Of a stretch of DNA of 64,000 nt, positions 1 to 64,000 are shown one piece after another. A model generated the notes under the pieces. It searched no databases, was not told the origin of the DNA, and worked only from the letters and a program-made list of their open reading frames with translations. The position numbers were made by a program, and so were the translations under genes. This DNA comes from Microvirga arsenatis (GTDB taxonomy: Bacteria; Pseudomonadota; Alphaproteobacteria; Rhizobiales; Beijerinckiaceae), in assembly GCF_009910705.1 (NCBI RefSeq), contig NZ_JAAAXJ010000002.1, forward strand, positions 1 to 64,000, given 5' to 3'. Every line of letters begins with the position of its first letter. Position 1 is the stretch's first letter.

Positions 1-127
1 CGGCTTCAGCCTCCGCCGCGGACGCGCGGGCGTACTCGCCCACCACGTCGGCGGTGTTCGACGGGTTGATGTTCGGCGATGCCTCCGTCGCGCCGACCCA
101 CTCCCCAGCTATGTAGTTCTTCGTCAT
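1..127 (-). CDS. Aldehyde dehydrogenase, N-terminal fragment (window edge)
   Basis: Only the first 42 codons lie in the window; the rest is beyond base 1. The peptide begins MTKNYIAGEWVGA and continues with NINPSNTADVVGEYARA, the typical N-terminus of NAD(P)-dependent aldehyde dehydrogenases. No catalytic residue is visible. The ATG lies 2 nt after the stop of the FAH-family gene, so the two are almost certainly co-transcribed. In known non-phosphorylating pentose and sugar-acid pathways the FAH-family dehydratase makes 2-oxoglutarate semialdehyde and an aldehyde dehydrogenase oxidises it to 2-oxoglutarate, so that role is the best inference. Confidence 0.8.
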   Translation of the reverse strand, partial: MTKNYIAGEWVGATEASPNINPSNTADVVGEYARASAAEAEA

Positions 128-129
128 CG

Positions 130-1326
130 CTAACCTGCCTGTCTGGTGTTGATGAGGCCACGCTGGGCCAAGTTGGACATGAACGCGCCGATGCCGAAGG
201 TCCAAGGTTCGCATTCGGAACTCGGCTTCATGCGGTTGACGAGAGCTCCCAGCTTGGGAGCGGCGATGGTGACGATGTCGCCCTGCTTGTGCGTGAAGCC
301 CATGCCCGGCTCATCCCGATCCTGGGTCGGGGCGAACATCGTTCCCAGGAAGAGCGCAAATCCGTCGGGATACTGGTGATGAGGGCCGATGGTCTGCGCG
401 ACGAGATCCTCGGGATCTCGGCTGATCTTCGTGATGGAGGACGATCCTTCGAGCGTGAAACCGTCCTCGCCCTCCACCTTGAGCGTCACCGTGGTCTGGC
501 GCACGTCGTCGAGGGAGAAGGTTGCGTCGAAAAAGCGGATGAACGGGCCGATGGAGCAGGATGCGTTATTGTCCTTGGCCTTCGAGAGCAGCAGGGCGGA
601 GCGGCCCTCGAAGTCACGAAGGTTCACGTCGTTGCCGAGCGTCGCCCCCACGATCTTTCCCTCGGCCGTGACGATCACCACCACTTCGGGCTCGGGGTTG
701 TTCCAGGTGGATTTGGGATGCAGGCCCGCATCCATGAAGGCGCCCACGGCGGAGAGGGTCGGCGCCTTGGTGAAGACCTCCGCATCCGGGCCGATCCCCA
801 CCTCAAGGTACTGGCTCCAGGCGCCTTGATCCATCAGAACCTTCTTCAGCGCCATGGCCTCTGCGGAGCCCGGTTTGAGCCGGCTGAGATCGTCGCCCAC
901 GAGCCGGAGCACTTCGGCCCGGATCGCTGCAGCGGCGCTGGCATCCCCCCGCGCGCGCTCCTCGATGACGCGCTCCAGCATGGAGACAGCAAAGGTCACG
1001 CCGGCCGCCTTGATCACCTGCAAATCGATGGGTGCCAGGAGCCAGGGCTTCGAGAGGTCTCGGGTATCGGGAGGCGTGTTGGCGGCAATCTCCTCAAGCG
1101 ACCCGACCCGCTCGCCCTTTGCTGATTTCACCACCTTCGCCGGATCGTCCATGGCGGCCAAGCCGCTCACCGTTGAGCAGACAGGGGAAATGTCGAACAG
1201 ACCGTCCTCCCGGATTGCCACCACGGAAGGGCCGAGGCCGGGACGCCAGACACGCCCGACAAGGGCGCCCTCGAAGCGGTCGGCAGGCAGAATACGGTCT
1301 ATGGTCGTTGAAGACAGGTGATCCAT
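130..1326 (-). CDS. Fumarylacetoacetate hydrolase-family protein, probable 2-keto-3-deoxy-pentonate dehydratase (XylX-like)
   Basis: A 398-residue protein with a C-terminal FAH fold. The metal-site signatures are NPEPEVVV and, shortly after, GNDVNLRDFEGR. The N-terminal half, including the stretch APIDLQVIKAAGVTFAVSML, resembles the XylX/AraD1 branch of the FAH superfamily, which dehydrates 2-keto-3-deoxy-D-xylonate or L-arabonate in the Weimberg-type pathway. The 2-nt spacing to an aldehyde dehydrogenase fits this. I chose the ATG at 1326 because AGGGAAAG lies upstream and the conserved region starts soon after. An in-frame ATG at 1377, with AAGG 5 nt before it, is a possible alternative. 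The substrate (xylonate, arabonate or another sugar acid) cannot be told from the sequence. Confidence 0.75.
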   Translation of the reverse strand: MDHLSSTTIDRILPADRFEGALVGRVWRPGLGPSVVAIREDGLFDISPVCSTVSGLAAMDDPAKVVKSAKGERVGSLEEIAANTPPDTRDLSKPWLLAPIDLQVIKAAGVTFAVSMLERVIEERARGDASAAAAIRAEVLRLVGDDLSRLKPGSAEAMALKKVLMDQGAWSQYLEVGIGPDAEVFTKAPTLSAVGAFMDAGLHPKSTWNNPEPEVVVIVTAEGKIVGATLGNDVNLRDFEGRSALLLSKAKDNNASCSIGPFIRFFDATFSLDDVRQTTVTLKVEGEDGFTLEGSSSITKISRDPEDLVAQTIGPHHQYPDGFALFLGTMFAPTQDRDEPGMGFTHKQGDIVTIAAPKLGALVNRMKPSSECEPWTFGIGAFMSNLAQRGLINTRQAG

Positions 1327-1526
1327 CGGCTGGCGCTCGCTTTCCCTTGAGGGCGCTTTCTCGCTCTCGTCCCTCATGCGACCTTGATATAGCCTCCGTA
1401 TCGGGAGCGACGATAGAGAAAATAAGCATGGGTGCCCCTCGCTGGAGGAAGTTCGGAACAAACCCGATTCATCCCCCGTTGCGCAGCGAAGTTGCAGAGA
1501 AGGCTACCTGAGCAAGGATGCAGTTC

Positions 1527-1742
1527 ATGTCCGATACACCGTCTCCCAACCCGCAGCCCGACGTTCCCAACCCTGCGCCTCAACCCGTGCATCCTGATCC
1601 GGGCCCTCCCGGACTTCCCGGATCGCAGGAGCCCGTCGGCGTCCCGCCGACGACCCCGAGTGAAGCTCCCAGTCCGGTCGAGCCCGTGGGAATTCCTCCC
1701 TCCAGCCCCCAGGAGCTTCCGATCGGCCCGATGGGGAATTAA
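1527..1742 (+). CDS. Small proline-rich hypothetical protein
   Basis: A 71-residue, extremely proline-rich peptide (MSDTPSPNPQPDVPNPAPQP at the start). Two halves repeat the pattern EPVGVPP/EPVGIPP with S/T-P-S-E/Q spacing. No membrane segment, signal peptide or recognised domain is visible. Of two close in-frame ATGs, the one at 1527 has AAGGA at 7-8 nt upstream, while the one at 1518 is directly abutted by that motif, so 1527 is the likelier start. It is divergent from the FAH gene and ends 53 nt before the LOG-family gene. Function unknown; it could be an intrinsically disordered protein. Confidence 0.55.
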   Translation: MSDTPSPNPQPDVPNPAPQPVHPDPGPPGLPGSQEPVGVPPTTPSEAPSPVEPVGIPPSSPQELPIGPMGN

Positions 1743-1795
1743 CACCACCTCGGAAACCGTGAATTGTGCCGACCTCACCGAAGGAGTTTTCCATC

Positions 1796-2584
1796 ATGGA
1801 CGACACCACGCCCCCGAACGCCTCCAACATGGCCTCGCCGTCCTACCGGCTGGCGGCCATGGATCAGGACTTCCTCCTGGGAGATTCCATGCGCGGTGTC
1901 CGTTTCCTGCTGGAATATGCCAAGGCCGAGGAGAGCCTGCGGACCTGGGGCGTGCGCAGCACGATCGTCGTCTTCGGCAGCGCCCGCATCCGCGAGGATG
2001 GACCGGGACGGCATCCATTCTGGTACAGGGAGGCGCGCTCCTTCGGGGCCATCGCCTCCCAGCGGGGCGGCGCCCTGACCCACAACAACGGCATCCGGGA
2101 CAATGTGATCGCCACTGGCGGGGGCCCGGGGATCATGGAGGCGGCCAACAGGGGCGCCTCGGAGGTCGGCGCCCCGTCCATCGGCTTCAACATCACCCTG
2201 CCGCACGAGCAGGCGCCCAATGCCTATTCGACCCCGGAACTGACCTTCCGCTTCCACTACTTCGCCATGCGCAAGATGCATCTGGCGATGCGGGCCAATG
2301 CCCTCGTGGTGTTTCCCGGCGGCTTCGGCACCCTGGACGAGTTGTTCGAGCTTCTCACCCTCCGGCAGACGGGGAAGGCGCCTCCGCTTCCGATCGTGCT
2401 TTTCGACCGCGGGTATTGGGAATCCGTGATCAAGTTCGATGCCTTGCTCGAACACGGCATGATCAATCCTGACGACCGCCATCTCTTTCATTACGCTGAG
2501 AATGCGGAGGAGGTCTGGAGCTCCCTGATCGAGAACGGCCTCGTCGTGCAGACGCTGGAGAGGGAAGCCGGACAGGACTTTTGA
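1796..2584 (+). CDS. LOG-family protein (nucleoside 5'-monophosphate phosphoribohydrolase-like)
   Basis: A 262-residue Rossmann-like protein with the LOG/lysine-decarboxylase-like signature PGGFGTLDELFE in its second half and GGGPGIMEAANRGA before it. Characterised LOG proteins hydrolyse nucleoside monophosphates (cytokinin riboside 5'-phosphate in plants; AMP and other NMPs in bacteria) to base plus ribose-5-phosphate. These motifs form the phosphate and catalytic site. AAGGAG at 1781-1786 sets the start at 1796 rather than the in-frame codon 30 nt earlier. It appears to be a single gene; the next promoter starts just after its stop. The exact substrate is unknown. Confidence 0.85.
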   Translation: MDDTTPPNASNMASPSYRLAAMDQDFLLGDSMRGVRFLLEYAKAEESLRTWGVRSTIVVFGSARIREDGPGRHPFWYREARSFGAIASQRGGALTHNNGIRDNVIATGGGPGIMEAANRGASEVGAPSIGFNITLPHEQAPNAYSTPELTFRFHYFAMRKMHLAMRANALVVFPGGFGTLDELFELLTLRQTGKAPPLPIVLFDRGYWESVIKFDALLEHGMINPDDRHLFHYAENAEEVWSSLIENGLVVQTLEREAGQDF

Positions 2585-2590
2585 ATTGAT

Positions 2591-2619
2591 TTGACAAACC
2601 TGGCGGGCTGAACTTTGAT
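2591..2619 (+). promoter_or_regulatory. Putative sigma70-type promoter for the chromate resistance pair
   Basis: TTGACA at 2591-2596, a 17-nt spacer and TTTGAT at 2614-2619 give a good -35 and a fair -10 element, 81 nt upstream of the ChrB-like start. No ChrB-type operator could be identified by eye. Confidence 0.4.
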
Positions 2620-2699
2620 TGCTGCCATGGGGATTGCGATCTCCCCACGAGGCGACATGCCCAAGCATCGCATCCGCACCTAACCATCACGGATGCATC

Positions 2700-3524
2700 A
2701 TGTCGTCGTTCAACACCATCTCCATCGAAAAACTCGCTCGTCTTGTCGGCACGCCCAAATGTCCGGTTCTCATCGATGTCCGTACCGACGAGGACTTTGC
2801 GGACGATCCCCGCTACATTCCTGGATCCATAAGGCGTCCGTTCGCCACCGCCCCGGATTGGGCTCCCCAGCTCATGGGGCGATCGGCGGTCGTGATCTGC
2901 CAGAAGGGACTGAAGCTCAGCCATGGCGTGGCCGCCTGGCTCCGGCATGCCGGCATCCAGGCCGATTCCCTCGAAGGCGGAGCATTGGCCTGGGCCCATG
3001 CCGGCCTGCCCATGGTCCCCGATTCGCAAATTCGCCAACGAGACTCGCAAGGACGAACCGTCTGGGTGACACGCTCCCGCCCCAAGATCGACCGGATTGC
3101 CTGCCCGTGGCTGATCCGTCGGTTCGTTGACCCTTCAGCCGTCTTCCTCTTCGTTCCGCCGTCGGAGGTCCAGGCTGTTGCCGAGCGCTTTGCTGCAACG
3201 CCTTTCGACATTGAGGGCAGCGATGTCTTCTGGACCCATCGCGGCGATCTTTGCACATTCGACGTGATGGTCGAGGAATTCGGCCTTGCCACAGCGCCCT
3301 TGAGACAGCTCGCCACCATCGTCAGAGGGGCTGATACCGCTCGGCTCGATCTGGCGCCCGAAGCCCCCGGCCTGCTGGCAGCTTCCCTAGGTTTGTCGCG
3401 CATGTATGCGGACGATCTCGCCCAACTTGAGGCCGGCCTGCCGCTCTACGACGCCTTCTATCGCTGGTGTCGCGACGCGACGGACGAGACTCACAACTGG
3501 CCATCGAAGAAGCCCGGAGCATGA
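2700..3524 (+). CDS. Rhodanese/chromate-resistance (ChrB C-terminal domain) fusion protein
   Basis: A 274-residue cytoplasmic protein with two parts. Residues about 8-105 form a rhodanese-like domain (LIDVRTDEDF near the start, ICQKGLKLSHGVA at the active-site loop, where the Cys of ICQKG is in the catalytic position). Residues about 120-270 match the ChrB C-terminal / Chrome_Resist domain (SRPKIDRIACPWLIRRFVDP, then GDLCTFDVM). Proteins of this architecture sit beside chromate efflux genes; the domain is thought to sense or help handle chromate or its reduction products. The stop is followed after 1 nt by the chrA ATG, so the two are tightly co-translated. The chosen start is the first ATG giving the conserved N-terminus; GGA lies upstream. 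Confidence 0.85.
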   Translation: MSSFNTISIEKLARLVGTPKCPVLIDVRTDEDFADDPRYIPGSIRRPFATAPDWAPQLMGRSAVVICQKGLKLSHGVAAWLRHAGIQADSLEGGALAWAHAGLPMVPDSQIRQRDSQGRTVWVTRSRPKIDRIACPWLIRRFVDPSAVFLFVPPSEVQAVAERFAATPFDIEGSDVFWTHRGDLCTFDVMVEEFGLATAPLRQLATIVRGADTARLDLAPEAPGLLAASLGLSRMYADDLAQLEAGLPLYDAFYRWCRDATDETHNWPSKKPGA

Positions 3525-3525
3525 C

Positions 3526-4926
3526 ATGAGCGGAACCGCTGGATCCTCTGGCCGCCGGCACGCCCAGCCTCTCCCGGCCCATGGCGTCTCTCTCGGCGAA
3601 GCCTTCCGGGTCTGGCTGCGTGTCGCGGCCTTGAGCTTCGGCGGCCCGGCGGGCCAGATCGCCGTGATGCATCGCATCCTGGTGGAGGAGAAACGCTGGA
3701 TTTCGGAGAGCCGCTTTCTTCATGCCCTCAACTACTGCATGCTCCTGCCGGGACCCGAGGCCCAGCAACTTGCCACCTATATGGGTTGGCTCATGCACCG
3801 CACCGTCGGCGGGATCATGGCCGGCGGCCTGTTCATCCTGCCCGGCATCGTCGCGATCATGGCGCTCAGCTGGATCTATGCCCTGTTCGGACAGGTCGGC
3901 TTCGTCTCGGCCCTGTTCTTCGGCCTGAAGGCGGCCGTGCTCGCCATCGTGCTCGATGCAGTGGTGCGGATCGGCAGGAGAGCCTTGAAGAACCGGGTCC
4001 TGATCGGGATGGCCGCCGTGGCCTTCGTGGCGATCTTCTTTCTCGACGCACCCTTTCCGCTGATCATTCTCGTGGCCGGACTGACCGGCCTCCTCGCAGG
4101 AAAGGCCGGCCTGCCGCAGTTCCAGATGAGCGGGCATGGCAATGGCAACGCAACGGATACCGACGATCTGCTCGGCGACGAACTGCCAGCCCATGCTCGC
4201 CCGAATGCGGGACGAAGCCTGCGCATCGCAGCCGTGTGGCTTGCGCTCTGGCTCCTCCCTGTTGCGGCTCTGCTGCTGACCCTCGGCGGAGGCAATGTCT
4301 TCAACCAGATCGCCGTCTTCTTCTCCAAGATGGCTATGGTGACCTTCGGCGGGGCCTATGCGGTGCTGGCCTATGTGGCCCAGCAGGCCGTCGAGACCTA
4401 TGGCTGGCTGCGCCCGGGAGAGATGCTGGATGGGCTCGGCATGGCGGAGACGACGCCGGGTCCCCTGATCATGGTGCTGCAGTTCGTGGGCTTCATGGCG
4501 GCCTTTCGGGATGCGGGGGCCCTGAGCCCGCTCCTCGCCGGCACTTTGGGCGGCCTTCTCGCCACCTGGGTGACCTTCGCCCCCTGCTTCCTGTGGATCT
4601 TCCTCGGCGCGCCTTACATCGAGACCCTGCGCGGCAACAGGGCTTTGAGCGGCGCGCTCTCCGCCATCACGGCGGCCGTGGTCGGTGTGATCCTGAACCT
4701 CGCTCTCTGGTTCGGGATCCATACGATCTTCAGGGAGGTTCAGCCGTTCGCATGGGGGCCGTTCGAATTCGACGCCCCGGTCTGGGAGAGCGTGAATCCT
4801 TGGGCGCTTGCGCTCTCTGCCGGGGCCATCGTTGCCATGTTCCGCTTCCATGCCGGAATGCTGCCGACACTGGCTGCAACGTCAGCAGCCGGAATCGTCC
4901 TCTACCTGGCTGGCGCTATCGGCTGA
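3526..4926 (+). CDS. chrA: Chromate efflux transporter ChrA (CHR family)
   Basis: A 466-residue inner-membrane protein, the usual size of long-chain CHR transporters, built from two homologous halves. The first holds FGGPAGQIAVMHR and LPGPEAQQLATYMGW; the second repeats the pattern as VTFGGAYAVLAYVAQQ and TTPGPLIMVLQFVGFM. About ten hydrophobic segments can be counted, with a hydrophilic linker near residues 200-230. CHR proteins expel chromate from the cytoplasm using the proton gradient. The ATG at 3526 lies 1 nt past the stop of the rhodanese/ChrB-C fusion, which argues strongly that both serve chromate resistance. An upstream in-frame extension overlaps the previous gene and is not conserved-looking. 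Confidence 0.93.
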   Translation: MSGTAGSSGRRHAQPLPAHGVSLGEAFRVWLRVAALSFGGPAGQIAVMHRILVEEKRWISESRFLHALNYCMLLPGPEAQQLATYMGWLMHRTVGGIMAGGLFILPGIVAIMALSWIYALFGQVGFVSALFFGLKAAVLAIVLDAVVRIGRRALKNRVLIGMAAVAFVAIFFLDAPFPLIILVAGLTGLLAGKAGLPQFQMSGHGNGNATDTDDLLGDELPAHARPNAGRSLRIAAVWLALWLLPVAALLLTLGGGNVFNQIAVFFSKMAMVTFGGAYAVLAYVAQQAVETYGWLRPGEMLDGLGMAETTPGPLIMVLQFVGFMAAFRDAGALSPLLAGTLGGLLATWVTFAPCFLWIFLGAPYIETLRGNRALSGALSAITAAVVGVILNLALWFGIHTIFREVQPFAWGPFEFDAPVWESVNPWALALSAGAIVAMFRFHAGMLPTLAATSAAGIVLYLAGAIG

Positions 4927-4937
4927 GAGTCGGCTGC

Positions 4938-4965
4938 GAGGCAGGGTGGGGCAGCATCCTGCCTC
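4938..4965. terminator. Hairpin between convergent genes (possible bidirectional terminator)
   Basis: GAGGCAGG at 4938-4945 and its exact complement CCTGCCTC at 4958-4965 flank a 12-nt loop in the 55-nt gap between chrA (+) and the SDR gene (-). There is no clear T-tract on either side, so intrinsic termination is plausible but unproven. Confidence 0.4.
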
Positions 4966-4981
4966 ACCCCATTGTGGTCGA

Positions 4982-5761
4982 TCAGGTCACGGACGAGATC
5001 TGCCCGCCATCCACGCGCAGGATCGAGCCCGTCATGAACGAGGCCCTCTCGCTCGCGAGGAAGACGGCCGCGGCCGCAAACTCCTCGATCTCGCCGTAGC
5101 GGCCGGCCGGAATGCCTGCACGCGCCGCTGCGGCGACGTCCTCGACCGAGCGGCCCGTGCGTTCCGCATTGGCGGCGTCGAGCTGCTTCAGGCGGTCGGT
5201 TGCGATGCGGCCCGGCGCAATGGCATTCACCGTCACGCCCGAGGATGCCACCTCGCTCGCCAGGGTCTTGCCCCAGCCGACGAGGGCCGGACGGATGGCA
5301 TTGGAGATGGCGAGATTCGGGATCGGCTGGATCACGCCGGACGAGATCACCGAAATGATGCGGCCCCATTTGCGCTCGATCATGCCGGGCAGCAGATGAT
5401 CGGCGATGCGCACCAGATTGACGAACATGGCCTCGAAGGACTGGCGCCACTGATCGGACGACACGCCCTGCGCCTTGCCGGGAGGCGGTCCGCCGCTGTT
5501 GAGCACGAGGATGTCGACGCCGCCGAGAGCCTCCGTCACGTCCTTCGCCAAGGCATCGACTTGATCGACCTCGCCCGTGTCGCAGACAAAGGGGAGAACG
5601 TCCTTGCCGATCTTGTCGGCGGCTGCTTTCGACCCTTCCAGGGTGCGGCTCGCGACAGCGACGCGGGCGCCCTCCTCCGCCAGCCCCTGCGCGATCCCGA
5701 AGCCCAGGCCCTTGCTGGCGCCGAGCACAAGCGCACGCTTTCCTTCCAATCCGGTCTTCAT
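4982..5761 (-). CDS. SDR-fold oxidoreductase-like protein lacking the YxxxK catalytic motif
   Basis: A 259-residue Rossmann protein with the SDR cofactor motif GASKGLG (residues 14-20), Asn115 and Ser140/141 in the usual places. Where classical SDRs have Tyr-x-x-x-Lys this protein reads Ser153-Asn-Ala-Ile-Arg157. The C-terminal AEFAAAAVFLAS-like region and IL-RVDGG end are normal for the family. A subgroup of beta-ketoacyl-reductase-like SDRs with an imperfect active site is known, and this protein probably belongs there, so dehydrogenase activity should not be assumed. It lies 18 nt downstream of the DHDPS-like gene on the same strand, suggesting one operon. The substrate is unknown. Confidence 0.8.
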   Translation of the reverse strand: MKTGLEGKRALVLGASKGLGFGIAQGLAEEGARVAVASRTLEGSKAAADKIGKDVLPFVCDTGEVDQVDALAKDVTEALGGVDILVLNSGGPPPGKAQGVSSDQWRQSFEAMFVNLVRIADHLLPGMIERKWGRIISVISSGVIQPIPNLAISNAIRPALVGWGKTLASEVASSGVTVNAIAPGRIATDRLKQLDAANAERTGRSVEDVAAAARAGIPAGRYGEIEEFAAAAVFLASERASFMTGSILRVDGGQISSVT

Positions 5762-5779
5762 ACTAAGACTCCCCTGTCC

Positions 5780-6703
5780 TTACGGGCGCTCGATGCGCTC
5801 CATCATCCACTCGATCTCGGCGATCGTCTCCGGGCTCAGCTTCGGCCCAGGCTTGCGCAGCGTGTCGGACGCGATGATGCCGCGCCGCTTCAGCACGTAT
5901 TTCCGAACGGCCAGACCGAGGCCGGGCTGCGTCTCGTAGCGAACCAGCGGCAAGTGACGGTCGAAGAGGTCGTGCGCCTCCTGCCGCCTGCCCTGGTTGA
6001 TAAGGTTGACCACGCCTACCAGCATCTCAGGGTAGGCATAGCCCGTCATGGCGCCGTCCGCTCCACGCTCCATTTCGAAGGGGAGGAACATGCCGCCATT
6101 GCCGCAGAGAATCGACACGCGGCGCACCCGGCCCGCATCGCTCGCGCGGCGCAGGGCGGTGATCTTGTCGAGGCCCGGCCAGTCCTCGTGCTTGAGCATC
6201 ACGCAGGAGGGGCTCTGCTCGATGATGCGCATAATCACGTTCGGCGTCATGACCACATTGGTCGTGAGGGGGTAATCCTGGATCACCCATGGCACGTCCG
6301 CGCCGATCGCCTCCACCGCGTCGGCGTAGTAGGACACGATCTGGTCGTCGGTCTTCAGGGTCGAGGGCGGGGCGATCATGACGCCCGCCGCACCCGCATC
6401 CATGACCTTGGAGGACAGGCCAGCCATCGCGGCGAAGCCCGCTGCCGAGACGCCGACGACGACAGGAACGCGGCCCGCCACCGTTGCGATCACCTGGCGG
6501 GCAAAGGCCAGCGCCTCGTCGGCGGCGAGCTTCGGCGCCTCGCCCATGATCCCGAGGATGGTCAGTCCGGTGGCCCCGGCTTCCAGATAAGCCTCGACCA
6601 TCCGGTCGGTCGAGGCAGCATCCACCCGCCCGTCGCTCTCGAAAGGCGTGGGGCAGATGACATAGACGCCGGCGGCAGAACTCGTGAGCAAGGCATCCTC
6701 CAT
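5780..6703 (-). CDS. Dihydrodipicolinate synthase/N-acetylneuraminate lyase family protein
   Basis: A 307-residue TIM-barrel class I aldolase. The Schiff-base lysine is Lys171 in VMLKHEDWPG and the catalytic tyrosine Tyr144 in QDYPLT. The pyruvate-carboxylate loop is LGIMGEAPKL around residues 50-59, where true DapA usually has GTTGE, so lysine biosynthesis is unlikely. The family cleaves or forms C-C bonds between pyruvate and aldehydes, or dehydrates keto-deoxy sugar acids. It is first in a two-gene unit with the atypical SDR protein. The actual substrate cannot be deduced. Confidence 0.85.
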   Translation of the reverse strand: MEDALLTSSAAGVYVICPTPFESDGRVDAASTDRMVEAYLEAGATGLTILGIMGEAPKLAADEALAFARQVIATVAGRVPVVVGVSAAGFAAMAGLSSKVMDAGAAGVMIAPPSTLKTDDQIVSYYADAVEAIGADVPWVIQDYPLTTNVVMTPNVIMRIIEQSPSCVMLKHEDWPGLDKITALRRASDAGRVRRVSILCGNGGMFLPFEMERGADGAMTGYAYPEMLVGVVNLINQGRRQEAHDLFDRHLPLVRYETQPGLGLAVRKYVLKRRGIIASDTLRKPGPKLSPETIAEIEWMMERIERP

Positions 6704-6789
6704 GGTAGGCCTGGCGAAGGGTCAGGGCCCCTCATACACCCGCTTTCCGCCCGGTGCACTACCCTAACCGGACCTGCCTAGGTATGACC

Positions 6790-6963
6790 TTAGCTGTGTC
6801 CGGAGCCGCTTTTCTTGCCGCCGCCATCCTGCTTGTTGACGGCGGCCCAGGCCCGCCGCTCGGCTTCCTTCCCGGAAACGCCGCGGCTCTCGTAAGAATC
6901 CTCGATATGCTCGGCCTTGCGCTTCTGCTTGTCCGTATAGGCGGACTTGTCACCGCGGGACAT
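6790..6963 (-). CDS. Small conserved hydrophilic protein (often labelled plasmid-stabilization-like)
   Basis: A 57-residue charged protein beginning MSRGDKSAYTDKQKRKAEHI, with GVSGKEAERRAWAAVNK in the middle and a flexible Gly-Ser-Lys tail (GGGKKSGSG). Short proteins with this pattern are widespread in proteobacteria and are frequently named plasmid stabilization protein without functional proof. AGGAGAG 5-10 nt upstream supports the ATG at 6963 over the in-frame codon at 7014. It stands alone between the DHDPS-like gene and ppc, all on the minus strand. No function is assigned. Confidence 0.7.
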   Translation of the reverse strand: MSRGDKSAYTDKQKRKAEHIEDSYESRGVSGKEAERRAWAAVNKQDGGGKKSGSGHS

Positions 6964-7050
6964 GGCTCTCTCCTGATCCAAATGAGCCTCTTGGGATGCG
7001 ATCCCCGGACTCAACCGAATGGCCCTGACCCAGTTCCGGCGCTCTGTTTC

Positions 7051-9837
7051 CTATCCGCTGTTGCGCAGGCCTGCCGCGATGCCGTTGATGGACAGGTGGA
7101 TGCCCTGCACCACCTGCTCGTCCGCATCGCCGGAGCGGTGCCGCTTCAGGAGTTCGATCTGCAGATGATTGAGCGGGTCGAGATAGGGGAAGCGGTTGCG
7201 GATCGAGCGGGCGAGCAGAGGATTGCCGTCGAGGAGTGAATCCTGCTGCATGATGGCAAGCAACTGCCTGATGGAATCCTCCCATTCCCGCCGCAGGCGC
7301 GGGAAGATGGCGTGGCGCAGGGTCTCGTCCTCCACGAGATCCGCGTAGCGGGAGGCAATGGCGATGTTACTCTTGGCCAGCACCATGTCCATATTGGACA
7401 GCAGCGCCTGGAAGAACGGCCATTCGCGATACATCTCCTGCAGCAGCGCGAGGCCCGTATCCGGCCTTTTCTCCAGCCAGGCATTGACGGCGGACCCGAA
7501 CCCGTACCAGCCCGGCAGCATGAGACGGCACTGGGCCCAGCCGAACACCCAGGGGATGGCGCGCAGGTCCTCGATTCGCCGCGAGTTCGTGCGCGAGGCG
7601 GGACGGCTGCCGATGTTCAGGTTGGCGATCTCGCCGATGACGGTGGATTCCCAGAAGTAACGCTCGAACCCCTCCGTCTCATAGACGAGGGCGCGGTAGG
7701 CTCTGAAGGCGCTGTTCGACAGCTCCTCCATGGCCTTCAGATAGTCCTGGCGCGGAGCGGGCTGGCCGGAATGCAACAGGGACGCCTCGAGCGTCGCGGC
7801 CGCAAGGATCTCAAGGTTGCGGCGACCGAGTTCCGGATTCGAGTACTTGCCGGCGATCACCTCGCCCTGCTCGGTGATGCGGATGGCGCCCTGCACAGCG
7901 CCGCCCGGCTGGGCCAGAATCGCCTGATAGCTCGGGCCGCCGCCTCGGCCCACCGAGCCGCCACGCCCATGGAAAAGGCGCAGGCTCACCCCATGGCGCC
8001 TGAAGACCTCGACCAGCTCGATCTCCGCCTTGTAGAGTTCCCAGCCGGAGGTGAGGAAACCCCCATCCTTGTTGCTGTCGGAATAGCCGAGCATCACCTC
8101 CTGCGCCTGCCCGCGGCTGCGCAGGAGGTGCATGTAGTCGGGCAGCGCGAAGAGCGCGTCCATGACGTGGCTGCAATGGCGCAGGTCGGCGATGGTCTCG
8201 AAGAGCGGGACGATGTTGACATGCATCTCGCCTTCGCGGGGACGAAGCAGACCCGCCTCCTTGAGGAGCAGAGCCACCTCCAGGATGTCCGACGGGTCGC
8301 TCGCCTTCGAGATCACATAGTTCGGCACGGCCGCGCGCCCATAGCGGCGGTGCGACTCTGCGGCCTCGTGAACGATGGCGAGTTCGGACGAGGTTTCCGG
8401 CGAATAGTCGAGGTAGGGTGAGGTCAGGAGGCGTGGCGTCCGGAGTTCCTCCAGGAGGAGAGCGACACGATCTTCCTCCGGCAGGGTCTCATAGCCGGTG
8501 CCCGGCATCGCCTTCTCGAACAGCTCAGCCACCACGCGCTGGTGAACGTCGGAATTCTGGCGCAGATCGAGGCTTGCCAAGTGGAAGCCGAACACATCGA
8601 CGGCGCGACGCAGCTTGCGCAGGCGTCCCCGGGAGAGGGATCCGGATCCGTTCGACAGAAGCGATCGGTGCAGAACCGACAGATCGCCCGCGAATCCCTC
8701 GACGCTGGCATAGGCCGGAGCCTCGCCTACGGCGTGCCGCGCCACGTCGCCGTGACCAAGCGCAGCGGCTGTTGCGGCCAAGCGCGCATAGATACCGGTG
8801 ATGGCCCGGCGATAGGGCTCGTCCTGGCGATGAGGCGATGCATCGGGCGACGCCTTGGCGAGCTCCCGCACCTGCTCGGACACGTTGACATAGCGGACAT
8901 CCAGGGACAGCTCGCCGCCCAGGCAGTGCAGTTCCTCCAGGTAGAATTGGAGTGCGTGCTTGCTCTGGAGCAGCAGGGCCTGCCGAAGCGCATCCGCCGT
9001 CACGAAGGGATTGCCGTCGCGATCGCCGCCGATCCAGCTCCCCATGCGCAGGAACGACGGAAGCTCCACGTTCTCCCAGGCTGGGTCCATGGCCGCCAAC
9101 TGATCCTCCAAGGCGGCATAGACCCGCGGCAGCTCCTTGAAGAAGGTGTAGTCATAATAGGACAGGCCGTTATTGACCTCGTCGATCACCTTCAGCCGGT
9201 TGCGCCGCAGGATGCTGGTCTGCCAGAGCGTCAGAATGGCCCTGCGCAGGGACTCCTGGCAGGCCCCCTCCTCCTCGGGCGTCAGATGCTGCCGGTCCCT
9301 TTGCGCCAGGATCTGCGCAATCTCCATCTCCCGGTCGATGGTGCTTTTGCGGCGCACCTCGGTTGGGTGGGCCGTCAGGACCGGGCACACCAGCGCCGAC
9401 GCAAAGAAGGCCTGCAGGGCCGCCCGGCTGACGCCCGCCTCCTGCGTCAGCTTGAGAGCCCGCGCCAGCGTGCCTTCCCGCGGCGCCGGGGCCGTGATCG
9501 CGTGCGCACCCGCCTTGGCATGCGCTCGGGAACGCCGGACGTGATGCTGGTCCTCGGCGATGTTCGCCAGATGCGAGAAGTAGGTATAGGCGCGGATGAT
9601 TTGATTCGTGCGGCCGCGCGAGAGGCTGTTCAGGATCGTCTCGAGTTCTCGGCGCGCGGCCTCGTCCTCGTCCCGGTGAAAGCGAATCGAGGTCTGGCGG
9701 ATGCGCTCCACGATCTCGAAAGCCGCCTCTCCCTCCTGTTCGCGGATCGTGTCGCCGAGCAGGCGCCCCAGAAGCCGGATGTCGTCGCGAAGGGGAAAGT
9801 CCTTCTCGGGCGTGACGTCGGGGTTGAGCAGGGACAT
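7051..9837 (-). CDS. ppc: Phosphoenolpyruvate carboxylase
   Basis: A 928-residue cytosolic enzyme of normal length that adds bicarbonate to PEP, giving oxaloacetate to refill the TCA cycle. Key signatures are present: [12 protein letters not shown] with the catalytic His near residue 150, [15 protein letters not shown], the glycine-rich loop [24 protein letters not shown], and the C-terminal [13 protein letters not shown] that matches the conserved NTG-type end of the family. The start at 9837 has GAGAG upstream. In-frame codons at 9861 (ATG) and 9870 (GTG) would add 8 or 11 residues without a better ribosome site. The AT-rich stretch 9871-9927 is the likely promoter zone. Confidence 0.96.
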
Positions 9838-9927
9838 GAGGCGGCTCTCGTTGCGGTGCATTTGCTGCACTGCGAAATAAAACGCTTATCATTCCCTCGC
9901 AAGCGTAATTTTATTTTAAAAAGATCT

Positions 9928-11238
9928 TCAGCTCGCCACCGACCAGCGGCCGGGATCCTCCGACTGCCCGATCAGCGCGAGCCCATAGGCAATCGATTCG
10001 AACTGGTCGGCGGAGGTCAGGCGGCTGTCGCCGAAGCGCTCCACGAACAGGCGGCGGATGGCAGGCACGAAGGATGTGCCGCCCGTGAGAAAGACGCGCT
10101 CGATCTGCTCCGGCCGCACATCGGCCCTGGCGAGCGCCTCATCCACCGTGGCGGCGATGCGCGCCACATCCTCTTCGATCCAGCTCTCGAATTCGGCGCG
10201 GGTGATCCGCGCCTGGATGTCGATGCCCTCGCCCTGGAACCGGAACTGCGTCTCCTCCCGGCTCGAAAGGGCCATTTTGGCCGACGACACGGCACGGTAG
10301 AGGGCGAAGCCCAGGTCATATTCGATGATGTCGATGAACTTTTCGAGCGGTTCGGGATCGAGCGCCGTGCGGGCAAGTTCCCGCAGTTCCTTCAGGTCCC
10401 CGCTGCCCTTCATCATCGCCAGCTGGTTCCAGCGGGCGAAATTGGCGTAGTAGTGGTTCGGGATCGACAGCGTCTTGCCCATGGAGCGGTAGTGCCCGCC
10501 CTTGCCCAGGCGCGGCGAGACGACATGGTCGACGATGCGGTAGTCGAAGGCGTCGCCAGCCAGGCCGATGCCCGCATGTCCCAAAGGCTCGGCCCGCAGC
10601 ACGCCGCCCGCCCTCGAAAAGCGCATCACCGAGAAGTCGCTGGTGCCGCCGCCGAAATCCGCCACGAGCACGGTCGCGTCGTGATCGAGCTGCCGCGCGT
10701 AGAAGAAGGCGGCTCCCACCGGCTCGTAGACGTAGCGGGCCTGTTCCGCACCGAGCCGTCCGAAGGCGGCGCGGTAGCGCTGCATGGCGAGCGCGTCGTC
10801 CGGATTGTAGCCCGCGAACTGGACCGGGCGACCGATGATCACATTCCGGGCGCCCCAGTCCAGGCGAGAGCCGCCATGGCGCGCGAGGGTGCGCAGGAAC
10901 GCGCTCAGGAGATCCTCGAAGGCGTAGCGCTCGCGGAAGATGCGCGTCTCCTTGAAGGAGGGGCTTGCCGCGAAGGTTTTGAAGGACTGGATGAAGCGGT
11001 GAGCATGGAGTCCTTCCAGGAACTGCTCGATGGCCCAGGGGCCGCCTTCGACCTGGGTGCGCAGACCGTTGCCGTGCCGTTCGTCCCAGAAGCAGAGCGC
11101 GGTCACATAAACCTTCAGGCTCTCGCCCCCATGCTCGAAGGTGAGCGCCTCCACCTGCCCGTCCGGGCCCGCGATGGCCACGACCGTGTTGCTGGTGCCG
11201 AAATCGATGCCGACGGAAAATTCGTGAGACGGGGGCAT
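9928..11238 (-). CDS. Hsp70-family ATPase without substrate-binding domain (YegD-like)
   Basis: A 436-residue protein consisting almost only of the actin-like Hsp70 nucleotide-binding fold. Phosphate-1 motif VGIDFGTSNTVVAI lies at residues about 9-22, the phosphate-2 loop VADFGGGTSDFSV near 210, and the adenosine motif LTGGTSFVPAIRR near 390. The protein ends about 45 residues later, so the beta-sandwich peptide-binding domain and lid of DnaK are absent, as in E. coli YegD. A general foldase role is therefore unlikely; clients are unknown. It is upstream of ppc on the same strand (about 90 nt gap) and divergent from tex, with a 185-nt shared intergenic region in which no clear operator is visible. 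Confidence 0.85.
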   Translation of the reverse strand: MPPSHEFSVGIDFGTSNTVVAIAGPDGQVEALTFEHGGESLKVYVTALCFWDERHGNGLRTQVEGGPWAIEQFLEGLHAHRFIQSFKTFAASPSFKETRIFRERYAFEDLLSAFLRTLARHGGSRLDWGARNVIIGRPVQFAGYNPDDALAMQRYRAAFGRLGAEQARYVYEPVGAAFFYARQLDHDATVLVADFGGGTSDFSVMRFSRAGGVLRAEPLGHAGIGLAGDAFDYRIVDHVVSPRLGKGGHYRSMGKTLSIPNHYYANFARWNQLAMMKGSGDLKELRELARTALDPEPLEKFIDIIEYDLGFALYRAVSSAKMALSSREETQFRFQGEGIDIQARITRAEFESWIEEDVARIAATVDEALARADVRPEQIERVFLTGGTSFVPAIRRLFVERFGDSRLTSADQFESIAYGLALIGQSEDPGRWSVAS

Positions 11239-11423
11239 GAGGACCTCGGAAATGGGCGGGAGGGGCCGGACGGTCTATACGCTAAGGCCTTTGGAGCCAA
11301 GCGAATTCGCCGGGTAATGTGCCTTCCCTTCAGGCACTGCGACCCTGGCGCTGTGGACGGGCCGTTGACCCAGGGGCTTCGCCCGCCGTAGAAGCCGCGC
11401 CTTACGCTTATTCGGAGACGTTC

Positions 11424-13772
11424 ATGCTATCCATCGGTCAGCGCATTGCGAATGAACTGAATGTTCAGGAATGGCAGGTCAAGGCGGCCATTGAGCTCCT
11501 CGACGGCGGCGCGACCGTGCCCTTCATCGCGCGCTACCGCAAGGAAGTGACCGGCACCCTCGACGATGCGCAGCTGCGCACCCTCGAGGAGCGCCTGCGT
11601 TACCTGCGCGAGTTGGAGGATCGCCGCAAAACGATCCTCGACAGCATCCGCGAGCAGGGCAAGCTCACCGACGAGCTGGCGCTCCAGATCAACAATGCCG
11701 ATACCAAGGCGCGCCTCGAAGACCTTTATCTGCCCTACAAGCCCAAGCGCCGCACCAAGGCGCAGATTGCCAGAGAGGCGGGCCTGGAGCCGCTGGCCGA
11801 CCTGCTTCTGAGCGAGCCCGCCCGCGATCCGAAGGAGGCGGCTGTCTCCTTCGTCAATCCGGAGAAGGATGTGGCAACCCCCGAGGCGGCCCTCGAGGGC
11901 GCACGCTCCATTCTGGTCGAGCGCTTTTCGGAGAACGCCGAGCTCCTCGGTGCCCTGCGTGAGATCTACTGGGAGCGCGGAAGCCTCACCTCGAAGGTGC
12001 GTGAGGGCAAGCAGAATGACGGCGCGAAGTTCTCTGACTACTTCGACTTCGCCGAGCCGCTGGCGAAGCTTCCCTCCCACCGCATCCTCGCGCTCTTCCG
12101 CGGCGAGAAGGAGGAGATCCTCGACCTGCGCATGGAGGAGGACAGGGACGCGGCGGAGCCCGGCTATGTCAGCCGCTACGAAGGCCGCATCGCATTGGCC
12201 TTCGGCATCGCCGACCGGGGCCGCCCCGGCGACAGGTGGCTGCTCGACACCGTGCGCTGGGCCTGGCGCACGAAGCTGCGCTTCTCCATCGAGCTCGACA
12301 TGAAGATGAAGCTCTGGCAGATCGCCGAAGACGAGGCTGTGAAGGTGTTTGCCGGGAACCTGCGCGACCTGCTGCTCGCGGCCCCCGCCGGCGCCCGCCC
12401 GACGCTGGGTCTCGATCCAGGCTACCGCACCGGCGTGAAGGTGGCGGTGGTGGATGCCACCGGCAAGGTGGTGGCCACCGACACCATCTATCCGCATGAG
12501 CCGAAGCGGCAATGGGACGAATCCATTGCGACCCTGGCCCGCCTCTGCCGCGTCCACAAGGTCGAGCTCATCGCCATCGGCAACGGCACGGCCTCGCGCG
12601 AGACCGACAAGCTCGCCGGCGAGCTGGTGTCGAGGCACCCGGACCTGAAGCTCACCAAGATCATGGTTTCGGAAGCGGGCGCGTCGGTCTATTCGGCCTC
12701 GGCCTTCGCAAGCCAGGAGCTGCCGGATCTCGACGTGTCCCTGCGCGGCGCCGTCTCCATCGCGCGCCGCCTGCAGGATCCGCTGGCGGAACTCGTGAAG
12801 ATCGACCCGAAATCCATCGGCGTCGGCCAGTACCAGCACGACCTCGCCGAGCACAAGCTGTCCCGCTCCCTCGATGCGGTGGTGGAGGATTGCGTGAACG
12901 CGGTGGGCGTGGACCTCAACACGGCGTCCGCTCCGTTGCTTGCGCGCGTCTCCGGCCTCGGCGAATGGGTGGCGCAGAACATCGTCGCCCATCGCGATGC
13001 CAATGGCCCGTTCAGGACGCGCAAGGCGCTGACCAAGGTTCCTGGCCTCGGGCCGAAGACCTTCGAGCAGGCCGCAGGTTTCCTGCGCATTCCGAACGGC
13101 GACGATCCCCTCGATGCCTCCGGCGTCCATCCGGAGGCCTATCCGGTGGTGCGCCGCATCCTGGAGGCGACCAAGAGCGACATCAAGGTGGTGATCGGCA
13201 ACGGCGCGTTGCTGAAGAAGCTCAACCCGCAGAGCTTCACCGACGAGAAGTTCGGCGTGCCCACCGTGAAGGACATCCTGAACGAATTGGAAAAGCCGGG
13301 GCGCGATCCGCGTCCCGAGTTCAAGACCGCCACCTTCATGGAAGGCGTCGAGACAATCGGCGACTTGAAGCCCGGCATGATGCTGGAAGGCGTCGTGACC
13401 AACGTGGCGGCCTTCGGCGCCTTCGTGGATATCGGCGTGCACCAGGATGGGCTGGTGCACATCTCGGCGCTGGCCGATACCTTCGTGAAGGACCCGCGCA
13501 GTGTGGTGAAGCCGGGCGACATCGTGAAGGTGAAGGTGCTGGAGGTCGACATCCCCCGCAAGCGCATCTCGCTCACCATGCGCATGAGCGATCCGGCCGA
13601 GAAGCGCCCCTCGGGGCGGCAGGACGACAATCGGGCAGCTTTCCAGAAGCACCGGTCTCAGGCCGACCGGAAGCCCGCGGCTCAGCCATCTTCGGGCGGC
13701 GCCCTCGCCGATGCCCTGCGCCGGGCCGCAATGGCCAATAATCCCGGGAAGGACAAGGGCGGTCGTCGCTGA
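11424..13772 (+). CDS. tex: Tex-family RNA-binding transcription accessory protein
   Basis: A 782-residue nucleic-acid-binding protein, the standard size for Tex. Domains in order: N-terminal helical region ([26 protein letters not shown] near residue 35), a YqgF/RNase H-like central domain ([17 protein letters not shown] near 327), helix-hairpin-helix repeats ([20 protein letters not shown] near 535) and an S1 domain ([21 protein letters not shown] near 652), then a basic disordered tail. Tex proteins associate with transcription/RNA processing and affect toxin expression and stress survival in several bacteria. GGAG 6-10 nt upstream supports the start at 11424; longer in-frame starts lack it. 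Likely monocistronic. Confidence 0.95.
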
Positions 13773-13827
13773 CGATCTTGACAGGGATGGCTTGTGGCCG
13801 CGTCCGATCTGTTCTAGAAGCAAAGCG

Positions 13828-13915
13828 TCTCACGGGGAGCCTCACACGAGGCTGAGAGGCGGCCTGGCCGCCGACCCGTCGAACCTGATCCGGGTCATGC
13901 CGGCGGAGGGAATGA
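13828..13915 (+). promoter_or_regulatory. TPP (THI-box) riboswitch
   Basis: All core THI-element blocks appear in order: GGGGAGCC (13834-13841), GGCTGAGAGG (13850-13859), a variable P3 hairpin GGCGGCC/GGCCGCC, GACCC, then GAACCTGATCCGGGT (13881-13895) and ATGCCGGCGGAGGGAA (13897-13912). It lies upstream of the thiamine-transporter gene thiB, 84 nt before its start. TPP binding normally represses such genes. No T-rich terminator follows, so control at translation initiation (hiding GGGAG near 13984) is more likely. A TTGACA at 13778-13783 could be the -35 of the promoter; the matching -10 is weak. Confidence 0.95.
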
Positions 13916-13999
13916 GCATGCGACATCGCCAAAAAAGCTGTGCCCCGTGCATTCTGTGCCGCCAACCCGGCCTGCCTCATGCATGGGAGCACCTTTGAG

Positions 14000-15004
14000 A
14001 TGCTGCGCCGAATTCTTCTCACACTCGCTTCGCTCGGGCTGGCTGCCGGCCTCGCCCAGGCCCAGACCAAGCCGACGCTGACCATCTATACCTACAGCTC
14101 GTTCGCCGGGAAATACGGCCCTGCGAAGACCATCGAGGAACGCTTCGAGGCGACCTGCAACTGCGAACTCACGTGGGTCACCGCCGAGGATGCGGGCAGC
14201 CTGCTCGGGCGGCTGCGTCTCGAAGGCCAGAACACCAAGGCCGACGCGGTCGTCGGGCTCGACATGAACCTCGTTGCGGAGGCGAAGGCCCTCAATCTCT
14301 TTGCCCCACACGGCGCCGAGGTGAAGGATCTGTCGCTTCCCATCGCATGGAAGGACGACACCTTCATTCCCTTCGATTGGGGCTATTACGCCTTCGTCTA
14401 CGATGCCAACAAGCTGCCCAATCCCCCGAAGAGCCTGAAGGAACTGGTCGACAATCCCAACGGTCCGAAGGTGGTGCTCCAGGATCCCCGCACCAGCGCT
14501 CCGGGCCTCGGCCTCCTGCTCTGGATGCAGCAGGTCTATGGCGAGAAGGCCGGCGAGGCCTGGGGCAGGCTCAAGCCCCGCATCGTCACCTTCACCAAGG
14601 GCTGGTCGGAAGCCTATGGGCTCTTCCTGAAGGGCGAGGCAGACATGGTGATGTCCTACACCACCTCGCCGGCCTATCACGTCGTCGCGGAGAAGAAGAG
14701 CAACTACAAGGCCGCTGCCTTCGCGGAGGGGCATTACCTCCATGTGGAGCTCGCCGGCATGACCCGCACGACGAAGGAGCCGGAACTCGCCAAGAAGTTC
14801 ATGGCCTTCATCCTCAGCGAGCCGTTCCAGTCGGCCATTCCGGAAACCAACTGGATGTATCCCGCCAAGACTCCCGCTGCAGGGGTGCCGGTCGCCTTCA
14901 AGGATCTTGTCCAACCGGAGAAGGCGCTCCTCTTCACCCCCGAGGAGGTACAGCAGAACCGGCGCGCCTTCACCGATGCCTGGCTCAACGCCACGGCGCG
15001 CTGA
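14000..15004 (+). CDS. thiB: Thiamine ABC transporter, periplasmic binding protein
   Basis: A 334-residue secreted protein. Residues 1-21 (MLRRILLTLASLGLAAGLAQA) form a signal peptide with an AQA-type cleavage site. The mature protein begins with the family's typical LTIYTYSSFAGKYGPA and carries WGYYAFVYD near residue 125 and GWSEAYGLFLKGEADMV near 210. ThiB captures thiamine or TPP in the periplasm and passes it to ThiP. The preceding TPP riboswitch and the following thiP (6 nt away) and thiQ secure the assignment. GGGAG 10 nt upstream supports this start; a longer in-frame start at 13940 would overlap the region after the riboswitch and spoil the signal peptide. Confidence 0.96.
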   Translation: MLRRILLTLASLGLAAGLAQAQTKPTLTIYTYSSFAGKYGPAKTIEERFEATCNCELTWVTAEDAGSLLGRLRLEGQNTKADAVVGLDMNLVAEAKALNLFAPHGAEVKDLSLPIAWKDDTFIPFDWGYYAFVYDANKLPNPPKSLKELVDNPNGPKVVLQDPRTSAPGLGLLLWMQQVYGEKAGEAWGRLKPRIVTFTKGWSEAYGLFLKGEADMVMSYTTSPAYHVVAEKKSNYKAAAFAEGHYLHVELAGMTRTTKEPELAKKFMAFILSEPFQSAIPETNWMYPAKTPAAGVPVAFKDLVQPEKALLFTPEEVQQNRRAFTDAWLNATAR

Positions 15005-15010
15005 TCGCCG

Positions 15011-16588
15011 ATGACGACGCTGAAGCTGCCTCATCCCGGAAGCCTGGCGGCTCTTGCCATCCTGGGCCTGGTTGCGGGCGGCTTCATCGCCCTTGCGAGC
15101 TTCGATGGAGGGGCGCCGCCGCTCCCCTCCATCGGCCCCTATCTCGGCCGCGTCCTCGCCTTCACGGTGGGCCAGGCGGCGCTCTCGACCTTGCTGTCGC
15201 TTGCTCTCGGCATCGGCCTTGCACTGGCCCTCGCACGCAGGAGCTTTCCGGGCAGGGGCGTCGTCCTGGCGGCGTTGAGCACGACCATGGTGATGCCCAC
15301 CATCGTCGCCGTCTTTGCGGTCTTTGCCGTCTATGGCCGGAGCGGGTGGTTCGCCGAGCTTTTGGCCTTCCTCGGTTGGAAAGGCTCCTTCAGCATCTTC
15401 GGCTACCCGGGCATTCTCATCGCTCACGTGTTCCTGAACGCGCCCTTCGTGGCGCGGATCACGCTCGACGGGTTGAACCAGATTCCGACGGAGCACTGGC
15501 GCCTCGCCGCTGCCTTCGGCTTCACGCCGGGCCAGATCTTCCGCCATCTCGACTGGCCCGTGCTGCGCGCGGAGCTCCCCGGGATTGCCGGTCTCATCTT
15601 CCTGATGTGCTTCAAGAGCTTTGCCATCGTTCTTGCCCTCGGCGGTGGCCCGAGCCGCTCCACCCTCGAAGTGGCCATCTTCGAGGCGCTCAAGGTCGAT
15701 CTCGATTTCGGCCGCGTCGCCTGGCTTGCCCTGATCCAGCTCGCGATCTGCCTGTCGCTGACGACGCTCATGCACTGGGCCTTCACGCGGCCGCCCGTCG
15801 GCCACACGATCCGCAGCCTCGTCCGCCGGCCCGATGCGAAGAACCGCCGCCTGATGCTCGTCGATGCGGTGGTGCTCGCAGCCGGAGCGCTCTTTCTCGC
15901 CCCGCTCGCCCTGAGCGTGCTGACGGGCTTGCGAAACATCCCGGATGTCGTCGATGCCGATCTCCTGCGCGCCTTCGGCACGAGCATGACCATCGCGATG
16001 GCGGCAGCTTTCATCGCCTGCGTGCTTGCTGTGGCGCTTGCCTCCGCGGCCCGGCGCCGGCGGCTCGTCCTGCGCTCGCCGCGCATGGCTGCCTTGTACG
16101 ATGTCCTGCCAGACGCGCTCCTCGCCATGCCGCCCTTCGCCTTGACAGCGGGCCTCTTCCTGCTGATCCAGCGCTTCGGCGATCCCTCGGCGGCGGGGTT
16201 CATCCTGCTGCCCCTCATCAACGGGCTTGCCGCCGTTCCCTTCACCTATCGTTATGTCGCGCCCAGGCTGCTCACCGCAGAGGAACGCTACGGCCGCGTG
16301 GCGGCCTCCCTCGGCCTAGCCGGCTGGTCGAAGTTTACGATCATGGACTGGCCCGTGCTCAAGCGCCCCCTCGCCGCCGGGTTCGCCCTGGCCATGGCGC
16401 TGTCCTTCGGCGATTTCGGCATCATCGCGCTCTTCGGCGGCACGGAACTGGTGACGCTGCCTTACCTGCTCTACGAGCGTCTCGGCGCCTATCGCCTTGA
16501 CGAAGCCTCCGCGGTGGGTCTCGTCATCGTGCTCGTCGCGTTTCTTCTTTCTCACCTCTCGGGACGATGGTCCGATGCTCGCGATTGA
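15011..16588 (+). CDS. thiP: Thiamine ABC transporter, permease
   Basis: A 525-residue inner-membrane protein with two homologous permease halves, each of about six membrane helices, as expected for ThiP. Each half has an EAA-type loop for ThiQ contact (HWRLAAAFGFTPGQIFRHLDWP around residue 160; RVAASLGLAGWSKFTIMDWP around 430). It forms the thiamine channel fed by ThiB. It starts 6 nt after thiB and its 3' end overlaps thiQ by 14 nt, so translation of the three is coupled and all depend on the upstream TPP riboswitch. Confidence 0.95.
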   Translation: MTTLKLPHPGSLAALAILGLVAGGFIALASFDGGAPPLPSIGPYLGRVLAFTVGQAALSTLLSLALGIGLALALARRSFPGRGVVLAALSTTMVMPTIVAVFAVFAVYGRSGWFAELLAFLGWKGSFSIFGYPGILIAHVFLNAPFVARITLDGLNQIPTEHWRLAAAFGFTPGQIFRHLDWPVLRAELPGIAGLIFLMCFKSFAIVLALGGGPSRSTLEVAIFEALKVDLDFGRVAWLALIQLAICLSLTTLMHWAFTRPPVGHTIRSLVRRPDAKNRRLMLVDAVVLAAGALFLAPLALSVLTGLRNIPDVVDADLLRAFGTSMTIAMAAAFIACVLAVALASAARRRRLVLRSPRMAALYDVLPDALLAMPPFALTAGLFLLIQRFGDPSAAGFILLPLINGLAAVPFTYRYVAPRLLTAEERYGRVAASLGLAGWSKFTIMDWPVLKRPLAAGFALAMALSFGDFGIIALFGGTELVTLPYLLYERLGAYRLDEASAVGLVIVLVAFLLSHLSGRWSDARD

Positions 16589-17276
16589 GAACTGCCGCCT
16601 CACCTGGCCGGACTTCGTGGCCGATTACTCACTCACGGTGGAGGCGGGAAGCCTGTGCGCGGTTATCGGCCCCTCCGGCGGCGGCAAGACCACCCTGCTC
16701 CACATGATCGCCGGCTTCGAGACGCCGCAGAGCGGCAGGCTCACCTTCAACGGGCAGAACCTGCTTCCGCTCGAACCCGCCAAGCGGCCCGTCGCCATCG
16801 TGTTCCAGGACCACAACCTGTTTCCTCACCTGACCGTCACGCAGAATGTAGGCCTCGGCCTGCGGCCTTCCCTGCGCCTGACGGATCAGGAGAAGACGCT
16901 CATCGAGAGCACGCTGGATGCCGTAGGGCTCAAGGGCTTCGATACGCGCAGACCCGGCGAGATGTCGGGCGGCCAGCGCCAGCGCGTGGCGCTCGCCCGG
17001 GCGCTCGTTTCCGGGCGCCCGCTCATCCTGCTCGATGAGCCGTTCAGCAGCCTCGATCCCGGTCTGCGCCGCGACATGATCCTGCTCGTCGACGCCCTGC
17101 GGCGCAGGCGGGCGGTCACCATCCTCATGACCATTCACACCCCCGAGGACGCGGCGGATGTGGCCGACCGGATGGCCTTCATCGCCGACGGCCGGGTGGC
17201 CGCGTCGGGACCGCCCGCAGCCATTCTCCATGGCTCCCTCGCTCCGAGGATTGCAGCCGCGGTTTCGAACACCTGA
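16575..17276 (+). CDS. thiQ: Thiamine ABC transporter, ATP-binding protein
   Basis: A 233-residue ABC ATPase with Walker [10 protein letters not shown] near residue 35, the signature [15 protein letters not shown] near 130 and Walker [13 protein letters not shown] near 150, followed by the switch histidine in TIHTPED. It powers thiamine/TPP import through ThiP. The ATG at 16575 overlaps the end of thiP by 14 nt; the upstream in-frame extension lies within thiP and is not ABC-like. It is the last gene of the thiamine operon; the next 152 nt before the kinase hold the first amino-sugar operator. Confidence 0.95.
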
Positions 17277-17306
17277 GCCGAGCCGAGAGACGGTTCAGCC
17301 AAGTGA

Positions 17307-17324
17307 CCTCATACTGGTATGAGG
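17307..17324. promoter_or_regulatory. Palindromic operator, probable GntR-family site
   Basis: CCTCATACTGGTATGAGG: two perfect 8-bp half-sites (CCTCATAC and GTATGAGG) around a 2-nt centre. It lies 105 nt upstream of the first gene of the kinase-gntR-deaminase-nagA operon. It contains TGGTATGA, also found upstream of the binding-protein gene and at the murQ start, consistent with autoregulation by the GntR protein encoded here. Confidence 0.6.
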
Positions 17325-17428
17325 CAGGCGAGTCGTCTGGGTTATCCCCGGCCCGCCCCTTCCCCAAGTGGACATTAAGTGGCATGGTGCCACTCGTTCA
17401 GATTTACCGTCCTGAGTTCCATTCCAGC

Positions 17429-18310
17429 ATGACCGGTCCCCTGTTTCTTGGCCTCGATGGCGGCGGCACCAAGTGCCGGGCGCGGTTGCGCGATGCGCAG
17501 GGGAACCTGCTCGGGGAAGGCACAGGCGGACCATCCAACATCCGCATCGATCCGGACCTCTCCTGGACCTCCGTTCTCACCGCCTGCCGCGAAGCGCTGG
17601 CGCAGGCCGGTCTCGACGAGAGCAGCTTCGAGCGAATCCATGCCGGCATGGGAGCCGCCGGGGCGGGGCAGAGCAGCGCGGTGGAACGTTTCCTGGCCCG
17701 CTCCCATCCCTTCGCATCCTTCGGGATCGATACGGATGCGCACACCGCCTGGCTCGGCGCCTTCCATGGCGGCGACGGGGCGATCCTGATCGTCGGCACC
17801 GGCTCCTGCGGCTATGGCGGCGCAAGCGGCCGGTGCCACTACGTGGGCGGCTGGGGCTACGAGGTGTCCGACGAGGGCAGCGGCGCCTTCATCGGCCGCG
17901 AGCTCCTGCGTCGGGCGATCTGGGCTCATGACGGACGCACGCCCCCGACGCCGCTCTCGGACGCGGTTCTGGCCGATTTCAACAACGACCTCGAGGTTCT
18001 GGTGGATTGGGTCGGCAAGGCCCGTTCGAGCGATTACGGGCGCTATGCGCCGCTCGTCCTGCAGCATGCCGAACGGCGCGATCCCCTCGGCATGGCCATC
18101 GTCGCGGATGCGGCCGCCGGGCTGGCGACCATCGCCACGCGTCTGCTCGATCTCGGCGCTCCGACCCTTTGCCTGTTCGGCGGGCTGGCGGAGCCGCTGA
18201 GGCCCTGGCTTCCGCCTCCGGTGCAGAAGGTGATTGCAGAGCCTATCGCCGATGCCCTCGACGGCGCCATTCTGCTCGCCCGTTCGGCCCTGGCAGGGAG
18301 TCCCTCATGA
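17429..18310 (+). CDS. BadF/BadG/BcrA/BcrD-type sugar kinase, probable N-acetylglucosamine kinase
   Basis: A 293-residue actin-fold ATPase. Phosphate-1 loop FLGLDGGGTKCRARL lies at the N-terminus, phosphate-2 IVGTGSCGYGG near residue 113 and VSDEGSGAFIGRELLRR near 146. This fold includes mammalian GlcNAc kinase and bacterial GlcNAc/MurNAc kinases such as Clostridium MurK. Position as first gene of an operon with a GntR regulator, a SIS deaminase and NagA makes GlcNAc the likely substrate, giving GlcNAc-6-phosphate. The ATG at 17429 is chosen because the conserved region starts 5 residues later; longer in-frame starts run through the operator region. The stop overlaps the gntR start (ATGA). 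Confidence 0.82.
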   Translation: MTGPLFLGLDGGGTKCRARLRDAQGNLLGEGTGGPSNIRIDPDLSWTSVLTACREALAQAGLDESSFERIHAGMGAAGAGQSSAVERFLARSHPFASFGIDTDAHTAWLGAFHGGDGAILIVGTGSCGYGGASGRCHYVGGWGYEVSDEGSGAFIGRELLRRAIWAHDGRTPPTPLSDAVLADFNNDLEVLVDWVGKARSSDYGRYAPLVLQHAERRDPLGMAIVADAAAGLATIATRLLDLGAPTLCLFGGLAEPLRPWLPPPVQKVIAEPIADALDGAILLARSALAGSPS

Positions 18311-19092
18311 GCACGCAGCCCGGCGAGGCCCTGCCGCTTCTCCCCCTCGACGAGGGCAACCCCACGCCCCTCTACCTCCAGCTCCAGCAATCCATTGAGG
18401 ATGCGGTGCGCAAAGGCACCCTCAAGGCGGACGACGCCCTGCCGGGAGAGCGGGATCTGGCAAGGCAGCTCGGCATCTCGCGCGTCACCGTGCGCAAGGC
18501 CATCACGGGCCTCGTGCAGAAGGGCGTTCTCGTCCAGCGCTGGGGCTCGGGCACCTTCATCGCGCCGCAGATGCGTCTGGAGCAGCCCCTCTCCCGCCTG
18601 TCGAGCTTCACCGACGACATGTCGGCACGGGGCCTGAAATCATCGGCGGTGATGCTGAGCCAGTCGAAGGGGCCGGCTTCCACCGACGAACTCATGGCGC
18701 TGGGGCTCTCGCCGGGAGACCTGGTGAGCCGGGTCAACCGCCTGCGCCTGGCCAACGGCATTCCCATGGCCATCGAGAACGCAGTGATACCGTCGCGCGT
18801 TCTGCCCGATCCATCGCTCGTCAAGCAGTCGCTCTACGCGGTGCTGCATGAGAACGGCTTCATGCCAGTTCGCGCCCTGCAGCGCCTCCATGCGGTTCTC
18901 CTGAATGAGGAACAGGCGTCCCTGCTCGGCGTTCCGCCCCAGAGCCCTGCGCTCTACATCGAACGCCGCTCGTTTACCGCAGCGGGCGAAGTGGTCGAGT
19001 TCACCGCCTCCTACTACCGGGGCGACGCCTATGATTTCGTGGCCGAGCTGACCATCAGCCAGCCCGAACGGATGCACAACGATGATGCCTGA
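18307..19092 (+). CDS. GntR-family (HutC/UTRA) transcriptional regulator, probable amino-sugar repressor
   Basis: A 261-residue regulator with an N-terminal winged helix (PLYLQLQQSIEDAVRKGTL, then LPGERDLARQLGISRVTVRKA around residues 48-67) and a C-terminal UTRA effector domain (LSRLSSFTDDMSARGL to SYYRGDAYDFVAEL). HutC-subfamily members NagR (Bacillus) and DasR (Streptomyces) sense phosphorylated amino sugars and bind sites built from TGGT-containing half-sites. It lies between a GlcNAc kinase and a deaminase with overlapping start and stop codons, so control of this locus is the natural role. Candidate operators are at 17307, 25117-25170 and 27384-27420. Confidence 0.9.
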   Translation: MSTQPGEALPLLPLDEGNPTPLYLQLQQSIEDAVRKGTLKADDALPGERDLARQLGISRVTVRKAITGLVQKGVLVQRWGSGTFIAPQMRLEQPLSRLSSFTDDMSARGLKSSAVMLSQSKGPASTDELMALGLSPGDLVSRVNRLRLANGIPMAIENAVIPSRVLPDPSLVKQSLYAVLHENGFMPVRALQRLHAVLLNEEQASLLGVPPQSPALYIERRSFTAAGEVVEFTASYYRGDAYDFVAELTISQPERMHNDDA

Positions 19093-20137
19093 CGACAACA
19101 GCACCACCTCCACCGACACGGCCATGCTGCGCGAGGCGCAGGAGGCGCCTCAGGTGGTCGCATCCCTTCTCGAACGCAATGCTCCGCTCTGCCGTGATCT
19201 GGGCGAACGCCTGCGCGCATCCTCGCCGCCTTTCGCCGTCACCTGCGCGCGGGGCAGCTCGGACAATGCAGCCACCTTCGTCAAGTACCTGCTGGAGATC
19301 CATTCCGGACTGGTGACCGCGTCCGTCGGCCCTTCGGTGACCTCTGTCTACGAAGCCCGCCCGCGCATGCGCGATGCGCTCTTCCTCGCGGTTTCGCAAT
19401 CGGGCCGCAGCCCGGACATCCTCAACTTAGCCCAGGCCGGCCGTGACGACGGCGCGCTCACGGTCGCGCTCGTCAACGACACCGCTTCGCCGCTGGCCTC
19501 CACCTGCGAGGTGGTGCTGCCGCTCCACGCGGGCCCGGAAAAAAGTGTCGCCGCCACCAAGTCCTTCATCGCGGCGCTCGCCGCCGGCCTGCAGCTCGTC
19601 GCGCACTGGTCGCAGGACCAGGCATTGCTCAATGCCCTCGACACCCTGCCGGATGTGCTGGCGAAGGCAGCCGCCGCCGATTGGTCGGCCGCGCTGCCTC
19701 TCCTGTCGGATGCGGACAATCTGTTCGTCGTCGGTCGCGGCGTCGGCTTTGCCGTGGCACAGGAAGCGGCGCTCAAGATGAAGGAAACCTCCGGCATCCA
19801 TGCGGAGGCCATGAGCGCGGCCGAGCTGATGCACGGTCCCTGGACGCTCGCGGGAGATCGCTTCCCGATCATGGTGCTCAGCCAGCAGGACGAGACCTTA
19901 AGCGGCGTGAGCGACCTCGTGACGAAGCTCAACGACCAGGGCGTTCCCGTGGTCGTAGCCGGCGCGGCGGAAGGACCTGCCGCCGTCATGCTGCCTGCCG
20001 CGACGGAGGTGCACCCCTATCTGGCACCGATTGCCCTCATCCAGAGCTTCTATCCACTCGTCAATGCGATTGCCCTGGCGCGCGGACGCAACCCCGACAG
20101 CCCGCCGCGGCTGCGCAAGGTGACGGAGACCGTCTGA
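19082..20137 (+). CDS. SIS-domain glucosamine-6-phosphate deaminase (NagB-II type)
   Basis: A 351-residue protein with two sugar-isomerase (SIS) domains, like the C-terminal half of GlmS but without the glutaminase domain. Motifs: TCARGSSDNAATFVKYLLE near residue 54, AVSQSGRSPDILN near 102, and in the second domain VVGRGVGFAVAQEAALKMKE near 217 with HAEAMSAAELMHGP near 240. NagB-II enzymes convert glucosamine-6-P to fructose-6-P and ammonia and replace classical NagB in many alpha- and gammaproteobacteria. It overlaps the end of gntR and its stop shares one base with the nagA start (TGATG), so coupling is tight. ATGs at 19082 and 19085 are equally possible starts. Confidence 0.88.
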   Translation: MMPDDNSTTSTDTAMLREAQEAPQVVASLLERNAPLCRDLGERLRASSPPFAVTCARGSSDNAATFVKYLLEIHSGLVTASVGPSVTSVYEARPRMRDALFLAVSQSGRSPDILNLAQAGRDDGALTVALVNDTASPLASTCEVVLPLHAGPEKSVAATKSFIAALAAGLQLVAHWSQDQALLNALDTLPDVLAKAAAADWSAALPLLSDADNLFVVGRGVGFAVAQEAALKMKETSGIHAEAMSAAELMHGPWTLAGDRFPIMVLSQQDETLSGVSDLVTKLNDQGVPVVVAGAAEGPAAVMLPAATEVHPYLAPIALIQSFYPLVNAIALARGRNPDSPPRLRKVTETV

Positions 20138-21270
20138 TGGCCTTTGCGCTCACCGGAGCCCGCATCTTCGACGGGTCGCACCTGCTCGACGGCCGCGCCG
20201 TCGTGGTCGAGAACGGCCGCATCCTTGCCGTGCCGGGCGAGAGCGACCTCGGCACGGGCATCGAGCGCCGCAGGGTCGAGGGCCTCCTGGCTCCCGGCTT
20301 CATCGACGTGCAGGTGAATGGGGGCGGCGGTGCCCTCTACAACGATGTCCGCACCGTCGAGGGCATCCGGATCATCGCTCAGGCGCACCGGGCCTATGGC
20401 ACCGTCGGCCTGCTGCCGACCTTCATCACCGACACCCGCGAGGCGATGGCGGAAGCGGTCGAGGCCATGCGCGCCGCGCTCGCCGAGAAAGTCCCCGGCG
20501 TGCTCGGCATCCATCTGGAGGGCCCCTTCATCAGCCCCGAACGCAAGGGCGTTCACAATCCCGCCTTCATGCGCCCGATGGAGGACGAGGACATCGCGAT
20601 CATGACCTCGCTCGCGGAGGGGCGTACCGTGGTGACTCTGGCTCCGGAGCGCAACAGCATGGAAGCCATCGCGCGGCTTGCCTCTGCCGGCGTGCTTGTC
20701 TGCGCAGGCCATACGGCGGGCGACTACGATGTGGTGATGGAGGCGATCCGCCACGGCCTGCGCGGCTTCACGCATCTCTACAATGCGATGCCGCCGCTGG
20801 CGGGACGCGATCCCGGCCCTGTGGGCGCGGCCCTCGACAGCCGGAACACCTGGTGCGGCCTCATCGTGGACGGGCACCATGTGAGCGATGCCGCGCTGAG
20901 GGCAGCCATCGCCGCCAAGGGTACGGAGCGGATGATGCTCGTCACGGATGCCATGTCGGTGACGGGAACCGATCTCGCCGGTTTCGATCTCCATGGCCGC
21001 CGGATCCATCGCAAGGATGGCCGGCTCACCACTGAGGACGGAACGCTTGCAGGCTCCGACCTCGACATGGCGAGCGCCGTACGCAACAGCGTGAATCGGC
21101 TGGGTCTCGCCCTGCCCGACGCGCTGCGGATGGCATCCCTCGTTCCTGCCGCGTTCCTGAAGCTCGATCACGAGCTCGGGCGCATCGCGCCCGGATACCG
21201 GGCAAGCCTCGTTCTCCTCGACGATGCGCTGCAGGTGCAGGAAACCTGGATCGACGGCCGCAGCGACTGA
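20137..21270 (+). CDS. nagA: N-acetylglucosamine-6-phosphate deacetylase
   Basis: A 377-residue amidohydrolase of the usual NagA length. It has HLEGPFISPERKGVHNP (metal-binding Glu near residue 127), AGHTAGDYD and GFTHLYNAMPPL (metal His residues near 190 and 211), the substrate loop VDGHHVSD and the catalytic Asp in VTDAMSVTG. It removes acetate from GlcNAc-6-P to give glucosamine-6-P for the deaminase just upstream. It is the last gene of the four-gene operon; its stop lies 5 nt from the stop of the convergent GNAT gene, with no room for a terminator. Confidence 0.95.
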   Translation: MAFALTGARIFDGSHLLDGRAVVVENGRILAVPGESDLGTGIERRRVEGLLAPGFIDVQVNGGGGALYNDVRTVEGIRIIAQAHRAYGTVGLLPTFITDTREAMAEAVEAMRAALAEKVPGVLGIHLEGPFISPERKGVHNPAFMRPMEDEDIAIMTSLAEGRTVVTLAPERNSMEAIARLASAGVLVCAGHTAGDYDVVMEAIRHGLRGFTHLYNAMPPLAGRDPGPVGAALDSRNTWCGLIVDGHHVSDAALRAAIAAKGTERMMLVTDAMSVTGTDLAGFDLHGRRIHRKDGRLTTEDGTLAGSDLDMASAVRNSVNRLGLALPDALRMASLVPAAFLKLDHELGRIAPGYRASLVLLDDALQVQETWIDGRSD

Positions 21271-21275
21271 GCGGG

Positions 21276-21713
21276 TCAGTCCTTCGCGTAGAGGACGAAG
21301 CTGCGGCTTCGTCCTGCGAATTCCCGGTCGTATTCCCGCACAACATGCCAGCCGTGGCGCTCGTAGAAGCGGCGGGCGCCGTGGTTGTCGCGGAAGCATT
21401 CGAGGCTGCGGGCTCCGCGTTTCTCCGCCTCGCGCAGCAGCAGCGCGCCCCCGCCTCTGCCTGTGGCATCCGGATCCATGAACAGCATGTCGATATGACC
21501 GTCCGTCATGAGGAGGAAGCCGGCAAGCCCGTCATCCGAGCAGGCGACCAGCATGCGCTCCCATGCGTGAGCGAACCGCCCCGTGAAATAGACGATGTCC
21601 CGATCCTCCAGCACCTCCTCTTCCAGGATGCTGGCGAAGGCCAGACGGTAGGAGGCTTGCGCGATACCGGCGAGGCGGAGAACATCGTCGGGCTGCGCTG
21701 GCCTGACGATCAC
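21276..21713 (-). CDS. GNAT-family N-acetyltransferase coupled to the peptide/muropeptide importer
   Basis: A 145-residue GNAT fold. VIVRPAQPDD starts the protein, LFMDPDATGRGGGALLL near residue 77 is the acetyl-CoA-binding motif (R-G-x-G-type), and CFRDNHGARRFYERHGW near 105 is the usual C-terminal part. I place the start at GTG 21713, which overlaps the stop of the DppC-like permease as GTGA and has GAGGGG upstream. Longer ATG starts run inside the permease gene. The coupling puts it in the importer operon, so it may acetylate an imported amino sugar or peptide. This is inference; GNAT substrates cannot be read from sequence. Confidence 0.78.
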   Translation of the reverse strand: MIVRPAQPDDVLRLAGIAQASYRLAFASILEEEVLEDRDIVYFTGRFAHAWERMLVACSDDGLAGFLLMTDGHIDMLFMDPDATGRGGGALLLREAEKRGARSLECFRDNHGARRFYERHGWHVVREYDREFAGRSRSFVLYAKD

Positions 21714-22534
21714 GGTTGGCCCCTCAGGCGCGGGTCGAGAGTGTCGCGCAGGGCGTCCCCCAGGAGGTTGAAGCCGAAGGACAGGAACAGGATGGCGAAG
21801 CCTGCGAAGACCGCGCTCCACGGCGAGAGCATGAGGAAGTTGCGGCCTTCCGACAGCATGAGGCCGAGGGAGGGCGTCGGCGGCTGCGTGCCGAGCCCGA
21901 GGAACGAGAGCGAGGCCTCCACCAGGATCGCGGCGGAGAGAAGCAGGCTCGTCTGGACCAGGATGACCGAGGCAAGGTTGGGCAAAATATGCAGGAAGAT
22001 GATGCGCGCATCCGATGCGCCGATGGCGCGCGCACCTGCAACGTATTCGCTCTCGCAGAGCACCAGCGCCGGGCCGCGCAGGAGCCGGGCGAAGATCGGC
22101 GTGTAGACGATGGCGATGGCCGCCGCTGCGCTGTAGGTGTGCGGCCCCAGAACTGCGATGATGCCGATGGCCAGCAGCATCACCGGGAAGGCGAAGAGCA
22201 CGTCCATGATGCGCATGATGATCCGGTCGAGCCAGCCTCGGTAGTAGGCGGCGACGAGCCCAAGCGCGCCGCCGCCGAGGAGCGCGATGCCCACCGCTAG
22301 CAGGCAGGCGATGAGGGACGTGCGGTAGCCGTAGAGGATGCGGGTGAGCACGTCGCGGCCAAGTTGGTCGGTGCCGAACCAGTTGAGCTCGGAGGGCGCC
22401 CGCAGGCGCCTCGCAACGCTCTGGGCCATCGGGTCGTAGGGCGCGAAGAGCGGCGCGCCGAGAGCCAGCACGATCTGGACCGCCACCAGGACGACGGCGA
22501 AGGTCAGAAGCTTGTTCCTCGCGAGGCGCTGCAC
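21710..22534 (-). CDS. ABC transporter permease, DppC/OppC type
   Basis: A 274-residue inner-membrane permease with an N-terminal helix (LLTFAVVLVAVQIVLALG), the OppC-type sequence FGTDQLGRDVLTRILYGYRTS near residue 53, and the EAA loop EYVAGARAIGASDARIIFLHILPN near 170 that contacts the ATPase. About six membrane segments are present. It follows the DppB-like gene by 4 nt. With the binding protein upstream it forms an oligopeptide-class importer. No ATP-binding subunit is encoded next to it. Its location inside an amino-sugar/muropeptide locus suggests import of muropeptides or related glycopeptides. Confidence 0.9.
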   Translation of the reverse strand: MQRLARNKLLTFAVVLVAVQIVLALGAPLFAPYDPMAQSVARRLRAPSELNWFGTDQLGRDVLTRILYGYRTSLIACLLAVGIALLGGGALGLVAAYYRGWLDRIIMRIMDVLFAFPVMLLAIGIIAVLGPHTYSAAAAIAIVYTPIFARLLRGPALVLCESEYVAGARAIGASDARIIFLHILPNLASVILVQTSLLLSAAILVEASLSFLGLGTQPPTPSLGLMLSEGRNFLMLSPWSAVFAGFAILFLSFGFNLLGDALRDTLDPRLRGQP

Positions 22535-22538
22535 GGCT

Positions 22539-23486
22539 CTAGGCTCTCACACGGGGGTCGACGACGATGTAGAGCATGTCGACGAGGAAGTTCACGAGGA
22601 CGAAACCCGCCGTCACTACCAGAATGGTGGCCTGGATCAGCGGGTAGTTGCGCTCGGCGATGGCACCCAGGATCAGGCGGCCAAGACCCGGAATGGCGAA
22701 GACCTGCTCGACCACGATGGCCCCGCCGAGCAGATAGCCCGTCATGATGCCGACGCTGGTGAGAAACGGGATCAGCGCGTTGCGCAGGGCATGCTTGTAC
22801 ACGACCGTGCGCTCGGCGAGGCCCTTGGCACGGGCGGTGCGGACGTAGTCCTGCCCCAGCGCATCGAGCATGGCCGAGCGCACGAGGCGGGAGAGATTGG
22901 CGAGGATCGGCAGGGCCAGCGCCAGCGACGGCAGCAGCATGCGCTGCAGGTTTCCGACGGGATCCTCCGAGAACGGCACGTAACCGAGGGACGCGAAGCC
23001 CGGGGCCCAGGCGGAGAGCAGCAGGATCAGCACGATGCCGAGCCAGAAGGAGGGGATCGTCAGCCCGGCGATGGCGCTCACGCGCATCGCCACGTCCGCC
23101 GCGCCGCCACGGGTCTGCGCCATCAGGCAACCCACCGGCACGGCGAGCACCGCCCCGATGAGAAGCGAGAGGAAGGTGAGTTCCAACGTGGGCCACAGAT
23201 GCAGCAGGATCTCGGCGGCCACGGGTCGACCCGTCCAGAGAGAGGTGCCGAAGTCGCCACGCAAAGCCGCGCCGGCCCAGAGGAGATACTGCTCCACGAT
23301 GGGGCGGTCGAGCCCGACGCGCCGGTTGAGCTCCGCCATGCGTTCGGGCGTGATCTCGGTGTTCGCACCCAGCATGATCGCCACCGCGTCGCCGGGGATG
23401 AGGCGGATCATCAGGAACACGATGACCGACACGCCGAAGAGAACGATGACGAGATCGATCAGGCGCGCGAGCAGAACTCGGTTCAT
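22539..23486 (-). CDS. ABC transporter permease, DppB/OppB type
   Basis: A 315-residue permease beginning MNRVLLARLIDLVIVLFGVS, with the OppB-type FLMIRLIPGDAVAIMLG near residue 25 and the EAA loop YVRTARAKGLAERTVVYKHALRN near 205. Six membrane helices are apparent. It is the partner of the downstream DppC-like permease. It starts 62 nt after the binding-protein stop; a strong stem-loop lies in that gap, which would reduce permease expression relative to the binding protein. Confidence 0.92.
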   Translation of the reverse strand: MNRVLLARLIDLVIVLFGVSVIVFLMIRLIPGDAVAIMLGANTEITPERMAELNRRVGLDRPIVEQYLLWAGAALRGDFGTSLWTGRPVAAEILLHLWPTLELTFLSLLIGAVLAVPVGCLMAQTRGGAADVAMRVSAIAGLTIPSFWLGIVLILLLSAWAPGFASLGYVPFSEDPVGNLQRMLLPSLALALPILANLSRLVRSAMLDALGQDYVRTARAKGLAERTVVYKHALRNALIPFLTSVGIMTGYLLGGAIVVEQVFAIPGLGRLILGAIAERNYPLIQATILVVTAGFVLVNFLVDMLYIVVDPRVRA

Positions 23487-23497
23487 GCGGAGGGCTC

Positions 23498-23534
23498 TTC
23501 AAAAAGGCAACCGGCGCCGCTTGGGCGGCGCCGG
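23498..23534 (-). terminator. Stem-loop between binding-protein and permease genes (attenuating terminator or mRNA stabiliser)
   Basis: CCGGCGCCGC (23511-23520) and its exact complement GCGGCGCCGG (23525-23534) form a 10-bp stem with a 4-nt loop. On the minus strand it is followed by TTGCCTTTTTGAA. Such structures commonly let most transcripts stop after the abundantly needed periplasmic binding protein. Confidence 0.7.
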
Positions 23535-23548
23535 GGCCATGGACGGCC

Positions 23549-25048
23549 TTAGTGGGAGGCGTTGCGAAGCAGCATCAGCGAGCGGTTCGGCATCACGTCA
23601 TAACCCTGGAGCTTGGTGTTCATGGCCGAGAACAGAGTGCCGTAGGTCAGGTGGGCCACGGGCCCCGAGCAGGCGAGCTTCTGCTGCACCTTGTCATACG
23701 CCGCCTTGCGCGCCGCCTGGTCCTGCTGGGTGCGGGCCTGGTCGAGCAGACCGTCGATCTCCGCGTCCGAGTACTTGAACACGTTGGTCGAACCGCCGGT
23801 GCGGAAGGTGCGGTAGAAGTAATCGTCCGGATCGGGCTGGCCGGCATTGATCGAGGCGAACATGTCGAAGTTGCTGTTGCGCCAATCCTGAATGAACTGG
23901 CCCTGCTCCTGGTTGACCAACTCGACCTTGAAGCCTGCCTTGTTCAGCTGCTCCTGCACCACCTGGGCGATGTCCTTCACGTCCTGGCGCGGCAGCACCT
24001 TCAGGGTGACGGCGACCGGCGTCGCGACGCCCGCCTCCTTCAGCAGGGCCTGCGCCTTCGCGACATCGGACTTGTAGCAGGCGAACTGATTGACGTTGAG
24101 CGCCCAGGACTTGAGGGCCGGCGAGAGCGGGCCGCCCGGAACGCCGGCGCCGAAGAGCGCCGCATCCACGATCTCCTGACGGTTGATCGCATAGTTCACC
24201 GCCTCGCGCACCTTCGGGTTGTCGAAGGGCGGCTTCGACACGTTCATGCCGATGAGCGTGTAGGCGAGATCCATGGTCTCGGCGAGCTTCACGTTCGGCT
24301 TGCCCTTGAGCTGCAGGGCCGTGGCCGCATCGATGTTGGGCAGGAGCGCATATTGCCCGTTCGTCAGCCCCACCTGTCGCGTCGCCGATTCCGGCACGAT
24401 GTTGAACTTGAGGCCGGCAAGCTTCGGCAGGCCCTTCTCCCAATAAGCCTCGTTCTTGGTGAGCAGGATGAAGCCGTTGGGCTGCCATTCCTGGAACTTG
24501 AACGGGCCTGTACCGACCGGGGCTTTCTGCAGGGCGTCCTTGTTCGCCTCCATGGCGCTCGGCACGATGGCGATGGTGGCAAGCGACGACAGGAGCGCCG
24601 CGGAGGGCTCCTTCAGCTTCAGCTCCACCGTCTGGGGATCGACCGCATTCGCGCTCTCCACCGCCGAGAGCCGGCTCGCCAGCGGGGAGGCGATGTCCTT
24701 GCTCTGCACGCGCTTGATGGAGGCCACCACGTCTTCCGCGTTCATGTCGGAGCCGTCGTGGAATTTCACGTTCGCGCGCAGCTTGAAGGTGTAGGTCTTG
24801 CCGTCCGCCGAGGCGGTCCAGGACTCCGCGAGACCGGGGATGATCTTGAGATCCTTGTCGATGGCGGTGAGGCCCTCATAGATGTTGCCGTTCACCACCA
24901 TGAAGCTCGGAAATGCCGTGATGAGGTGCGGGTCGAGGCCCGTGGGGCTGTTGTCCGCTCCGATCTCCAGAACCTGAGCCGAGGCGGAGGCCATCGCCGC
25001 CATCAAGAAACCTGCACCCACTACCGTGCGCAGTGCTGATCGGACCAT
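23549..25048 (-). CDS. ABC transporter substrate-binding protein, family 5 (peptide/muropeptide)
   Basis: A 499-residue secreted protein. MVRSALRTVVGAGFLMAAMA forms the signal peptide, with cleavage after ASA (residues about 22-24). The mature part has the family 5 opening EIGADNSPTGLDPHLI, GLAESWTASADGKTYTFKLR and GTGPFKFQEW. Family 5 proteins bind peptides; members such as MppA bind murein peptide, and YepA serves a muropeptide importer. GGGAG upstream fixes the start at 25048. Its promoter shares the 141-nt divergent region with anmK, which contains TGGTATGAG and TGGTCC-type half-sites. Ligand specificity is inferred only from this neighbourhood. Confidence 0.9.
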   Translation of the reverse strand: MVRSALRTVVGAGFLMAAMASASAQVLEIGADNSPTGLDPHLITAFPSFMVVNGNIYEGLTAIDKDLKIIPGLAESWTASADGKTYTFKLRANVKFHDGSDMNAEDVVASIKRVQSKDIASPLASRLSAVESANAVDPQTVELKLKEPSAALLSSLATIAIVPSAMEANKDALQKAPVGTGPFKFQEWQPNGFILLTKNEAYWEKGLPKLAGLKFNIVPESATRQVGLTNGQYALLPNIDAATALQLKGKPNVKLAETMDLAYTLIGMNVSKPPFDNPKVREAVNYAINRQEIVDAALFGAGVPGGPLSPALKSWALNVNQFACYKSDVAKAQALLKEAGVATPVAVTLKVLPRQDVKDIAQVVQEQLNKAGFKVELVNQEQGQFIQDWRNSNFDMFASINAGQPDPDDYFYRTFRTGGSTNVFKYSDAEIDGLLDQARTQQDQAARKAAYDKVQQKLACSGPVAHLTYGTLFSAMNTKLQGYDVMPNRSLMLLRNASH

Positions 25049-25116
25049 GTTTTTTATCTCCCTTGGAAGCCGCTCCGGATTTATAGGCCATCCCTGCGGA
25101 CCTGTCATGATCCAAT

Positions 25117-25170
25117 CTCATACCACTCTGGACCGCGCTTCCGGCTGTGCTATGGTCCAAAGTCAGACCA
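25117..25170. promoter_or_regulatory. Candidate GntR operators in the divergent binding-protein/anmK promoter region
   Basis: CTCATACCA (25117-25125) is the reverse complement of TGGTATGAG, the same half-site as in the palindrome at 17307. Nearer anmK, TGGTC (25153-25157) and GACCA (25166-25170) form an inverted pair 8 nt apart, ending 19 nt before the anmK ATG, where a bound repressor would block transcription. TCTGGACC at 25127 adds another TGGTCC-like copy in reverse. Confidence 0.45.
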
Positions 25171-25189
25171 GCCCCTCCCGGAGAGACCG

Positions 25190-26287
25190 ATGTCGGAACG
25201 TCACCCTGTCAGAGCCATCGGCGTGATCAGCGGCACGTCGATGGACGGCATCGACGTCTCCATCGTGGAAACCGACGGCGACACGATGGTCAGGCCGGGG
25301 CCGGGGCACACCTATGCCTATCCGGACGACTTGAGAAAAACGCTGCAGGCTCTCATCGCGGAACCGGCGCGGGCGCAAAGCGAACCGCTCGAGGATCTAG
25401 AGCGGGCAGTCACGGACGCCCATATTTCGGCCATCCGGCGCTTCATGGCGGATGCCGGCATCGCCGCAACGGAGGTGAGCCTCATCGGCTTCCACGGCCA
25501 GACGGTCTATCACCGGCCGGAGATCCGCTTCACCCGACAGCTCGGCATCGGTGCGCAGGTGGCGCAGGATCTCGGCATCGACACGGTGGACCGCTTCCGC
25601 CATGCGGACGTGGCCTCGGGGGGCGAAGGCGCTCCTTTCGTACCGCTCTATCACCGGGCGCTTGCAAGCCGCCTCGCGCAGCCAGTCATGATCCTCAATC
25701 TCGGCGGGGTCGGGAACGTCACCTATATCGACGGCGACGTGGTGATCGCCTTCGACACCGGCCCGGCCAGCGCCCTGCTCGATGATTTCGTGCTCCGCCG
25801 CCGGGGCTTGAGCTTCGACCAGAACGGACAATTGGCGGCATCGGGCAAGGCGGACGAGAGCCTCGTAAGAGAGTTCATGACCAATCCCTATTTCGACCGT
25901 CCCGCGCCGAAGTCGCTCGATCGCCAGGATTTTCACGCCCGCGCCAAGAGTGTGGAAGCCCTCTCCGACGCCGACGGCGCGGCGACGCTCGCGGAATTCA
26001 CCGTGCGATCCGTCGTTGCGTCTCTGCGCCATGTTCCCCGGGCGCCGCAGCGCTGGCTCGTGACCGGCGGCGGGCGGCGCAACGGGCATTTCATGCGGCG
26101 CCTGCAAGAGGAGCTGCGCGTCGCCGTCGATCCGGTGGAGGCCGTGGGCTGGGACGGCGACTTCCTGGAGGCGCAGGCCTTCGGCTACCTCGCCGTGCGA
26201 TCGACGCTCGGGCTTCCCCTGAGCCTTCCGACGACGACGGGCGTGCCCCATCCCATGCCCGGGGGCGAGCTGCACCGGGCCGCGTGA
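25190..26287 (+). CDS. anmK: Anhydro-N-acetylmuramic acid kinase
   Basis: A 365-residue enzyme of the ASKHA fold and typical AnmK length. It has GVISGTSMDGIDVSI at residues 11-25, GFHGQTVYHRP near 101, a glycine-rich LNLGGVGNVTYI near 171 and FDTGPASALLDD near 190. AnmK hydrates and phosphorylates 1,6-anhydroMurNAc, released during peptidoglycan turnover, to MurNAc-6-phosphate, which MurQ then uses. GGAGAG 4-9 nt upstream confirms the start. The last codons overlap the next gene (GTGA), tying AnmK to a probable muramyl amidase. Confidence 0.96.
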   Translation: MSERHPVRAIGVISGTSMDGIDVSIVETDGDTMVRPGPGHTYAYPDDLRKTLQALIAEPARAQSEPLEDLERAVTDAHISAIRRFMADAGIAATEVSLIGFHGQTVYHRPEIRFTRQLGIGAQVAQDLGIDTVDRFRHADVASGGEGAPFVPLYHRALASRLAQPVMILNLGGVGNVTYIDGDVVIAFDTGPASALLDDFVLRRRGLSFDQNGQLAASGKADESLVREFMTNPYFDRPAPKSLDRQDFHARAKSVEALSDADGAATLAEFTVRSVVASLRHVPRAPQRWLVTGGGRRNGHFMRRLQEELRVAVDPVEAVGWDGDFLEAQAFGYLAVRSTLGLPLSLPTTTGVPHPMPGGELHRAA

Positions 26288-27327
26288 CCGTCATGACGCC
26301 CGCTACCATGATCGAGCAGGCCTTCGCGCCGGCCGCCGCCGCTATCGACAGCGGCAACATCCCCTGTGCCGTTCTCGGCGTCGTTACGGCAAACGGCGAG
26401 CGCGCCGTGCATTGGGCGGGCCATGCCCAGATCGAGCCGGTGCACGAACTTGTTTCCCGTGAAACATGGTTCGACCTCGCCTCGCTGACCAAGGTCATCT
26501 TCACGACCGCGCGCATCCTGCACTTCGTCGAGGCAGGCAGGATTGCGCTTGACGATCCCCTCGTGACCGTCATCCCGGACCTACGCCAGTACGACTTGAA
26601 CGCGGCCGAGCGGCGACTCACCTTCCGTCAATGCCTCGCGCACAACACGCATCTGCCGGCGGTCGAGCCGCTCTACACCTATGGGCAGGATCCCGGCACC
26701 CTGCGCGCCTTCATCCTGCAGCGCGTCTGGCAGCCGGGGCCTCCGGTCTATTCCGACATCAACTTCATGCTCCTTGGCATCGCCATCGAGCGCATCACCG
26801 GACAGGCGCTGATCGACCAGCCCCTGCCCGAGCGCTTCTCGTTCCGGCCGGACCCGAAGCTGTGCGCGGCAACGGAGAAGGACACATGGCGCGGTCGCAT
26901 CGTCCGCGGCGAGGTGCATGACGAGAACGCCTTTGCGCTCGGCGGCGCCTCGGGCCATGCGGGCCTGTTCGGCACCATCGACGGCGTGCTCGACTTCGCC
27001 CTCTCGCTCCTCGACGGCTCCGCCCTGTCGCCCGAGTCGATCAGGGCCATCCGCACGCGCGAGTCGGAGAAACGCACGGTGGGCTGGGAGGGGTTCTATC
27101 CCGGCTGGCATGGAGGCGATGCCTGTTCTCCCGAGACCATCGGCCATACGGGGTTCACGGGCACCGGTTTGTGGATCGATTTCGAGCGCGGGCTCGCCTG
27201 GTCGCTGCTGACCAACCGCGTGCACCCGAGCCGGCACAAGGACAGCGGGATCCTGAACCTGCGCCGCGCAACGGGCGAGCGGGCGGTCGCGTTGTTCGAC
27301 CAGCACGGGCGACTTTCAGCAACTTAA
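26284..27327 (+). CDS. Beta-lactamase-fold serine hydrolase, candidate MurNAc-L-Ala amidase (AmiE-like)
   Basis: A 347-residue penicillin-recognising-type serine hydrolase. Nucleophile motif Ser67-Leu-Thr-Lys70 lies in DLASLTKV, the second motif is Tyr156-Ser-Asp in VYSDIN (usually YxN), and His288-Thr-Gly290 lies in IGHTGFTGTGLWID. The tail SLLTNRVHPSR also occurs in the group that, to my knowledge, includes Bacillus subtilis AmiE (YbbE), which cuts MurNAc from L-Ala in muropeptide recovery. No signal peptide or membrane anchor is visible, so it should act in the cytoplasm. Position between anmK (GTGA overlap) and murQ supports a muropeptide role. The start could also be the ATG at 26293. 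The amidase activity is inferred, not shown. Confidence 0.8.
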   Translation: MTVMTPATMIEQAFAPAAAAIDSGNIPCAVLGVVTANGERAVHWAGHAQIEPVHELVSRETWFDLASLTKVIFTTARILHFVEAGRIALDDPLVTVIPDLRQYDLNAAERRLTFRQCLAHNTHLPAVEPLYTYGQDPGTLRAFILQRVWQPGPPVYSDINFMLLGIAIERITGQALIDQPLPERFSFRPDPKLCAATEKDTWRGRIVRGEVHDENAFALGGASGHAGLFGTIDGVLDFALSLLDGSALSPESIRAIRTRESEKRTVGWEGFYPGWHGGDACSPETIGHTGFTGTGLWIDFERGLAWSLLTNRVHPSRHKDSGILNLRRATGERAVALFDQHGRLSAT

Positions 27328-27383
27328 AGGCAGGTCGGCGGACGGAGTTGGCTGGCGGACGCAGACCTTTGTTGCAGCCAGAA

Positions 27384-27420
27384 ACTGGTCCTATATTGGT
27401 ACGCAAGAAAGTTGGTATGA
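27384..27420. promoter_or_regulatory. Candidate GntR operator cluster overlapping the murQ start
   Basis: Three direct TGGT half-sites lie in 37 nt: ACTGGTCC (27384-27391), TTGGTACG (27396-27403) and TTGGTATGA (27412-27420). The last includes the murQ start codon and repeats the TGGTATGA of the other two promoter regions. A separate promoter for murQ and the following kinase is implied by the 89-nt gap after the hydrolase gene. Confidence 0.45.
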
Positions 27421-28310
27421 TGGCGACAGAACATTTCAGCCCCCGCTACCAGGACCTGGACACCTGGCCAAGCCTCGACGTCCTTGCAGCCTTCTATGAG
27501 GGCCAACTCTCCGCAGTCGCCGCCGTCAGACCCGCCCTGCCCGCCATCGCCGCGGCGGCGGAGGAGGCGGTCCTGCGCCTGCGCCGGGGCGGGCGCCTCG
27601 TCTATGCGGGGGCCGGCACCTCGGGCCGCATCGGGGTTCAGGACGGCACCGAGCTGCCGCCGACCTTCAACTGGCCGGAGGACAGGCTGGTCTATCTCAT
27701 CGCCGGCGGCAAGGGCGCCATCATGCAGGCGGTGGAGAATGCCGAGGATTCGGTGGAGGACGGCATCGCCGGCATTCGCCACAACGGCATCGGCCCCGAC
27801 GACGTGGTGATCGGCGTGGCGGCGAGCGGCCGGACGCCCTTCACCATCGCCGCCCTGAAGGAAGCGGCGTCGCGCGGTGCCCAGACCATCGGCATCGCCA
27901 ACAATCCCGACACGGACCTGCTCGCGGCCTGCTCCCACCCCATTCTGGCCGATACCGGCGAGGAGGTGATCGCCGGCTCGACGCGCATGAAGGCGGGCAC
28001 GGCGCAGAAGGTGATCCTCAACCTGCTCTCGACCCTCATCATGGTGCGCATGGACCGGGTCTATCGCGGCCTGATGGTCAACATGCGGGCGACGAACGCC
28101 AAGCTGCGCCGGCGCAGCGAAATCATGGTCATGCAGATCACCGATTGCGACGAGGCCACCGCAACGGATGCGATCCTCGAGGCCGGCGGCGACCTGAAGA
28201 CCGCCGTGCTCATCGCCATGGGCGCCAGCCCGTCCGAGGCGCAGGGCGCGCTCGAGCGAAACGGTGGCAATCTGCGCAAGGCCCTGGCAGACTTCGCGAA
28301 AGAAGCATAG
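27417..28310 (+). CDS. murQ: N-acetylmuramic acid 6-phosphate etherase
   Basis: A 297-residue SIS-domain lyase, matching the roughly 298 residues of E. coli MurQ. It has TEHFSPRYQDLDTWPSLDVL at the N-terminus, VYAGAGTSGRIGVQDGTELP near 62, VAASGRTPFTIAALK near 138, GEEVIAGSTRMKAGTAQK near 182 and a UBA-like C-terminal helix pair. It cleaves the D-lactyl ether of MurNAc-6-P to GlcNAc-6-P and lactate, joining AnmK output to NagA. Two adjacent ATGs (27417, 27420) can serve as start. It is followed 43 nt later by a BadF-type kinase. Confidence 0.96.
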   Translation: MMATEHFSPRYQDLDTWPSLDVLAAFYEGQLSAVAAVRPALPAIAAAAEEAVLRLRRGGRLVYAGAGTSGRIGVQDGTELPPTFNWPEDRLVYLIAGGKGAIMQAVENAEDSVEDGIAGIRHNGIGPDDVVIGVAASGRTPFTIAALKEAASRGAQTIGIANNPDTDLLAACSHPILADTGEEVIAGSTRMKAGTAQKVILNLLSTLIMVRMDRVYRGLMVNMRATNAKLRRRSEIMVMQITDCDEATATDAILEAGGDLKTAVLIAMGASPSEAQGALERNGGNLRKALADFAKEA

Positions 28311-28353
28311 CACGGTCGGCCCATCGACGGGCTGACGGAAAAGGCGAAGAATC

Positions 28354-29262
28354 ATGGGGCTGGGGCTTGGCATCGACGCGGGCGGAACCGCCACGCGCTG
28401 GCGGCTGGCGGACGAGAGCGGCCGCTGCGTCGCCGAAGGCTCCGCCGCTCCCCTCACCGGCCATCTCTTCTCCGCCGCCGCCGAGGAGCGCGCCCGGCAG
28501 ATCGTCCTCGACATGGCCCAGGCCGTGATGAAGGCCGGCCGGCCCGCAGGCATCATCGCCGGCATCACCGGCCTCACCCGCGACACGCCGCCGGAAGCCA
28601 CCATGCGCGCCCTGTTCGCGGAAACCTTCGAGCTCTCCCCCGACAGGGTCTTCGTCGCCGAGGACATGTGGATCGCCTACCTGTCCTATTTCGCCCTCGG
28701 CGAGGGCATCCTGGTCTATAGCGGCACCGGGTCCATCGGCTACTACCTGTCGGAGACGAAGGAGGTGATCCGGGTCGGCGGTCGCGGCAACCTCATCGAC
28801 GATGCGGGTTCCGGCTTCTGGATCGCCCGCGAGGCCTTGAAGGCCATCTTGCGCGCGGAGGAGGAAAACCCCGGCGAGGGCTGGACCACCACCTTGGGCA
28901 CCTGCCTCGCGCGGGCGCTCGGCGGCACAGAATGGAGCACGGTGCGCTCCTTCGTCTATGGCGGCGACCGGGGCAGGATCGGCTCGCTCGCCCGTGCCGT
29001 GGGCGAAGCGGCACAGGCGGGCGACCCGACGGCGCTGCGCATCCTTCGCGAGGCCGGCGAGGAATTGGCCCGCCTCGCCAATTGCCTCATCAAGCGGCTC
29101 GGCCCCCGGCCTGTTGCCCTGGTGGGCGGCAGCGCCCGCCTTCACCCGCTGCTTGCGAGCGCGTTCCGGAGGGAGCTGGCGGCCCCCGTCGAATTCATCG
29201 CAACGGACCTGGATGCCGCCCTGACGGCGGCACGCCTCGCCGCGACGCTGAACAGGAGCTGA
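28354..29262 (+). CDS. BadF/BadG/BcrA/BcrD-type kinase beside murQ, candidate MurNAc/amino-sugar kinase (MurK-like)
   Basis: A 302-residue actin-fold ATPase with GLGIDAGGTATRWRL (phosphate 1) at residues about 4-18, YSGTGSIGYYLS near 125, DDAGSGFWIAREALK near 150 and VALVGGSARLHPLL near 255. It is clearly related in fold to, but different from, the kinase at 17429. Clostridium MurK, a BadF-type protein, phosphorylates free MurNAc and GlcNAc, and the position directly after murQ makes MurNAc a reasonable substrate here. This would let the cell use MurNAc released by an amidase, in parallel with AnmK for the anhydro form. Specificity is inferred. Confidence 0.78.
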   Translation: MGLGLGIDAGGTATRWRLADESGRCVAEGSAAPLTGHLFSAAAEERARQIVLDMAQAVMKAGRPAGIIAGITGLTRDTPPEATMRALFAETFELSPDRVFVAEDMWIAYLSYFALGEGILVYSGTGSIGYYLSETKEVIRVGGRGNLIDDAGSGFWIAREALKAILRAEEENPGEGWTTTLGTCLARALGGTEWSTVRSFVYGGDRGRIGSLARAVGEAAQAGDPTALRILREAGEELARLANCLIKRLGPRPVALVGGSARLHPLLASAFRRELAAPVEFIATDLDAALTAARLAATLNRS

Positions 29263-29348
29263 GTCCGGCGAACCGTCAGGCTTGCCTATTCGCCCCCGCT
29301 CGTCCAAGACTCCTGTGACCACCCCGCATCCAGGACCCTTTTCCAGCA

Positions 29349-30284
29349 ATGCACGCCCTCTTTGTCGGACAGACCTATATCGACGTGACCTTCCTGGCGG
29401 ACGAGCTCCCCACCGGCGACGAGAAGACCGTCGCGCGGGATTACGCAATCTCGTTCGGCGGCAATGCGGTGACGGCCGCCTTCGCCTGCGCCAAGCTCGG
29501 GATCGCGCCGGACCTCCTCACCTCGATCGCGGACGACTGGCTCGGCCGCATGTTCATCGACATGGCGGCGAAGTACGGCATTTCCGTTCATCATCGGAAA
29601 GTCCACGAATCCTCCCTGTCCTTCATCATGCCGCGGGGCGGCAAGCGCGCCATCGTCCGCTGCCGCGACGACCATTACCTCCACCCCGTCCCGCCGCTGA
29701 ACCTCCAGGGCTGCAAGGCCTTGCACCTCGACGGCCACCAGGCGGATGCGGCCATGCACTACGCCAAGGCCTGCCGCGAGGCCGGCATCCTCACCTCCCT
29801 CGACGGCGGCGGCCTGCGCTCCAACACCCATGAGCTTCTGGAGTTCATCGATGTCGCCATCGTGGCCGAGCGTCTCTGCGAGCAGATGAACCTGTCGCCG
29901 GCCGGAATGCTGGACTACCTCAAGAGCCGCGGCTGCAGGATCGGCGGCGTGACCTTGGGCGAGCGGGGCCTCGTCTGGTATGACGAGACCGGCACGAACG
30001 GCGTCATGCCCGCGCTCGACGTTCCGGCCGAGAAGGTGGTGGACACGAACGGGGCCGGCGACATCTTCCATGGCGCCTATGTCTATTCCGCCATGGCCCG
30101 GCCGGAGCTTCCGTGGCGCGAGCACTTCATCTTCGCCCGGGCCGCATCCTCCCATGCCATCCAGCACCTCGGCAACGAGGCGAGCCTCCCGGCGCTGGAG
30201 GATATCGGCCGGGTGCAGGCGCTCTTCCCTGAGAAGGCACGATCCGGCGCGGGGATGGGCGCGGATTTGGAAAAAGCGAGCTGA
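29349..30284 (+). CDS. PfkB-family carbohydrate kinase
   Basis: A 311-residue ribokinase-fold enzyme. It opens LFVGQTYIDVTFLADELPTG, has the N-terminal glycine motif SFGGNAVTAAFACAKLG near residue 35 and the C-terminal anion-hole/catalytic motif DTNGAGDIFHGAY near 235 with the catalytic Asp. The family phosphorylates sugars or sugar phosphates such as ribose, fructose-1-P or 2-keto-3-deoxygluconate. Proteins with this start appear conserved in Rhizobiales without an assigned substrate. It follows the murQ-linked kinase after 86 nt on the same strand, so membership of the amino-sugar unit is possible but not demanded. Confidence 0.85.
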   Translation: MHALFVGQTYIDVTFLADELPTGDEKTVARDYAISFGGNAVTAAFACAKLGIAPDLLTSIADDWLGRMFIDMAAKYGISVHHRKVHESSLSFIMPRGGKRAIVRCRDDHYLHPVPPLNLQGCKALHLDGHQADAAMHYAKACREAGILTSLDGGGLRSNTHELLEFIDVAIVAERLCEQMNLSPAGMLDYLKSRGCRIGGVTLGERGLVWYDETGTNGVMPALDVPAEKVVDTNGAGDIFHGAYVYSAMARPELPWREHFIFARAASSHAIQHLGNEASLPALEDIGRVQALFPEKARSGAGMGADLEKAS

Positions 30285-30312
30285 CTCTCTAGAATAATAT
30301 TACATCTGACAT

Positions 30313-31833
30313 ATGATTCAGCCCCGGCCGCTTCCCGCCGATGGCTCATTCGAAAAGGATGCAAGCGTGAGTCCTTATCAATCCTGGGCTTATGGACTCA
30401 ACGAGATCCGCTTCCAGGGAGCAGAAGGGGGGTTCAGCCGGGAGGCTCTGTCCGAGCTTCTCGAGAAGGTGCCGCTGGCCATTGCCGTCACCTTGGGAGC
30501 CCAGCAGCGCTTCGCCTTCGCCAACCGCCTGTTCCGGTCGGCCCTGTCCGTTCCGGACGAGGACCTGATCGGGCGAACCGTCTCCGAGGTCATGGGTGAC
30601 CGCTACACCCCCGAGCTTCAGGATGCGCGCGAAAAAACCTTTCAGACCGGCGAGCCTCAGGAGCTGAAGGATTATCCTCTCGTCCTGACGCCCGGCACGA
30701 CCACCTATTGGGACATCAAGCTGCTGCCGGTTCGCGATGGCGACGATCGGATCAATGGCATCCTGACCCTCGCGGCTCATGTGACCGAGCGGGTCAAGGC
30801 CCGCAGCGAGGCCGAGATCAAGGCCCGGGAGGTAACGCTCCACAACGAGCGCCTGGCGCTCGCCGTCGAGGCGACGGAGATGGGCCTGTGGGAGTGGAAC
30901 GCCCAAAGCGGGGAAACCTTCTGGTCGGACCGGCAGAAGGAGATCTTCGGCCTGGCGAAGGACGAGCCTGCAACCTACGAGTTCTGGTACTCGGCCATAC
31001 ATCCGGAGGATCGCGAGCACGTCGTCAGCAGCATTGGCGCCCTGAGCGAACCACGCTCGGGAGGACAACTCCAACTCGAGCACCGGATCATCCGCCCGGA
31101 CGGGGAGATCCGCTGGATCCTCAGCCGCGGGCGCATGCTGTACGAGATCGTGGACGGCGAGCTGAAGCCCGCCCGCCTTCTCGGCACCGTTGTCGACATC
31201 ACCGAGCGCCGCCGTGGCGAGGAGGTCCGACAGCTCCTGGTGCAGGAGCTCAACCACCGGGTCAAAAACCTCTTTGCCATGACGAGCGGCATGATCGCGC
31301 TCACCGCGCGCACGGCCCAGACGCCGAAGGAGATGGCTGCGGCCCTGCGCGGGCGCATCGAGGCCCTGGCGCGGGCGCACGAGCTCATCCGCCCCGCCAT
31401 CACCGGCAGCGAGCCGGCCGACGGCGAGACCTCGATCGAGGAGATCGTTCAGGCGATCCTGGCGCCCCACATCATCCAGGATGGGCCTCCGCAGATGACG
31501 CTCGACGGCCCGCCGGTGCGCATCGGCGCGAAGGCAGCGACGGTTCTGACCCTGGTGCTGCACGAGCTCGCCACCAATGCCTCGAAATACGGCGCCCTAT
31601 CGGTTGCCGAGGGCCGCCTGGCGATCACCTGGATGCAGGGTGCGATGCTGACATTGCTGTGGCGGGAGGAAAACGGCCCCGCCGTCGCCGGTGCGCCGGC
31701 CGCGGAGGGCTTCGGCTCGAAGCTCGCGCGCCGAAGCGTGACGGATCAGCTCGGCGGCGCCATCGCTTACGACTGGCAGCCGGAGGGCCTGCAGGTGCGC
31801 ATCGACCTGCCGCTCAGCCAGCTGCGCACGTAA
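30313..31833 (+). CDS. PAS-domain sensor histidine kinase, HWE family
   Basis: A 506-residue cytoplasmic kinase without membrane segments. Two PAS domains (about residues 45-160 and 180-300; the second ends in the PAC-like IRWILSRGRM...VVDITERR) precede the phospho-acceptor helix with His315 in QELNHRVKNLF and a C-terminal ATPase (HELATNASKYGAL, the N-box). HWE kinases in alphaproteobacteria often act in general stress or light signalling. No response regulator lies next to it, so its partner is elsewhere. The 28 nt before the ATG are AT-rich (AATAATATTA) and probably belong to the promoter. It converges on prfC with a 15-nt gap. Confidence 0.88.
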   Translation: MIQPRPLPADGSFEKDASVSPYQSWAYGLNEIRFQGAEGGFSREALSELLEKVPLAIAVTLGAQQRFAFANRLFRSALSVPDEDLIGRTVSEVMGDRYTPELQDAREKTFQTGEPQELKDYPLVLTPGTTTYWDIKLLPVRDGDDRINGILTLAAHVTERVKARSEAEIKAREVTLHNERLALAVEATEMGLWEWNAQSGETFWSDRQKEIFGLAKDEPATYEFWYSAIHPEDREHVVSSIGALSEPRSGGQLQLEHRIIRPDGEIRWILSRGRMLYEIVDGELKPARLLGTVVDITERRRGEEVRQLLVQELNHRVKNLFAMTSGMIALTARTAQTPKEMAAALRGRIEALARAHELIRPAITGSEPADGETSIEEIVQAILAPHIIQDGPPQMTLDGPPVRIGAKAATVLTLVLHELATNASKYGALSVAEGRLAITWMQGAMLTLLWREENGPAVAGAPAAEGFGSKLARRSVTDQLGGAIAYDWQPEGLQVRIDLPLSQLRT

Positions 31834-31848
31834 CAGGAAAGGCAGCCG

Positions 31849-33432
31849 TCAGGCCGCCTTCTTCTGGTAATCCTTCACGTCCGAGAATCGGATCGCCTTG
31901 TAGCGGTCCATCTCGTATTGAAGGTTGAACTGGTTGGGCGCCATGAACACCGGGGCCTCGTCGAGATCGCGCGCCATGGACGACAGGTGGCTCTCGATGA
32001 ACTTGTCGAGCTCCCGCGGGTCGTCCGCCGTGATCCAGCGGCAGATGGAGAAGCGCGTCGGCTCGTAGTCGATCGGCAGGCCGTATTCGGCTCCCAGGCG
32101 CTCCTTCAGCACGTCGAGCTGCAGCGCGCCGACGACGCCGACGATGGCGCCGGACCCGTCCTGCGGCACGAAGAGCTGCACCACGCCCTCCTCGGCCATC
32201 TGCTGCAACGCCTCGCGCAGCTTCTTCGCCTTCATGGCATCCTGCAGCTTGATGCGGCGCAGGATCTCCGGCGCGAAGCTCGGCACGCCGCGAAAGACGA
32301 TGTCCTCGCCCTCGGTGAGCGTGTCGCCGATGCGCAGCGTCCCGTGGTTCGGGATGCCGACCACGTCGCCGGCCCAGGCTTCGTCCGCGATGGCGCGGTC
32401 CTGCGCGAAGAAAAATTGCGGCGTGTTGAGGCTCATGGGCTTGCCGGTGCGCACGAGCTTCACCTTCATGCCGCGCTGGAGCCTGCCGGAGCAGATGCGC
32501 ATGAAGGCGATGCGGTCGCGGTGGTTCGGATCCATGTTGGCCTGGATCTTGAACACGAAGCCGGTCATGCGGCTCTCGCCCGCCTCCACGAGGCGCTTGT
32601 CCGCCTCCTGGCCGCGCGGCGGCGGCGCATGTTCGGCAAGCGCATCGATGAGGTCGCGCACACCGAAATTGCGCAAAGCGCTGCCGAAGAACACGGGCGT
32701 GAGATGCCCCTCGCGGAAGGCCTTGAGGTCGAAGGGCTTGCAGGCTTCCTGCGCGAGGAAGACCTCCTCCTGCCAGGCCTCCACCTCTTCCGGCGGCAGC
32801 AGGTTCAACAGCTTCGGATCGTCGGGGCCTGAGACCTCCATCAGCGCGTCGTCCGTATCGATGCGACGCACCTGGTTGCGGCGCAGGTCGAAGGTGCCGG
32901 CGAAGCCCTTGCCCTGGCTGATCGGCCAGGTGACGGGAGCCGTGTCGAGAGCGAGCGTCTTCTCGATCTCGTCGAGCAGGTCGAAGGGGTTGCGCGCCTC
33001 GCGGTCCATCTTGTTGATGAAGGTGACGATCGGGATGTCGCGCATGCGGCACACCTCGAAGAGCTTGCGGGTGCGCGCCTCGATGCCCTTGGCCGCGTCG
33101 ATCACCATGATGGCGGAATCGACGGCGGTCAGCGTGCGGTAGGTGTCCTCGGAAAAGTCCTCGTGGCCCGGCGTGTCGAGCAGGTTGAAGACGCAGCCGC
33201 CATACTCGAAGGTCATGACCGAGGTCACCACCGAGATGCCGCGCTCCTTCTCGATGCCCATCCAGTCGGAGCGGGTCGAGACGCGGTTCTTCTTCGCCTT
33301 CACCTCGCCGGCGAGCTGGATCGCGCCCCCGAACAGCAGCAGCTTTTCGGTGAGCGTGGTCTTGCCCGCGTCCGGGTGGGAGATGATCGCAAAGGTTCGG
33401 CGGCGGCCCACGGGGGCCGGAAGATCGGTCAT
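31849..33432 (-). CDS. prfC: Peptide chain release factor 3
   Basis: A 527-residue translational GTPase of normal RF3 length. GTPase motifs: G1 SHPDAGKTTLTEKLL (near residue 18), G3 LDTPGHEDFSEDTYR, G4 TFINKMDRE. RF3-specific features are the N-terminal RRRTFAIISHPDAG and the C-terminal domain with LQLDVLKERLGAEY. It releases RF1/RF2 from ribosomes after peptide release. I use ATG 33432; an in-frame TTG at 33441 is less likely. Its 5' side faces a short divergent unit containing the micro-ORF with the perfect Shine-Dalgarno match, a curious neighbour for a translation-termination factor. Confidence 0.97.
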   Translation of the reverse strand: MTDLPAPVGRRRTFAIISHPDAGKTTLTEKLLLFGGAIQLAGEVKAKKNRVSTRSDWMGIEKERGISVVTSVMTFEYGGCVFNLLDTPGHEDFSEDTYRTLTAVDSAIMVIDAAKGIEARTRKLFEVCRMRDIPIVTFINKMDREARNPFDLLDEIEKTLALDTAPVTWPISQGKGFAGTFDLRRNQVRRIDTDDALMEVSGPDDPKLLNLLPPEEVEAWQEEVFLAQEACKPFDLKAFREGHLTPVFFGSALRNFGVRDLIDALAEHAPPPRGQEADKRLVEAGESRMTGFVFKIQANMDPNHRDRIAFMRICSGRLQRGMKVKLVRTGKPMSLNTPQFFFAQDRAIADEAWAGDVVGIPNHGTLRIGDTLTEGEDIVFRGVPSFAPEILRRIKLQDAMKAKKLREALQQMAEEGVVQLFVPQDGSGAIVGVVGALQLDVLKERLGAEYGLPIDYEPTRFSICRWITADDPRELDKFIESHLSSMARDLDEAPVFMAPNQFNLQYEMDRYKAIRFSDVKDYQKKAA

Positions 33433-33508
33433 GGCTATCAAAATTCTCTGGGAACGAAGGTGGGGACAGAACGCCGCAGCGCCCCGCCCTTCCGCTGGGC
33501 TCTTCTCA

Positions 33509-33520
33509 CCCCATATGGGG
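33509..33520. promoter_or_regulatory. 12-bp perfect palindrome upstream of the micro-ORF
   Basis: CCCCATATGGGG is a perfect 12-bp palindrome 17 nt before the extended Shine-Dalgarno and 77 nt from the prfC start. It could be an operator or part of a promoter (CATATG as a -10-like element), or a 5' hairpin in the small transcript. No family of site is recognised. Confidence 0.3.
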
Positions 33521-33536
33521 CTTTCCCGTCAACAGC

Positions 33537-33553
33537 GAAAGGAGGTGATCCAG
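33537..33553 (+). promoter_or_regulatory. Extreme Shine-Dalgarno: 17-nt exact complement of the 16S rRNA 3' end
   Basis: GAAAGGAGGTGATCCAG is the exact reverse complement of the conserved 16S 3' tail CTGGATCACCTCCTTTC. Ordinary ribosome sites pair over 4-7 nt. The GGAGG core ends 7 nt before a GTG codon, the optimal distance, and the last G of the match is the first base of that GTG. Confidence 0.8.
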
Positions 33554-33627
33554 TGTCTCATTGTCATACCCTACGTTCCCCGGTTGCCGCGACCTGGATC
33601 TTGGCCTCTGCCGAGATTTGTGCGTAA
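33553..33627 (+). CDS. 24-codon micro-ORF behind the extreme Shine-Dalgarno
   Basis: A GTG-initiated reading frame of 24 codons ending TAA. The peptide is (M)SHCHTLRSPVAATWILAS followed by AEICA. It is too short for a folded domain and has no membrane segment; the two cysteines and two histidines near the ends could be coincidental. Support comes from the perfectly placed 17-nt ribosome site and from a strong intrinsic terminator 46 nt after the stop, giving a self-contained transcription unit with no downstream gene on that strand. It may be a real micro-protein, or the open frame may matter only for loading ribosomes on a regulatory RNA. I do not recognise it. Confidence 0.5.
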   Translation: MSHCHTLRSPVAATWILASAEICA

Positions 33628-33672
33628 CGCACCTTTAAGGGCGGCTCTTCGGGGCCGTGGAACCGACAATGG

Positions 33673-33704
33673 AAAGGCCGCCCCTCGGGGCGGCCTTTCT
33701 TGTT
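33673..33704 (+). terminator. Strong intrinsic terminator after the micro-ORF
   Basis: AAAGGCCGCCC (33673-33683) and GGGCGGCCTTT (33688-33698) form an 11-bp stem with a CTCG loop, followed by CTTGTTT. A GGGCGGC at 33638-33644 could pair with the terminator's left arm (GCCGCCC) instead, so an alternative fold exists. It ends at the stop codon of the convergent deacylase gene. Confidence 0.85.
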
Positions 33705-34820
33705 TCAGGCGCTGAGCAGCTTCCCCGTGCGCTTGGACTGAGTGCCGGCGACCTTGGCAATGCGCATGCCCCTCGTCACGAAGCGCCCGGCGATGCGGGC
33801 GAACATCACGCCGTCGCAGGGGGCCTTGGCCTCGGTGGTGAAGCCCGTCATGGGATCGACGATGTCGGCGATCACGTCACCGGCTTTCACGCGCGCTCCC
33901 ACCTCGGCCTTGAAGACCAGGATCCCTGAGGCCGGCGCCGGAACAGGCTCGGAGGCAGCCAGCGGCGTTGCCCGGCAGAGGGCCTCCGGCACCCGCGGCG
34001 TCTCGCCCGCAATGGCGCCGCGCAGGATCAGGAAACTGACGATGGCCGCCGCATCGGCCCGGGCCGTCTCGTGGCTCACGTCCCGCTCGCCCCGGAACTC
34101 CAGGGTGGTCGAGTGGCAGCCGAAGGGGATCGGGTGATCCGGGAAGCGGTCGGCGAGTTCCGCCCAAGGGCGACTGCAGGCCTCGTCGAAAGGCTCGTCG
34201 CCCGACACGTCGGCGAGCAGGTAGGCATGGGCGCCGATGAGGGCGGAGAGCGGGGCGAATGCCTCCTCGGAGCGGGTGTGGGTGTAGAGGTGCACCACCG
34301 CCTCCGCGTCGCAATGCATGTCGAGGACGATGTCCGCCTCCAGGGCGAGGCCGAGCAGGGCCTTCTTCATCGTCTCGGCCGGGTTGGACGGCTCCCACAC
34401 TTCGAGTTCCGCCCGCAAGGCCTCGCGGACGAGGCGGACATTCGCTTCCCCGTTGCCGGTCAACTTGCCGTCGATCCGCTCGGCCACCTTCGGCACGAAG
34501 TCGGGATAGCCCCGGTTGAAGTTGATCCCATCAGACAGGTTGAAGCGGCCGATATGGTCGCCCAGCACCCTTTGGCCAAGGCCGATGGGATTGGCGGAGG
34601 GCACGAGCACGATCTCGCCCCTGATCCGCCCCTCCGCCTCGAGGGCCGTGAGGCGCTCGCGCAGGTGATGGGCGGCAATCATGCCCGGGATCTCGTCGGC
34701 GTGGAGCGAGGCCTGGACATAGATGCGGGGGCGGGCGCCCTCCCGGCCGAAGCGCTGCACCGTCAGGGAGAGGTCGGCGCCGGGTGCGAGGGGCGAAAGC
34801 GCAATCTGTTCTGTTCTCAT
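33705..34820 (-). CDS. Succinylglutamate desuccinylase/aspartoacylase-family (AstE-like) zinc hydrolase
   Basis: A 371-residue M14-type metallohydrolase. Zinc ligands are His and Glu of SLHADEIPGM near residue 40 and His of DMHCDAEAVVH near 165. A phosphate/Arg-site FNRGYPDF lies near 97. The C-terminal 80 residues (VFKAEVGARVKAGDVIADI) resemble a biotinyl/lipoyl-like half-motif found in this subgroup. Family members remove acyl groups from amino acids or peptides. The ATG at 34820, following a GTG in frame, is the probable start. It is 45 nt downstream of glk at the end of the trehalose/glucose gene series, but a sugar role is not apparent and the substrate is unknown. Confidence 0.83.
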   Translation of the reverse strand: MRTEQIALSPLAPGADLSLTVQRFGREGARPRIYVQASLHADEIPGMIAAHHLRERLTALEAEGRIRGEIVLVPSANPIGLGQRVLGDHIGRFNLSDGINFNRGYPDFVPKVAERIDGKLTGNGEANVRLVREALRAELEVWEPSNPAETMKKALLGLALEADIVLDMHCDAEAVVHLYTHTRSEEAFAPLSALIGAHAYLLADVSGDEPFDEACSRPWAELADRFPDHPIPFGCHSTTLEFRGERDVSHETARADAAAIVSFLILRGAIAGETPRVPEALCRATPLAASEPVPAPASGILVFKAEVGARVKAGDVIADIVDPMTGFTTEAKAPCDGVMFARIAGRFVTRGMRIAKVAGTQSKRTGKLLSA

Positions 34821-34865
34821 CACTCGTCACCGGATTCGGGGTGCGAAGCGCTCGGGCAGGGCAGC

Positions 34866-35864
34866 TCAGGTCGCCTGCCACCCCTGCGATTGAAAGACGA
34901 AGCGCCCGGGATTCGTGACGATGGCGGCCAGCCCCTGCAGGGCCGGCTCCGGGTTGACGATGGCATAGACCGGCACCCGGCTCGCCCAGGCATCGTGCGG
35001 CGCCTTCCGGTCGAAGGCCTCCCGGAACGGGCCGGCCTGAAGGATGTCGATCATCCGCGGCGCGATGCCCCCTGCGATGAACACGCCGCCGGAGGCTTCG
35101 AAGGTGAGCGCCAGGTCGCCGGCGAAGCGCCCGAGGAAGCGGGCGAAGAGCGCCAGCGTATCCTTGGCGAGATCGTCGTCCTCGCGGGCGGCGGCCAGCA
35201 CATCGTTGGGCATGGCGAAGGGGCATTCCACGCCCCGATGGGCGGCCAAGGCCCTGGCGATGCGGAAAAGGCCCGGACCTGAGAGCACGACCTCGCCCGA
35301 CACCCGCCCGCCGACCCGCTCCAGATGGGGCCAGAGGGCGGTTTCCTCGTCGGTGGTCGGCCCGAATTCCATATGCCCCGCCTCGGTCGCAAGGATCGCG
35401 AAGCGGTCCTCCACCGGCACGAGGGCGCCGGCGCCCAGGCCCGTGCCGGGCCCGAGCACCACCCGCGGGCCGGACCGGGCCGGCGCGAAGGCGCCGAGCG
35501 GCGCGAGGTCGCCCTTCGCCTCGTCGAGCACCGTCACGGATGCGGCAACCGGCGTGTAGTCGTTGACGAGGGTCACGCGCTCGAGCCCGAGCGCCCGGCC
35601 GATGGCCTGCGCATCGATCACCCAATGGGCATTCGTGAGGCGGATCGCCGGCGCATCCACCCGGGTGGCGACCGCAATGATGGCGGAGCGGGGGGCAGGC
35701 CCCGCATAGGCTTCGAGCGCAATCCGGATGGCGCCGACCGGGTCCGGCGTCTGCGCCGTCAGGGCGCGCGGGAGGAGCTGAACGGGATCGCCGGGCGCCG
35801 GCAGGACGGCGAAGCGGGCATTGGTGCCGCCGATATCGCCGAGCAGAACGGGAAATGCGAACAT
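34866..35864 (-). CDS. glk: Glucokinase
   Basis: A 332-residue cytosolic hexokinase of the bacterial Glk family. VLLGDIGGTNARFAVL at residues 6-21 binds ATP phosphate, LVNDYTPVAASV near 98 carries the catalytic Asp, LGPGTGLGAGALV near 137 is the second phosphate loop, and EAGHMEFGP near 162 holds the Glu/His glucose contacts. It phosphorylates glucose to glucose-6-P. It lies 44 nt after the GH15 gene in the trehalose gene series, suggesting capture of glucose released there. Confidence 0.93.
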   Translation of the reverse strand: MFAFPVLLGDIGGTNARFAVLPAPGDPVQLLPRALTAQTPDPVGAIRIALEAYAGPAPRSAIIAVATRVDAPAIRLTNAHWVIDAQAIGRALGLERVTLVNDYTPVAASVTVLDEAKGDLAPLGAFAPARSGPRVVLGPGTGLGAGALVPVEDRFAILATEAGHMEFGPTTDEETALWPHLERVGGRVSGEVVLSGPGLFRIARALAAHRGVECPFAMPNDVLAAAREDDDLAKDTLALFARFLGRFAGDLALTFEASGGVFIAGGIAPRMIDILQAGPFREAFDRKAPHDAWASRVPVYAIVNPEPALQGLAAIVTNPGRFVFQSQGWQAT

Positions 35865-35908
35865 CGAAGCCTATCGTCCTTCTTGCCTCCGGCGCCCGAT
35901 CCTTCCGG

Positions 35909-37717
35909 TCAGAACGCCTCCTCCCAGCTCCGGCTCAGGCGCACCGCCGAGTTGATGAGACCCACCATGGAGTAGGTCTGGGGGAAGTTGCCCCACAGCT
36001 CGCCGGTGGTGAAGTCCGCATCCTCAGAGAAGAGCCCGAAGGAGTTGCGCAGGCTCAGGATGTGCTCGAACAGCTCCCTCGCCTCCTCCTTGCGCCCGAT
36101 GGCCCACAGCGCATCCACGTACCAGAAGCCGCAAATCATGAAAGCCGTGTGCATGCGCCCGAAATCGTCTTCCACATCATAACGCAGCAGCAAGTCGCCA
36201 CGCCGCAGGGTCTTGCCCACAGCCTCCACGGTGGCGACGAAGCGCGGATCGTCCGCCTTCACGAAATCGAGCTCCGCCAGGAGGAGGAGCGTCGCATCGA
36301 GGTGCTCGCCGTCGAACGAGGAGACGAAGGTTCCCGTCTTGGGGTTGAAGGCGCGCTCGTTGATGACCTGGTGCATGCGCTCGGCATTCTCGCGCCAATA
36401 GGCGGCCCGGTCCTCGCGTCCCATCGCTTCGGCGATCTTGACGAGCCGGTCGCAGGCCGCCCAGCACATCACGCTCGGAAAGGTGTGCACGGCCGCCTTG
36501 GTGCGCAGCTCCCACGGGCCGGCATCGGGCTTGTCGAACACCTCGACCGCCCTTTCGCCCAGCTTTTCCAGATGCTCGAACAGGGCCCGGTTGCCGGTGC
36601 GGATGAGCCGCTTGTCGAGGAAGGCGTGGACGGAGGCCAGAACCACGCTGCCATAGGCATCGTTCTGGATCTGCGTGTAGGCCGCATTGCCCACGCGCAC
36701 GGGCCCCATGCCGCGATAGCCTGCCAGCGCCGTCGCCTCGCGCTCCTCCAGATCCGGCGAGCGCGTGATGCTGAAGAGCGGCGGCATGTCCTTCTGGTCA
36801 GGGTTGGAATCCATGTCGTCGACGATGTTGGTGATGTAGGTGAGGTATTCCTCCATCGTCTTCGTGGTGCCGAGGCGGTTCAGCGCCTGGATCACGAAAT
36901 AGGCATCCCGCAGCCAGCAATAGCGGTAGTCCCAGTTGCGCTGGGTGTGCGGCGCCTCCGGCACGGAAGTGGTGAGCGCCGCAACGATGGCGCCCGTCTC
37001 CTCGAAGTTGCAGAGCTTGAGCGTGATGGCGGCGCGGATCACCGCCTCCTGCCAGTCGAAGGGGATGGAGAGCGAGCGCACCCAGTCGCGCCAGAAATCC
37101 ACCGTGCTGTCGAGGAAGGCGCGGGCGGTGGTGTCGGCCTCCGAGCGCAGGGGCTCGTCCTCGCCGAAGAAGAAGGACATCGGCCGGTCCACCACGAAGA
37201 AGCGCTCGTCCTGAACGTAGGAGATCGGCGCGTCCGTGGTGAGGCGCAGGGAGTAGTCCGGCCCGACGAAGCGCAGATGGTTGCTGCCGCGCGTGCGGCC
37301 GGGCGGACAATTGCCCCAGTCGAAATGGGGGCGCAGACGGAGGCGGATGCGTGGACGCCCCTTCACCGGCTGGACCCGGCGCACGAGCATCGGCGGGCGG
37401 AAGGTGCGGTCGAAATGCTTGAAGCGCGGGGCAAAATCCGTGATCTCGACGATGTTGCCGAAGGAATCCGTCAGGCGCGAGACGAGAACGGCCGTGTTCT
37501 GAAGGTAGCTCTGCTCGCAGCTGACCATGCCCGCCATGTCGATGGCGAACACGCCCTTCTGGTCCGCATCGCTCTGCCCTTCCGGGCAGTCGAGCAGGGC
37601 CGAGAAGACCGGGTCGCCGTCGAAGCGGGGGAAGCAGCTCCAGACGATCTGCGCGCGGCGATCCACCAGGGCCGAGATCATGCAATTGCCGATGACGGCG
37701 AGGTCCAACGAACTCAT
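35909..37717 (-). CDS. Glycoside hydrolase family 15 (glucoamylase/trehalase-like)
   Basis: A 602-residue protein of the (alpha/alpha)6-barrel GH15 family. The N-terminal beta domain opens SLDLAVIGNCMISALVDRRA. The catalytic barrel begins with RNWDYRYCWLRDAYFVIQAL near residue 265, containing the substrate-binding WDYRYCWLRD signature, and ends with SVMCWAACDRLVKIAEAMG and TGELWGNFPQTYSMVGLINSA, where the second catalytic Glu is expected. GH15 includes bacterial trehalases as well as glucoamylases; coupling to otsB (1-nt gap) and glk favours trehalose or its precursors. ATG 37717 is preferred because GAGGGG lies 12 nt upstream; ATG 37729 would overlap otsB. No signal peptide, so cytoplasmic. 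Confidence 0.9.
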   Translation of the reverse strand: MSSLDLAVIGNCMISALVDRRAQIVWSCFPRFDGDPVFSALLDCPEGQSDADQKGVFAIDMAGMVSCEQSYLQNTAVLVSRLTDSFGNIVEITDFAPRFKHFDRTFRPPMLVRRVQPVKGRPRIRLRLRPHFDWGNCPPGRTRGSNHLRFVGPDYSLRLTTDAPISYVQDERFFVVDRPMSFFFGEDEPLRSEADTTARAFLDSTVDFWRDWVRSLSIPFDWQEAVIRAAITLKLCNFEETGAIVAALTTSVPEAPHTQRNWDYRYCWLRDAYFVIQALNRLGTTKTMEEYLTYITNIVDDMDSNPDQKDMPPLFSITRSPDLEEREATALAGYRGMGPVRVGNAAYTQIQNDAYGSVVLASVHAFLDKRLIRTGNRALFEHLEKLGERAVEVFDKPDAGPWELRTKAAVHTFPSVMCWAACDRLVKIAEAMGREDRAAYWRENAERMHQVINERAFNPKTGTFVSSFDGEHLDATLLLLAELDFVKADDPRFVATVEAVGKTLRRGDLLLRYDVEDDFGRMHTAFMICGFWYVDALWAIGRKEEARELFEHILSLRNSFGLFSEDADFTTGELWGNFPQTYSMVGLINSAVRLSRSWEEAF

Positions 37718-37718
37718 G

Positions 37719-38471
37719 TCAACAATCATCCCCTCTAAAAGGAAGAGAACCTTCGAGCGCCCATGTGGACAGGCAATGTCGCAAGTCCGCAGGCGTTCCA
37801 AGGCGCACCTTGGCCACGGTCTCGCCCGGGCCGATTCGCACGGAGAGGCCGCCATGGGCATTCACGGTCTTGAAGCCGTTTTCGTCGGTCAAGTCGTCCC
37901 CGACGAAGATCGGATGCCGGCCCCGGTAGGGCGACTCTTCGAGAAAGCGCTCGATCACCTTTCCCTTGCCGGCGGCCGAGGGCAGGATCTCCGCCACGGC
38001 CTTGCCGTACTGGATCCGGTAATTGTCGCCCAGGGCCTCGACGGCAGCCCGGGCGGTGGCGAGGGCAAAGTCCTTCTCGTGCGGGGCAAGCCGCCAGTGG
38101 ATGGCGACCGAGCAGCCCTTGTCCTCGATCAGGACCCCGTCCTTGTCGGCCACGATCCGGTTCAGGCGCGCGACCGTCTCGCGCAGGGCCGGATGCTCCT
38201 CCGGATCGCACATGGACAGCCGCCCCGCGATGCGGTGCTCGAGCCCATGGAGGCCTGCCATGTCGAACCGGTGCGGCGCGAAGCGTCCGTCGAGAAAGGC
38301 GACCGGGCGTCCGCTGATGATGGCGAGCGCACCGCCGAGCCGCTCCTTGAGCCGGGTCAGGATGCGCGGCAGTTCCGGCTCCACGGCAACCGCGTCGGGG
38401 CGCTCGACGATGTCGACGAGGGTCCCGTCGAAATCGAGGAAGAGGGCATAGTTCTCGTTCATGTCAGGCAT
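37719..38471 (-). CDS. otsB: Trehalose-6-phosphate phosphatase
   Basis: A 250-residue HAD-superfamily phosphatase of OtsB length. Nucleophile motif LFLDFDGTLVDIV lies at residues 10-22, motif II is AIISGRPVAFLDGRF near 55, and motif IV is IFVGDDLTDENGFKTVN near 200. It removes phosphate from trehalose-6-P to give trehalose. It starts 24 nt after the GT20 synthase and ends 1 nt before the GH15 gene, so synthesis and hydrolysis genes are co-expressed. ATG 38462, three codons in, is a possible alternative start. Confidence 0.95.
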   Translation of the reverse strand: MPDMNENYALFLDFDGTLVDIVERPDAVAVEPELPRILTRLKERLGGALAIISGRPVAFLDGRFAPHRFDMAGLHGLEHRIAGRLSMCDPEEHPALRETVARLNRIVADKDGVLIEDKGCSVAIHWRLAPHEKDFALATARAAVEALGDNYRIQYGKAVAEILPSAAGKGKVIERFLEESPYRGRHPIFVGDDLTDENGFKTVNAHGGLSVRIGPGETVAKVRLGTPADLRHCLSTWALEGSLPFRGDDC

Positions 38472-38495
38472 CGGCCTTGTCGTCCTGCATGAGCG

Positions 38496-40730
38496 TCACG
38501 CATTGGCAGGCGCCCGGCGGCGCCCCTTGGCGATGAGCCGCCGGATCCGCTGCTGCTTGCGCAGGCGGGAGGCGGCCAGCAGCATCTGGCCGGCCCAGCG
38601 GTAGACGTTGCGCTCCTTCACCTGGTCGCGCATCAGCCGCATCCGCTCGCGCTGCTCCGGCTGCGGCATGGTGAGCGCCCGGTTGATCGCCTCGCCCATG
38701 GCATGGGCGTTGTATGGATTGACGATCAGCGCCTCCGACAATTCGCGGGAAGCCCCGGCGAAGGCCGAGAGGATGAGCACGCCCTGCTCGTCGTCGCGGG
38801 CGGCCACGAACTCCTTGGCGACGAGGTTCATGCCGTCATGCAGGCTGGACACGATGCACAGGTCCGCGGCGCGGAAGAGTTCGAACACCTCGTCGGGCTC
38901 GTGGTGGCGGATGAGGAGCTTGATGGGCTCGTACCCGTCTCCCCCATGCCGCTCGTTAATCTCGCGGGCGAGCGCCTCCGCCTCCTCCTGGAGCTGGCGG
39001 TAGTTCTGGAGCTTGCTGCGGGTCGGGGCTGCAACCTGGACGAAGGCGAAGTTCCCGTGCCATTCGGGGTGCTCGGCCAGCAGGACGTCGATGGCCTGCA
39101 TGCGGTCGAGGATGCCCTTGGTATAGTCGAACCGCTCGATGCCGACGCCGATGCGCATGTCAGGGGGAAGGCCGAGGCGCTCGCGCACGATCCGGCGGCA
39201 TTCCTCCACCGGCCTCTGCCCCTCCAGCGCCGTCGGCGGCCATTCGATGGAGATCGGATAAGGCCGGATCAGGGTCTCCTCGCCGCCGAAGATCACCGAA
39301 TCCTTCTCCCGGTCGATGCGGCTTTCCACGTAGGAATCCACCGAATCGAGGAAGTTGTTGCAATGGGCCTGGGTATGGAAGCCCAGGATCGAGGAGCCCA
39401 GCAGCCCGTCGATGATCTCCTCGCGCCAGGGGCAGATGCCGAAGGTCTCCGCATTGGGCCAGGGAATATGCCAGAAGGTGACGATGGTCGCCTGGGGCAG
39501 CCGGTCCCGGATCATGCGGGGCAGCAGGGCGAAATGGTAGTCCTGCACCAGGATGATCGGATCCTCGCGCTTGGCCTCGGCAACGATGGCCTCGGCGAAC
39601 TTCTCGTTCACGGACCGGTAGAACTGCCAGTCGCTCTCGCGGAAGATCGGCCGCACGAAGGCGATGTGGCAGAGCGGCCAGAGTCCCTCGTTCGCCGCCC
39701 CGTAATAATAGCCGTCCTGCTCCTCCTCCGAGAGCCAGACCCGGCGCAGGGTGTAGGAGGGGTTGTTCGGCGGCACGGGCACCCGGTCGCCGGCATCGAC
39801 CGTCTCCCGGTCCGCGCTGCCGCTGCCATGGGCGACCCAGGTGCCGCCGCAGGCGCGCACCACCGGCTCCAGGGCCGAGACGAGACCGCTCGCGGGGATC
39901 TGCAGGCTGATTCGGCCGTCCTCGGTTCTGTTGTGGATATAGGGCTCGCGGTTCGAGACCACGATCACCTCCGAGCCCGACAGCTCGTTGGCCAGGGCTG
40001 CCCGCAAGGTGTCGGGGCTCCAGTCGGTATGGGCGGCATCGATGGTGCGGCGCGAGGCCTCCAGCTCCTGCAGGACGTCGCGGATCTCCTGGCCGAGGGG
40101 GATGATGTTCTCCTCGACCGGCGGCTGGGCGCCCCCCGCCCGGGCGTTCTCGAGCGCCTGGCGGATGGAGGCCAGCCAGCGCCTCATGATGATGGCGGCG
40201 ATCATGGCGGCCAGGGCCGCAGCCCCGAAGGCGACGCCGGCGAGGGCCAGGAAGAGATAGTTGCGCGCCTCCCCGCCCCTCTGGTCGGCATAGCTGAGGT
40301 CATGAAGCACCACGAGGTGCCCTGCCCGGCCGCCTGCATTCAGGGGAAACGAGCTGACCAGCACGTTGTGGTCCTGGTTCCGCACGGTCGAGAAGCTCTC
40401 CGCATCGGACCGCGACGCCTCCGTGCAGGAGAAGGAGGGAGGCATGTTGCGGGAGGGAAAGCGCAGTTCCTGCCCATCGCAAAAGCCGATGGCCAGGACG
40501 CGCTCGTCGGAGGCGATGCGCTCGAACAGGGTTGCAATCTGCTGGGTGTCGTTGCGGGCCAGCAAGCCGCTGACCTGGTCGCGCACGGAGTTGAACACGA
40601 GGCGGGACCGCAATTCGACGTCACGGCGCGACCATTGCTCCACGAAGGACGTCGCAAAGGGCAGCACGGCCAGGATGACGATGGCCGCGACGAGCATCGC
40701 GATGCCGCCAAAGCGGAAGATGATCCTCAA
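38496..40730 (-). CDS. otsA: Membrane-anchored GT20 synthase (trehalose-6-phosphate synthase with N-terminal sensor-like region)
   Basis: A 744-residue protein much longer than OtsA (about 470). Residues 8-29 form membrane helix 1, 30-155 a predicted periplasmic region, 158-182 helix 2, and 183-250 a HAMP/linker-like helical stretch. From about 254 a complete GT20 catalytic domain follows: VSNREPYIHN, YYYGAANEGLWPLCH, LVQDYHFALLPRMI, TFWHIPWPNAETFG, GVGIERFDYTKGILDR and LHDGMNLVAKEFVA. The enzyme joins glucose from UDP- or another NDP-glucose to glucose-6-P. The following otsB supports trehalose, though this GT20 branch could also use another acceptor such as glycerol-3-P. The sensor-like N-terminus suggests activity tied to the membrane or an envelope signal. 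Confidence 0.88.
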   Translation of the reverse strand: MRIIFRFGGIAMLVAAIVILAVLPFATSFVEQWSRRDVELRSRLVFNSVRDQVSGLLARNDTQQIATLFERIASDERVLAIGFCDGQELRFPSRNMPPSFSCTEASRSDAESFSTVRNQDHNVLVSSFPLNAGGRAGHLVVLHDLSYADQRGGEARNYLFLALAGVAFGAAALAAMIAAIIMRRWLASIRQALENARAGGAQPPVEENIIPLGQEIRDVLQELEASRRTIDAAHTDWSPDTLRAALANELSGSEVIVVSNREPYIHNRTEDGRISLQIPASGLVSALEPVVRACGGTWVAHGSGSADRETVDAGDRVPVPPNNPSYTLRRVWLSEEEQDGYYYGAANEGLWPLCHIAFVRPIFRESDWQFYRSVNEKFAEAIVAEAKREDPIILVQDYHFALLPRMIRDRLPQATIVTFWHIPWPNAETFGICPWREEIIDGLLGSSILGFHTQAHCNNFLDSVDSYVESRIDREKDSVIFGGEETLIRPYPISIEWPPTALEGQRPVEECRRIVRERLGLPPDMRIGVGIERFDYTKGILDRMQAIDVLLAEHPEWHGNFAFVQVAAPTRSKLQNYRQLQEEAEALAREINERHGGDGYEPIKLLIRHHEPDEVFELFRAADLCIVSSLHDGMNLVAKEFVAARDDEQGVLILSAFAGASRELSEALIVNPYNAHAMGEAINRALTMPQPEQRERMRLMRDQVKERNVYRWAGQMLLAASRLRKQQRIRRLIAKGRRRAPANA

Positions 40731-40910
40731 AGCACTCAGTTCCTCAAGAAGTCGATACCTGCATCGAGCGGCCGGGCGGGCTCCGGGCGAGCCCTTGGAC
40801 CTCGCCTTCGATGGAGGGCTGCAGGGGAATGCGGCCTTCGCCCCTGTTATGGGCTCCCGGACCGAACTTTCCAGGCTTGAGCGGAACGGGAGGAGGATCG
40901 GAGGGCTCCC

Positions 40911-40953
40911 GAAACGAAAACCGCGGCCCGTGGTGTCGACACGGGCCGCGGTT
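40911..40953 (-). terminator. Intrinsic terminator of the type I secretion operon
   Basis: On the minus strand a 14-bp stem, AACCGCGGCCCGTG (complement at 40940-40953 and 40919-40932 on plus), encloses the loop TCGACAC and is followed by TTCGTTTCG. It lies 24 nt past the hlyD stop. The rest of the 246-nt gap to the synthase gene holds no other structure I can support. Confidence 0.8.
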
Positions 40954-40976
40954 CCAGGACTCGAAAGGCGGGAGGG

Positions 40977-42302
40977 TCAGTGCTCGCGGAAGGCGCGGGC
41001 GATCTGCTCCTGCATCGGCTTGAAGAAGTACTCGAGCGGGGTGCGCTCGTTCACCTCGACGAAGACCTCCGCCTGCATGCCGGCGATCAGGTGCAGGTTC
41101 TCGAGCTTCTTGAGCTCGTTCTGCGGCAGCTCGATGCGGATCGTATAGAAGGTGGTGCCTGTCTGCTGGTCGCGGGACACGTCGGCCGAGATGCGGCTCA
41201 CGGTGCCGTGCAGGTCGGGCATGTTGCGGGCGTTGGAGGCATGGACCTTCACTGTCGCCTTCTGGCCGATCTTCACCTGGTCGATCTCGTTGGGGAGAAC
41301 CCTCGCCTCGAGCTCGAGCTTGTCGTTCACGGGCACGATGTTCATCACCGGCTCGGCGGGCGAGATCACGCCGCCGATGGTGTGCACGTTGAGCTGGTGC
41401 ACGTAGCCGTCGCTCGGCGCACGGATGTCGATGCGCTTGAGCTGATCCTCGGCCGCCACGCGGCGCTCGGTGTACTCCGCGACCTTGGCCTGGATCTCGC
41501 GCAGCTCCTGCACCGCCTCGGCGCGGGTCTGCTCGTCGATCTGGATGATCTGGAACTCCGTCTCGGCGATGCGGCTCTCGGCCTGGGCCACCGACGCGAT
41601 GAGCTGGCCGCGCTGGCCTTCGATGCTGGCGGCATCGCGCTCGAGCGCGTTGAGGCGCGTGATCGGAACCAGGTTCCTCTGGTAGAGGTCGCGCACGCCC
41701 TTGAGCTCGTCCACGATCAGCTCGGCCTCGCGGGCCTTGGCCTGCTGCTGCGCCCTCAGGCCCACGATCTCGTCGCGGGACTGGGCGATGCGCTTCTTGA
41801 GCTGGTCCTTCTGCGCCTCGCGCGAGGCGCGGCGCGCCACGAACAGGGTTCGCTCGGAGGACATGATCTTCTGCACGGCCGGCTCGTTGAGACGGTGGGC
41901 GAATTCCGGCGGGGTCTGCACATCGGGAGCACCGTCGCGCTCGGCCTCGAGACGGGCCTGGCGGCCGAGATACTCGTCGAGCTGCTTGGCGACCACCTGA
42001 AGGTTGGCCCGGGTCACCGTCTCATCCAGGCGGATCAGGAGATCGCCCTGTGCGACGCGGTCGCCCTCCTTCACCTTCAGCTCGCCGACGATGCCGCCGG
42101 TCGAGTGCTGGACCTTCTTGACGCTGGTGTCGACCACGAACTGACCGCCGGCGACGACCGCGCCGGAAAGCGTCGAGGTGGCCGCCCACAGGCCGATGGT
42201 TCCGCCGAAGAGGCCGATCATGGCCATGCCGCCGATCGCGGACTGGCGCAGGATCCGCTGGTGGACGGAAGGCTTCTTTTCGGGAGCTTGAATGACCAAC
42301 AT
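40977..42302 (-). CDS. HlyD-family type I secretion periplasmic adaptor
   Basis: A 441-residue membrane-fusion protein. A short cytoplasmic start (MLVIQAPEKKPSVHQRILRQ) precedes one membrane helix at about 25-45, the lipoyl half-motifs VKEGDRVAQGDLLIRLDETV near 78 and RAPSDGYVHQLNVHTIGGV near 315, with a long coiled-coil hairpin (residues about 95-305) between them, and the conserved C-terminal VNERTPLEYFFKPMQEQ. It bridges the inner-membrane ABC transporter and a TolC-type outer-membrane channel. The ATG immediately follows the stop of the ABC gene. No TolC gene is present here. Confidence 0.94.
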   Translation of the reverse strand: MLVIQAPEKKPSVHQRILRQSAIGGMAMIGLFGGTIGLWAATSTLSGAVVAGGQFVVDTSVKKVQHSTGGIVGELKVKEGDRVAQGDLLIRLDETVTRANLQVVAKQLDEYLGRQARLEAERDGAPDVQTPPEFAHRLNEPAVQKIMSSERTLFVARRASREAQKDQLKKRIAQSRDEIVGLRAQQQAKAREAELIVDELKGVRDLYQRNLVPITRLNALERDAASIEGQRGQLIASVAQAESRIAETEFQIIQIDEQTRAEAVQELREIQAKVAEYTERRVAAEDQLKRIDIRAPSDGYVHQLNVHTIGGVISPAEPVMNIVPVNDKLELEARVLPNEIDQVKIGQKATVKVHASNARNMPDLHGTVSRISADVSRDQQTGTTFYTIRIELPQNELKKLENLHLIAGMQAEVFVEVNERTPLEYFFKPMQEQIARAFREH

Positions 42303-44072
42303 TTAACCGACCTCTCGCAGGTTGGCCGCGGGAGCGGCCGGCGCCTGCTGCGGGCGCGCCGGAGGCGGCGCCGCGTTGCGCTTCATGACGGATTGCAGGA
42401 CCTCGTCCCGCGGGCCCATGGCCTTGATCCGGCCCTCTTCCATGATGGCGACCTGATCGACCTGACCGAGAGCGGCCGGGCGGTGCGTGATCACGACCAC
42501 GATGCCGCCGCGCTTGCGGACCGACAGGATGGCCTGGTTCAGGGCCTCGTCGCCGGCGCCGTCGAGGCTGGCATTCGGCTCGTCGAGCACGACCAGGAAC
42601 GGGTTGCCGTAGAGGGCGCGGGCGAGCGCCACGCGCTGGCGCTGGCCGCCCGAGAGGGAGGCCCCGCCCTCGCCGAGGCGGGTGTCGTAGCCGTCGGGCA
42701 GGTTCAGGATGAGCTCGTGCGCGCCGGCCGCCTGGGCCGCGGCGATGACGTCCTCCGGCTTCGCGTCGGGCTGGAAGCGGGAGATGTTCTCCGCGACCGT
42801 GCCCTCGAACAGCTCCACGTCCTGAGGCAGGTAGCCGATGTGGCGGCCGAGCGCGTCGGATTCCCACTGGTCGAGGGCGGCGCCGTCGAGGCGGATCTCG
42901 CCGCGCAGGGTCGGCCACACGCCGACGAGGGCCCGGGCCAGGGTCGACTTGCCGGAGGCGCTGGGACCGATGAGGCCGAGGCCCTGGCCGGCGCGGAGCT
43001 GCAGCGAGGCGGCCTGGACGATCGGCAGCGAAGCGCCGGGAGCGCCCACATAGATGTCCTCGACCGACAGGACGGCCTTCGGCGCGGGCAGCGGCATGCG
43101 CTGGCCCTGGGCAGGCACCAGGGACATGATGTGCTGCAGGCGGCGATAGGCCTGGCGGGAGGCGGTGAAGCCCTTCCAGTGCGCCACCGCGATTTCGATG
43201 GGAGCGAGCGCGCGGGACATGAGGATCGAGCCGGCGATCATCAGGCCGCCCGACATCTCACCCTGGATCACGTAATAGGCGCCCAGGCCCAGCACGGCGG
43301 ACTGGAGCACCATGCGGAAGACCTTGGCGAAGGCGCTGATGCCCGCCGAAGACTCGCTGGCCATCAGGCCGTCGTTGACGTGGCGGACATGGATCTCGTC
43401 GTAGCGCTTGGAGAGGTAGCTCAGCATGCCGTTGGCCCGGATGGCCTCGGCGTTGCGGCGGCTGGTCTCCGCGATGGCATGGCGCTCGGCGCCGCTCTTC
43501 GTCACCTCGTAGGAGGGGCCCTTGCTCTTGGCGTCCGTGTAGATCGTCAAGAGAATGATGACGACGCCGCCGGCCACGGACAGCACGCCGATGCCAGGAT
43601 GGATCATGAAGCAGCCGATGAGGAAGATCGGCATGAAGGGCATGTCGAAGAGCGCGGTCGGGCCCAGGCTCGAGAGGAAGCCGCGGATCGTGTCGAGGTC
43701 GCGGATCGGCTGCATGCTCTCGGCCTGCTTGGCGCCCTTCAGCGGCATCGTGGCCACGAGGTCGAACACGCGGTGGGAGAGCAGCTCGTCGAAGCGAGCG
43801 CCGATTCGGGCCAGCATGCGGCTGCGGATCATGTCGAGACCGCCGGAGAGGGCGAAGGCCGCCAGCGTGATCAGGGACAGGCCGATGAGCGTGGGAATGC
43901 TCCGGCTCGACAGCACCCGGTCGTAGACCTGGAGCATGTAGATGGAGCCTGTGAGGGCAAGAAGGTTCACCACGGCCGAAAAGACCGCCACCCCCGTGAA
44001 GGAGGGAAAGCACGACTTCAGAGCGTCTTGGACCTCTGTGCTTTCTTCCCGATGTCTCGATGCCTGCTTCAT
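42303..44072 (-). CDS. Type I secretion system permease/ATPase (PrtD-type)
   Basis: A 589-residue exporter half-transporter. The N-terminal membrane domain (residues about 20-310, FTGVAVFSAVVNLLALTGSIYML at its start) is followed by an ABC ATPase with Walker A GPSASGKSTLARAL near 370, signature [19 protein letters not shown] near 475 and Walker B LVVLDEPNASLD near 498, then an Ala/Pro-rich tail. There is no C39 peptidase domain, so substrates would be RTX-like proteins with an uncleaved C-terminal signal. The start at 44072 has GGAAAG upstream; a longer frame to 44195 is unsupported. No RTX substrate gene lies adjacent. Confidence 0.93.
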   Translation of the reverse strand: MKQASRHREESTEVQDALKSCFPSFTGVAVFSAVVNLLALTGSIYMLQVYDRVLSSRSIPTLIGLSLITLAAFALSGGLDMIRSRMLARIGARFDELLSHRVFDLVATMPLKGAKQAESMQPIRDLDTIRGFLSSLGPTALFDMPFMPIFLIGCFMIHPGIGVLSVAGGVVIILLTIYTDAKSKGPSYEVTKSGAERHAIAETSRRNAEAIRANGMLSYLSKRYDEIHVRHVNDGLMASESSAGISAFAKVFRMVLQSAVLGLGAYYVIQGEMSGGLMIAGSILMSRALAPIEIAVAHWKGFTASRQAYRRLQHIMSLVPAQGQRMPLPAPKAVLSVEDIYVGAPGASLPIVQAASLQLRAGQGLGLIGPSASGKSTLARALVGVWPTLRGEIRLDGAALDQWESDALGRHIGYLPQDVELFEGTVAENISRFQPDAKPEDVIAAAQAAGAHELILNLPDGYDTRLGEGGASLSGGQRQRVALARALYGNPFLVVLDEPNASLDGAGDEALNQAILSVRKRGGIVVVITHRPAALGQVDQVAIMEEGRIKAMGPRDEVLQSVMKRNAAPPPARPQQAPAAPAANLREVG

Positions 44073-44464
44073 GTTGTCTTTCCATCGGCACGCCGGCAAC
44101 CCGGCGCCTGCTGGTTGGTACCATTGCGCAAGGTTATACCTTACCACAATGTTCGCCATCTGACGATGGCCGCGATGTCGGGCTTTTGGCCCCACAAGAG
44201 TATCTCGTTATAGTTAGGCCAGGAGGCCCTGCTGTCGCACTACTCTTATGGGTATCGAGGTGCCCCTAAGGTGTCGCCTTCCGTTACGCCACCTTTTGTA
44301 ACCCTATCCACTGTAACTATGTCAACAAAAAGTCTCGTCAAAGGCAGAAAAGAATTTTCTTCCCCTTTGTTCGAAGGGGAGCAACGTAACTACGTAGGAC
44401 CGGAAATAACGGTTTGGTAAACTTTTATGGTTAATCGTCTCTGACCTACAATTGAGGTCGGATT
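44073..44464. other. 392-nt regulatory intergenic region between divergent genes
   Basis: No gene is visible. The region is clearly more AT-rich than its surroundings, notably 44290-44464. It contains several short symmetric elements: CCCCTT/AAGGGG with a 6-nt loop (44362-44379), CTACGTAG (44390-44397, perfect 8-bp palindrome), and GAAAA/TTTTC around 44347-44360. It must hold the promoters of the type I secretion operon (-) and of the coiled-coil membrane protein (+). I cannot assign a regulator or a clear promoter. An unannotated small RNA is possible but unsupported. Confidence 0.5.
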
Positions 44465-45319
44465 ATGGAATCCACGAAGCGCCCCCAGGAGCCCGGCGAG
44501 GCCAAGGCCTCCCCAGCCCAAGCCGTTCAGATCGATCCCGCTGCGAGCGCCGCCTTGGCGGAGGCCGTTCGCAGCGCCAGAGGCGAGGCGAAACCCGCCA
44601 CCGCCTCGTCCCCGACCATGGAACCGAACCCGTCCGCCGGACGCTGGGCGGCTTCCGCCAGGCTGGCGGCCCAGGCCGCGGTTGCGCTGCTGCTCGTGGG
44701 AGCGGGGTGGTCCGCCTCCTATACCGGCACCCTGGCCAGCCGCGACGCGATCGGCAGGCTTGAGGCCGAGGCTGCCCGCAGCCGGGAGATCCTCGACCGC
44801 CTCGGCAGCGATGTCGACGCCCTCAAGCAGACGGTCGCCGCCTACCGGGAAGTCGAGCACACCGCATCGACCGCCTCCGCTTCGGAGCGGACGACGCTGG
44901 CCGACAAGGTCGAACGCCTCGCCGTCAGTCTCCAAGAGCCCGGCAAGAAGCTCTCGTCGCTCGAGGAGAGGCTGGAGCGGATGGAGGGTCAGATCATGGC
45001 CACCCTCGCCTCACTCAGCACCAAGCCCGCGGCCCCACCCGCCCCGGCGCCTGCACCGGCCGCGCCCGTCCAGGCGACCGAGGCTGCGGTTCGCGAGGAG
45101 GCGCCGGCTCCCAAGTCGCTCCGGAACGAGCCCGTCGACGGCTGGGTGCTGCGCGAGGTCTATGACGGCGCGGCCCTCGTGGAGAGCCGCAACCGCCGCC
45201 TCTACGAGGTCATGCCCGGCGGCATCCTGCCCGGCGTCGGCAAGGTGGAGGCCATCGAGCGCCGCGGCGCCCGCTGGGTGGTGCTCACCGACAAGGGCTT
45301 CATCGGCACCTATCGCTAA
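44465..45319 (+). CDS. Single-pass membrane protein with coiled coil and conserved C-terminal domain, function unknown
   Basis: A 284-residue protein. Residues 1-60 are hydrophilic and disordered, about 63-86 form one membrane helix (AAQAAVALLLVGAGWSASYTG), about 90-175 are a heptad-rich coiled coil (LEAEAARSREILDRLGSDV), and 185-215 are an Ala/Pro-rich linker. Residues 222-284 are a compact domain (DGWVLREVYDGAALVESRN to VLTDKGFIGTYR). The topology suggests an inner-membrane protein with a periplasmic domain. Similar architectures occur as hypothetical proteins in Rhizobiales. It diverges from the type I secretion operon and overlaps the DUF2474 gene tail-to-tail by 4 nt. No function is proposed. 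Confidence 0.8.
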   Translation: MESTKRPQEPGEAKASPAQAVQIDPAASAALAEAVRSARGEAKPATASSPTMEPNPSAGRWAASARLAAQAAVALLLVGAGWSASYTGTLASRDAIGRLEAEAARSREILDRLGSDVDALKQTVAAYREVEHTASTASASERTTLADKVERLAVSLQEPGKKLSSLEERLERMEGQIMATLASLSTKPAAPPAPAPAPAAPVQATEAAVREEAPAPKSLRNEPVDGWVLREVYDGAALVESRNRRLYEVMPGGILPGVGKVEAIERRGARWVVLTDKGFIGTYR

Positions 45320-45447
45320 TGGGGAATGAGCCCCCTCAGGCCATAGACGAGCCCCGCGAAAACCGCGAGGCTCGCCAGGTAGAGAAGGACGAACCAGAGC
45401 AGGCGCGTGGAGCGCCGCTCCGGCCTGGGATGTGCGTTCTCCGGCAT
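45316..45447 (-). CDS. Small DUF2474-type membrane subunit of the bd oxidase (CydX-like)
   Basis: A 43-residue protein: a charged N-terminus (MPENAHPRPERRSTRLLW), then one hydrophobic helix (FVLLYLASLAVFAGLVYGL) and a short tail. Its ATG shares one base with the cydB stop (TGATG), so it is made with the oxidase. Small single-helix proteins encoded after cydB (CydX, CydZ, DUF2474) stabilise or assemble bd oxidases. Length, hydrophobicity and place match DUF2474, common after cioAB in proteobacteria. Confidence 0.8.
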   Translation of the reverse strand: MPENAHPRPERRSTRLLWFVLLYLASLAVFAGLVYGLRGLIPH

Positions 45448-46496
45448 CAATGGTATCCGTAGCCGCCGCCCTGGATCTCCTCGGCCACCTTGCCGCGGAA
45501 CACCCAATAGGCGTAGGCCGTATACGCGAAGGTGATCGGCAGCACGATGGCGAAGCCGACGAGCGCGAAGAGTTGCGAACTGACCGTGTTGGCCGTGTCC
45601 CAGATGGTGAGGTTCGGCGGCACGTTGTAGGGAAAGAGGCTCACGCCCAACCCCAGATAGCCGAGCAGGAACAGGGCGATGGCCAGGAAGAACGGCCGGT
45701 AGTGACGCCCCTCCTCCAGATCGCGCAAGAGCCTGTAGGCCACATAGGCCGTGACCAGCGGGATCGGCGCCAGGAAGGCGACGTTGGGCCAGGAGAACCA
45801 GCGCGTCTCGATCTCCCGCCCGAGGAACGGCACCCACAGCGACACCGCCGCCATGGCCACGATGGTGAGCAGAAGGAAACGCACCGACATGCGCCGCGCC
45901 CAGATCTCCAGTTCGCCCGTGGTCTTCATCACGCACCAGGTCGCACCCAGAAGGGCATAGCCGAAGATCAGGCTGATGCCGGTGAGCACGCTGAACGGCG
46001 TGAGAAAATCGAAGGTGCCGCCGGTGAACTGGCGCCCGTCGTTGGAGAAGCCCTGCACGAAGGCGCCGAGCACCATGCCCTGGAAGAAGGTCGCCAGCAG
46101 CGAGCCGAAGAAAAAGGCGTTGTCCCACAGGAATTTCGAGCGGTCCGCCTTGAAGCGGAATTCGAAGGCCACGCCGCGGAAGATGAGCGCGATCAGCATG
46201 AGGATGATCGGCACGTAGAGCGCCGGCATCAGAACCGCATAGGCCACATGGAATACGGCGAAGAGGCCGCCGCCGCCGAGGATGAGCCAGGTCTCGTTGC
46301 CGTCCCAGATGGGAGCGACGGAAAACATCATGCGGTCGCGCCAGTTCTCGTTGTGAGCGGCCTTGAAGAGGATGCCGACGCCGAGATCGAAGCCGTCGAC
46401 GATCACGTACATGGCCACCGCCACCGCGATCAGGCCCGACCAGATCAGCGGCAGCCAGAAGGCCAGTCCCTCATATTCCGTACCGAAGCTGAACAT
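45447..46496 (-). CDS. cydB: Cytochrome bd ubiquinol oxidase subunit II
   Basis: A 349-residue inner-membrane protein with about eight to nine helices. Family features are LPLIWSGLIAVAVAMYVIVDGFDLGVGIL at the N-terminus (only the central GFDLG motif matters), SVAPIWDGNETWLILGGG near 60 and a C-terminal YAYWVFRGKV. It pairs with CydA to reduce oxygen with quinol. It follows cydA by 11 nt and is followed by the DUF2474 subunit with overlapping stop and start codons. Confidence 0.95.
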   Translation of the reverse strand: MFSFGTEYEGLAFWLPLIWSGLIAVAVAMYVIVDGFDLGVGILFKAAHNENWRDRMMFSVAPIWDGNETWLILGGGGLFAVFHVAYAVLMPALYVPIILMLIALIFRGVAFEFRFKADRSKFLWDNAFFFGSLLATFFQGMVLGAFVQGFSNDGRQFTGGTFDFLTPFSVLTGISLIFGYALLGATWCVMKTTGELEIWARRMSVRFLLLTIVAMAAVSLWVPFLGREIETRWFSWPNVAFLAPIPLVTAYVAYRLLRDLEEGRHYRPFFLAIALFLLGYLGLGVSLFPYNVPPNLTIWDTANTVSSQLFALVGFAIVLPITFAYTAYAYWVFRGKVAEEIQGGGYGYH

Positions 46497-46507
46497 GGCG
46501 CCGTCTC

Positions 46508-47944
46508 CTATCGCACAGGCAAGGCTTTGTGGCCGGGTCGCCCGTCGAGACCCTCGTCGGGCACCGAGAACGGGCGCTTCGGCTTCTTGCCGATATCGTC
46601 GCCACGGATGTCCTCCACCGGATCAGGCCCGCGCCGCAGGAGCTTGGCGAGGTAGTAGGAGCCGAAGCCGAACACGAAGGCATAGACGACGATGAAGGTC
46701 AGCAGCGATGCCGTGACCGCACCGGCCGAGACGGGCGAAACCGCATCGGCCGTGCGCAGGTGCCCGTAGACCACCCAGGGCTGGCGGCCGATCTCGGCCG
46801 TGAACCAGCCGAAGAGCACGGCGCCGAAGCCCGAGGGCGTCATGATCATGGCCGCCGTGAGAAAGGCCCGGTTGGTGAACAGCGTGCCCTTCCAGCGCAG
46901 ATAGAGGCTCCACAGGCCGATGCCGAGCATGGCGAAGCCGATCCCCACCATGATGCGGAAGGAGAAGAACACGGGCCAGACCGGCGGGCGATCCTCGGGC
47001 GGCACCTCCTTGAGCCCCGGAACCTCGCCGTCGAAGGCATGGGTCAGCACCCAGCTTCCGATCTTCGGGATGCCGATCTCGTAATGGTTGGTCTCCGCTT
47101 CCGTGTCGGGAATCGCGAAGAGGCGCAGGGGCATGTTGGACATGCGGTCCCAGTTGCCCTCAATCGCGGCGAGCTTCGTCGGCTGATACTTCAGCACGCC
47201 GAGGCCATGGAGATCGCCGATGATGATCTGCACGGGCACGAAGATGGTGGCGAACCACAGGGCCATGGACAGCGAGCGCCGCGAGGCGGCAAGCTTCGCC
47301 TCCGGGGCATCGTGCGGGTGGCGCAGCAGCATCCAGGCGGACATCCCGGCAACCGCAAAGGCCGTCGTCAGGTAGCAGCCCATCACCATATGGGCATAGC
47401 GCAACGGGAAGGATGGATTGAACACGATCTTGAACCAGTCGACCGGCACCGCCTTGCCGTTCTCGATCGCGAAGCCGTCCGGCGTCTGCATCCAGGAATT
47501 GGCGGAGAGGATCCAGAAGGCCGAGATCAGCGTGCCGAGCGCCACCATGCAGGTGGCGAAGAAATGCAGGCGGTCGCCCACCCTCTCCCATCCGAACAGC
47601 ATGATGCCGAGGAACGCCGCCTCGAGAAAGAACGCCGTGATGACCTCGTAGGCGATGACGGGCCCCAGAACGTTGCCCGTGAACTCCGAGAACCGCGACC
47701 AGTTCGTGCCGAACTGGTAGCTCATGACGATGCCGGACACGACGCCGAGGCCGAAGGAGACGGCGAAGACCTTGACCCAGAAGCGGAAAAGGTTGCGGTA
47801 GAGCGGGTTGCCGGTGCGCAGCCAGTTGAACTCGAGCGCCGCGAGCCAACTCGCAAGGCCGATGGTGAAAGCGGGAAAGATGATGTGAAAGGCGATTGTG
47901 AACGCGAACTGGATGCGCGAGAGAATCAGGGCATCGAATTCCAT
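46508..47944 (-). CDS. cydA: Cytochrome bd ubiquinol oxidase subunit I, short Q-loop (CioA-like)
   Basis: A 478-residue inner-membrane haem protein. The haem b595 His is in FTIAFHIIFPAFTIG near residue 19, the haem b558 ligands lie in YAHMVMGCYL near 186 and NMPLRLFAIPD/HYEIGIP regions, and GRQPWVVYGHLRT near 395 is the conserved C-terminal motif. The quinol-binding Q-loop (after GDLHGLGVLKYQPTKLAAIE) is short, as in the CioA type, which is often less cyanide-sensitive. It starts the cydAB-DUF2474 operon, 68 nt after the MBL gene. No FNR-like box is seen in that gap. Confidence 0.95.
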   Translation of the reverse strand: MEFDALILSRIQFAFTIAFHIIFPAFTIGLASWLAALEFNWLRTGNPLYRNLFRFWVKVFAVSFGLGVVSGIVMSYQFGTNWSRFSEFTGNVLGPVIAYEVITAFFLEAAFLGIMLFGWERVGDRLHFFATCMVALGTLISAFWILSANSWMQTPDGFAIENGKAVPVDWFKIVFNPSFPLRYAHMVMGCYLTTAFAVAGMSAWMLLRHPHDAPEAKLAASRRSLSMALWFATIFVPVQIIIGDLHGLGVLKYQPTKLAAIEGNWDRMSNMPLRLFAIPDTEAETNHYEIGIPKIGSWVLTHAFDGEVPGLKEVPPEDRPPVWPVFFSFRIMVGIGFAMLGIGLWSLYLRWKGTLFTNRAFLTAAMIMTPSGFGAVLFGWFTAEIGRQPWVVYGHLRTADAVSPVSAGAVTASLLTFIVVYAFVFGFGSYYLAKLLRRGPDPVEDIRGDDIGKKPKRPFSVPDEGLDGRPGHKALPVR

Positions 47945-48012
47945 ACCGCTTCCCCTTGGACGTCCCAGCCTGCTTTTAGGGCGGGCGCAGGCCGGGACCA
48001 GGGGTGCAGCGA

Positions 48013-48891
48013 TCAGGAGGCGTAGACGCCGGGCCCCGATTCGGAGCGCAGCGGACGCCAGCCGGCGCTCAGGCGCTGCAGCGCTTCGAGCTCCACCGGA
48101 TCATGGCTGCAGAAGATCCTCACATGGCTGTGAGGATCGTTCGCGAGGGCCCGCAACCGCTCCTGGTTGTGGAGGCGTAAGGGGCGGTCCTCCTCCATCA
48201 TGCGCTGATAGGCGAGGAGCCCGGGCGTGCAGGATGGATCCTCGTCCATCTCGTGCCGGTGGAAATAGGCATCGCCCGCATTGAGCAGCCAGCCCTCCGG
48301 CGTGTCGATGGCGATGCCCGCATGGCCCATCGTGTGGCCGGGCAGCGGGATCATGAGGATTTCGGGCGGCAATCCGTCAAGATCGCGCACGGAGCCGAAG
48401 CCGAACCATTGCTCGCCCGTCGGATCGTAGAAGCGCCAGTCGCGCACCCCGTCCCATTGCTCCGGTCTGTAGCGGCGGCGATGGATGAAGCCCTGCCGCA
48501 CCTCCGCCTCTTCGACCTCGGCGCGCAGCACGTGAACGATCGCCTCGGGAAAGTCCTCCAGCCCGCCGGCGTGATCGAAGTCGAGATGGGTGAGCACGAT
48601 GTGGCGCACGTCCCGCGGCGAGAAGCCGAGTTCCTTCACCTGCTCCAGGGCCGTGTAGCGGTGCTCGAGCTGGATGCGGTTGACGTGCACGAAGAGCGGG
48701 CTCAGGCGCTCGTAGGGGTTTTCCACATCTCGGGCGCCGATGCCCGTATCCACCAGCACCAGGCCATGGCGGTCGGTCTCGATGAGCTGGCAGTGGCAGA
48801 CCAGATGCCCGGTCAGGCCGCGGCTCACCCCGTCCCAGAGCCTGCCTCCGACCGGGCACATGCAGCCGCAGTTGAGATGGTGGATTCGCAT
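48013..48891 (-). CDS. MBL-fold metallohydrolase (lactonase/hydrolase-like)
   Basis: A 292-residue metallo-beta-lactamase-fold enzyme. Metal motif THLDFDHAGG near residue 105 supplies His-x-Asp-x-Asp-His-type ligands; further ligands are His in PLPGHTMGHAG near 195 and Asp in NAGDAYFHRH near 220, with SHDPVE near 268. The N-terminal MRIHHLNCGCMCPVGG occurs in an MBL group that includes AHL lactonase-like proteins, but quorum-quenching activity is not established. GAGG 6 nt upstream selects the ATG at 48891. It is upstream of cydA on the same strand. Confidence 0.82.
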   Translation of the reverse strand: MRIHHLNCGCMCPVGGRLWDGVSRGLTGHLVCHCQLIETDRHGLVLVDTGIGARDVENPYERLSPLFVHVNRIQLEHRYTALEQVKELGFSPRDVRHIVLTHLDFDHAGGLEDFPEAIVHVLRAEVEEAEVRQGFIHRRRYRPEQWDGVRDWRFYDPTGEQWFGFGSVRDLDGLPPEILMIPLPGHTMGHAGIAIDTPEGWLLNAGDAYFHRHEMDEDPSCTPGLLAYQRMMEEDRPLRLHNQERLRALANDPHSHVRIFCSHDPVELEALQRLSAGWRPLRSESGPGVYAS

Positions 48892-48958
48892 GGAAGCCTC
48901 GCTGAACGGATGGAGCGACACCCTAACGCGAGGAACAGTCGAAATGTTCGGACGGCGG

Positions 48959-49309
48959 CTACTTGCGGCAGGCGAAGGGCGGGAAGGTGCTCGCCGTGCC
49001 TGCATTCATGGCGGCGACGACCATCATGTTCGCCACCTCCAGCTCCTCGGCGGACCGCGGGCAGACATCGGCCCTCGCCATGCAGCCCGAGGCCAGAAAG
49101 GCCTCATGTCGCTCAAGGAAATCCCGGCCCAGGCCCCGCGTGCCGCGCCGGGCGAGCGCATCAGCCCAAGCCTTCCCGTAGCGCTCGCACTTCACCTCGG
49201 GCCACGATCTTGGAGGAGCATTCTGAGCTGCGGTGTGTGAAACGCCACCGGCAAAGGCAACAGCCAGCAACGCCGCAATGGTAGCAATCGACTTCAGCGA
49301 ACGGCTCAT
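48959..49309 (-). CDS. Small secreted hypothetical protein
   Basis: A 116-residue protein with a clear signal peptide (MSRSLKSIATIAALLAVAFA, cleavage likely near SHTAAQ at about residue 29). The mature 87 residues contain four cysteines (EVKCERYG, ASGCMARADVC, FACRK) that could form two disulfides in the periplasm. No known domain is recognised. It is a separate unit between topoisomerase IB and the MBL gene on the minus strand. An upstream in-frame start at 49366 is unlikely because the signal peptide begins at 49309. Confidence 0.65.
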   Translation of the reverse strand: MSRSLKSIATIAALLAVAFAGGVSHTAAQNAPPRSWPEVKCERYGKAWADALARRGTRGLGRDFLERHEAFLASGCMARADVCPRSAEELEVANMMVVAAMNAGTASTFPPFACRK

Positions 49310-49399
49310 CTCACACAGTCCCGGTTCACGCCGCTGCGATGGACCACGGGAGATGCCAGGGGTCAAGCCTCTGCCTATGATATAGGCGGGTGCGCAGGC

Positions 49400-49513
49400 G
49401 ATCCGGGATCGCGTGCAGGATGAAGCTTTGATCTCCCTCTCTCACGGAGAAGTTAAGAGAGCCGCACTCGTCCTGCGATCCCGGATCTGCGCTGCGCTAC
49501 GTCCGGGATGACG
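49400..49513. repeat. REP-like inverted repeat element
   Basis: GATCCGGGATCGCGTGCAGGATGA (about 49400-49423) is an imperfect inverted copy of the sequence at 49468-49487, and the second arm is itself a palindrome: ATCCCGGATC, then GCGCTGCGCTAC, then GTCCGGGAT (49478-49509). Dispersed elements with CCCGGA/TCCGGG arms around a GCGCTGCGC core are frequent between genes in related Rhizobiales. It fills the 212-nt gap before the topoisomerase stop. Confidence 0.65.
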
Positions 49514-49521
49514 CTGAACTT

Positions 49522-50694
49522 TCAGGCCCGAATCTCGGGCTGGCTCTTGGCCTGCGCCTTGCGCGATGGGGAGCGGCGGCGCTTGGCAGGCTTTGCCTCC
49601 TCCTGCTTCTTCACCTCACGGGACAGGCGTTCCTGGAGGAGGGTGAGAACCGCCGCCTCCTCCGGCTTCAGCGAGGGCAGATCCTCGCGCAGCTCGGTTT
49701 CGATCTCCTCCTTGATCTCCAGGAGCAGCTCGCCGTCCAGATAAGAGGAGAAGACCTCGGGATGGACGTAGCACTTGCGGCAGATGCTGGGCGTGTTGCC
49801 GAGGCGGCCTGCGACCTTCTCGATGGCCGCGCGGATGTTCTTCTTGGCCCTGGCCTGGTTGTCGAACTCCTCGAACTCCGCCAGCGCCAGCGCGGCGAGA
49901 ACCGTTCCGGCCCAGGTGCGGAAATCCTTGGCCGTGATGTCCCGGCCGGTGATCTCCTTCAGGTAGGCGTTCACGTCGGCGGATGTGATCGATTGCTGCT
50001 CGCCGTTCTCGTCGAGATACTGGAACAGGTCCTGCCCCGGCAGGTCCTGGCAGGCCTTCACGATCCGGGCGATGCGCCGGTCCTTCACCTGCAGCTTCCA
50101 GGTCTTGCCGCTCTTGCCCTTGAACTGGAAGCGCAGCTCGCCGCCCTCGACCTTCACATGCGGATCGCGCAGGGTGGTGAGGCCGTAGCTCCTGTTCTGC
50201 TTCACGTAATCGGCATTGCCGACGCGGATCAGGGTGTTCTCGAGCAGATGCACCACCGTCGCGAGCACCTTCTCGCGCGGCAGGCCGCGCAGGCTCATAT
50301 GCTCGTCGATGGTCTTGCGGATCGCCGGCAGGCCTTTCGCGAATTCGAGCATGTGCTCGTATTTCGTGCTCTCGCGAACCTCGCGGAAGGCGGGATGGTA
50401 GCGGTACTGCTTGCGGCCCTTGGCATCCCGCCCCGTCGCCTGGATGTGCCCGTTGGCCTTCGCACAGATCCACACATCCGTGTAGGCGGGCGGGATGGCA
50501 AGCGACCTGATGCGATCCAGCGTCGCCTTGTCCGTCACCTTCGAGCCGTCGGGCTTGAGGTAGGTGAAACCCTTGCCGGACTTTTTCCGCCGGATGCCGG
50601 GTTCCTCGTCCGAAACGTAGGTAAGTCCCGCCGTCTCGGCCGCATCCCGCGGATCGACGATGTTCTCGGAGGTGGCGTTGGGTTCCAGCAGCAT
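49522..50694 (-). CDS. DNA topoisomerase IB
   Basis: A 390-residue type IB (poxvirus/bacterial-type) topoisomerase. The N-terminal domain has GKGFTYLKPDGSKVTDKATLD near residue 41 (only its start is needed) and QATGRDAKGRKQYRYHP near 84. The catalytic domain has an Arg in LIRVGNADYVKQN, Lys in KGKSGK, Arg in AKDFRTWAGTV and the nucleophile Tyr in CRKCYVHPEVF near 330. It relaxes supercoils by nicking one strand. The Arg/Lys-rich C-terminal tail is typical of extra DNA contact. The ATG at 50694 gives the usual N-terminus. It lies 28 nt after the SemiSWEET gene. Confidence 0.93.
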   Translation of the reverse strand: MLLEPNATSENIVDPRDAAETAGLTYVSDEEPGIRRKKSGKGFTYLKPDGSKVTDKATLDRIRSLAIPPAYTDVWICAKANGHIQATGRDAKGRKQYRYHPAFREVRESTKYEHMLEFAKGLPAIRKTIDEHMSLRGLPREKVLATVVHLLENTLIRVGNADYVKQNRSYGLTTLRDPHVKVEGGELRFQFKGKSGKTWKLQVKDRRIARIVKACQDLPGQDLFQYLDENGEQQSITSADVNAYLKEITGRDITAKDFRTWAGTVLAALALAEFEEFDNQARAKKNIRAAIEKVAGRLGNTPSICRKCYVHPEVFSSYLDGELLLEIKEEIETELREDLPSLKPEEAAVLTLLQERLSREVKKQEEAKPAKRRRSPSRKAQAKSQPEIRA

Positions 50695-50722
50695 GGGAAG
50701 CCTTGCGTGAAGAAGCAGAACG

Positions 50723-51040
50723 TCAACCGGACCGTGCGGCCTCGGGTTCCCCCTGCGATGCCGTGGCACGGGTCTCGCTGCGGTCGTTGCGGATCTTCAG
50801 CGCAAGGATGGTGCCGCTCAAGGCAAGGCTCAGCAGGTTGAAGACGATGAGCGGCCAGCTCCCGATCAGGAAGCCGTAAGCCGACCACAGCACGAAGGCG
50901 GTGACGGTGACCAGGTACATGCGCTTGGAGATGGCGGCCGTGTCGCGCTCCCGCCAGGCTTTGAGCACCTGCGGCACGAAGCTCGAGGTCGACAGGATTC
51001 CGGCGACGGTCGCCAGAAGCGTCGGCAGCCAATCCGCCAT
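50723..51040 (-). CDS. SemiSWEET-type sugar transporter
   Basis: A 105-residue membrane protein with three helices (LLATVAGILSTSSFVPQVL; MYLVTVTAFVLWSAYGFLIG; IVFNLLSLALSGTILALKI), the single triple-helix bundle that dimerises in bacterial SemiSWEETs. The hallmark Pro-Gln is in SFVPQVLKAW near residue 22. Such proteins allow passive sugar passage across the inner membrane. It precedes the topoisomerase gene on the minus strand and diverges from a glycosyltransferase. The sugar is unknown. Confidence 0.88.
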   Translation of the reverse strand: MADWLPTLLATVAGILSTSSFVPQVLKAWRERDTAAISKRMYLVTVTAFVLWSAYGFLIGSWPLIVFNLLSLALSGTILALKIRNDRSETRATASQGEPEAARSG

Positions 51041-51102
51041 GAGAATCCTCCCGTTGAGCGAACCGACGGCAACGGGCGTCGCCGAAGGGGAGTTCCCTTC
51101 TC

Positions 51103-52302
51103 GTGCCCTGGGGCGTTAGAAGAGCGCAGCCGTCTCACCCGGATCGTCCCTTGCCCGCCTCTCCTTTTCCCGACCTTCAAGGCCGCACGCTCGTCTTCGT
51201 CGTCACCGAGGACTGGTTCTTCGCCTCCCACTTCCTGCCCATGGCCCGGGCCGCGCGCGAGCTGGGGCTCGCGGTCGCCGTGGTCACGCGGGTGCGCGAC
51301 CACCGGGGGGCCATCGAGGCCGCGGGGGCGAGGGTGATCCCGCTCGAGGCGGAGCGGCGCAGCCTGAACCCTATGGCGGCGGGCTATGCCGCAGGCCAGC
51401 TCGCCGCCATCCTCAAGGCCGAGAAGGCCGACCTCGTCCATTGCATCGCCCTGAAGAGCATCCTGGTCGGGGGCTTCGCCGCCACGCTCGCCGGGATCGG
51501 GCCCAGGGTCTATGCGCTCACGGGCTCCGGCTTTCTGGGGGCGCGAACCGACACGGTCGGGCGCCTCTCGCAGCGGGCCGTGCGCCTCCTGGTGCGCGGC
51601 CTGGAGACCGCCAGAACCCGTTACCTCTTCGAGAACACGGACGATCCCGGGCTGCTGGGCCTCGACCCGGCGGACGCCCGCGTCACGATCCTCGGCGGCG
51701 CCGGCGTCGACCCGGACACCCTCAGGCCCGAGCCCCTGCCGGCCCAGCCGCCGCTCAAGGTGGCGGTCGTCGCCCGCATGCTCTGGTCCAAGGGCATCGA
51801 CCTCGCCGTGGAGGCCGTTCGCCGGGCCCGGGCGGAGGGCGCGGCCGTTGAGCTCTCCCTCTACGGTGCGCCCGACCCCTCGAACCCGAAGGCGGTTCCG
51901 GAGGAGACCCTGAAGACCTGGAGCGCAGAGCCGGGGATCGCCTGGCATGGCACGACCCGCGACATCGCGGGGGTCTGGCGGGAGCACCACGTCGCCTGCC
52001 TGCCCTCCCGCGGCGGCGAGGGCCTGCCGCGGACGCTTCTGGAGGCCGCCGCCTGCGGCCGCGCCATCCTCACCACGGACGTGCCCGGCTGCCGGACCCT
52101 CGTGCGCGACGGGATCGAGGGTCTTCTCGTGCCCTCCGGCGACCCGGCGGGCCTCGCGCAGGCCCTCATCGCCCTGGCGCGCGAGCCGGACCGCGTCGCC
52201 CGCATGGGCGAGGCCGCCCGCGCCCGGGTTCTCGACGGCTTCACGGAACGGGACGTGATGGAGAGCGTCAAGAATCTGTACCGCTCGATGCTCACCCCAT
52301 GA
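51103..52302 (+). CDS. Glycosyltransferase family 4
   Basis: A 399-residue GT-B enzyme. The N-terminal domain opens FVVTEDWFFASHFLPMARAA, with VHCIALKSILVG near 115 and ALTGSGFLGAR in place of the usual loop. The C-terminal nucleotide-sugar domain has VAVVARMLWSKGIDLAVEA near 215 and the E-x7-E-like PSRGGEGLPRTLLEAAACG near 306. It probably transfers a sugar to a lipid-linked or surface polysaccharide precursor. The start is uncertain: GTG 51103 has GAAGGGGAG 10 nt upstream and TTG 51151 lies closer to the conserved part. The stop overlaps the next gene's ATG (ATGA). Confidence 0.88.
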   Translation: MPWGVRRAQPSHPDRPLPASPFPDLQGRTLVFVVTEDWFFASHFLPMARAARELGLAVAVVTRVRDHRGAIEAAGARVIPLEAERRSLNPMAAGYAAGQLAAILKAEKADLVHCIALKSILVGGFAATLAGIGPRVYALTGSGFLGARTDTVGRLSQRAVRLLVRGLETARTRYLFENTDDPGLLGLDPADARVTILGGAGVDPDTLRPEPLPAQPPLKVAVVARMLWSKGIDLAVEAVRRARAEGAAVELSLYGAPDPSNPKAVPEETLKTWSAEPGIAWHGTTRDIAGVWREHHVACLPSRGGEGLPRTLLEAAACGRAILTTDVPGCRTLVRDGIEGLLVPSGDPAGLAQALIALAREPDRVARMGEAARARVLDGFTERDVMESVKNLYRSMLTP

Positions 52303-52949
52303 TCGCCGATCCCATCGCCTTCATCCGGGCCGAGACCCGACTCCGACCTGTGCCGCACGCCCCGGAAATTTCCCTTCACGTGGCGGACGAAGCCACGGAA
52401 CTGTGGCGCAAGACTGAAGAAGAACTGGGCGAGATCGGCTTGGCCCCGCCCTTCTGGGCCTTCGCCTGGGCCGGCGGGCAGGCGCTGGCGCGCTACATCC
52501 TCGATCATCCCGAGACGGTTGACGGTCGGCGCGTGCTGGATTTCGCCTCCGGCTCCGGCCTTGTCGCCATCGCGGCCATGAAGGCCGGAGCGGCCGAGGT
52601 GACGGCCTGCGACATCGATCCCTTCGCCATCGCCGCCATCGGCCTCAACGCACAGGCCAACGGCGTCGCGGTGACGCCGATTGCGGTCGACCTCATCGGA
52701 CAGGACAGGGGCTGGGATACGGTGCTCGCCGGCGACATCTGCTACGAGCGCGACCTTGCCGGGCGGGTGGCGGATTGGCTGAACTTCTTGAGCCGGCGCG
52801 GCGCCACGGTTCTGATCGGCGACCCGGGGCGCAGCTATCTCCCCAAGGACCGGCTGGAGAACCTGGCGACCTACGAGGTGCCGGTCACACGCGCCTTGGA
52901 GGACGCGGAGATCAAGCGGTCCAGCGTCTGGTGCTTCCGCCAGCCTTGA
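52299..52949 (+). CDS. Class I methyltransferase, ETF-beta lysine methyltransferase (METTL20/EtfBKMT) type
   Basis: A 216-residue SAM-dependent enzyme. The pre-motif LAPPFWAFAWAGGQALARY near residue 49, SAM-binding VLDFASGSGLVAIAAMKAG near 78, acidic ACDIDPFA near 102 and LAGDICYERD near 145 match the METTL20 group. A homologue in Agrobacterium methylates lysines of the electron-transfer flavoprotein beta subunit, and ribosomal L11 has been suggested as another target. It overlaps the glycosyltransferase by 4 nt, although no etf gene is nearby. The target is inferred. Confidence 0.82.
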   Translation: MIADPIAFIRAETRLRPVPHAPEISLHVADEATELWRKTEEELGEIGLAPPFWAFAWAGGQALARYILDHPETVDGRRVLDFASGSGLVAIAAMKAGAAEVTACDIDPFAIAAIGLNAQANGVAVTPIAVDLIGQDRGWDTVLAGDICYERDLAGRVADWLNFLSRRGATVLIGDPGRSYLPKDRLENLATYEVPVTRALEDAEIKRSSVWCFRQP

Positions 52950-53009
52950 GCTGGCTTTGTATGATGATTTGTTACTTCATTTCCTTGTTTACCTCTCCAA
53001 ACATGGGGT

Positions 53010-53017
53010 GTTATAAC
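53010..53017. promoter_or_regulatory. GTTATAAC palindrome upstream of the Fur-family gene
   Basis: A perfect 8-bp palindrome in an AT-rich stretch (52960-53020), 83 nt before the regulator's ATG. Alphaproteobacterial Zur boxes contain GTTATA-type half-sites, so an autoregulatory site is conceivable. The same octamer occurs at 63166 in the phaR promoter region, which weakens specificity. Confidence 0.3.
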
Positions 53018-53099
53018 CTACCTGAATGAGGTGGCTTCACCCTGTTGCGGGTGCAGCCTCGCATTGATTCTCAACTCTTCCCCACGAAGGACGATCCCG

Positions 53100-53603
53100 A
53101 TGGTCCATGCCCCGTCCCTGCCCCATGCCCTTCCGGCCGCGGGCCTGCCCTTCCAGGCACCACACGGCTCCAAGACGAAGCAGGTGCTGGCCCGATCGGA
53201 AGCTCTATGCCGCACGCGGGGCGCCCGGCTCACCCCCATCCGCAAGCGTGTGCTCGAGACGCTTCTGGACGCGCCCAAGCCCCTCGGAGCCTATGACATC
53301 GCCGACGTGCTCGCCTCCCATGGGCGACGCATGGCTCCGATCACGGTCTATCGCGCCCTGGACTTCCTGATCGAGCAGGGCCTCGCCTACCGGATCGCGA
53401 GCCGGAACGCCTATGTGGCCGGAACCAGCGGCCGGGAGACGACCGCCTTCCTGATCTGCGAAGCCTGCGGCGACGCCACCGAGGTCGCCTCGCCAGAGGT
53501 GAGCGAGGCCGTGTTCAAGGTGCTGGCGCAGCAGGGCTACCAGCCCCGCGCCCGCGTGCTGGAGATCACGGGCCGCTGCGCCCATTGCCAGGATGTCCAT
53601 TGA
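53100..53603 (+). CDS. Fur-family metal-responsive regulator (Zur-like)
   Basis: A 167-residue repressor. The N-terminal winged helix spans residues about 35-105 (RLTPIRKRVLETLLDAP, then APITVYRALDFLIEQGLAYRI, with the recognition helix at TVYRALDFL). The dimerisation domain has FLICEACGDATEV and the C-terminal CAHCQ, giving two CxxC pairs for the structural zinc. The sequence resembles Zur rather than Fe-Fur or Irr; it lacks the HHDH string of Fur. A 24-residue extension precedes the HTH. No zinc-uptake genes adjoin it. ATG 53100 is chosen for the typical N-terminus. Confidence 0.85.
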   Translation: MVHAPSLPHALPAAGLPFQAPHGSKTKQVLARSEALCRTRGARLTPIRKRVLETLLDAPKPLGAYDIADVLASHGRRMAPITVYRALDFLIEQGLAYRIASRNAYVAGTSGRETTAFLICEACGDATEVASPEVSEAVFKVLAQQGYQPRARVLEITGRCAHCQDVH

Positions 53604-53691
53604 ACGCGCGAGCCTAGGCCGCGCTTGACGAAGAGGGCTTTTGGCATCAGCTAAACGGCGGCAGCCCGGAGCTGCCGTCGTGGATTGCAGC

Positions 53692-54978
53692 ATGCCCCTC
53701 ACCTCGTCCCCCGAGATCCAAACCGCCCCCGAGGTCCTGGCCGGCCCGGCTCCGCGCCACCGCACGGTGGGCGTGCGCGTCGGTTCCGTCATGGTCGGAG
53801 GCGGCGCGCCGATCGTGGTGCAGTCCATGACCAACACGGACACGGCGGACGTGGACGCGACCGTGGCCCAGGTGGCGGCGCTCGCCCGGGCGGGTTCCGA
53901 GATCGTGCGCATCACCGTCGACCGGGACGAGGCGGCAGCGGCGGTTCCCAGGATCCGCGAACGGCTGGACCGGCTCGGCGTCGACGTGCCCCTCGTCGGC
54001 GACTTCCATTATATCGGCCACCAGCTGCTCGCCGATCATCCAGCCTGCGCCGAAGCGCTCGCCAAGTACCGCATCAACCCCGGCAATGTGGGCTTCAGGG
54101 AGAAGAAGGACCGGCAGTTCGGCGCGATCGTCGAGCAGGCGATCCGGCACGGCAAGGCCGTGCGCATCGGCGCCAACTGGGGCTCCCTCGACCAGGAGCT
54201 CCTGACCCACCTCATGGACGAGAATGCCCGCTCGGCCAGCCCGCGCGACATGCGCTGGGTCACCCGGGAGGCCATGGTCCAGTCGGCGCTGCTCTCCGCC
54301 GCCCGCGCCGAGGAGATCGGACTGGGCAAGGACCGCATCATCCTCTCGGCGAAGGTGTCCGCGGTGCAGGACCTGATCGCCGTCTACCAGGAACTCGCCC
54401 GCCGCTCCGACTATGCGATCCATCTGGGCCTCACGGAGGCCGGCATGGGAACGAAGGGCATCGTCGCCTCCTCCGCCGCCATCGGCATCCTGCTGCAGCA
54501 GGGCATCGGCGACACGATCCGCTACTCCCTGACCCCGGAACCCGGCGGCGACCGGACCCTGGAGGTCAAGACGGCCCAGGAACTCCTCCAGACCATGGGC
54601 TTTCGCACCTTCGTGCCCCTGGTGGCCGCCTGCCCCGGCTGCGGGCGAACCACGTCCTCCGTCTTCCAGGAGCTGGCGCGCGACATCCAGAACTGGATCT
54701 CCGCCTCCATGCCCGAATGGCGGCGCACCTATCCGGGCGTCGAGAACCTGAACGTGGCGGTCATGGGCTGCATCGTGAACGGGCCGGGCGAGTCGAAGCA
54801 CGCGCATATCGGCATTTCGCTGCCCGGTACCGGCGAGCAGCCGGCGGCCCCCGTCTTCATCGACGGCAGGAAGGCCATGACCCTGCGCGGGCCGACGCTC
54901 GCCCAGGACTTCCAGAAGATCGTCCTCGACTATATCGAGAAGAATTACGGCCAGCCCGGGCGCGACGCCGCCGAGTGA
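53692..54978 (+). CDS. ispG: 4-hydroxy-3-methylbut-2-enyl diphosphate synthase (IspG)
   Basis: A 428-residue iron-sulfur enzyme of the MEP isoprenoid pathway. The TIM-barrel part has [20 protein letters not shown] near residue 33, [12 protein letters not shown] near 98 and [10 protein letters not shown] near 122. The [4Fe-4S] cysteines lie in [10 protein letters not shown] near 310 and [11 protein letters not shown] near 358. It reductively converts MEcPP to HMBPP. It fits the later prenyl synthase gene functionally. The ATG at 53692 is preferred over a TTG at 53641. No strong ribosome site is seen. Confidence 0.97.
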
Positions 54979-55160
54979 GGCGACCAAAGCCCTATGGAAC
55001 CTTGAGTGAAATTCCGTTTTAAGCTGAGGCGCGGTGTGCTAGACAGCCGCCGCGCCGGCAGTGACGGCCGCTGCGTTCTTGAGAAGGGGCCGCCCTTCGT
55101 CGTTAGCAGGGTTATTTCAACAAGGGCCGTCGGCGGGCACATCCGCAAAGAAAAGCACCC

Positions 55161-57107
55161 ATGGCAGAACAGCATGCTGTCGCCCCCGGACATGCGGATT
55201 CCGCAGTCCCCGAGGCTACCCTTCCCGAAAACCGCCACCAGGCGAGCTTCTGGACCCTGACCCTTGGCGCCATCGGCGTCGTCTACGGCGATATCGGTAC
55301 CAGCCCCCTCTATGCCATGCGCGAGACGGTCGCTGCCGCAACCGGCGGGCACCATGGCGTTCCGGTCGACCTGACCCGCGAGCTGGTGATCAGCATCCTG
55401 TCGCTGCTGCTCTGGGCCTTGATCCTCACGGTTACCGTCAAATACGTGATTCTCCTGCTGCGGGCGGACAACAAGGGCGAGGGCGGCTCCCTGACCCTGG
55501 TCGCCCTGACGCAGCTCGCCCTCGGGCGCCGAAGCCTCCCTGTGCTCATGATGGGCATGGCAGGAGCAGCTCTGTTCTATGGCGACGCCGCGATCACGCC
55601 GGCCATTTCCGTGCTCTCGGCCCTGGAAGGCCTGAAGCTGGTCGCCCCCTCCTTCGAGGCTTATGTCCTGCCAGGAGCCCTGGCGATTCTGATTGGCCTT
55701 TTCGCCGTGCAAAGTCGCGGCACCGGTAAGGTCGCCACTTTCTTTGGCCCCCTTACCCTCCTGTGGTTCGTGACCATGGCCGGCCTCGGCCTCCTGCATA
55801 TCGCCGACGATTGGGAGGTCCTGCTCTCGTTCAACCCCTATTACGGCGTGTCCTTCCTGGTCACCCACCCAGGAACCGCCTTCGCCATTCTCGGAAGCGT
55901 GTGTCTTGCGGTGACCGGAGCGGAGGCGCTCTACGCGGATCTGGGCCATTTCGGCCGCAAGCCCATCCGCATGGCCTGGGGCACGGTGGTCTTTCCAGCC
56001 CTCGCTCTGAACTATCTCGGTCAGGGCGCGCTTGTCCTGTCGAACCCCGAATCCATCGCCAACCCGTTCTTCCTGCTGGCGCCTCCCTGGCTGCTCCTGC
56101 CAGTTGTTATCCTGGCCACCCTCGCGACCATCGTTGCGAGCCAGGCGGTGATCACCGGCGCCTTCTCCCTGACGCGCCAGGCGGTGCAGCTCGGCATCCT
56201 GCCGCGCCTTGAGGTGCGCTTCACGTCCGAAACGCATCAGGGCCAGATCTATCTGCCGCGGGTGAACTGGTTCCTGCTCGCCGCCGTCGTGACCCTGGTG
56301 ATTCTGTTCGGCTCCTCGAGCAGCCTGGCCAGCGCCTACGGCATTGCGGTCTTCGGGACCATGGTGGTCACCACCCTGCTCGCCTGCGTGGTGATGAGCC
56401 GGAGCTGGGGCTGGGGGCCGTTGAAGACAGGCTTGATAATGGTTCCCCTGCTGCTGATCGACCTCACCTTCCTGTCCTCGAACCTGGTGAAGCTCCTGGA
56501 CGGCGGCTACGTGCCGCTTTTGATCGCCGGCACCTTCTTCGTGCTCATGTGGACCTGGGTGAAGGGAACCCGGATCCTGTTCGAGAAGACCCGCAAGATC
56601 GACGTGCCCTTCCTCGAGCTGGTGCAGATGCTGGAGAAAAGCCCGCCGCACCGGGTGAAGGGCACCGCCGTGTTCCTGACGAGCGACCCGGACACGGCCC
56701 CAGCCGCGCTGCTGCACAACCTCAAGCACAACAAGGTGCTGCACGAGAAGAACGTGATCCTCACCGTCAACAGCGCGGACGTTCCCCGCGTGGAGGACGA
56801 GGACCGCGTCTCCATCGAGCATGTGGGCGATTCGTTCTGGCGCATCCGCCTCACCTACGGCTACATGGAGACGCCCAACATCCCGCGCGGGCTCGCGATC
56901 CTGCGCAAGCAGGGCTTCAAGTTCGACATCATGGCGACGTCGTTCTTCCTGTCGCGGCGCTCGATCCGCCCGGCGAGCCAGTCGGGCATGCCGCTCTGGC
57001 AGGACAAGCTGTTCATCAGCCTCGCGAAATCGGCGAGCGACGCCACGGACTTCTTCCAGATCCCGACCGGACGCGTGGTGGAGGTGGGCACCCAGGTGAC
57101 CGTATAG
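55161..57107 (+). CDS. kup: Potassium uptake transporter Kup
   Basis: A 648-residue inner-membrane KUP/HAK/KT transporter, the normal length (E. coli 622). The N-terminal helix contains [20 protein letters not shown] near residue 32, the family hallmark, with [17 protein letters not shown] near 110 and [19 protein letters not shown] near 138. About twelve membrane helices run to residue 440, and the soluble C-terminal region follows. It imports K+ with protons. The 182-nt gap after ispG holds its promoter, but no clear box is visible. The downstream GNAT gene starts 43 nt after its stop. Confidence 0.97.
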
Positions 57108-57150
57108 GCCGGTTGCCCTCCCGGCGGCGCGATGTCACCTTCGTGCCGCC

Positions 57151-57702
57151 ATGACCGACATCACGCTCATCCGCCCCAGCCTCGCGTGGCTGCCGGCCTA
57201 CGAAGACGCCCTCGCCCGCGGCTGGTCGCCGAACACCGACCAGGATGTGAGCCGCGAGCAGCTGCGGCAGCTGCGGCGCGACCCCGAGCAGTTCCTCCAC
57301 GACCTTTACAACAGCCCCATGATCCGCCGGCCCGATGGGCGGGAGGTGCCCCGCCTGCCCGCCCACGACTTCTGGATCAGCGACGGCGCGTTCTGCGGCC
57401 GCATCGGCTTCCGCTTCCAGCGCGGCACGGAGGAGTTGCCGGCTCATTCCTACGGCCATATCGGCTACACCATCGTGCCCTGGAAGCAGCGGCGCGGCTA
57501 CGCAACGCAGGCCCTGCGGATGATCCTGCCCGTCTGCCGGGCGGAAGGGTTTTCCCGGGTCCTCATCACCTGCGACGACGACAACGAGCCTTCGCGCAAG
57601 GTGATCCTGGCCAATGGCGGCGTGCCGGCCGGCACCGTGCCGCACACCACCCGGCCCGGCCACGTGAAGCTCGCATTCTGGGTGCCTACCGAGCCGGGCT
57701 GA
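57151..57702 (+). CDS. GNAT-family N-acetyltransferase
   Basis: A 183-residue protein with a C-terminal GNAT fold: FWISDGAFCGRIGFRFQRG near residue 74, GHIGYTIVPWKQRRGYATQ near 107 (acetyl-CoA loop R-R-G-Y-A-T) and LITCDDDNEPSRKVILANGG near 140. The tryptophan-containing WKQRRGYA pattern resembles amino-acid or ribosomal-protein acetyltransferases. Start ATG 57151 follows kup by 43 nt. It converges on the prenyl synthase gene. No substrate can be assigned. Confidence 0.85.
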   Translation: MTDITLIRPSLAWLPAYEDALARGWSPNTDQDVSREQLRQLRRDPEQFLHDLYNSPMIRRPDGREVPRLPAHDFWISDGAFCGRIGFRFQRGTEELPAHSYGHIGYTIVPWKQRRGYATQALRMILPVCRAEGFSRVLITCDDDNEPSRKVILANGGVPAGTVPHTTRPGHVKLAFWVPTEPG

Positions 57703-57717
57703 CGACAGGCTTGCCCC

Positions 57718-58641
57718 TCACACCTGCCGCTCGACCACGAAGCGCACCGCCTCCCGCAGGATCTGCGCCCGCGGGCCGAAGGAATCGAGGGAGGCCTCCG
57801 CCTCCTCCACGAGGCGGCGGCACTCCCGGCGCGCGCCCTCCATGCCGAGGAGATCCACGAGGGTGGCCTTGCCCTTCTCCTGGTCCTTGCCGGTGCGCTT
57901 GCCGAGGGCTTCGGCGGAAGCCTCCCGGTCGAGGATGTCGTCCGCCACCTGGAAGGCGGCCCCGAGTGCGCGCCCATACGCCACGAGGCTTTGTCGTGTC
58001 CCGGCATCGGCCTTCCCGAGGATCGCGCCCGCTTCCACGGAAAAGGTGAGGATCGCGCCGGTCTTCATCGCCTGGAGCAGGCGCACGTCGGCCTCCCCGA
58101 GCTCCGCCCGCCCGTAGCGCCCCTCCGCCGAGAGATCGAGGAGCTGGCCCCCGACCATGCCCCCGAGGCCCGAGGCGCGGGCAAGCCCGAGCACGAGATC
58201 GGCGCGGATCGCCGGGTCGGGATCCGTCGCGGGATCGGCCAGAACCTCGAAGGCGAGCGTCTGGAGCGCATCGCCCACGAGGATGGCGGTGGCCTCGTCA
58301 TAGGCCTTGTGCACGGTCGGCCGGCCCCGGCGCAGGTCGTCGTCGTCCATGGAGGGCAGGTCGTCATGCACCAGGGAGTAGCAGTGCAGGAGCTCGACGG
58401 CGCAGCCGGCGCGCAGGGGGCCCTGCCCCTCTGCCCCAAGGAGCCGGGCCGCCTCGATGACGAGGAACGGCCGCAGGCGCTTGCCGCCGCCGAGGGCCGC
58501 ATGCCGCATGGCTGCCATGAGGCGGGGCGGGCGGGCAATCTCGCCGGGAGCGGTTTTGTCTGTTAGCAAGGCCGCGAGAGCTTCTTCGACAACCCTCGCG
58601 GCCTCCGAGAGCCGCGTCGTGAATGTGCTGGATGGCGCCAT
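57718..58641 (-). CDS. ispA: Polyprenyl (farnesyl/geranylgeranyl) diphosphate synthase
   Basis: A 307-residue all-helical prenyltransferase. The first Asp-rich motif is in SLVHDDLPSMDDDDLRRG near residue 95 (D-D-x4-D type), the second is VADDILDREAS near 235, and GGKRLRPFLVIEAARLL near 52 binds diphosphate. Length and motifs match IspA-type C15 synthases; C20 product cannot be excluded. It would use IPP/DMAPP from the MEP pathway (IspG upstream in the window). The ATG at 58641 lies one base from the possible start of mtgA on the other strand (overlapping CATG). Confidence 0.92.
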   Translation of the reverse strand: MAPSSTFTTRLSEAARVVEEALAALLTDKTAPGEIARPPRLMAAMRHAALGGGKRLRPFLVIEAARLLGAEGQGPLRAGCAVELLHCYSLVHDDLPSMDDDDLRRGRPTVHKAYDEATAILVGDALQTLAFEVLADPATDPDPAIRADLVLGLARASGLGGMVGGQLLDLSAEGRYGRAELGEADVRLLQAMKTGAILTFSVEAGAILGKADAGTRQSLVAYGRALGAAFQVADDILDREASAEALGKRTGKDQEKGKATLVDLLGMEGARRECRRLVEEAEASLDSFGPRAQILREAVRFVVERQV

Positions 58642-58744
58642 GGTGAGCCTGGATCCGGGTGGAGCAGCCGCCCCGCCCGAGGAGACGACGGGTGACGGTT
58701 CGAGATCGGGATGGACGCTGCGGTCGGATCGCCCGCGGGCGCCG

Positions 58745-59431
58745 ATGACGCCCGCCCGCCTCCTCCGCCGCTTCGTCCAGATCGGCCTCGGTCTCGTTCT
58801 CTTATGGGTCGCAGCGGTCTTTTGGCTAGGCCTTTTGTACTGGGCCGTGCCCCCGGTCTCCACCCTGATGCTCGGCCGCTGGCTCATGCTCCAGCCCGTG
58901 GAGCGGGATTTCGTGCCCCTCGAGGAGATCTCGCCCAGTCTTCCCCTGGCGGTCCTGACGGCCGAGGACAGCCGCTTCTGCGAGCACAACGGAGTCGATT
59001 GGGATGCCCTGCGCGAGGTGGTGGAGGCCGCCGACGAGGACGGCCCTGCGCGCGGGGCCTCGACGATCCCGATGCAGGTCGCCAAGAACCTTTTCTTGTG
59101 GCCGAGCCGCTCCTACATCCGCAAGGGCCTGGAGATCCCGGTCGCCCTCTACCTCGATCTGATCTGGTCGAAGCGCCGGATGATAGAGGTCTATCTCAAC
59201 ATCGCCGAATGGGGCGAGGGCGTGTTCGGGGCGGAGGCGGCTGCGCAGAAGTATTTTGGGAAATCCGCCAAGAACCTGAATGCCCGCGAGGCCGCCCTTC
59301 TGGCGCGAGCCCTGCCCAATCCCCTCGTCCGCAACCCGGCCCGGCCGCGCCCGGGGCACCGGGCCCTGGCCGGGCAGCTGCAGGTGCGCATGGTGCGGGC
59401 GGCTCCCTTCAGCGACTGCCTGAAGCCCTGA
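58745..59431 (+). CDS. mtgA: Monofunctional peptidoglycan glycosyltransferase
   Basis: A family-51 glycosyltransferase with one N-terminal membrane helix (FVQIGLGLVLLWVAAVFWLG). Catalytic features are AVLTAEDSRFCEHNGVDWDA (the Glu of AEDSRF near residue 75), GASTIPMQVAKNLFLW, SKRRMIEVYLNIAEWGEGV (second catalytic Glu) and GAEAAAQKYFGKSAKNL. It polymerises lipid II into glycan strands at the periplasmic face. I prefer ATG 58745 (228 residues) because the membrane helix starts at once, but an in-frame ATG at 58640 would add 35 low-complexity residues and overlap the ispA start codon. Confidence 0.9.
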   Translation: MTPARLLRRFVQIGLGLVLLWVAAVFWLGLLYWAVPPVSTLMLGRWLMLQPVERDFVPLEEISPSLPLAVLTAEDSRFCEHNGVDWDALREVVEAADEDGPARGASTIPMQVAKNLFLWPSRSYIRKGLEIPVALYLDLIWSKRRMIEVYLNIAEWGEGVFGAEAAAQKYFGKSAKNLNAREAALLARALPNPLVRNPARPRPGHRALAGQLQVRMVRAAPFSDCLKP

Positions 59432-59602
59432 GAGCAGGCCCGCCGGGCTCCGGAACGGCCCTGCGGCAATGAAAAGCAAGCAGATCGCGTCGGGGGACTA
59501 GATATTTCCGCCAGGACCTTGTATGAGGCGCAACCTCATCAAGTTTGAGATGTGAGCGTTCCCCGGTTGAGCGGGCGCTCCGCTATTTACCGGAGACGAG
59601 AA

Positions 59603-59788
59603 ATGGCCGTTCCAAAGAGAAAAACGTCGCCCTCGCGGCGCGGCATGCGTCGCTCCGCCGATGCCTTGAAGGCCCCGACCTACATCGAGGACAAGGATTC
59701 CGGCGAGCTGCGCCGTCCTCACCACATCGACCTGAAGACCGGCATGTACCGCGGCCGTCAGGTCCTGAAGGTGAAGGCCGACGCGTAA
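59603..59788 (+). CDS. rpmF: 50S ribosomal protein L32
   Basis: A 61-residue basic ribosomal protein: [20 protein letters not shown] at the start and [15 protein letters not shown] near the end, typical of alphaproteobacterial L32 without zinc cysteines. GGAGACG is 6-12 nt upstream. It lies alone between mtgA and the degenerate EAL gene, with a strong terminator after it. The 171-nt upstream region should hold its promoter; GAGCGGGCGCTC is a small palindrome at 59569-59580. Confidence 0.96.
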
Positions 59789-59813
59789 TCCTCTGCGCGA
59801 TGCAAGCATCGAG

Positions 59814-59841
59814 AACCGGCGCCCCAAGCGCCGGTTTTTTT
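59814..59841 (+). terminator. Intrinsic terminator of rpmF
   Basis: AACCGGCGC (59814-59822), a 5-nt loop and GCGCCGGTT (59828-59836) form a perfect 9-bp stem, followed by TTTTT. Confidence 0.92.
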
Positions 59842-60000
59842 ATGCCCGCAATCCCCAAGGACCCTGATCTTCCAGCGCTTTTTACCCTTCATTAAGCCTG
59901 AGGACCGATCCTGCCGCCTTGGTTTTCGAAGGGATTGCAGCCGGAGCCGCGCCGACGCGCCTGGGCCCTCCCTTCTGCGTATTGTCCGAGGGTGAGCGTG

Positions 60001-61626
60001 ATGGCGGTGAGGCGGCAGGGCCGGATAGGTCTCTTCAAGGGTGCATCCCGCCCCTCGCGCGGACGTCGGGCGTCCCAAGCTCCACGCTCCCCGCTCGCCA
60101 GCGTCCCCTACACCTGGGACATGGCGTCGGACGGGCTGACCTGGGGTCCTGGCGCTGCCGAGGCGCTCGGGATGTCGCCAGGGGACCTGCCGCGGACCGG
60201 CGAAGCCCTCGCCCAGCTGGTCGAGCCAGGATGCGGCCTGTTCCGACGGGAGACCATCGGGTCGGGCGAGGCGCCGGGCCGGGGCTACGAAACCCGCTAT
60301 GCCCTGCGCCTGGCGCCGGACCGCGTGGTGATGGTGGAGGATGCGGGCCGCTGGCAGCCCGACCTCCAGGGGCGCCCCGCCTTCGCCCGCGGCCTGCTGC
60401 GCATCGATGCGGCTGCGCAGGACCTTCTGCCGGCGAGGCTCAAGGCCCGCTCCGAACTCCTGTGCGGCGTCCAGGACGGCATCAACGAGGCGCTCCGGCT
60501 CTCCCAGACCTGCACCCTGATCGTGGGGGCGTTCGAAGGGGACGAGACGGACCCGATGCCCGAGATCGCCCGCAGGCTGCGCCCCATGATGCGCCGCAAC
60601 GACCTCTTCGGGGTTCTCGCGCCCAACCGCTTCGCGCTCGCCCTCACCTGCTGCCCGGTCTCCGACGCGCCGGGCGCCATGCGGCGGCTGAGCGTGCTCC
60701 TGCACGACCACCCGGCGGGAGCCTCCCTGCGCCTGGGCGCCGCCTGCTCGCCGGACCACACCTTCAAGGCCGTCAAGCTGCTGCGCTTTGCCGAGGAGGC
60801 CCTGAGGCGGAGCCTCGAGGGCAGCGAGGCTCAGACCCTCCACGAGGTTCGCCTGGACGCGCCCGCCCCGGCTGCCGCTCAGGCGCCCTTCGACTGGGTG
60901 GCCGCCCTCAACAGCCGCAGCCTCACGCTGGCCTGCCGGCCGGTGGTGGATGCGCAGGCCCGCAGCCTCTGCCTGTTCCAGGCCTGCCCCTCCCTGGGCG
61001 CCGAGGACGGCTCCGCCCTCCCGCTCGGGCCCGTCCCAGCGCTGCCCGAGGCCAATCTCGCCCTGCTCGTGGACGCGCGCATGCTGGAGCTGGCCGCGGA
61101 TCACCTCTCGCGCCATCCAGGCCATCGCCTCGCCCTGCCGATCTCGCCCGAGACCCTGCGCGACAAGGAGTGGCTGCCCATGCTGGCGGCTCATCTCGGG
61201 GCCCGCCCCGGCATCGAGTCCCGGCTCATGGTCGAGGTTTCCGAGGCCGCCCTCGCGGAATGCCGCCGCAGCCTCGGGCGGCTTCATGCCATGAAGGCCC
61301 TCGGCATCGGGGTTGCCCTCGCCGGCTTCGGCTCGGGCCACCTGACGGGCGCCCAGCTGCGCATGCTGCCGATCGACCTCCTGAAGATCGACGGGGTCTT
61401 CATCCAGCCGCTCCAGCGCTCCACCGACGACCGCCTCCACGTGCGCACCCTCGTCGACCGGGCGCAGCATCTCGGCATTGCCACGGCCGCCGAATGGGTG
61501 GACGACGAGGCGACCGCCCGGATGCTGGCCGGCTGGGGCGTGGACTACCTGCAGGGCGCCCTCTTCGGCGAGCCTGAGGTTCTCCGGGAATCGCTTTCCC
61601 CTCAGGCCCGGCTCGGACGGGCCTGA
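60001..61626 (+). CDS. Degenerate GGDEF-EAL protein (catalytically inactive c-di-GMP-type domains)
   Basis: A 541-residue protein. The N-terminal part has a PAS-like segment (residues 40-130), then a GGDEF-like domain where the signature position reads APNRF instead of GGDEF (LFGVLAPNRFALAL near 205). The EAL-like domain lacks EAL: LACRPVVDAQA replaces the EAL-QPI region, ALPISPETL replaces the Asn strand, LAGFGSGHLT replaces DDFG, though KID and AEWVDDEA (AEGVE position) persist in form. It cannot be an active cyclase or phosphodiesterase, and may bind nucleotide or a partner. GAGG 9-12 nt upstream sets ATG 60001. It is probably cytoplasmic. Confidence 0.8.
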   Translation: MAVRRQGRIGLFKGASRPSRGRRASQAPRSPLASVPYTWDMASDGLTWGPGAAEALGMSPGDLPRTGEALAQLVEPGCGLFRRETIGSGEAPGRGYETRYALRLAPDRVVMVEDAGRWQPDLQGRPAFARGLLRIDAAAQDLLPARLKARSELLCGVQDGINEALRLSQTCTLIVGAFEGDETDPMPEIARRLRPMMRRNDLFGVLAPNRFALALTCCPVSDAPGAMRRLSVLLHDHPAGASLRLGAACSPDHTFKAVKLLRFAEEALRRSLEGSEAQTLHEVRLDAPAPAAAQAPFDWVAALNSRSLTLACRPVVDAQARSLCLFQACPSLGAEDGSALPLGPVPALPEANLALLVDARMLELAADHLSRHPGHRLALPISPETLRDKEWLPMLAAHLGARPGIESRLMVEVSEAALAECRRSLGRLHAMKALGIGVALAGFGSGHLTGAQLRMLPIDLLKIDGVFIQPLQRSTDDRLHVRTLVDRAQHLGIATAAEWVDDEATARMLAGWGVDYLQGALFGEPEVLRESLSPQARLGRA

Positions 61627-61633
61627 GCCGGGC

Positions 61634-62452
61634 TCAGGCCGCCGACCGCCGCTTTGGGATCGAGGGGTGGGGGCGCAGATCCGCCGCCGGGTCTCCGGGC
61701 AGCTCGATCCCGAATTCATCCACCAGGACTCGGCAATAGGCATCCTCGTCGGCGATCACACGGGTTTCGGCCGTCCCGCCTCGGACGATCTTCAATTCGT
61801 CGTTGGTCAGCATCACGCGGCGGTCCCGCCCGGCGAGAGCAACCACCCGGTTCTGGTGGAAGAAGGAAGCGGGCGAATGGAAGTGGTAGAAGTTCATCAC
61901 GTCCACGTCGACGGAGTAGCACGGGGTCTCATCGAACCAGTAGAGCGACTTCCAGCCCTCCATGCCCTTCATCTCGAGCTCGAACCCGGCCCCGGCAGCG
62001 TTGACGATGCGATAGGTTTCCCCGCCCGCCCGATGCTCCCGGCCGGGTTCGAGCGGAACGGGCTCGAGCAGGCCGTATCCGCCGAAGCCCACATCGGCAA
62101 TCCACCGGCGCGAGCCGATCTCCACGAGGTTCAGGAGATGGCCGCGGGGGCGCGGCACCTGGGCTCCGAAGGTCACTCGCCCCAGGGCATGCCGGGTCCT
62201 GAAGCCGAGCCCCTCCAGCATGGCGCCGAACAGCCCGTTCTGCTCGAAGCAGTAGCCCCCGCGCCTGTTGAGCACCATCTTCGTGAAGAGGCCCGACACG
62301 TCACTGCCGATGGCTCTCCCGAGATGGATGTCGAGATTCTCGAACGGGATTGCCTCCGCATGGGCCAGGTGGAGGGCAGCGAGCGCCCCCTCGTCAGGCG
62401 TCGCCGAACCGCCGTAGCGGATGCGCTCGAAGTAGCGTTCGATGGACACCAA
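61634..62452 (-). CDS. nat: Arylamine N-acetyltransferase
   Basis: A 272-residue acetyl-CoA-dependent enzyme with the NAT triad: Cys in NRRGGYCFEQNGLF near residue 69, His in PRGHLLNLV near 105 and Asp in WIADVGFGGY near 122. The N-terminal EAIPFENLDIHLG is also typical. NATs acetylate arylamines and hydrazines through a Cys thioester. It converges on the degenerate EAL gene (7-nt gap) and is downstream of phaR on the same strand. The physiological substrate is unknown. Confidence 0.93.
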   Translation of the reverse strand: MVSIERYFERIRYGGSATPDEGALAALHLAHAEAIPFENLDIHLGRAIGSDVSGLFTKMVLNRRGGYCFEQNGLFGAMLEGLGFRTRHALGRVTFGAQVPRPRGHLLNLVEIGSRRWIADVGFGGYGLLEPVPLEPGREHRAGGETYRIVNAAGAGFELEMKGMEGWKSLYWFDETPCYSVDVDVMNFYHFHSPASFFHQNRVVALAGRDRRVMLTNDELKIVRGGTAETRVIADEDAYCRVLVDEFGIELPGDPAADLRPHPSIPKRRSAA

Positions 62453-62517
62453 GGCTTAAACCCTCCGGAAGACCCGTGGAGCCTTCCATAGCAGGGGTCG
62501 TCATGGTGTTACAGGGG

Positions 62518-63093
62518 CTACTTGCTCGCCAGCTTGTCGAGCTTGGCCTGCATGTCGGCCATCTGCCGCTTGAGGGTGTCGAGATCGTTCGTCTCGTCCG
62601 CCTTCGACGCGGGCTTCGCCTCGGCTCCGCCCGAGGCGCCCTGGGCGAAGGGCGAGAACATGCGCATGGCCTCGGTGAAGAAGCCCATGTTCTTGCGCAC
62701 CTGCTCCTCCATGGCCTGGAAGGCCGAAGGGCCGAAGGCCTGCGCCATCTGCTCCCGGAGCTTCTGCTGCTCCTGGGACAGGTTGTTCATGGAAAACTCG
62801 AGATAGCTCGGCACCAGGGCCTGCATGCTGTCGCCGTAGAAGCGGATCAGCTGGCGGAGCACGGTGACCGGCAGGAGGTTCGGTCCCTCCTTGTTCTCCT
62901 GCTCGAAGATGATCTGGGCAAGCACCGAGCGGGTGATCTCCTCGCCGGACTTCGCGTCGTAGACCACGAAGTCCTCGCCCTTGCGCACCATGCCGGCCAG
63001 GTCTTCCAGCGTCACGTAGGTCGAGGTGCCCGTGTGGTAGAGGCGGCGGTTGGCATATTTCTTGATGACCGTCGGTTGTTTGTCCGTCGCCAT
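62518..63093 (-). CDS. phaR: Polyhydroxyalkanoate synthesis repressor PhaR
   Basis: A 191-residue regulator. The PHB/PHA accumulation regulator DNA-binding domain lies at residues about 9-70 (VIKKYANRRLYHTGTSTYVT), followed by the PHB_acc domain (LLPVTVLRQLIRFYGDSMQA) and an amphipathic tail with a coiled coil (DLDTLKRQMADMQAKLDKL). PhaR represses phasin and sometimes PHA biosynthetic genes and is released by binding nascent PHB granules. It is divergent from phbA, sharing a 220-nt intergenic region. The chosen start excludes a 30-residue extension that lacks conserved features. Confidence 0.95.
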   Translation of the reverse strand: MATDKQPTVIKKYANRRLYHTGTSTYVTLEDLAGMVRKGEDFVVYDAKSGEEITRSVLAQIIFEQENKEGPNLLPVTVLRQLIRFYGDSMQALVPSYLEFSMNNLSQEQQKLREQMAQAFGPSAFQAMEEQVRKNMGFFTEAMRMFSPFAQGASGGAEAKPASKADETNDLDTLKRQMADMQAKLDKLASK

Positions 63094-63156
63094 GGGCCCT
63101 GATACGCTCCTGAAAATCCACCGGGCCGCCGTCCCTCCGGAGACCGGCCTTGCCTG

Positions 63157-63184
63157 ATTATAAGCGTTATAACCCGCGAGCAAA
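63157..63184 (-). promoter_or_regulatory. Putative phaR promoter
   Basis: On the minus strand TTTGCT (63184-63179), a 16-nt spacer and a consensus TATAAT (63162-63157) lie 64 nt upstream of the phaR ATG. The -10 region overlaps two TTATAA copies (63158-63163 and 63167-63172). A TTGACA at 63233-63238 on the plus strand may be the -35 for phbA, near a TCCCA-TGGGA inverted repeat (63239-63253). Confidence 0.4.
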
Positions 63185-63313
63185 GCACCAAAAGTCTAAC
63201 GCGCCTTGCGGTTCGCCCGGACCATCCTATCCTTGACATCCCACCCCCTGGGACGTTCATCGGTCACGCACTACATTCGTTCCAGCACCACACGGATCAG
63301 CAAGGAGAGAGGA

Positions 63314-64000
63314 ATGGCCCGAGACAGCATCGTCATCGTCGGCGCGGCGCGCACCCCCGTCGGCTCGTTCAACGGGGCCTTCGCCAACACGCCGGCCCAT
63401 GAGCTCGGCGCCGTCGCGATCAAGGCGGCTCTGGAGCGCGCCAAGGTCGATGGCGGCGAGGTGGACGAGGTGATCCTCGGCCAGATCCTCACGGCCGGCC
63501 AAGGCCAGAACCCGGCCCGCCAGGCGGCCATGGCCTCGGGCGTGCCGCAGGAGAAGACGGCCTGGGCCCTCAACCAGCTCTGCGGCTCGGGGCTGCGCAC
63601 GGTGGCCATCGGCATGCAGCAGATCGCCAACGGGGACGCCGGCATCATCGTGGCCGGCGGCCAGGAATCCATGTCGCTCGCCCCGCACGCGGCGCATATG
63701 CGCTCCGGCACCAAGATGGGCGACTTCAAGCTGGTGGACACCATGCTGAAGGACGGCCTCATGGACGCCTTCAACGGCTACCACATGGGCAACACCGCCG
63801 AGAACGTGGCCCAACGCTGGCAGCTCACCCGCGAGGAGCAGGATCTTTTCGCCACCGCCTCGCAGAACAAGGCCGAGGCTGCGCAGAAGGAGGGCCGCTT
63901 CAAGGACGAGATCGTGCCCGTCACGATCTCCACCCGCAAGGGCGACATCGTCGTCGATCAGGACGAGTACATCCGCGCCGGCACCACGGTCGAGGCGCTC
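63314..64000 (+). CDS. phbA: Acetyl-CoA acetyltransferase (beta-ketothiolase), 5' part
   Basis: The first 229 codons of a thiolase; the gene continues past base 64000. It starts MARDSIVIVGAARTPVGSFN, has the acyl-enzyme Cys in NQLCGSGLRTVA near residue 90 and GGQESMSLAPHAAHMRSG near 115. The C-terminal His and second Cys are outside the window. It condenses two acetyl-CoA to acetoacetyl-CoA, the first step of PHB synthesis (and works in reverse in degradation). AAGGAGAGAGGA lies just upstream of the ATG. Divergence from phaR supports the PHB role; phbB would be expected downstream. Confidence 0.95.
   Translation, partial: MARDSIVIVGAARTPVGSFNGAFANTPAHELGAVAIKAALERAKVDGGEVDEVILGQILTAGQGQNPARQAAMASGVPQEKTAWALNQLCGSGLRTVAIGMQQIANGDAGIIVAGGQESMSLAPHAAHMRSGTKMGDFKLVDTMLKDGLMDAFNGYHMGNTAENVAQRWQLTREEQDLFATASQNKAEAAQKEGRFKDEIVPVTISTRKGDIVVDQDEYIRAGTTVEAL

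Follow-up and report, generated by a model that had tools for sequence, protein, structure and literature searches.

The window (the whole 64,000-nt stretch of DNA analyzed here) encodes on its forward strand a stand-alone RNA of ~170 nt, for which we consider it about an even chance (a probability of roughly 0.5), judged from comparative sequence analysis, that it is a translation-operated switch run by the ribosome. The RNA carries both halves of the Shine-Dalgarno (SD):anti-SD interaction, namely a near-complete complement of the 16S rRNA tail and, within its reading frame, a segment that resembles this tail. In the 50 families of Alphaproteobacteria sampled, the frame has been kept open even though its amino acids drift, which separates selection for translation from selection on a peptide. 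The biology of this RNA is richer than both its RF01867 catalogue entry and the first-pass annotation of the window suggest.

Locus layout and assignment to RF01867

A cmscan search identified the RNA as RF01867 (CC2171), a family typed as sRNA, with the full model (positions 1–159) covered (Table 1). The consensus 5′ segment GAAAGGAGGUGAUCCAGUGUCUCAUUGUCAU and the CAUUGUC/GACAAUG closing helix are both present in the window RNA (alignment and fold), and we regard the assignment as practically certain. The first-pass annotation, made from the sequence alone, had not recognized a described family; with a score above the family's gathering score, that statement no longer holds. The elements it named (a palindrome, a 17-mer, a GTG, a 24-codon frame and a terminator) were all found where it had placed them. 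The final G of GAAAGGAGGTGATCCAG is at the same time the G that opens the GTG start codon, and a position profile of 99 relatives favors A at −7, −6 and −3. Elsewhere in the window, on the same strand, a TPP riboswitch (RF00059, 13823–13929, 78.1 bits) and a chrB-a RNA (RF03078, 2624–2702, 77.2 bits) are present.

Table 1. Features of the RNA locus and its neighbors, in window coordinates.
Feature	Position	Strand	Remark
Palindrome CCCCATATGGGG	33509–33520	+	Probable overlap with the −10 region (CATATG)
A/C-rich 5′ leader, CAACAGC, upstream of the SD	33530–33536	+	Profile of 99 relatives; RF01867 match starts here
Extended SD GAAAGGAGGTGATCCAG	33537–33553	+	Complementary without mismatch to 17 nt at the 16S 3′ end
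Micro-frame MSHCHTLRSPVAATWILASAEICA, 24 codons, GTG 33553–33555, TAA 33625–33627	33553–33627	+	Conserved in relatives
Helix P1, 5′ strand CAUUGUC, codons 3–5; second block 33571–33575	33559–33565	+	MFE fold, own-versus-swapped tests
Anti-SD look-alike in frame, CUGGAUC + CCUCU	33594–33609	+	Own-versus-swapped and shuffle tests, compensatory examples
Helix P1, 3′ strand GACAAUG, abuts terminator; second block 33656–33660 (CGUGG)	33665–33671	+	MFE fold, own-versus-swapped tests
Intrinsic terminator, 12-bp stem 33672–33683/33688–33699, then T-rich tract	33672–33705	+	
RF01867 (CC2171) covariance-model match	33530–33697	+	82.3 bits, E 2.4e-15, gathering score 75
Release factor 3 gene (named from translation)	start near 33441	−	
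AstE-like gene (named from translation)	end 33705	−	Convergent to the RNA

When the RF01867 model was run on 385 evenly sampled genomes of the class, 85 had a match at E ≤ 1e-3, 14 of them above the cut-off. The hits numbered 93, comprising 83 real and 10 false ones as judged by reading of the loci. The false hits (L002, L214, L216, L219, L220, L222, L224, L227, L229 and L231) correspond to terminator hairpins or protein-like sequence; all ten fall below the family cut-off, as do true diverged members, and none of the seven loci L095, L193, L195, L206, L208, L237 and L251 reaches it. The pattern GAAAGGAGGTGRTCNNRTGTCT was found at no more than one mismatch in 83 of the 385 genomes and its reversed form in none; since the covariance model alone detected the RNA in 12 more, it is present in at least 95 of the 385, four of these with the long-frame form described below. 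In a phylum-wide sample, the motif AAAGGAGGTGRTCNNDTGTC occurred in 29 of 51 alphaproteobacterial genomes versus 0 of 149 others, an exact match being absent from the remaining 22 of the 51. Carriers among the matches listed belong to Microvirga, Bosea, Methylobacterium, Sphingomonas, Novosphingobium, Brevundimonas and Roseiarcus. RF01867 merits re-examination for its frame, and a widening of its model.

The motif search yielded 222 loci, of which 207 remained without copies identical over 200 nt and 206 without one that lacked a stop in reach. As most loci were gathered by the SD motif, 150 of them via patterns with a purine-TG start, the invariance of SD and start among the motif loci is partly a selection artefact; the unselected set is formed by the covariance-model hits. 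One genome (G012), the sole one of the 385 surveyed with two motif matches, holds two diverged copies (L022 and L210, with frames of 24 and 18 codons). A locus from a record labeled as a Candidatus Kuenenia MAG (L084) is an alphaproteobacterial copy whose frame is that of L016, and is probably a mislabeled L016 record.

The extended SD and its match to the 16S tail

The 17-nt exact complement to the 16S rRNA 3′ end reported by the first-pass annotation was confirmed. GAAAGGAGGTGATCCAG pairs perfectly with the 16S tail CUGGAUCACCUCCUUUC, at a calculated −31.9 kcal/mol versus −12.6 kcal/mol for an ordinary strong SD used as yardstick, and the SD:16S energy ranged from −23.7 to −31.9 kcal/mol in the seven members for which it was computed. 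The SD pairing is far stronger than initiation requires. In the 5.05-Mb assembly, where ~6e-4 exact 17-mers are expected by chance (two strands, equal base frequencies), the only other exact copy is the antisense strand of the 16S 3′ end itself. Four more sites in the assembly match the 17-mer at two mismatches: two have a near-identical, protein-like context (EEVIQWIYDTYG), in which GTG occurs only as part of the frame, and the remaining two lack a start codon at the right spacing.

We also considered whether such SDs are generally abundant in the window, and rejected this, as both other exact AGGAGGTGATC sites sit in coding frames (EEVI and KEVI). A candidate second genomic copy at C28 (28.9 bits) was taken as a false match, because its GGGAGGAGGTGATCCAG stretch recurs at C23 in a near-identical, protein-like context.

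In 84 close comparisons the 14-nt core of the SD showed 4 changes versus 349 differences in the 20 nt upstream, the latter figure being counted without gaps and inflated by indels, and most of the loci having been collected by the core itself. With this qualification the long SD, which in the family complements about 13–17 nt of the 16S tail, is a conserved feature.

Conservation of the reading frame

The long SD is followed by ATG, GTG or TTG in all 83 real RF01867 hits. Those with a standard SD (79) start with ATG in 39 cases, GTG in 34 and TTG in 6, and the four with a variant SD with ATG or TTG (two each); the two bases preceding the start codon vary among members. When each of 50 families was represented by one locus, the start was ATG in 25, GTG in 24 and TTG in one. 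A frame of 18–30 codons was open in 47 of these 50 families, versus 3 and 5 in the +1 and +2 frames and a mean of 7.7 (maximum 16) in 300 sets of shuffled sequences, and in 44 families the frame measured 20–27 codons.

Insertions and deletions follow the same frame. Gaps inside it were found in 7 of the 84 close comparisons, with a net length of 0, 3 or 6 nt in all seven, and some in-frame gaps of 1 and 2 nt sum to 3 or cancel out; 3′ of the stop there were 76 gaps, of which only 7 were multiples of 3. The stop codon was kept at 76 of 79 scored positions, although it was spelled differently nine times, and was lost or gained at the other 3. The start, frame and stop of the GTG-initiated 24-codon frame, noted before as a possible micro-gene, evolve like those of a translated frame, and on these comparisons its actual translation is very probable. 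A purely non-coding sRNA would show no selected reading frame; here start, frame, length and stop are all conserved.

Frame length departs from this range in two groups of loci. Frames of 14 codons with the SD kept were observed at L095 (Microvirga pudoricolor), L195, L226, L260 and L261, of which L195, L260 and L261 are short-frame loci of a genus of family f2 with large genomes (7–8 Mb). At four loci of families f53 and f106 (L042, L045, L191 and L241), the same SD and start open secreted-looking frames of 55–58 codons. The frame of L045, which retains the start-proximal helix P1, is identical to a hypothetical protein of Skermanella pratensis (the 56-aa long-frame form). In f53 and f106 the micro-frame may have turned into, or arisen from, a protein gene.

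Evolution of the encoded peptide

For the codon analysis 217 loci were entered, leaving out the 55–58-codon frames; 111 of them had a close relative and were linked by the 84 closest-relative comparisons. Among codons with a single change, 76 synonymous and 165 non-synonymous changes were counted versus 71.3 and 162.2 expected from codon-blind change (the expectation further includes 7.5 nonsense changes), which corresponds to a transition-corrected omega of 0.95, with codons 1–5 and 73 multiply changed codons omitted. Rates of change were equal at the three codon positions (0.081, 0.089 and 0.079) in a subset of 71 comparisons analyzed earlier, for which codons 1–5 were omitted as well. The same subset gave 70 synonymous changes versus 50.8 expected and an omega of ~0.63 when no transition correction was made; in view of this uncorrected value from a smaller set, there may be weak constraint on the peptide.

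Clear purifying selection on the amino acids, as in a protein-coding micro-gene, was not found. A frame that is kept while its codons change in a nearly codon-blind manner implies that selection keeps the frame open and acts on the peptide weakly, if at all, and the peptide is probably not the selected product. As a conserved product, the micro-protein considered by the first-pass annotation is not supported, in view of this near-neutral rate.

The peptides do show recurring patterns, MSHCHxxRSxxAxTWIxAS and MSSD...EQPS. These coincide with RNA pairing elements described below, CUGGAUC...CCUCC encoding TWIxAS and GGAGCARCCU encoding EQPS, and in L204 and L211 the EQPS-encoding element GGAGCARCCU is read in a different frame.

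One alternative is a functional micro-protein, i.e., a very efficiently initiated mRNA whose structure serves stability and whose peptide of 18–30 residues acts in the cell. Such a gene would account for the conserved start, frame, length and stop, for the recurring peptide patterns and for an omega of ~0.63 in the uncorrected set, and the long-frame form is annotated as a protein in S. pratensis. The nearly codon-blind changes (omega 0.95, equal rates at the three codon positions) and the coincidence of the peptide motifs with pairing elements of the RNA argue against it, and we consider this explanation unlikely.

Pairings and folds of the RNA

The fold of the window RNA is predicted to be far more stable than that of shuffled sequences (z −5.4). 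In the minimum free energy (MFE) fold, at −83.0 kcal/mol, helix P1 is formed and the SD is free; an SD-closed alternative is predicted at −71.7 kcal/mol without pseudoknot, 11 kcal/mol worse, so that the alternative fold proposed in the first-pass annotation does exist as a predicted structure. Predicted accessibility of the SD averaged 0.46 over 82 loci and exceeded 0.5 in 38. This middling value and the free SD of the MFE fold count against the switch proposed below.

P1 joins codons 2–9 to a stretch 3′ of the stop (in the window, right before the terminator) and starts directly behind the start codon. It was evaluated by comparing the pairing of each RNA's own two strands with that of strands swapped between families, using 50 representatives hand-picked before the test, one per family; f106, whose frame has 55–56 codons, was excluded, and for f53 the 20-codon form was taken. 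Own strands paired at −18.7 kcal/mol and swapped ones at −15.1 kcal/mol (z −8.6; 0 of 20,000 permutations reached the observed value), and the control with the upstream region gave no effect (z −0.3). With the terminator-adjacent stretch as partner, the values were −14.1 versus −8.9 kcal/mol (0 of 2,000 permutations; 84 loci, a usable terminator being present in 84 of 92).

The second pairing joins the SD tail and start to a later element inside the frame. Own pairs reached −8.30 versus −7.30 kcal/mol for swapped ones (50 families; z −4.9; 0 of 20,000 permutations), and controls with the stretch after the stop and with the leader were null (z −0.5 and +1.7). Compared with shuffles, the SD pairing was better by more than one standard deviation in 56 of 87 loci, within one standard deviation in 31 and worse by that amount in none, the after-stop control averaging +0.2. 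A conserved pairing of SD and start with an anti-SD segment, as in SD-sequestering switches, is present, though not in every locus. Restricted to the group with CAT as third codon, the swap test was weak (n = 32, z −2.3, p 0.012). Among 202 loci, only 6 contain within the frame a 6-nt sequence exactly complementary to the start-proximal TCNNRT. The use of one locus per family reduces, but does not remove, relatedness in the permutation tests; the 50-family, CAT-group and shuffle tests and the analysis of site position leave out the 55–58-codon frames, and the terminator, CAT-group and shuffle tests mix RF01867 and motif hits.

The in-frame element resembles the 16S anti-SD; in the group of the window it reads CUGGAUC with CCUCC or CCUCU behind it, and in other groups GGAGCARCCUYY. 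In the window CUGGAUC complements GAUCCAG, and CCUCU complements the GGAGG part of the SD with one wobble. Compensatory changes were seen as GATCCTG opposite CAGGATC (L030, L059), GATCCCG opposite CGGGATC (L026, L121) and GATCCGAT opposite ATCGGATC (L208); an exact compensating partner is absent in other loci, e.g., L025 and L101. The best SD-complementary site falls within the frame in 81 of 104 loci, whereas in the other 23 it ends beyond the stop; over all 104, it ends a median of 13 nt ahead of the last base of the stop codon. The six loci of family f24 (L198, L206, L207, L213, L262 and L263) have frames of exactly 18 codons, and in several of them a strong look-alike of the 16S tail is located 3′ of the stop instead (GATCCCACCTCC in L207 and L262); the anti-SD element appears to have been placed there independently.

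The first-pass annotation had put forward covariation and codon-level conservation as checks: two pairings covary, and the rate of peptide change is near-neutral. It had also named a failure of SD length or peptide to be conserved as the mark of a chance or rRNA-derived sequence; here the outcome is split, with conservation of SD length, start and frame but hardly any of the peptide.

P1 and the pairing of SD and look-alike cross, and must therefore be mutually exclusive or form a pseudoknot. A structured RNA with such an SD could also be a trap or decoy, on which 30S subunits are parked by the 13–17-bp SD while P1 blocks their progress, so that initiation is buffered or silenced. The 30S subunit places its mRNA channel just 3′ of the start codon, which is where P1 begins, and the exceptional SD:16S energy suits a trap as well. 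Selection on frame, length and stop, however, would be required only where ribosomes translate all the way to the stop, and we regard a trap as improbable.

Transcription and genomic context

Of 99 diverged relatives, 76 have their best −10-like hexamer beginning 28–25 nt upstream of the SD, and T is favored 50–48 nt upstream of it; promoter scores were 9.9 versus 8.3 for shuffles (99 members). A scan of the window itself preferred a different, weak pair. The palindrome was rejected as a part of the RNA: it sits at the −10-like hexamer of the relatives, and the aligned stretches in other families differ. The first-pass annotation had listed it as a component of the micro-gene, a role we do not retain, since other families do not share it and it probably overlaps the −10 region.

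In Mesorhizobium huakuii, the available text of a transcriptome survey lists an RF01867 member, MH_s33, with an extent of 215 nt that was detected by RNA-seq, and the sole candidate it gives as lacking RNA-seq support is a different one (PMC5596092). Such detection, together with the Rfam type sRNA and the free-standing unit with its own terminator, fits an ordinary trans-acting base-pairing sRNA, in which the SD-like or anti-SD-like strand would be the seed for target mRNAs; most Caulobacter ncRNAs, too, derive from untranslated intergenic regions, as Schrader (2014) states. This explanation does not account for a frame that is conserved and start codons that vary yet remain valid, and it appears of low probability.

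Neighboring genes were compared as frames of at least 90 codons within ~2 kb, in 48 families with assigned loci. Release factor 3, to which the first-pass annotation had drawn attention as the divergent neighbor, is found upstream in 14 loci and AstE downstream in 13, all of Microvirga type (window counted once), so that release factor 3 is not a meaningful neighbor beyond these 14 loci. Of 211 neighbor clusters, 9 span two or more families, one of these spans 3 of the 48 and none spans more; the largest comprise 16 Bosea-type, 14 Microvirga-type and 13 Methylobacterium-type loci. The conserved same-strand downstream gene that a leader-peptide attenuator controls was not found, the next gene in the window being convergent. 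A leader or attenuator of a neighboring gene, of which SD sequestration and a leader-peptide-like frame are generally typical, was rejected as very improbable, being largely contradicted by the convergent orientation of the next gene, the terminator of the RNA itself and the absence of any neighbor cluster from more than 3 of 48 families. The idea of a chance match or rRNA-derived remnant, prompted by identity to the antisense of the 16S end, can be dismissed, as this identity ends at 17 nt and a class-wide family with covarying pairings and a maintained frame contradicts it.

A proposed ribosome-operated switch

The reading that we prefer is that of an RNA switched by its own translation. When no 30S subunit is bound, the anti-SD look-alike would hold the RNA's own SD, and the 16S tail of an incoming 30S would compete with the look-alike for the SD strand; on this proposal, the length of the SD complement would reflect that competition. 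Once loaded, the ribosome would melt both P1 and the look-alike and would end at a stop codon a few nt past the look-alike, so that the SD would stay open for the next ribosome, whereas in the absence of ribosomes the RNA could close again. The balance between closed and translated states would then be set by free 30S subunits, or initiation capacity, with the peptide as a by-product. Possible outputs are the lifetime of the RNA, the accessibility of one of its strands to other RNAs or the buffering of 30S subunits.

The conserved features are compatible with an RNA that holds or senses 30S subunits, as the first-pass annotation had suggested. More tentatively, and with sequence comparison as its basis, the RNA might be a class-wide sensor of free 30S that acts in trans when opened or closed and whose frame is selected for traversal; we hold this extension to be possible but doubtful. 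If 30S-sensing is true, the RNA would be a dedicated gauge of initiation capacity.

Comparison with known systems

The name CC2171 reportedly goes back to a 2008 paper by Landt. Literature searches on CC2171 turned up two papers, namely the survey of M. huakuii and the one on Rfam 15, those on the SD string only a paper on 16S processing and those on the MSHCH peptide string unrelated words; the search listings showed no paper on the frame of this RNA or its 16S complementarity. Nor did they show anything on its paired elements, its look-alike of the anti-SD, the near-neutral change of its peptide or the breadth of its distribution. The main text of Schrader (2014) reports that two formerly predicted ncRNAs of Caulobacter are translated and does not name them; CC2171 may be one of the two, in which case the Caulobacter member may have been reported as translated before.

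By its covariance-model match over the full length, the window RNA belongs to the same family as the Caulobacter sRNA CC2171. The RF01867 catalogue describes an sRNA gene, whereas the RNA described here combines a conserved frame with an anti-SD look-alike, and some of its relatives lie outside the reach of the model.

SgrS is a dual-function sRNA with a small frame, and SgrS/SgrT, Spot 42 and rnTrpL/peTrpL are, like the window RNA, small free transcripts that are both structured and translated. Of these, rnTrpL is covered in PMC10117765, and Spot 42 appears in the title of a reference cited there. The peptides of dual-function sRNAs have a function of their own, whereas the amino acids of the window frame change in a nearly codon-blind manner.

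In leader-peptide attenuation the act of translating remodels the fold of the RNA. The proposed switch would share with leader-peptide attenuators and translational attenuation that translation, rather than the peptide, does the remodeling; attenuators control a gene in cis, whereas the window RNA has its own terminator and no conserved downstream gene.

Extended SD motifs have been described in Staphylococcus aureus, where, according to the available text, the SD–aSD pairing reaches towards the start codon (PMC13009471). These concern initiation in general, whereas the extended SD of the window is a feature of one alphaproteobacterial RNA family.

Riboswitch expression platforms and the E. 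coli alpha operon leader provide examples of SD-sequestering switches and of pseudoknots that entrap the 30S subunit. In SD-sequestering switches, as in the window RNA, an anti-SD segment pairs with the SD and pairings cross at the start codon; the window RNA differs from them in that the controlled 24-codon ORF itself contains the anti-SD.
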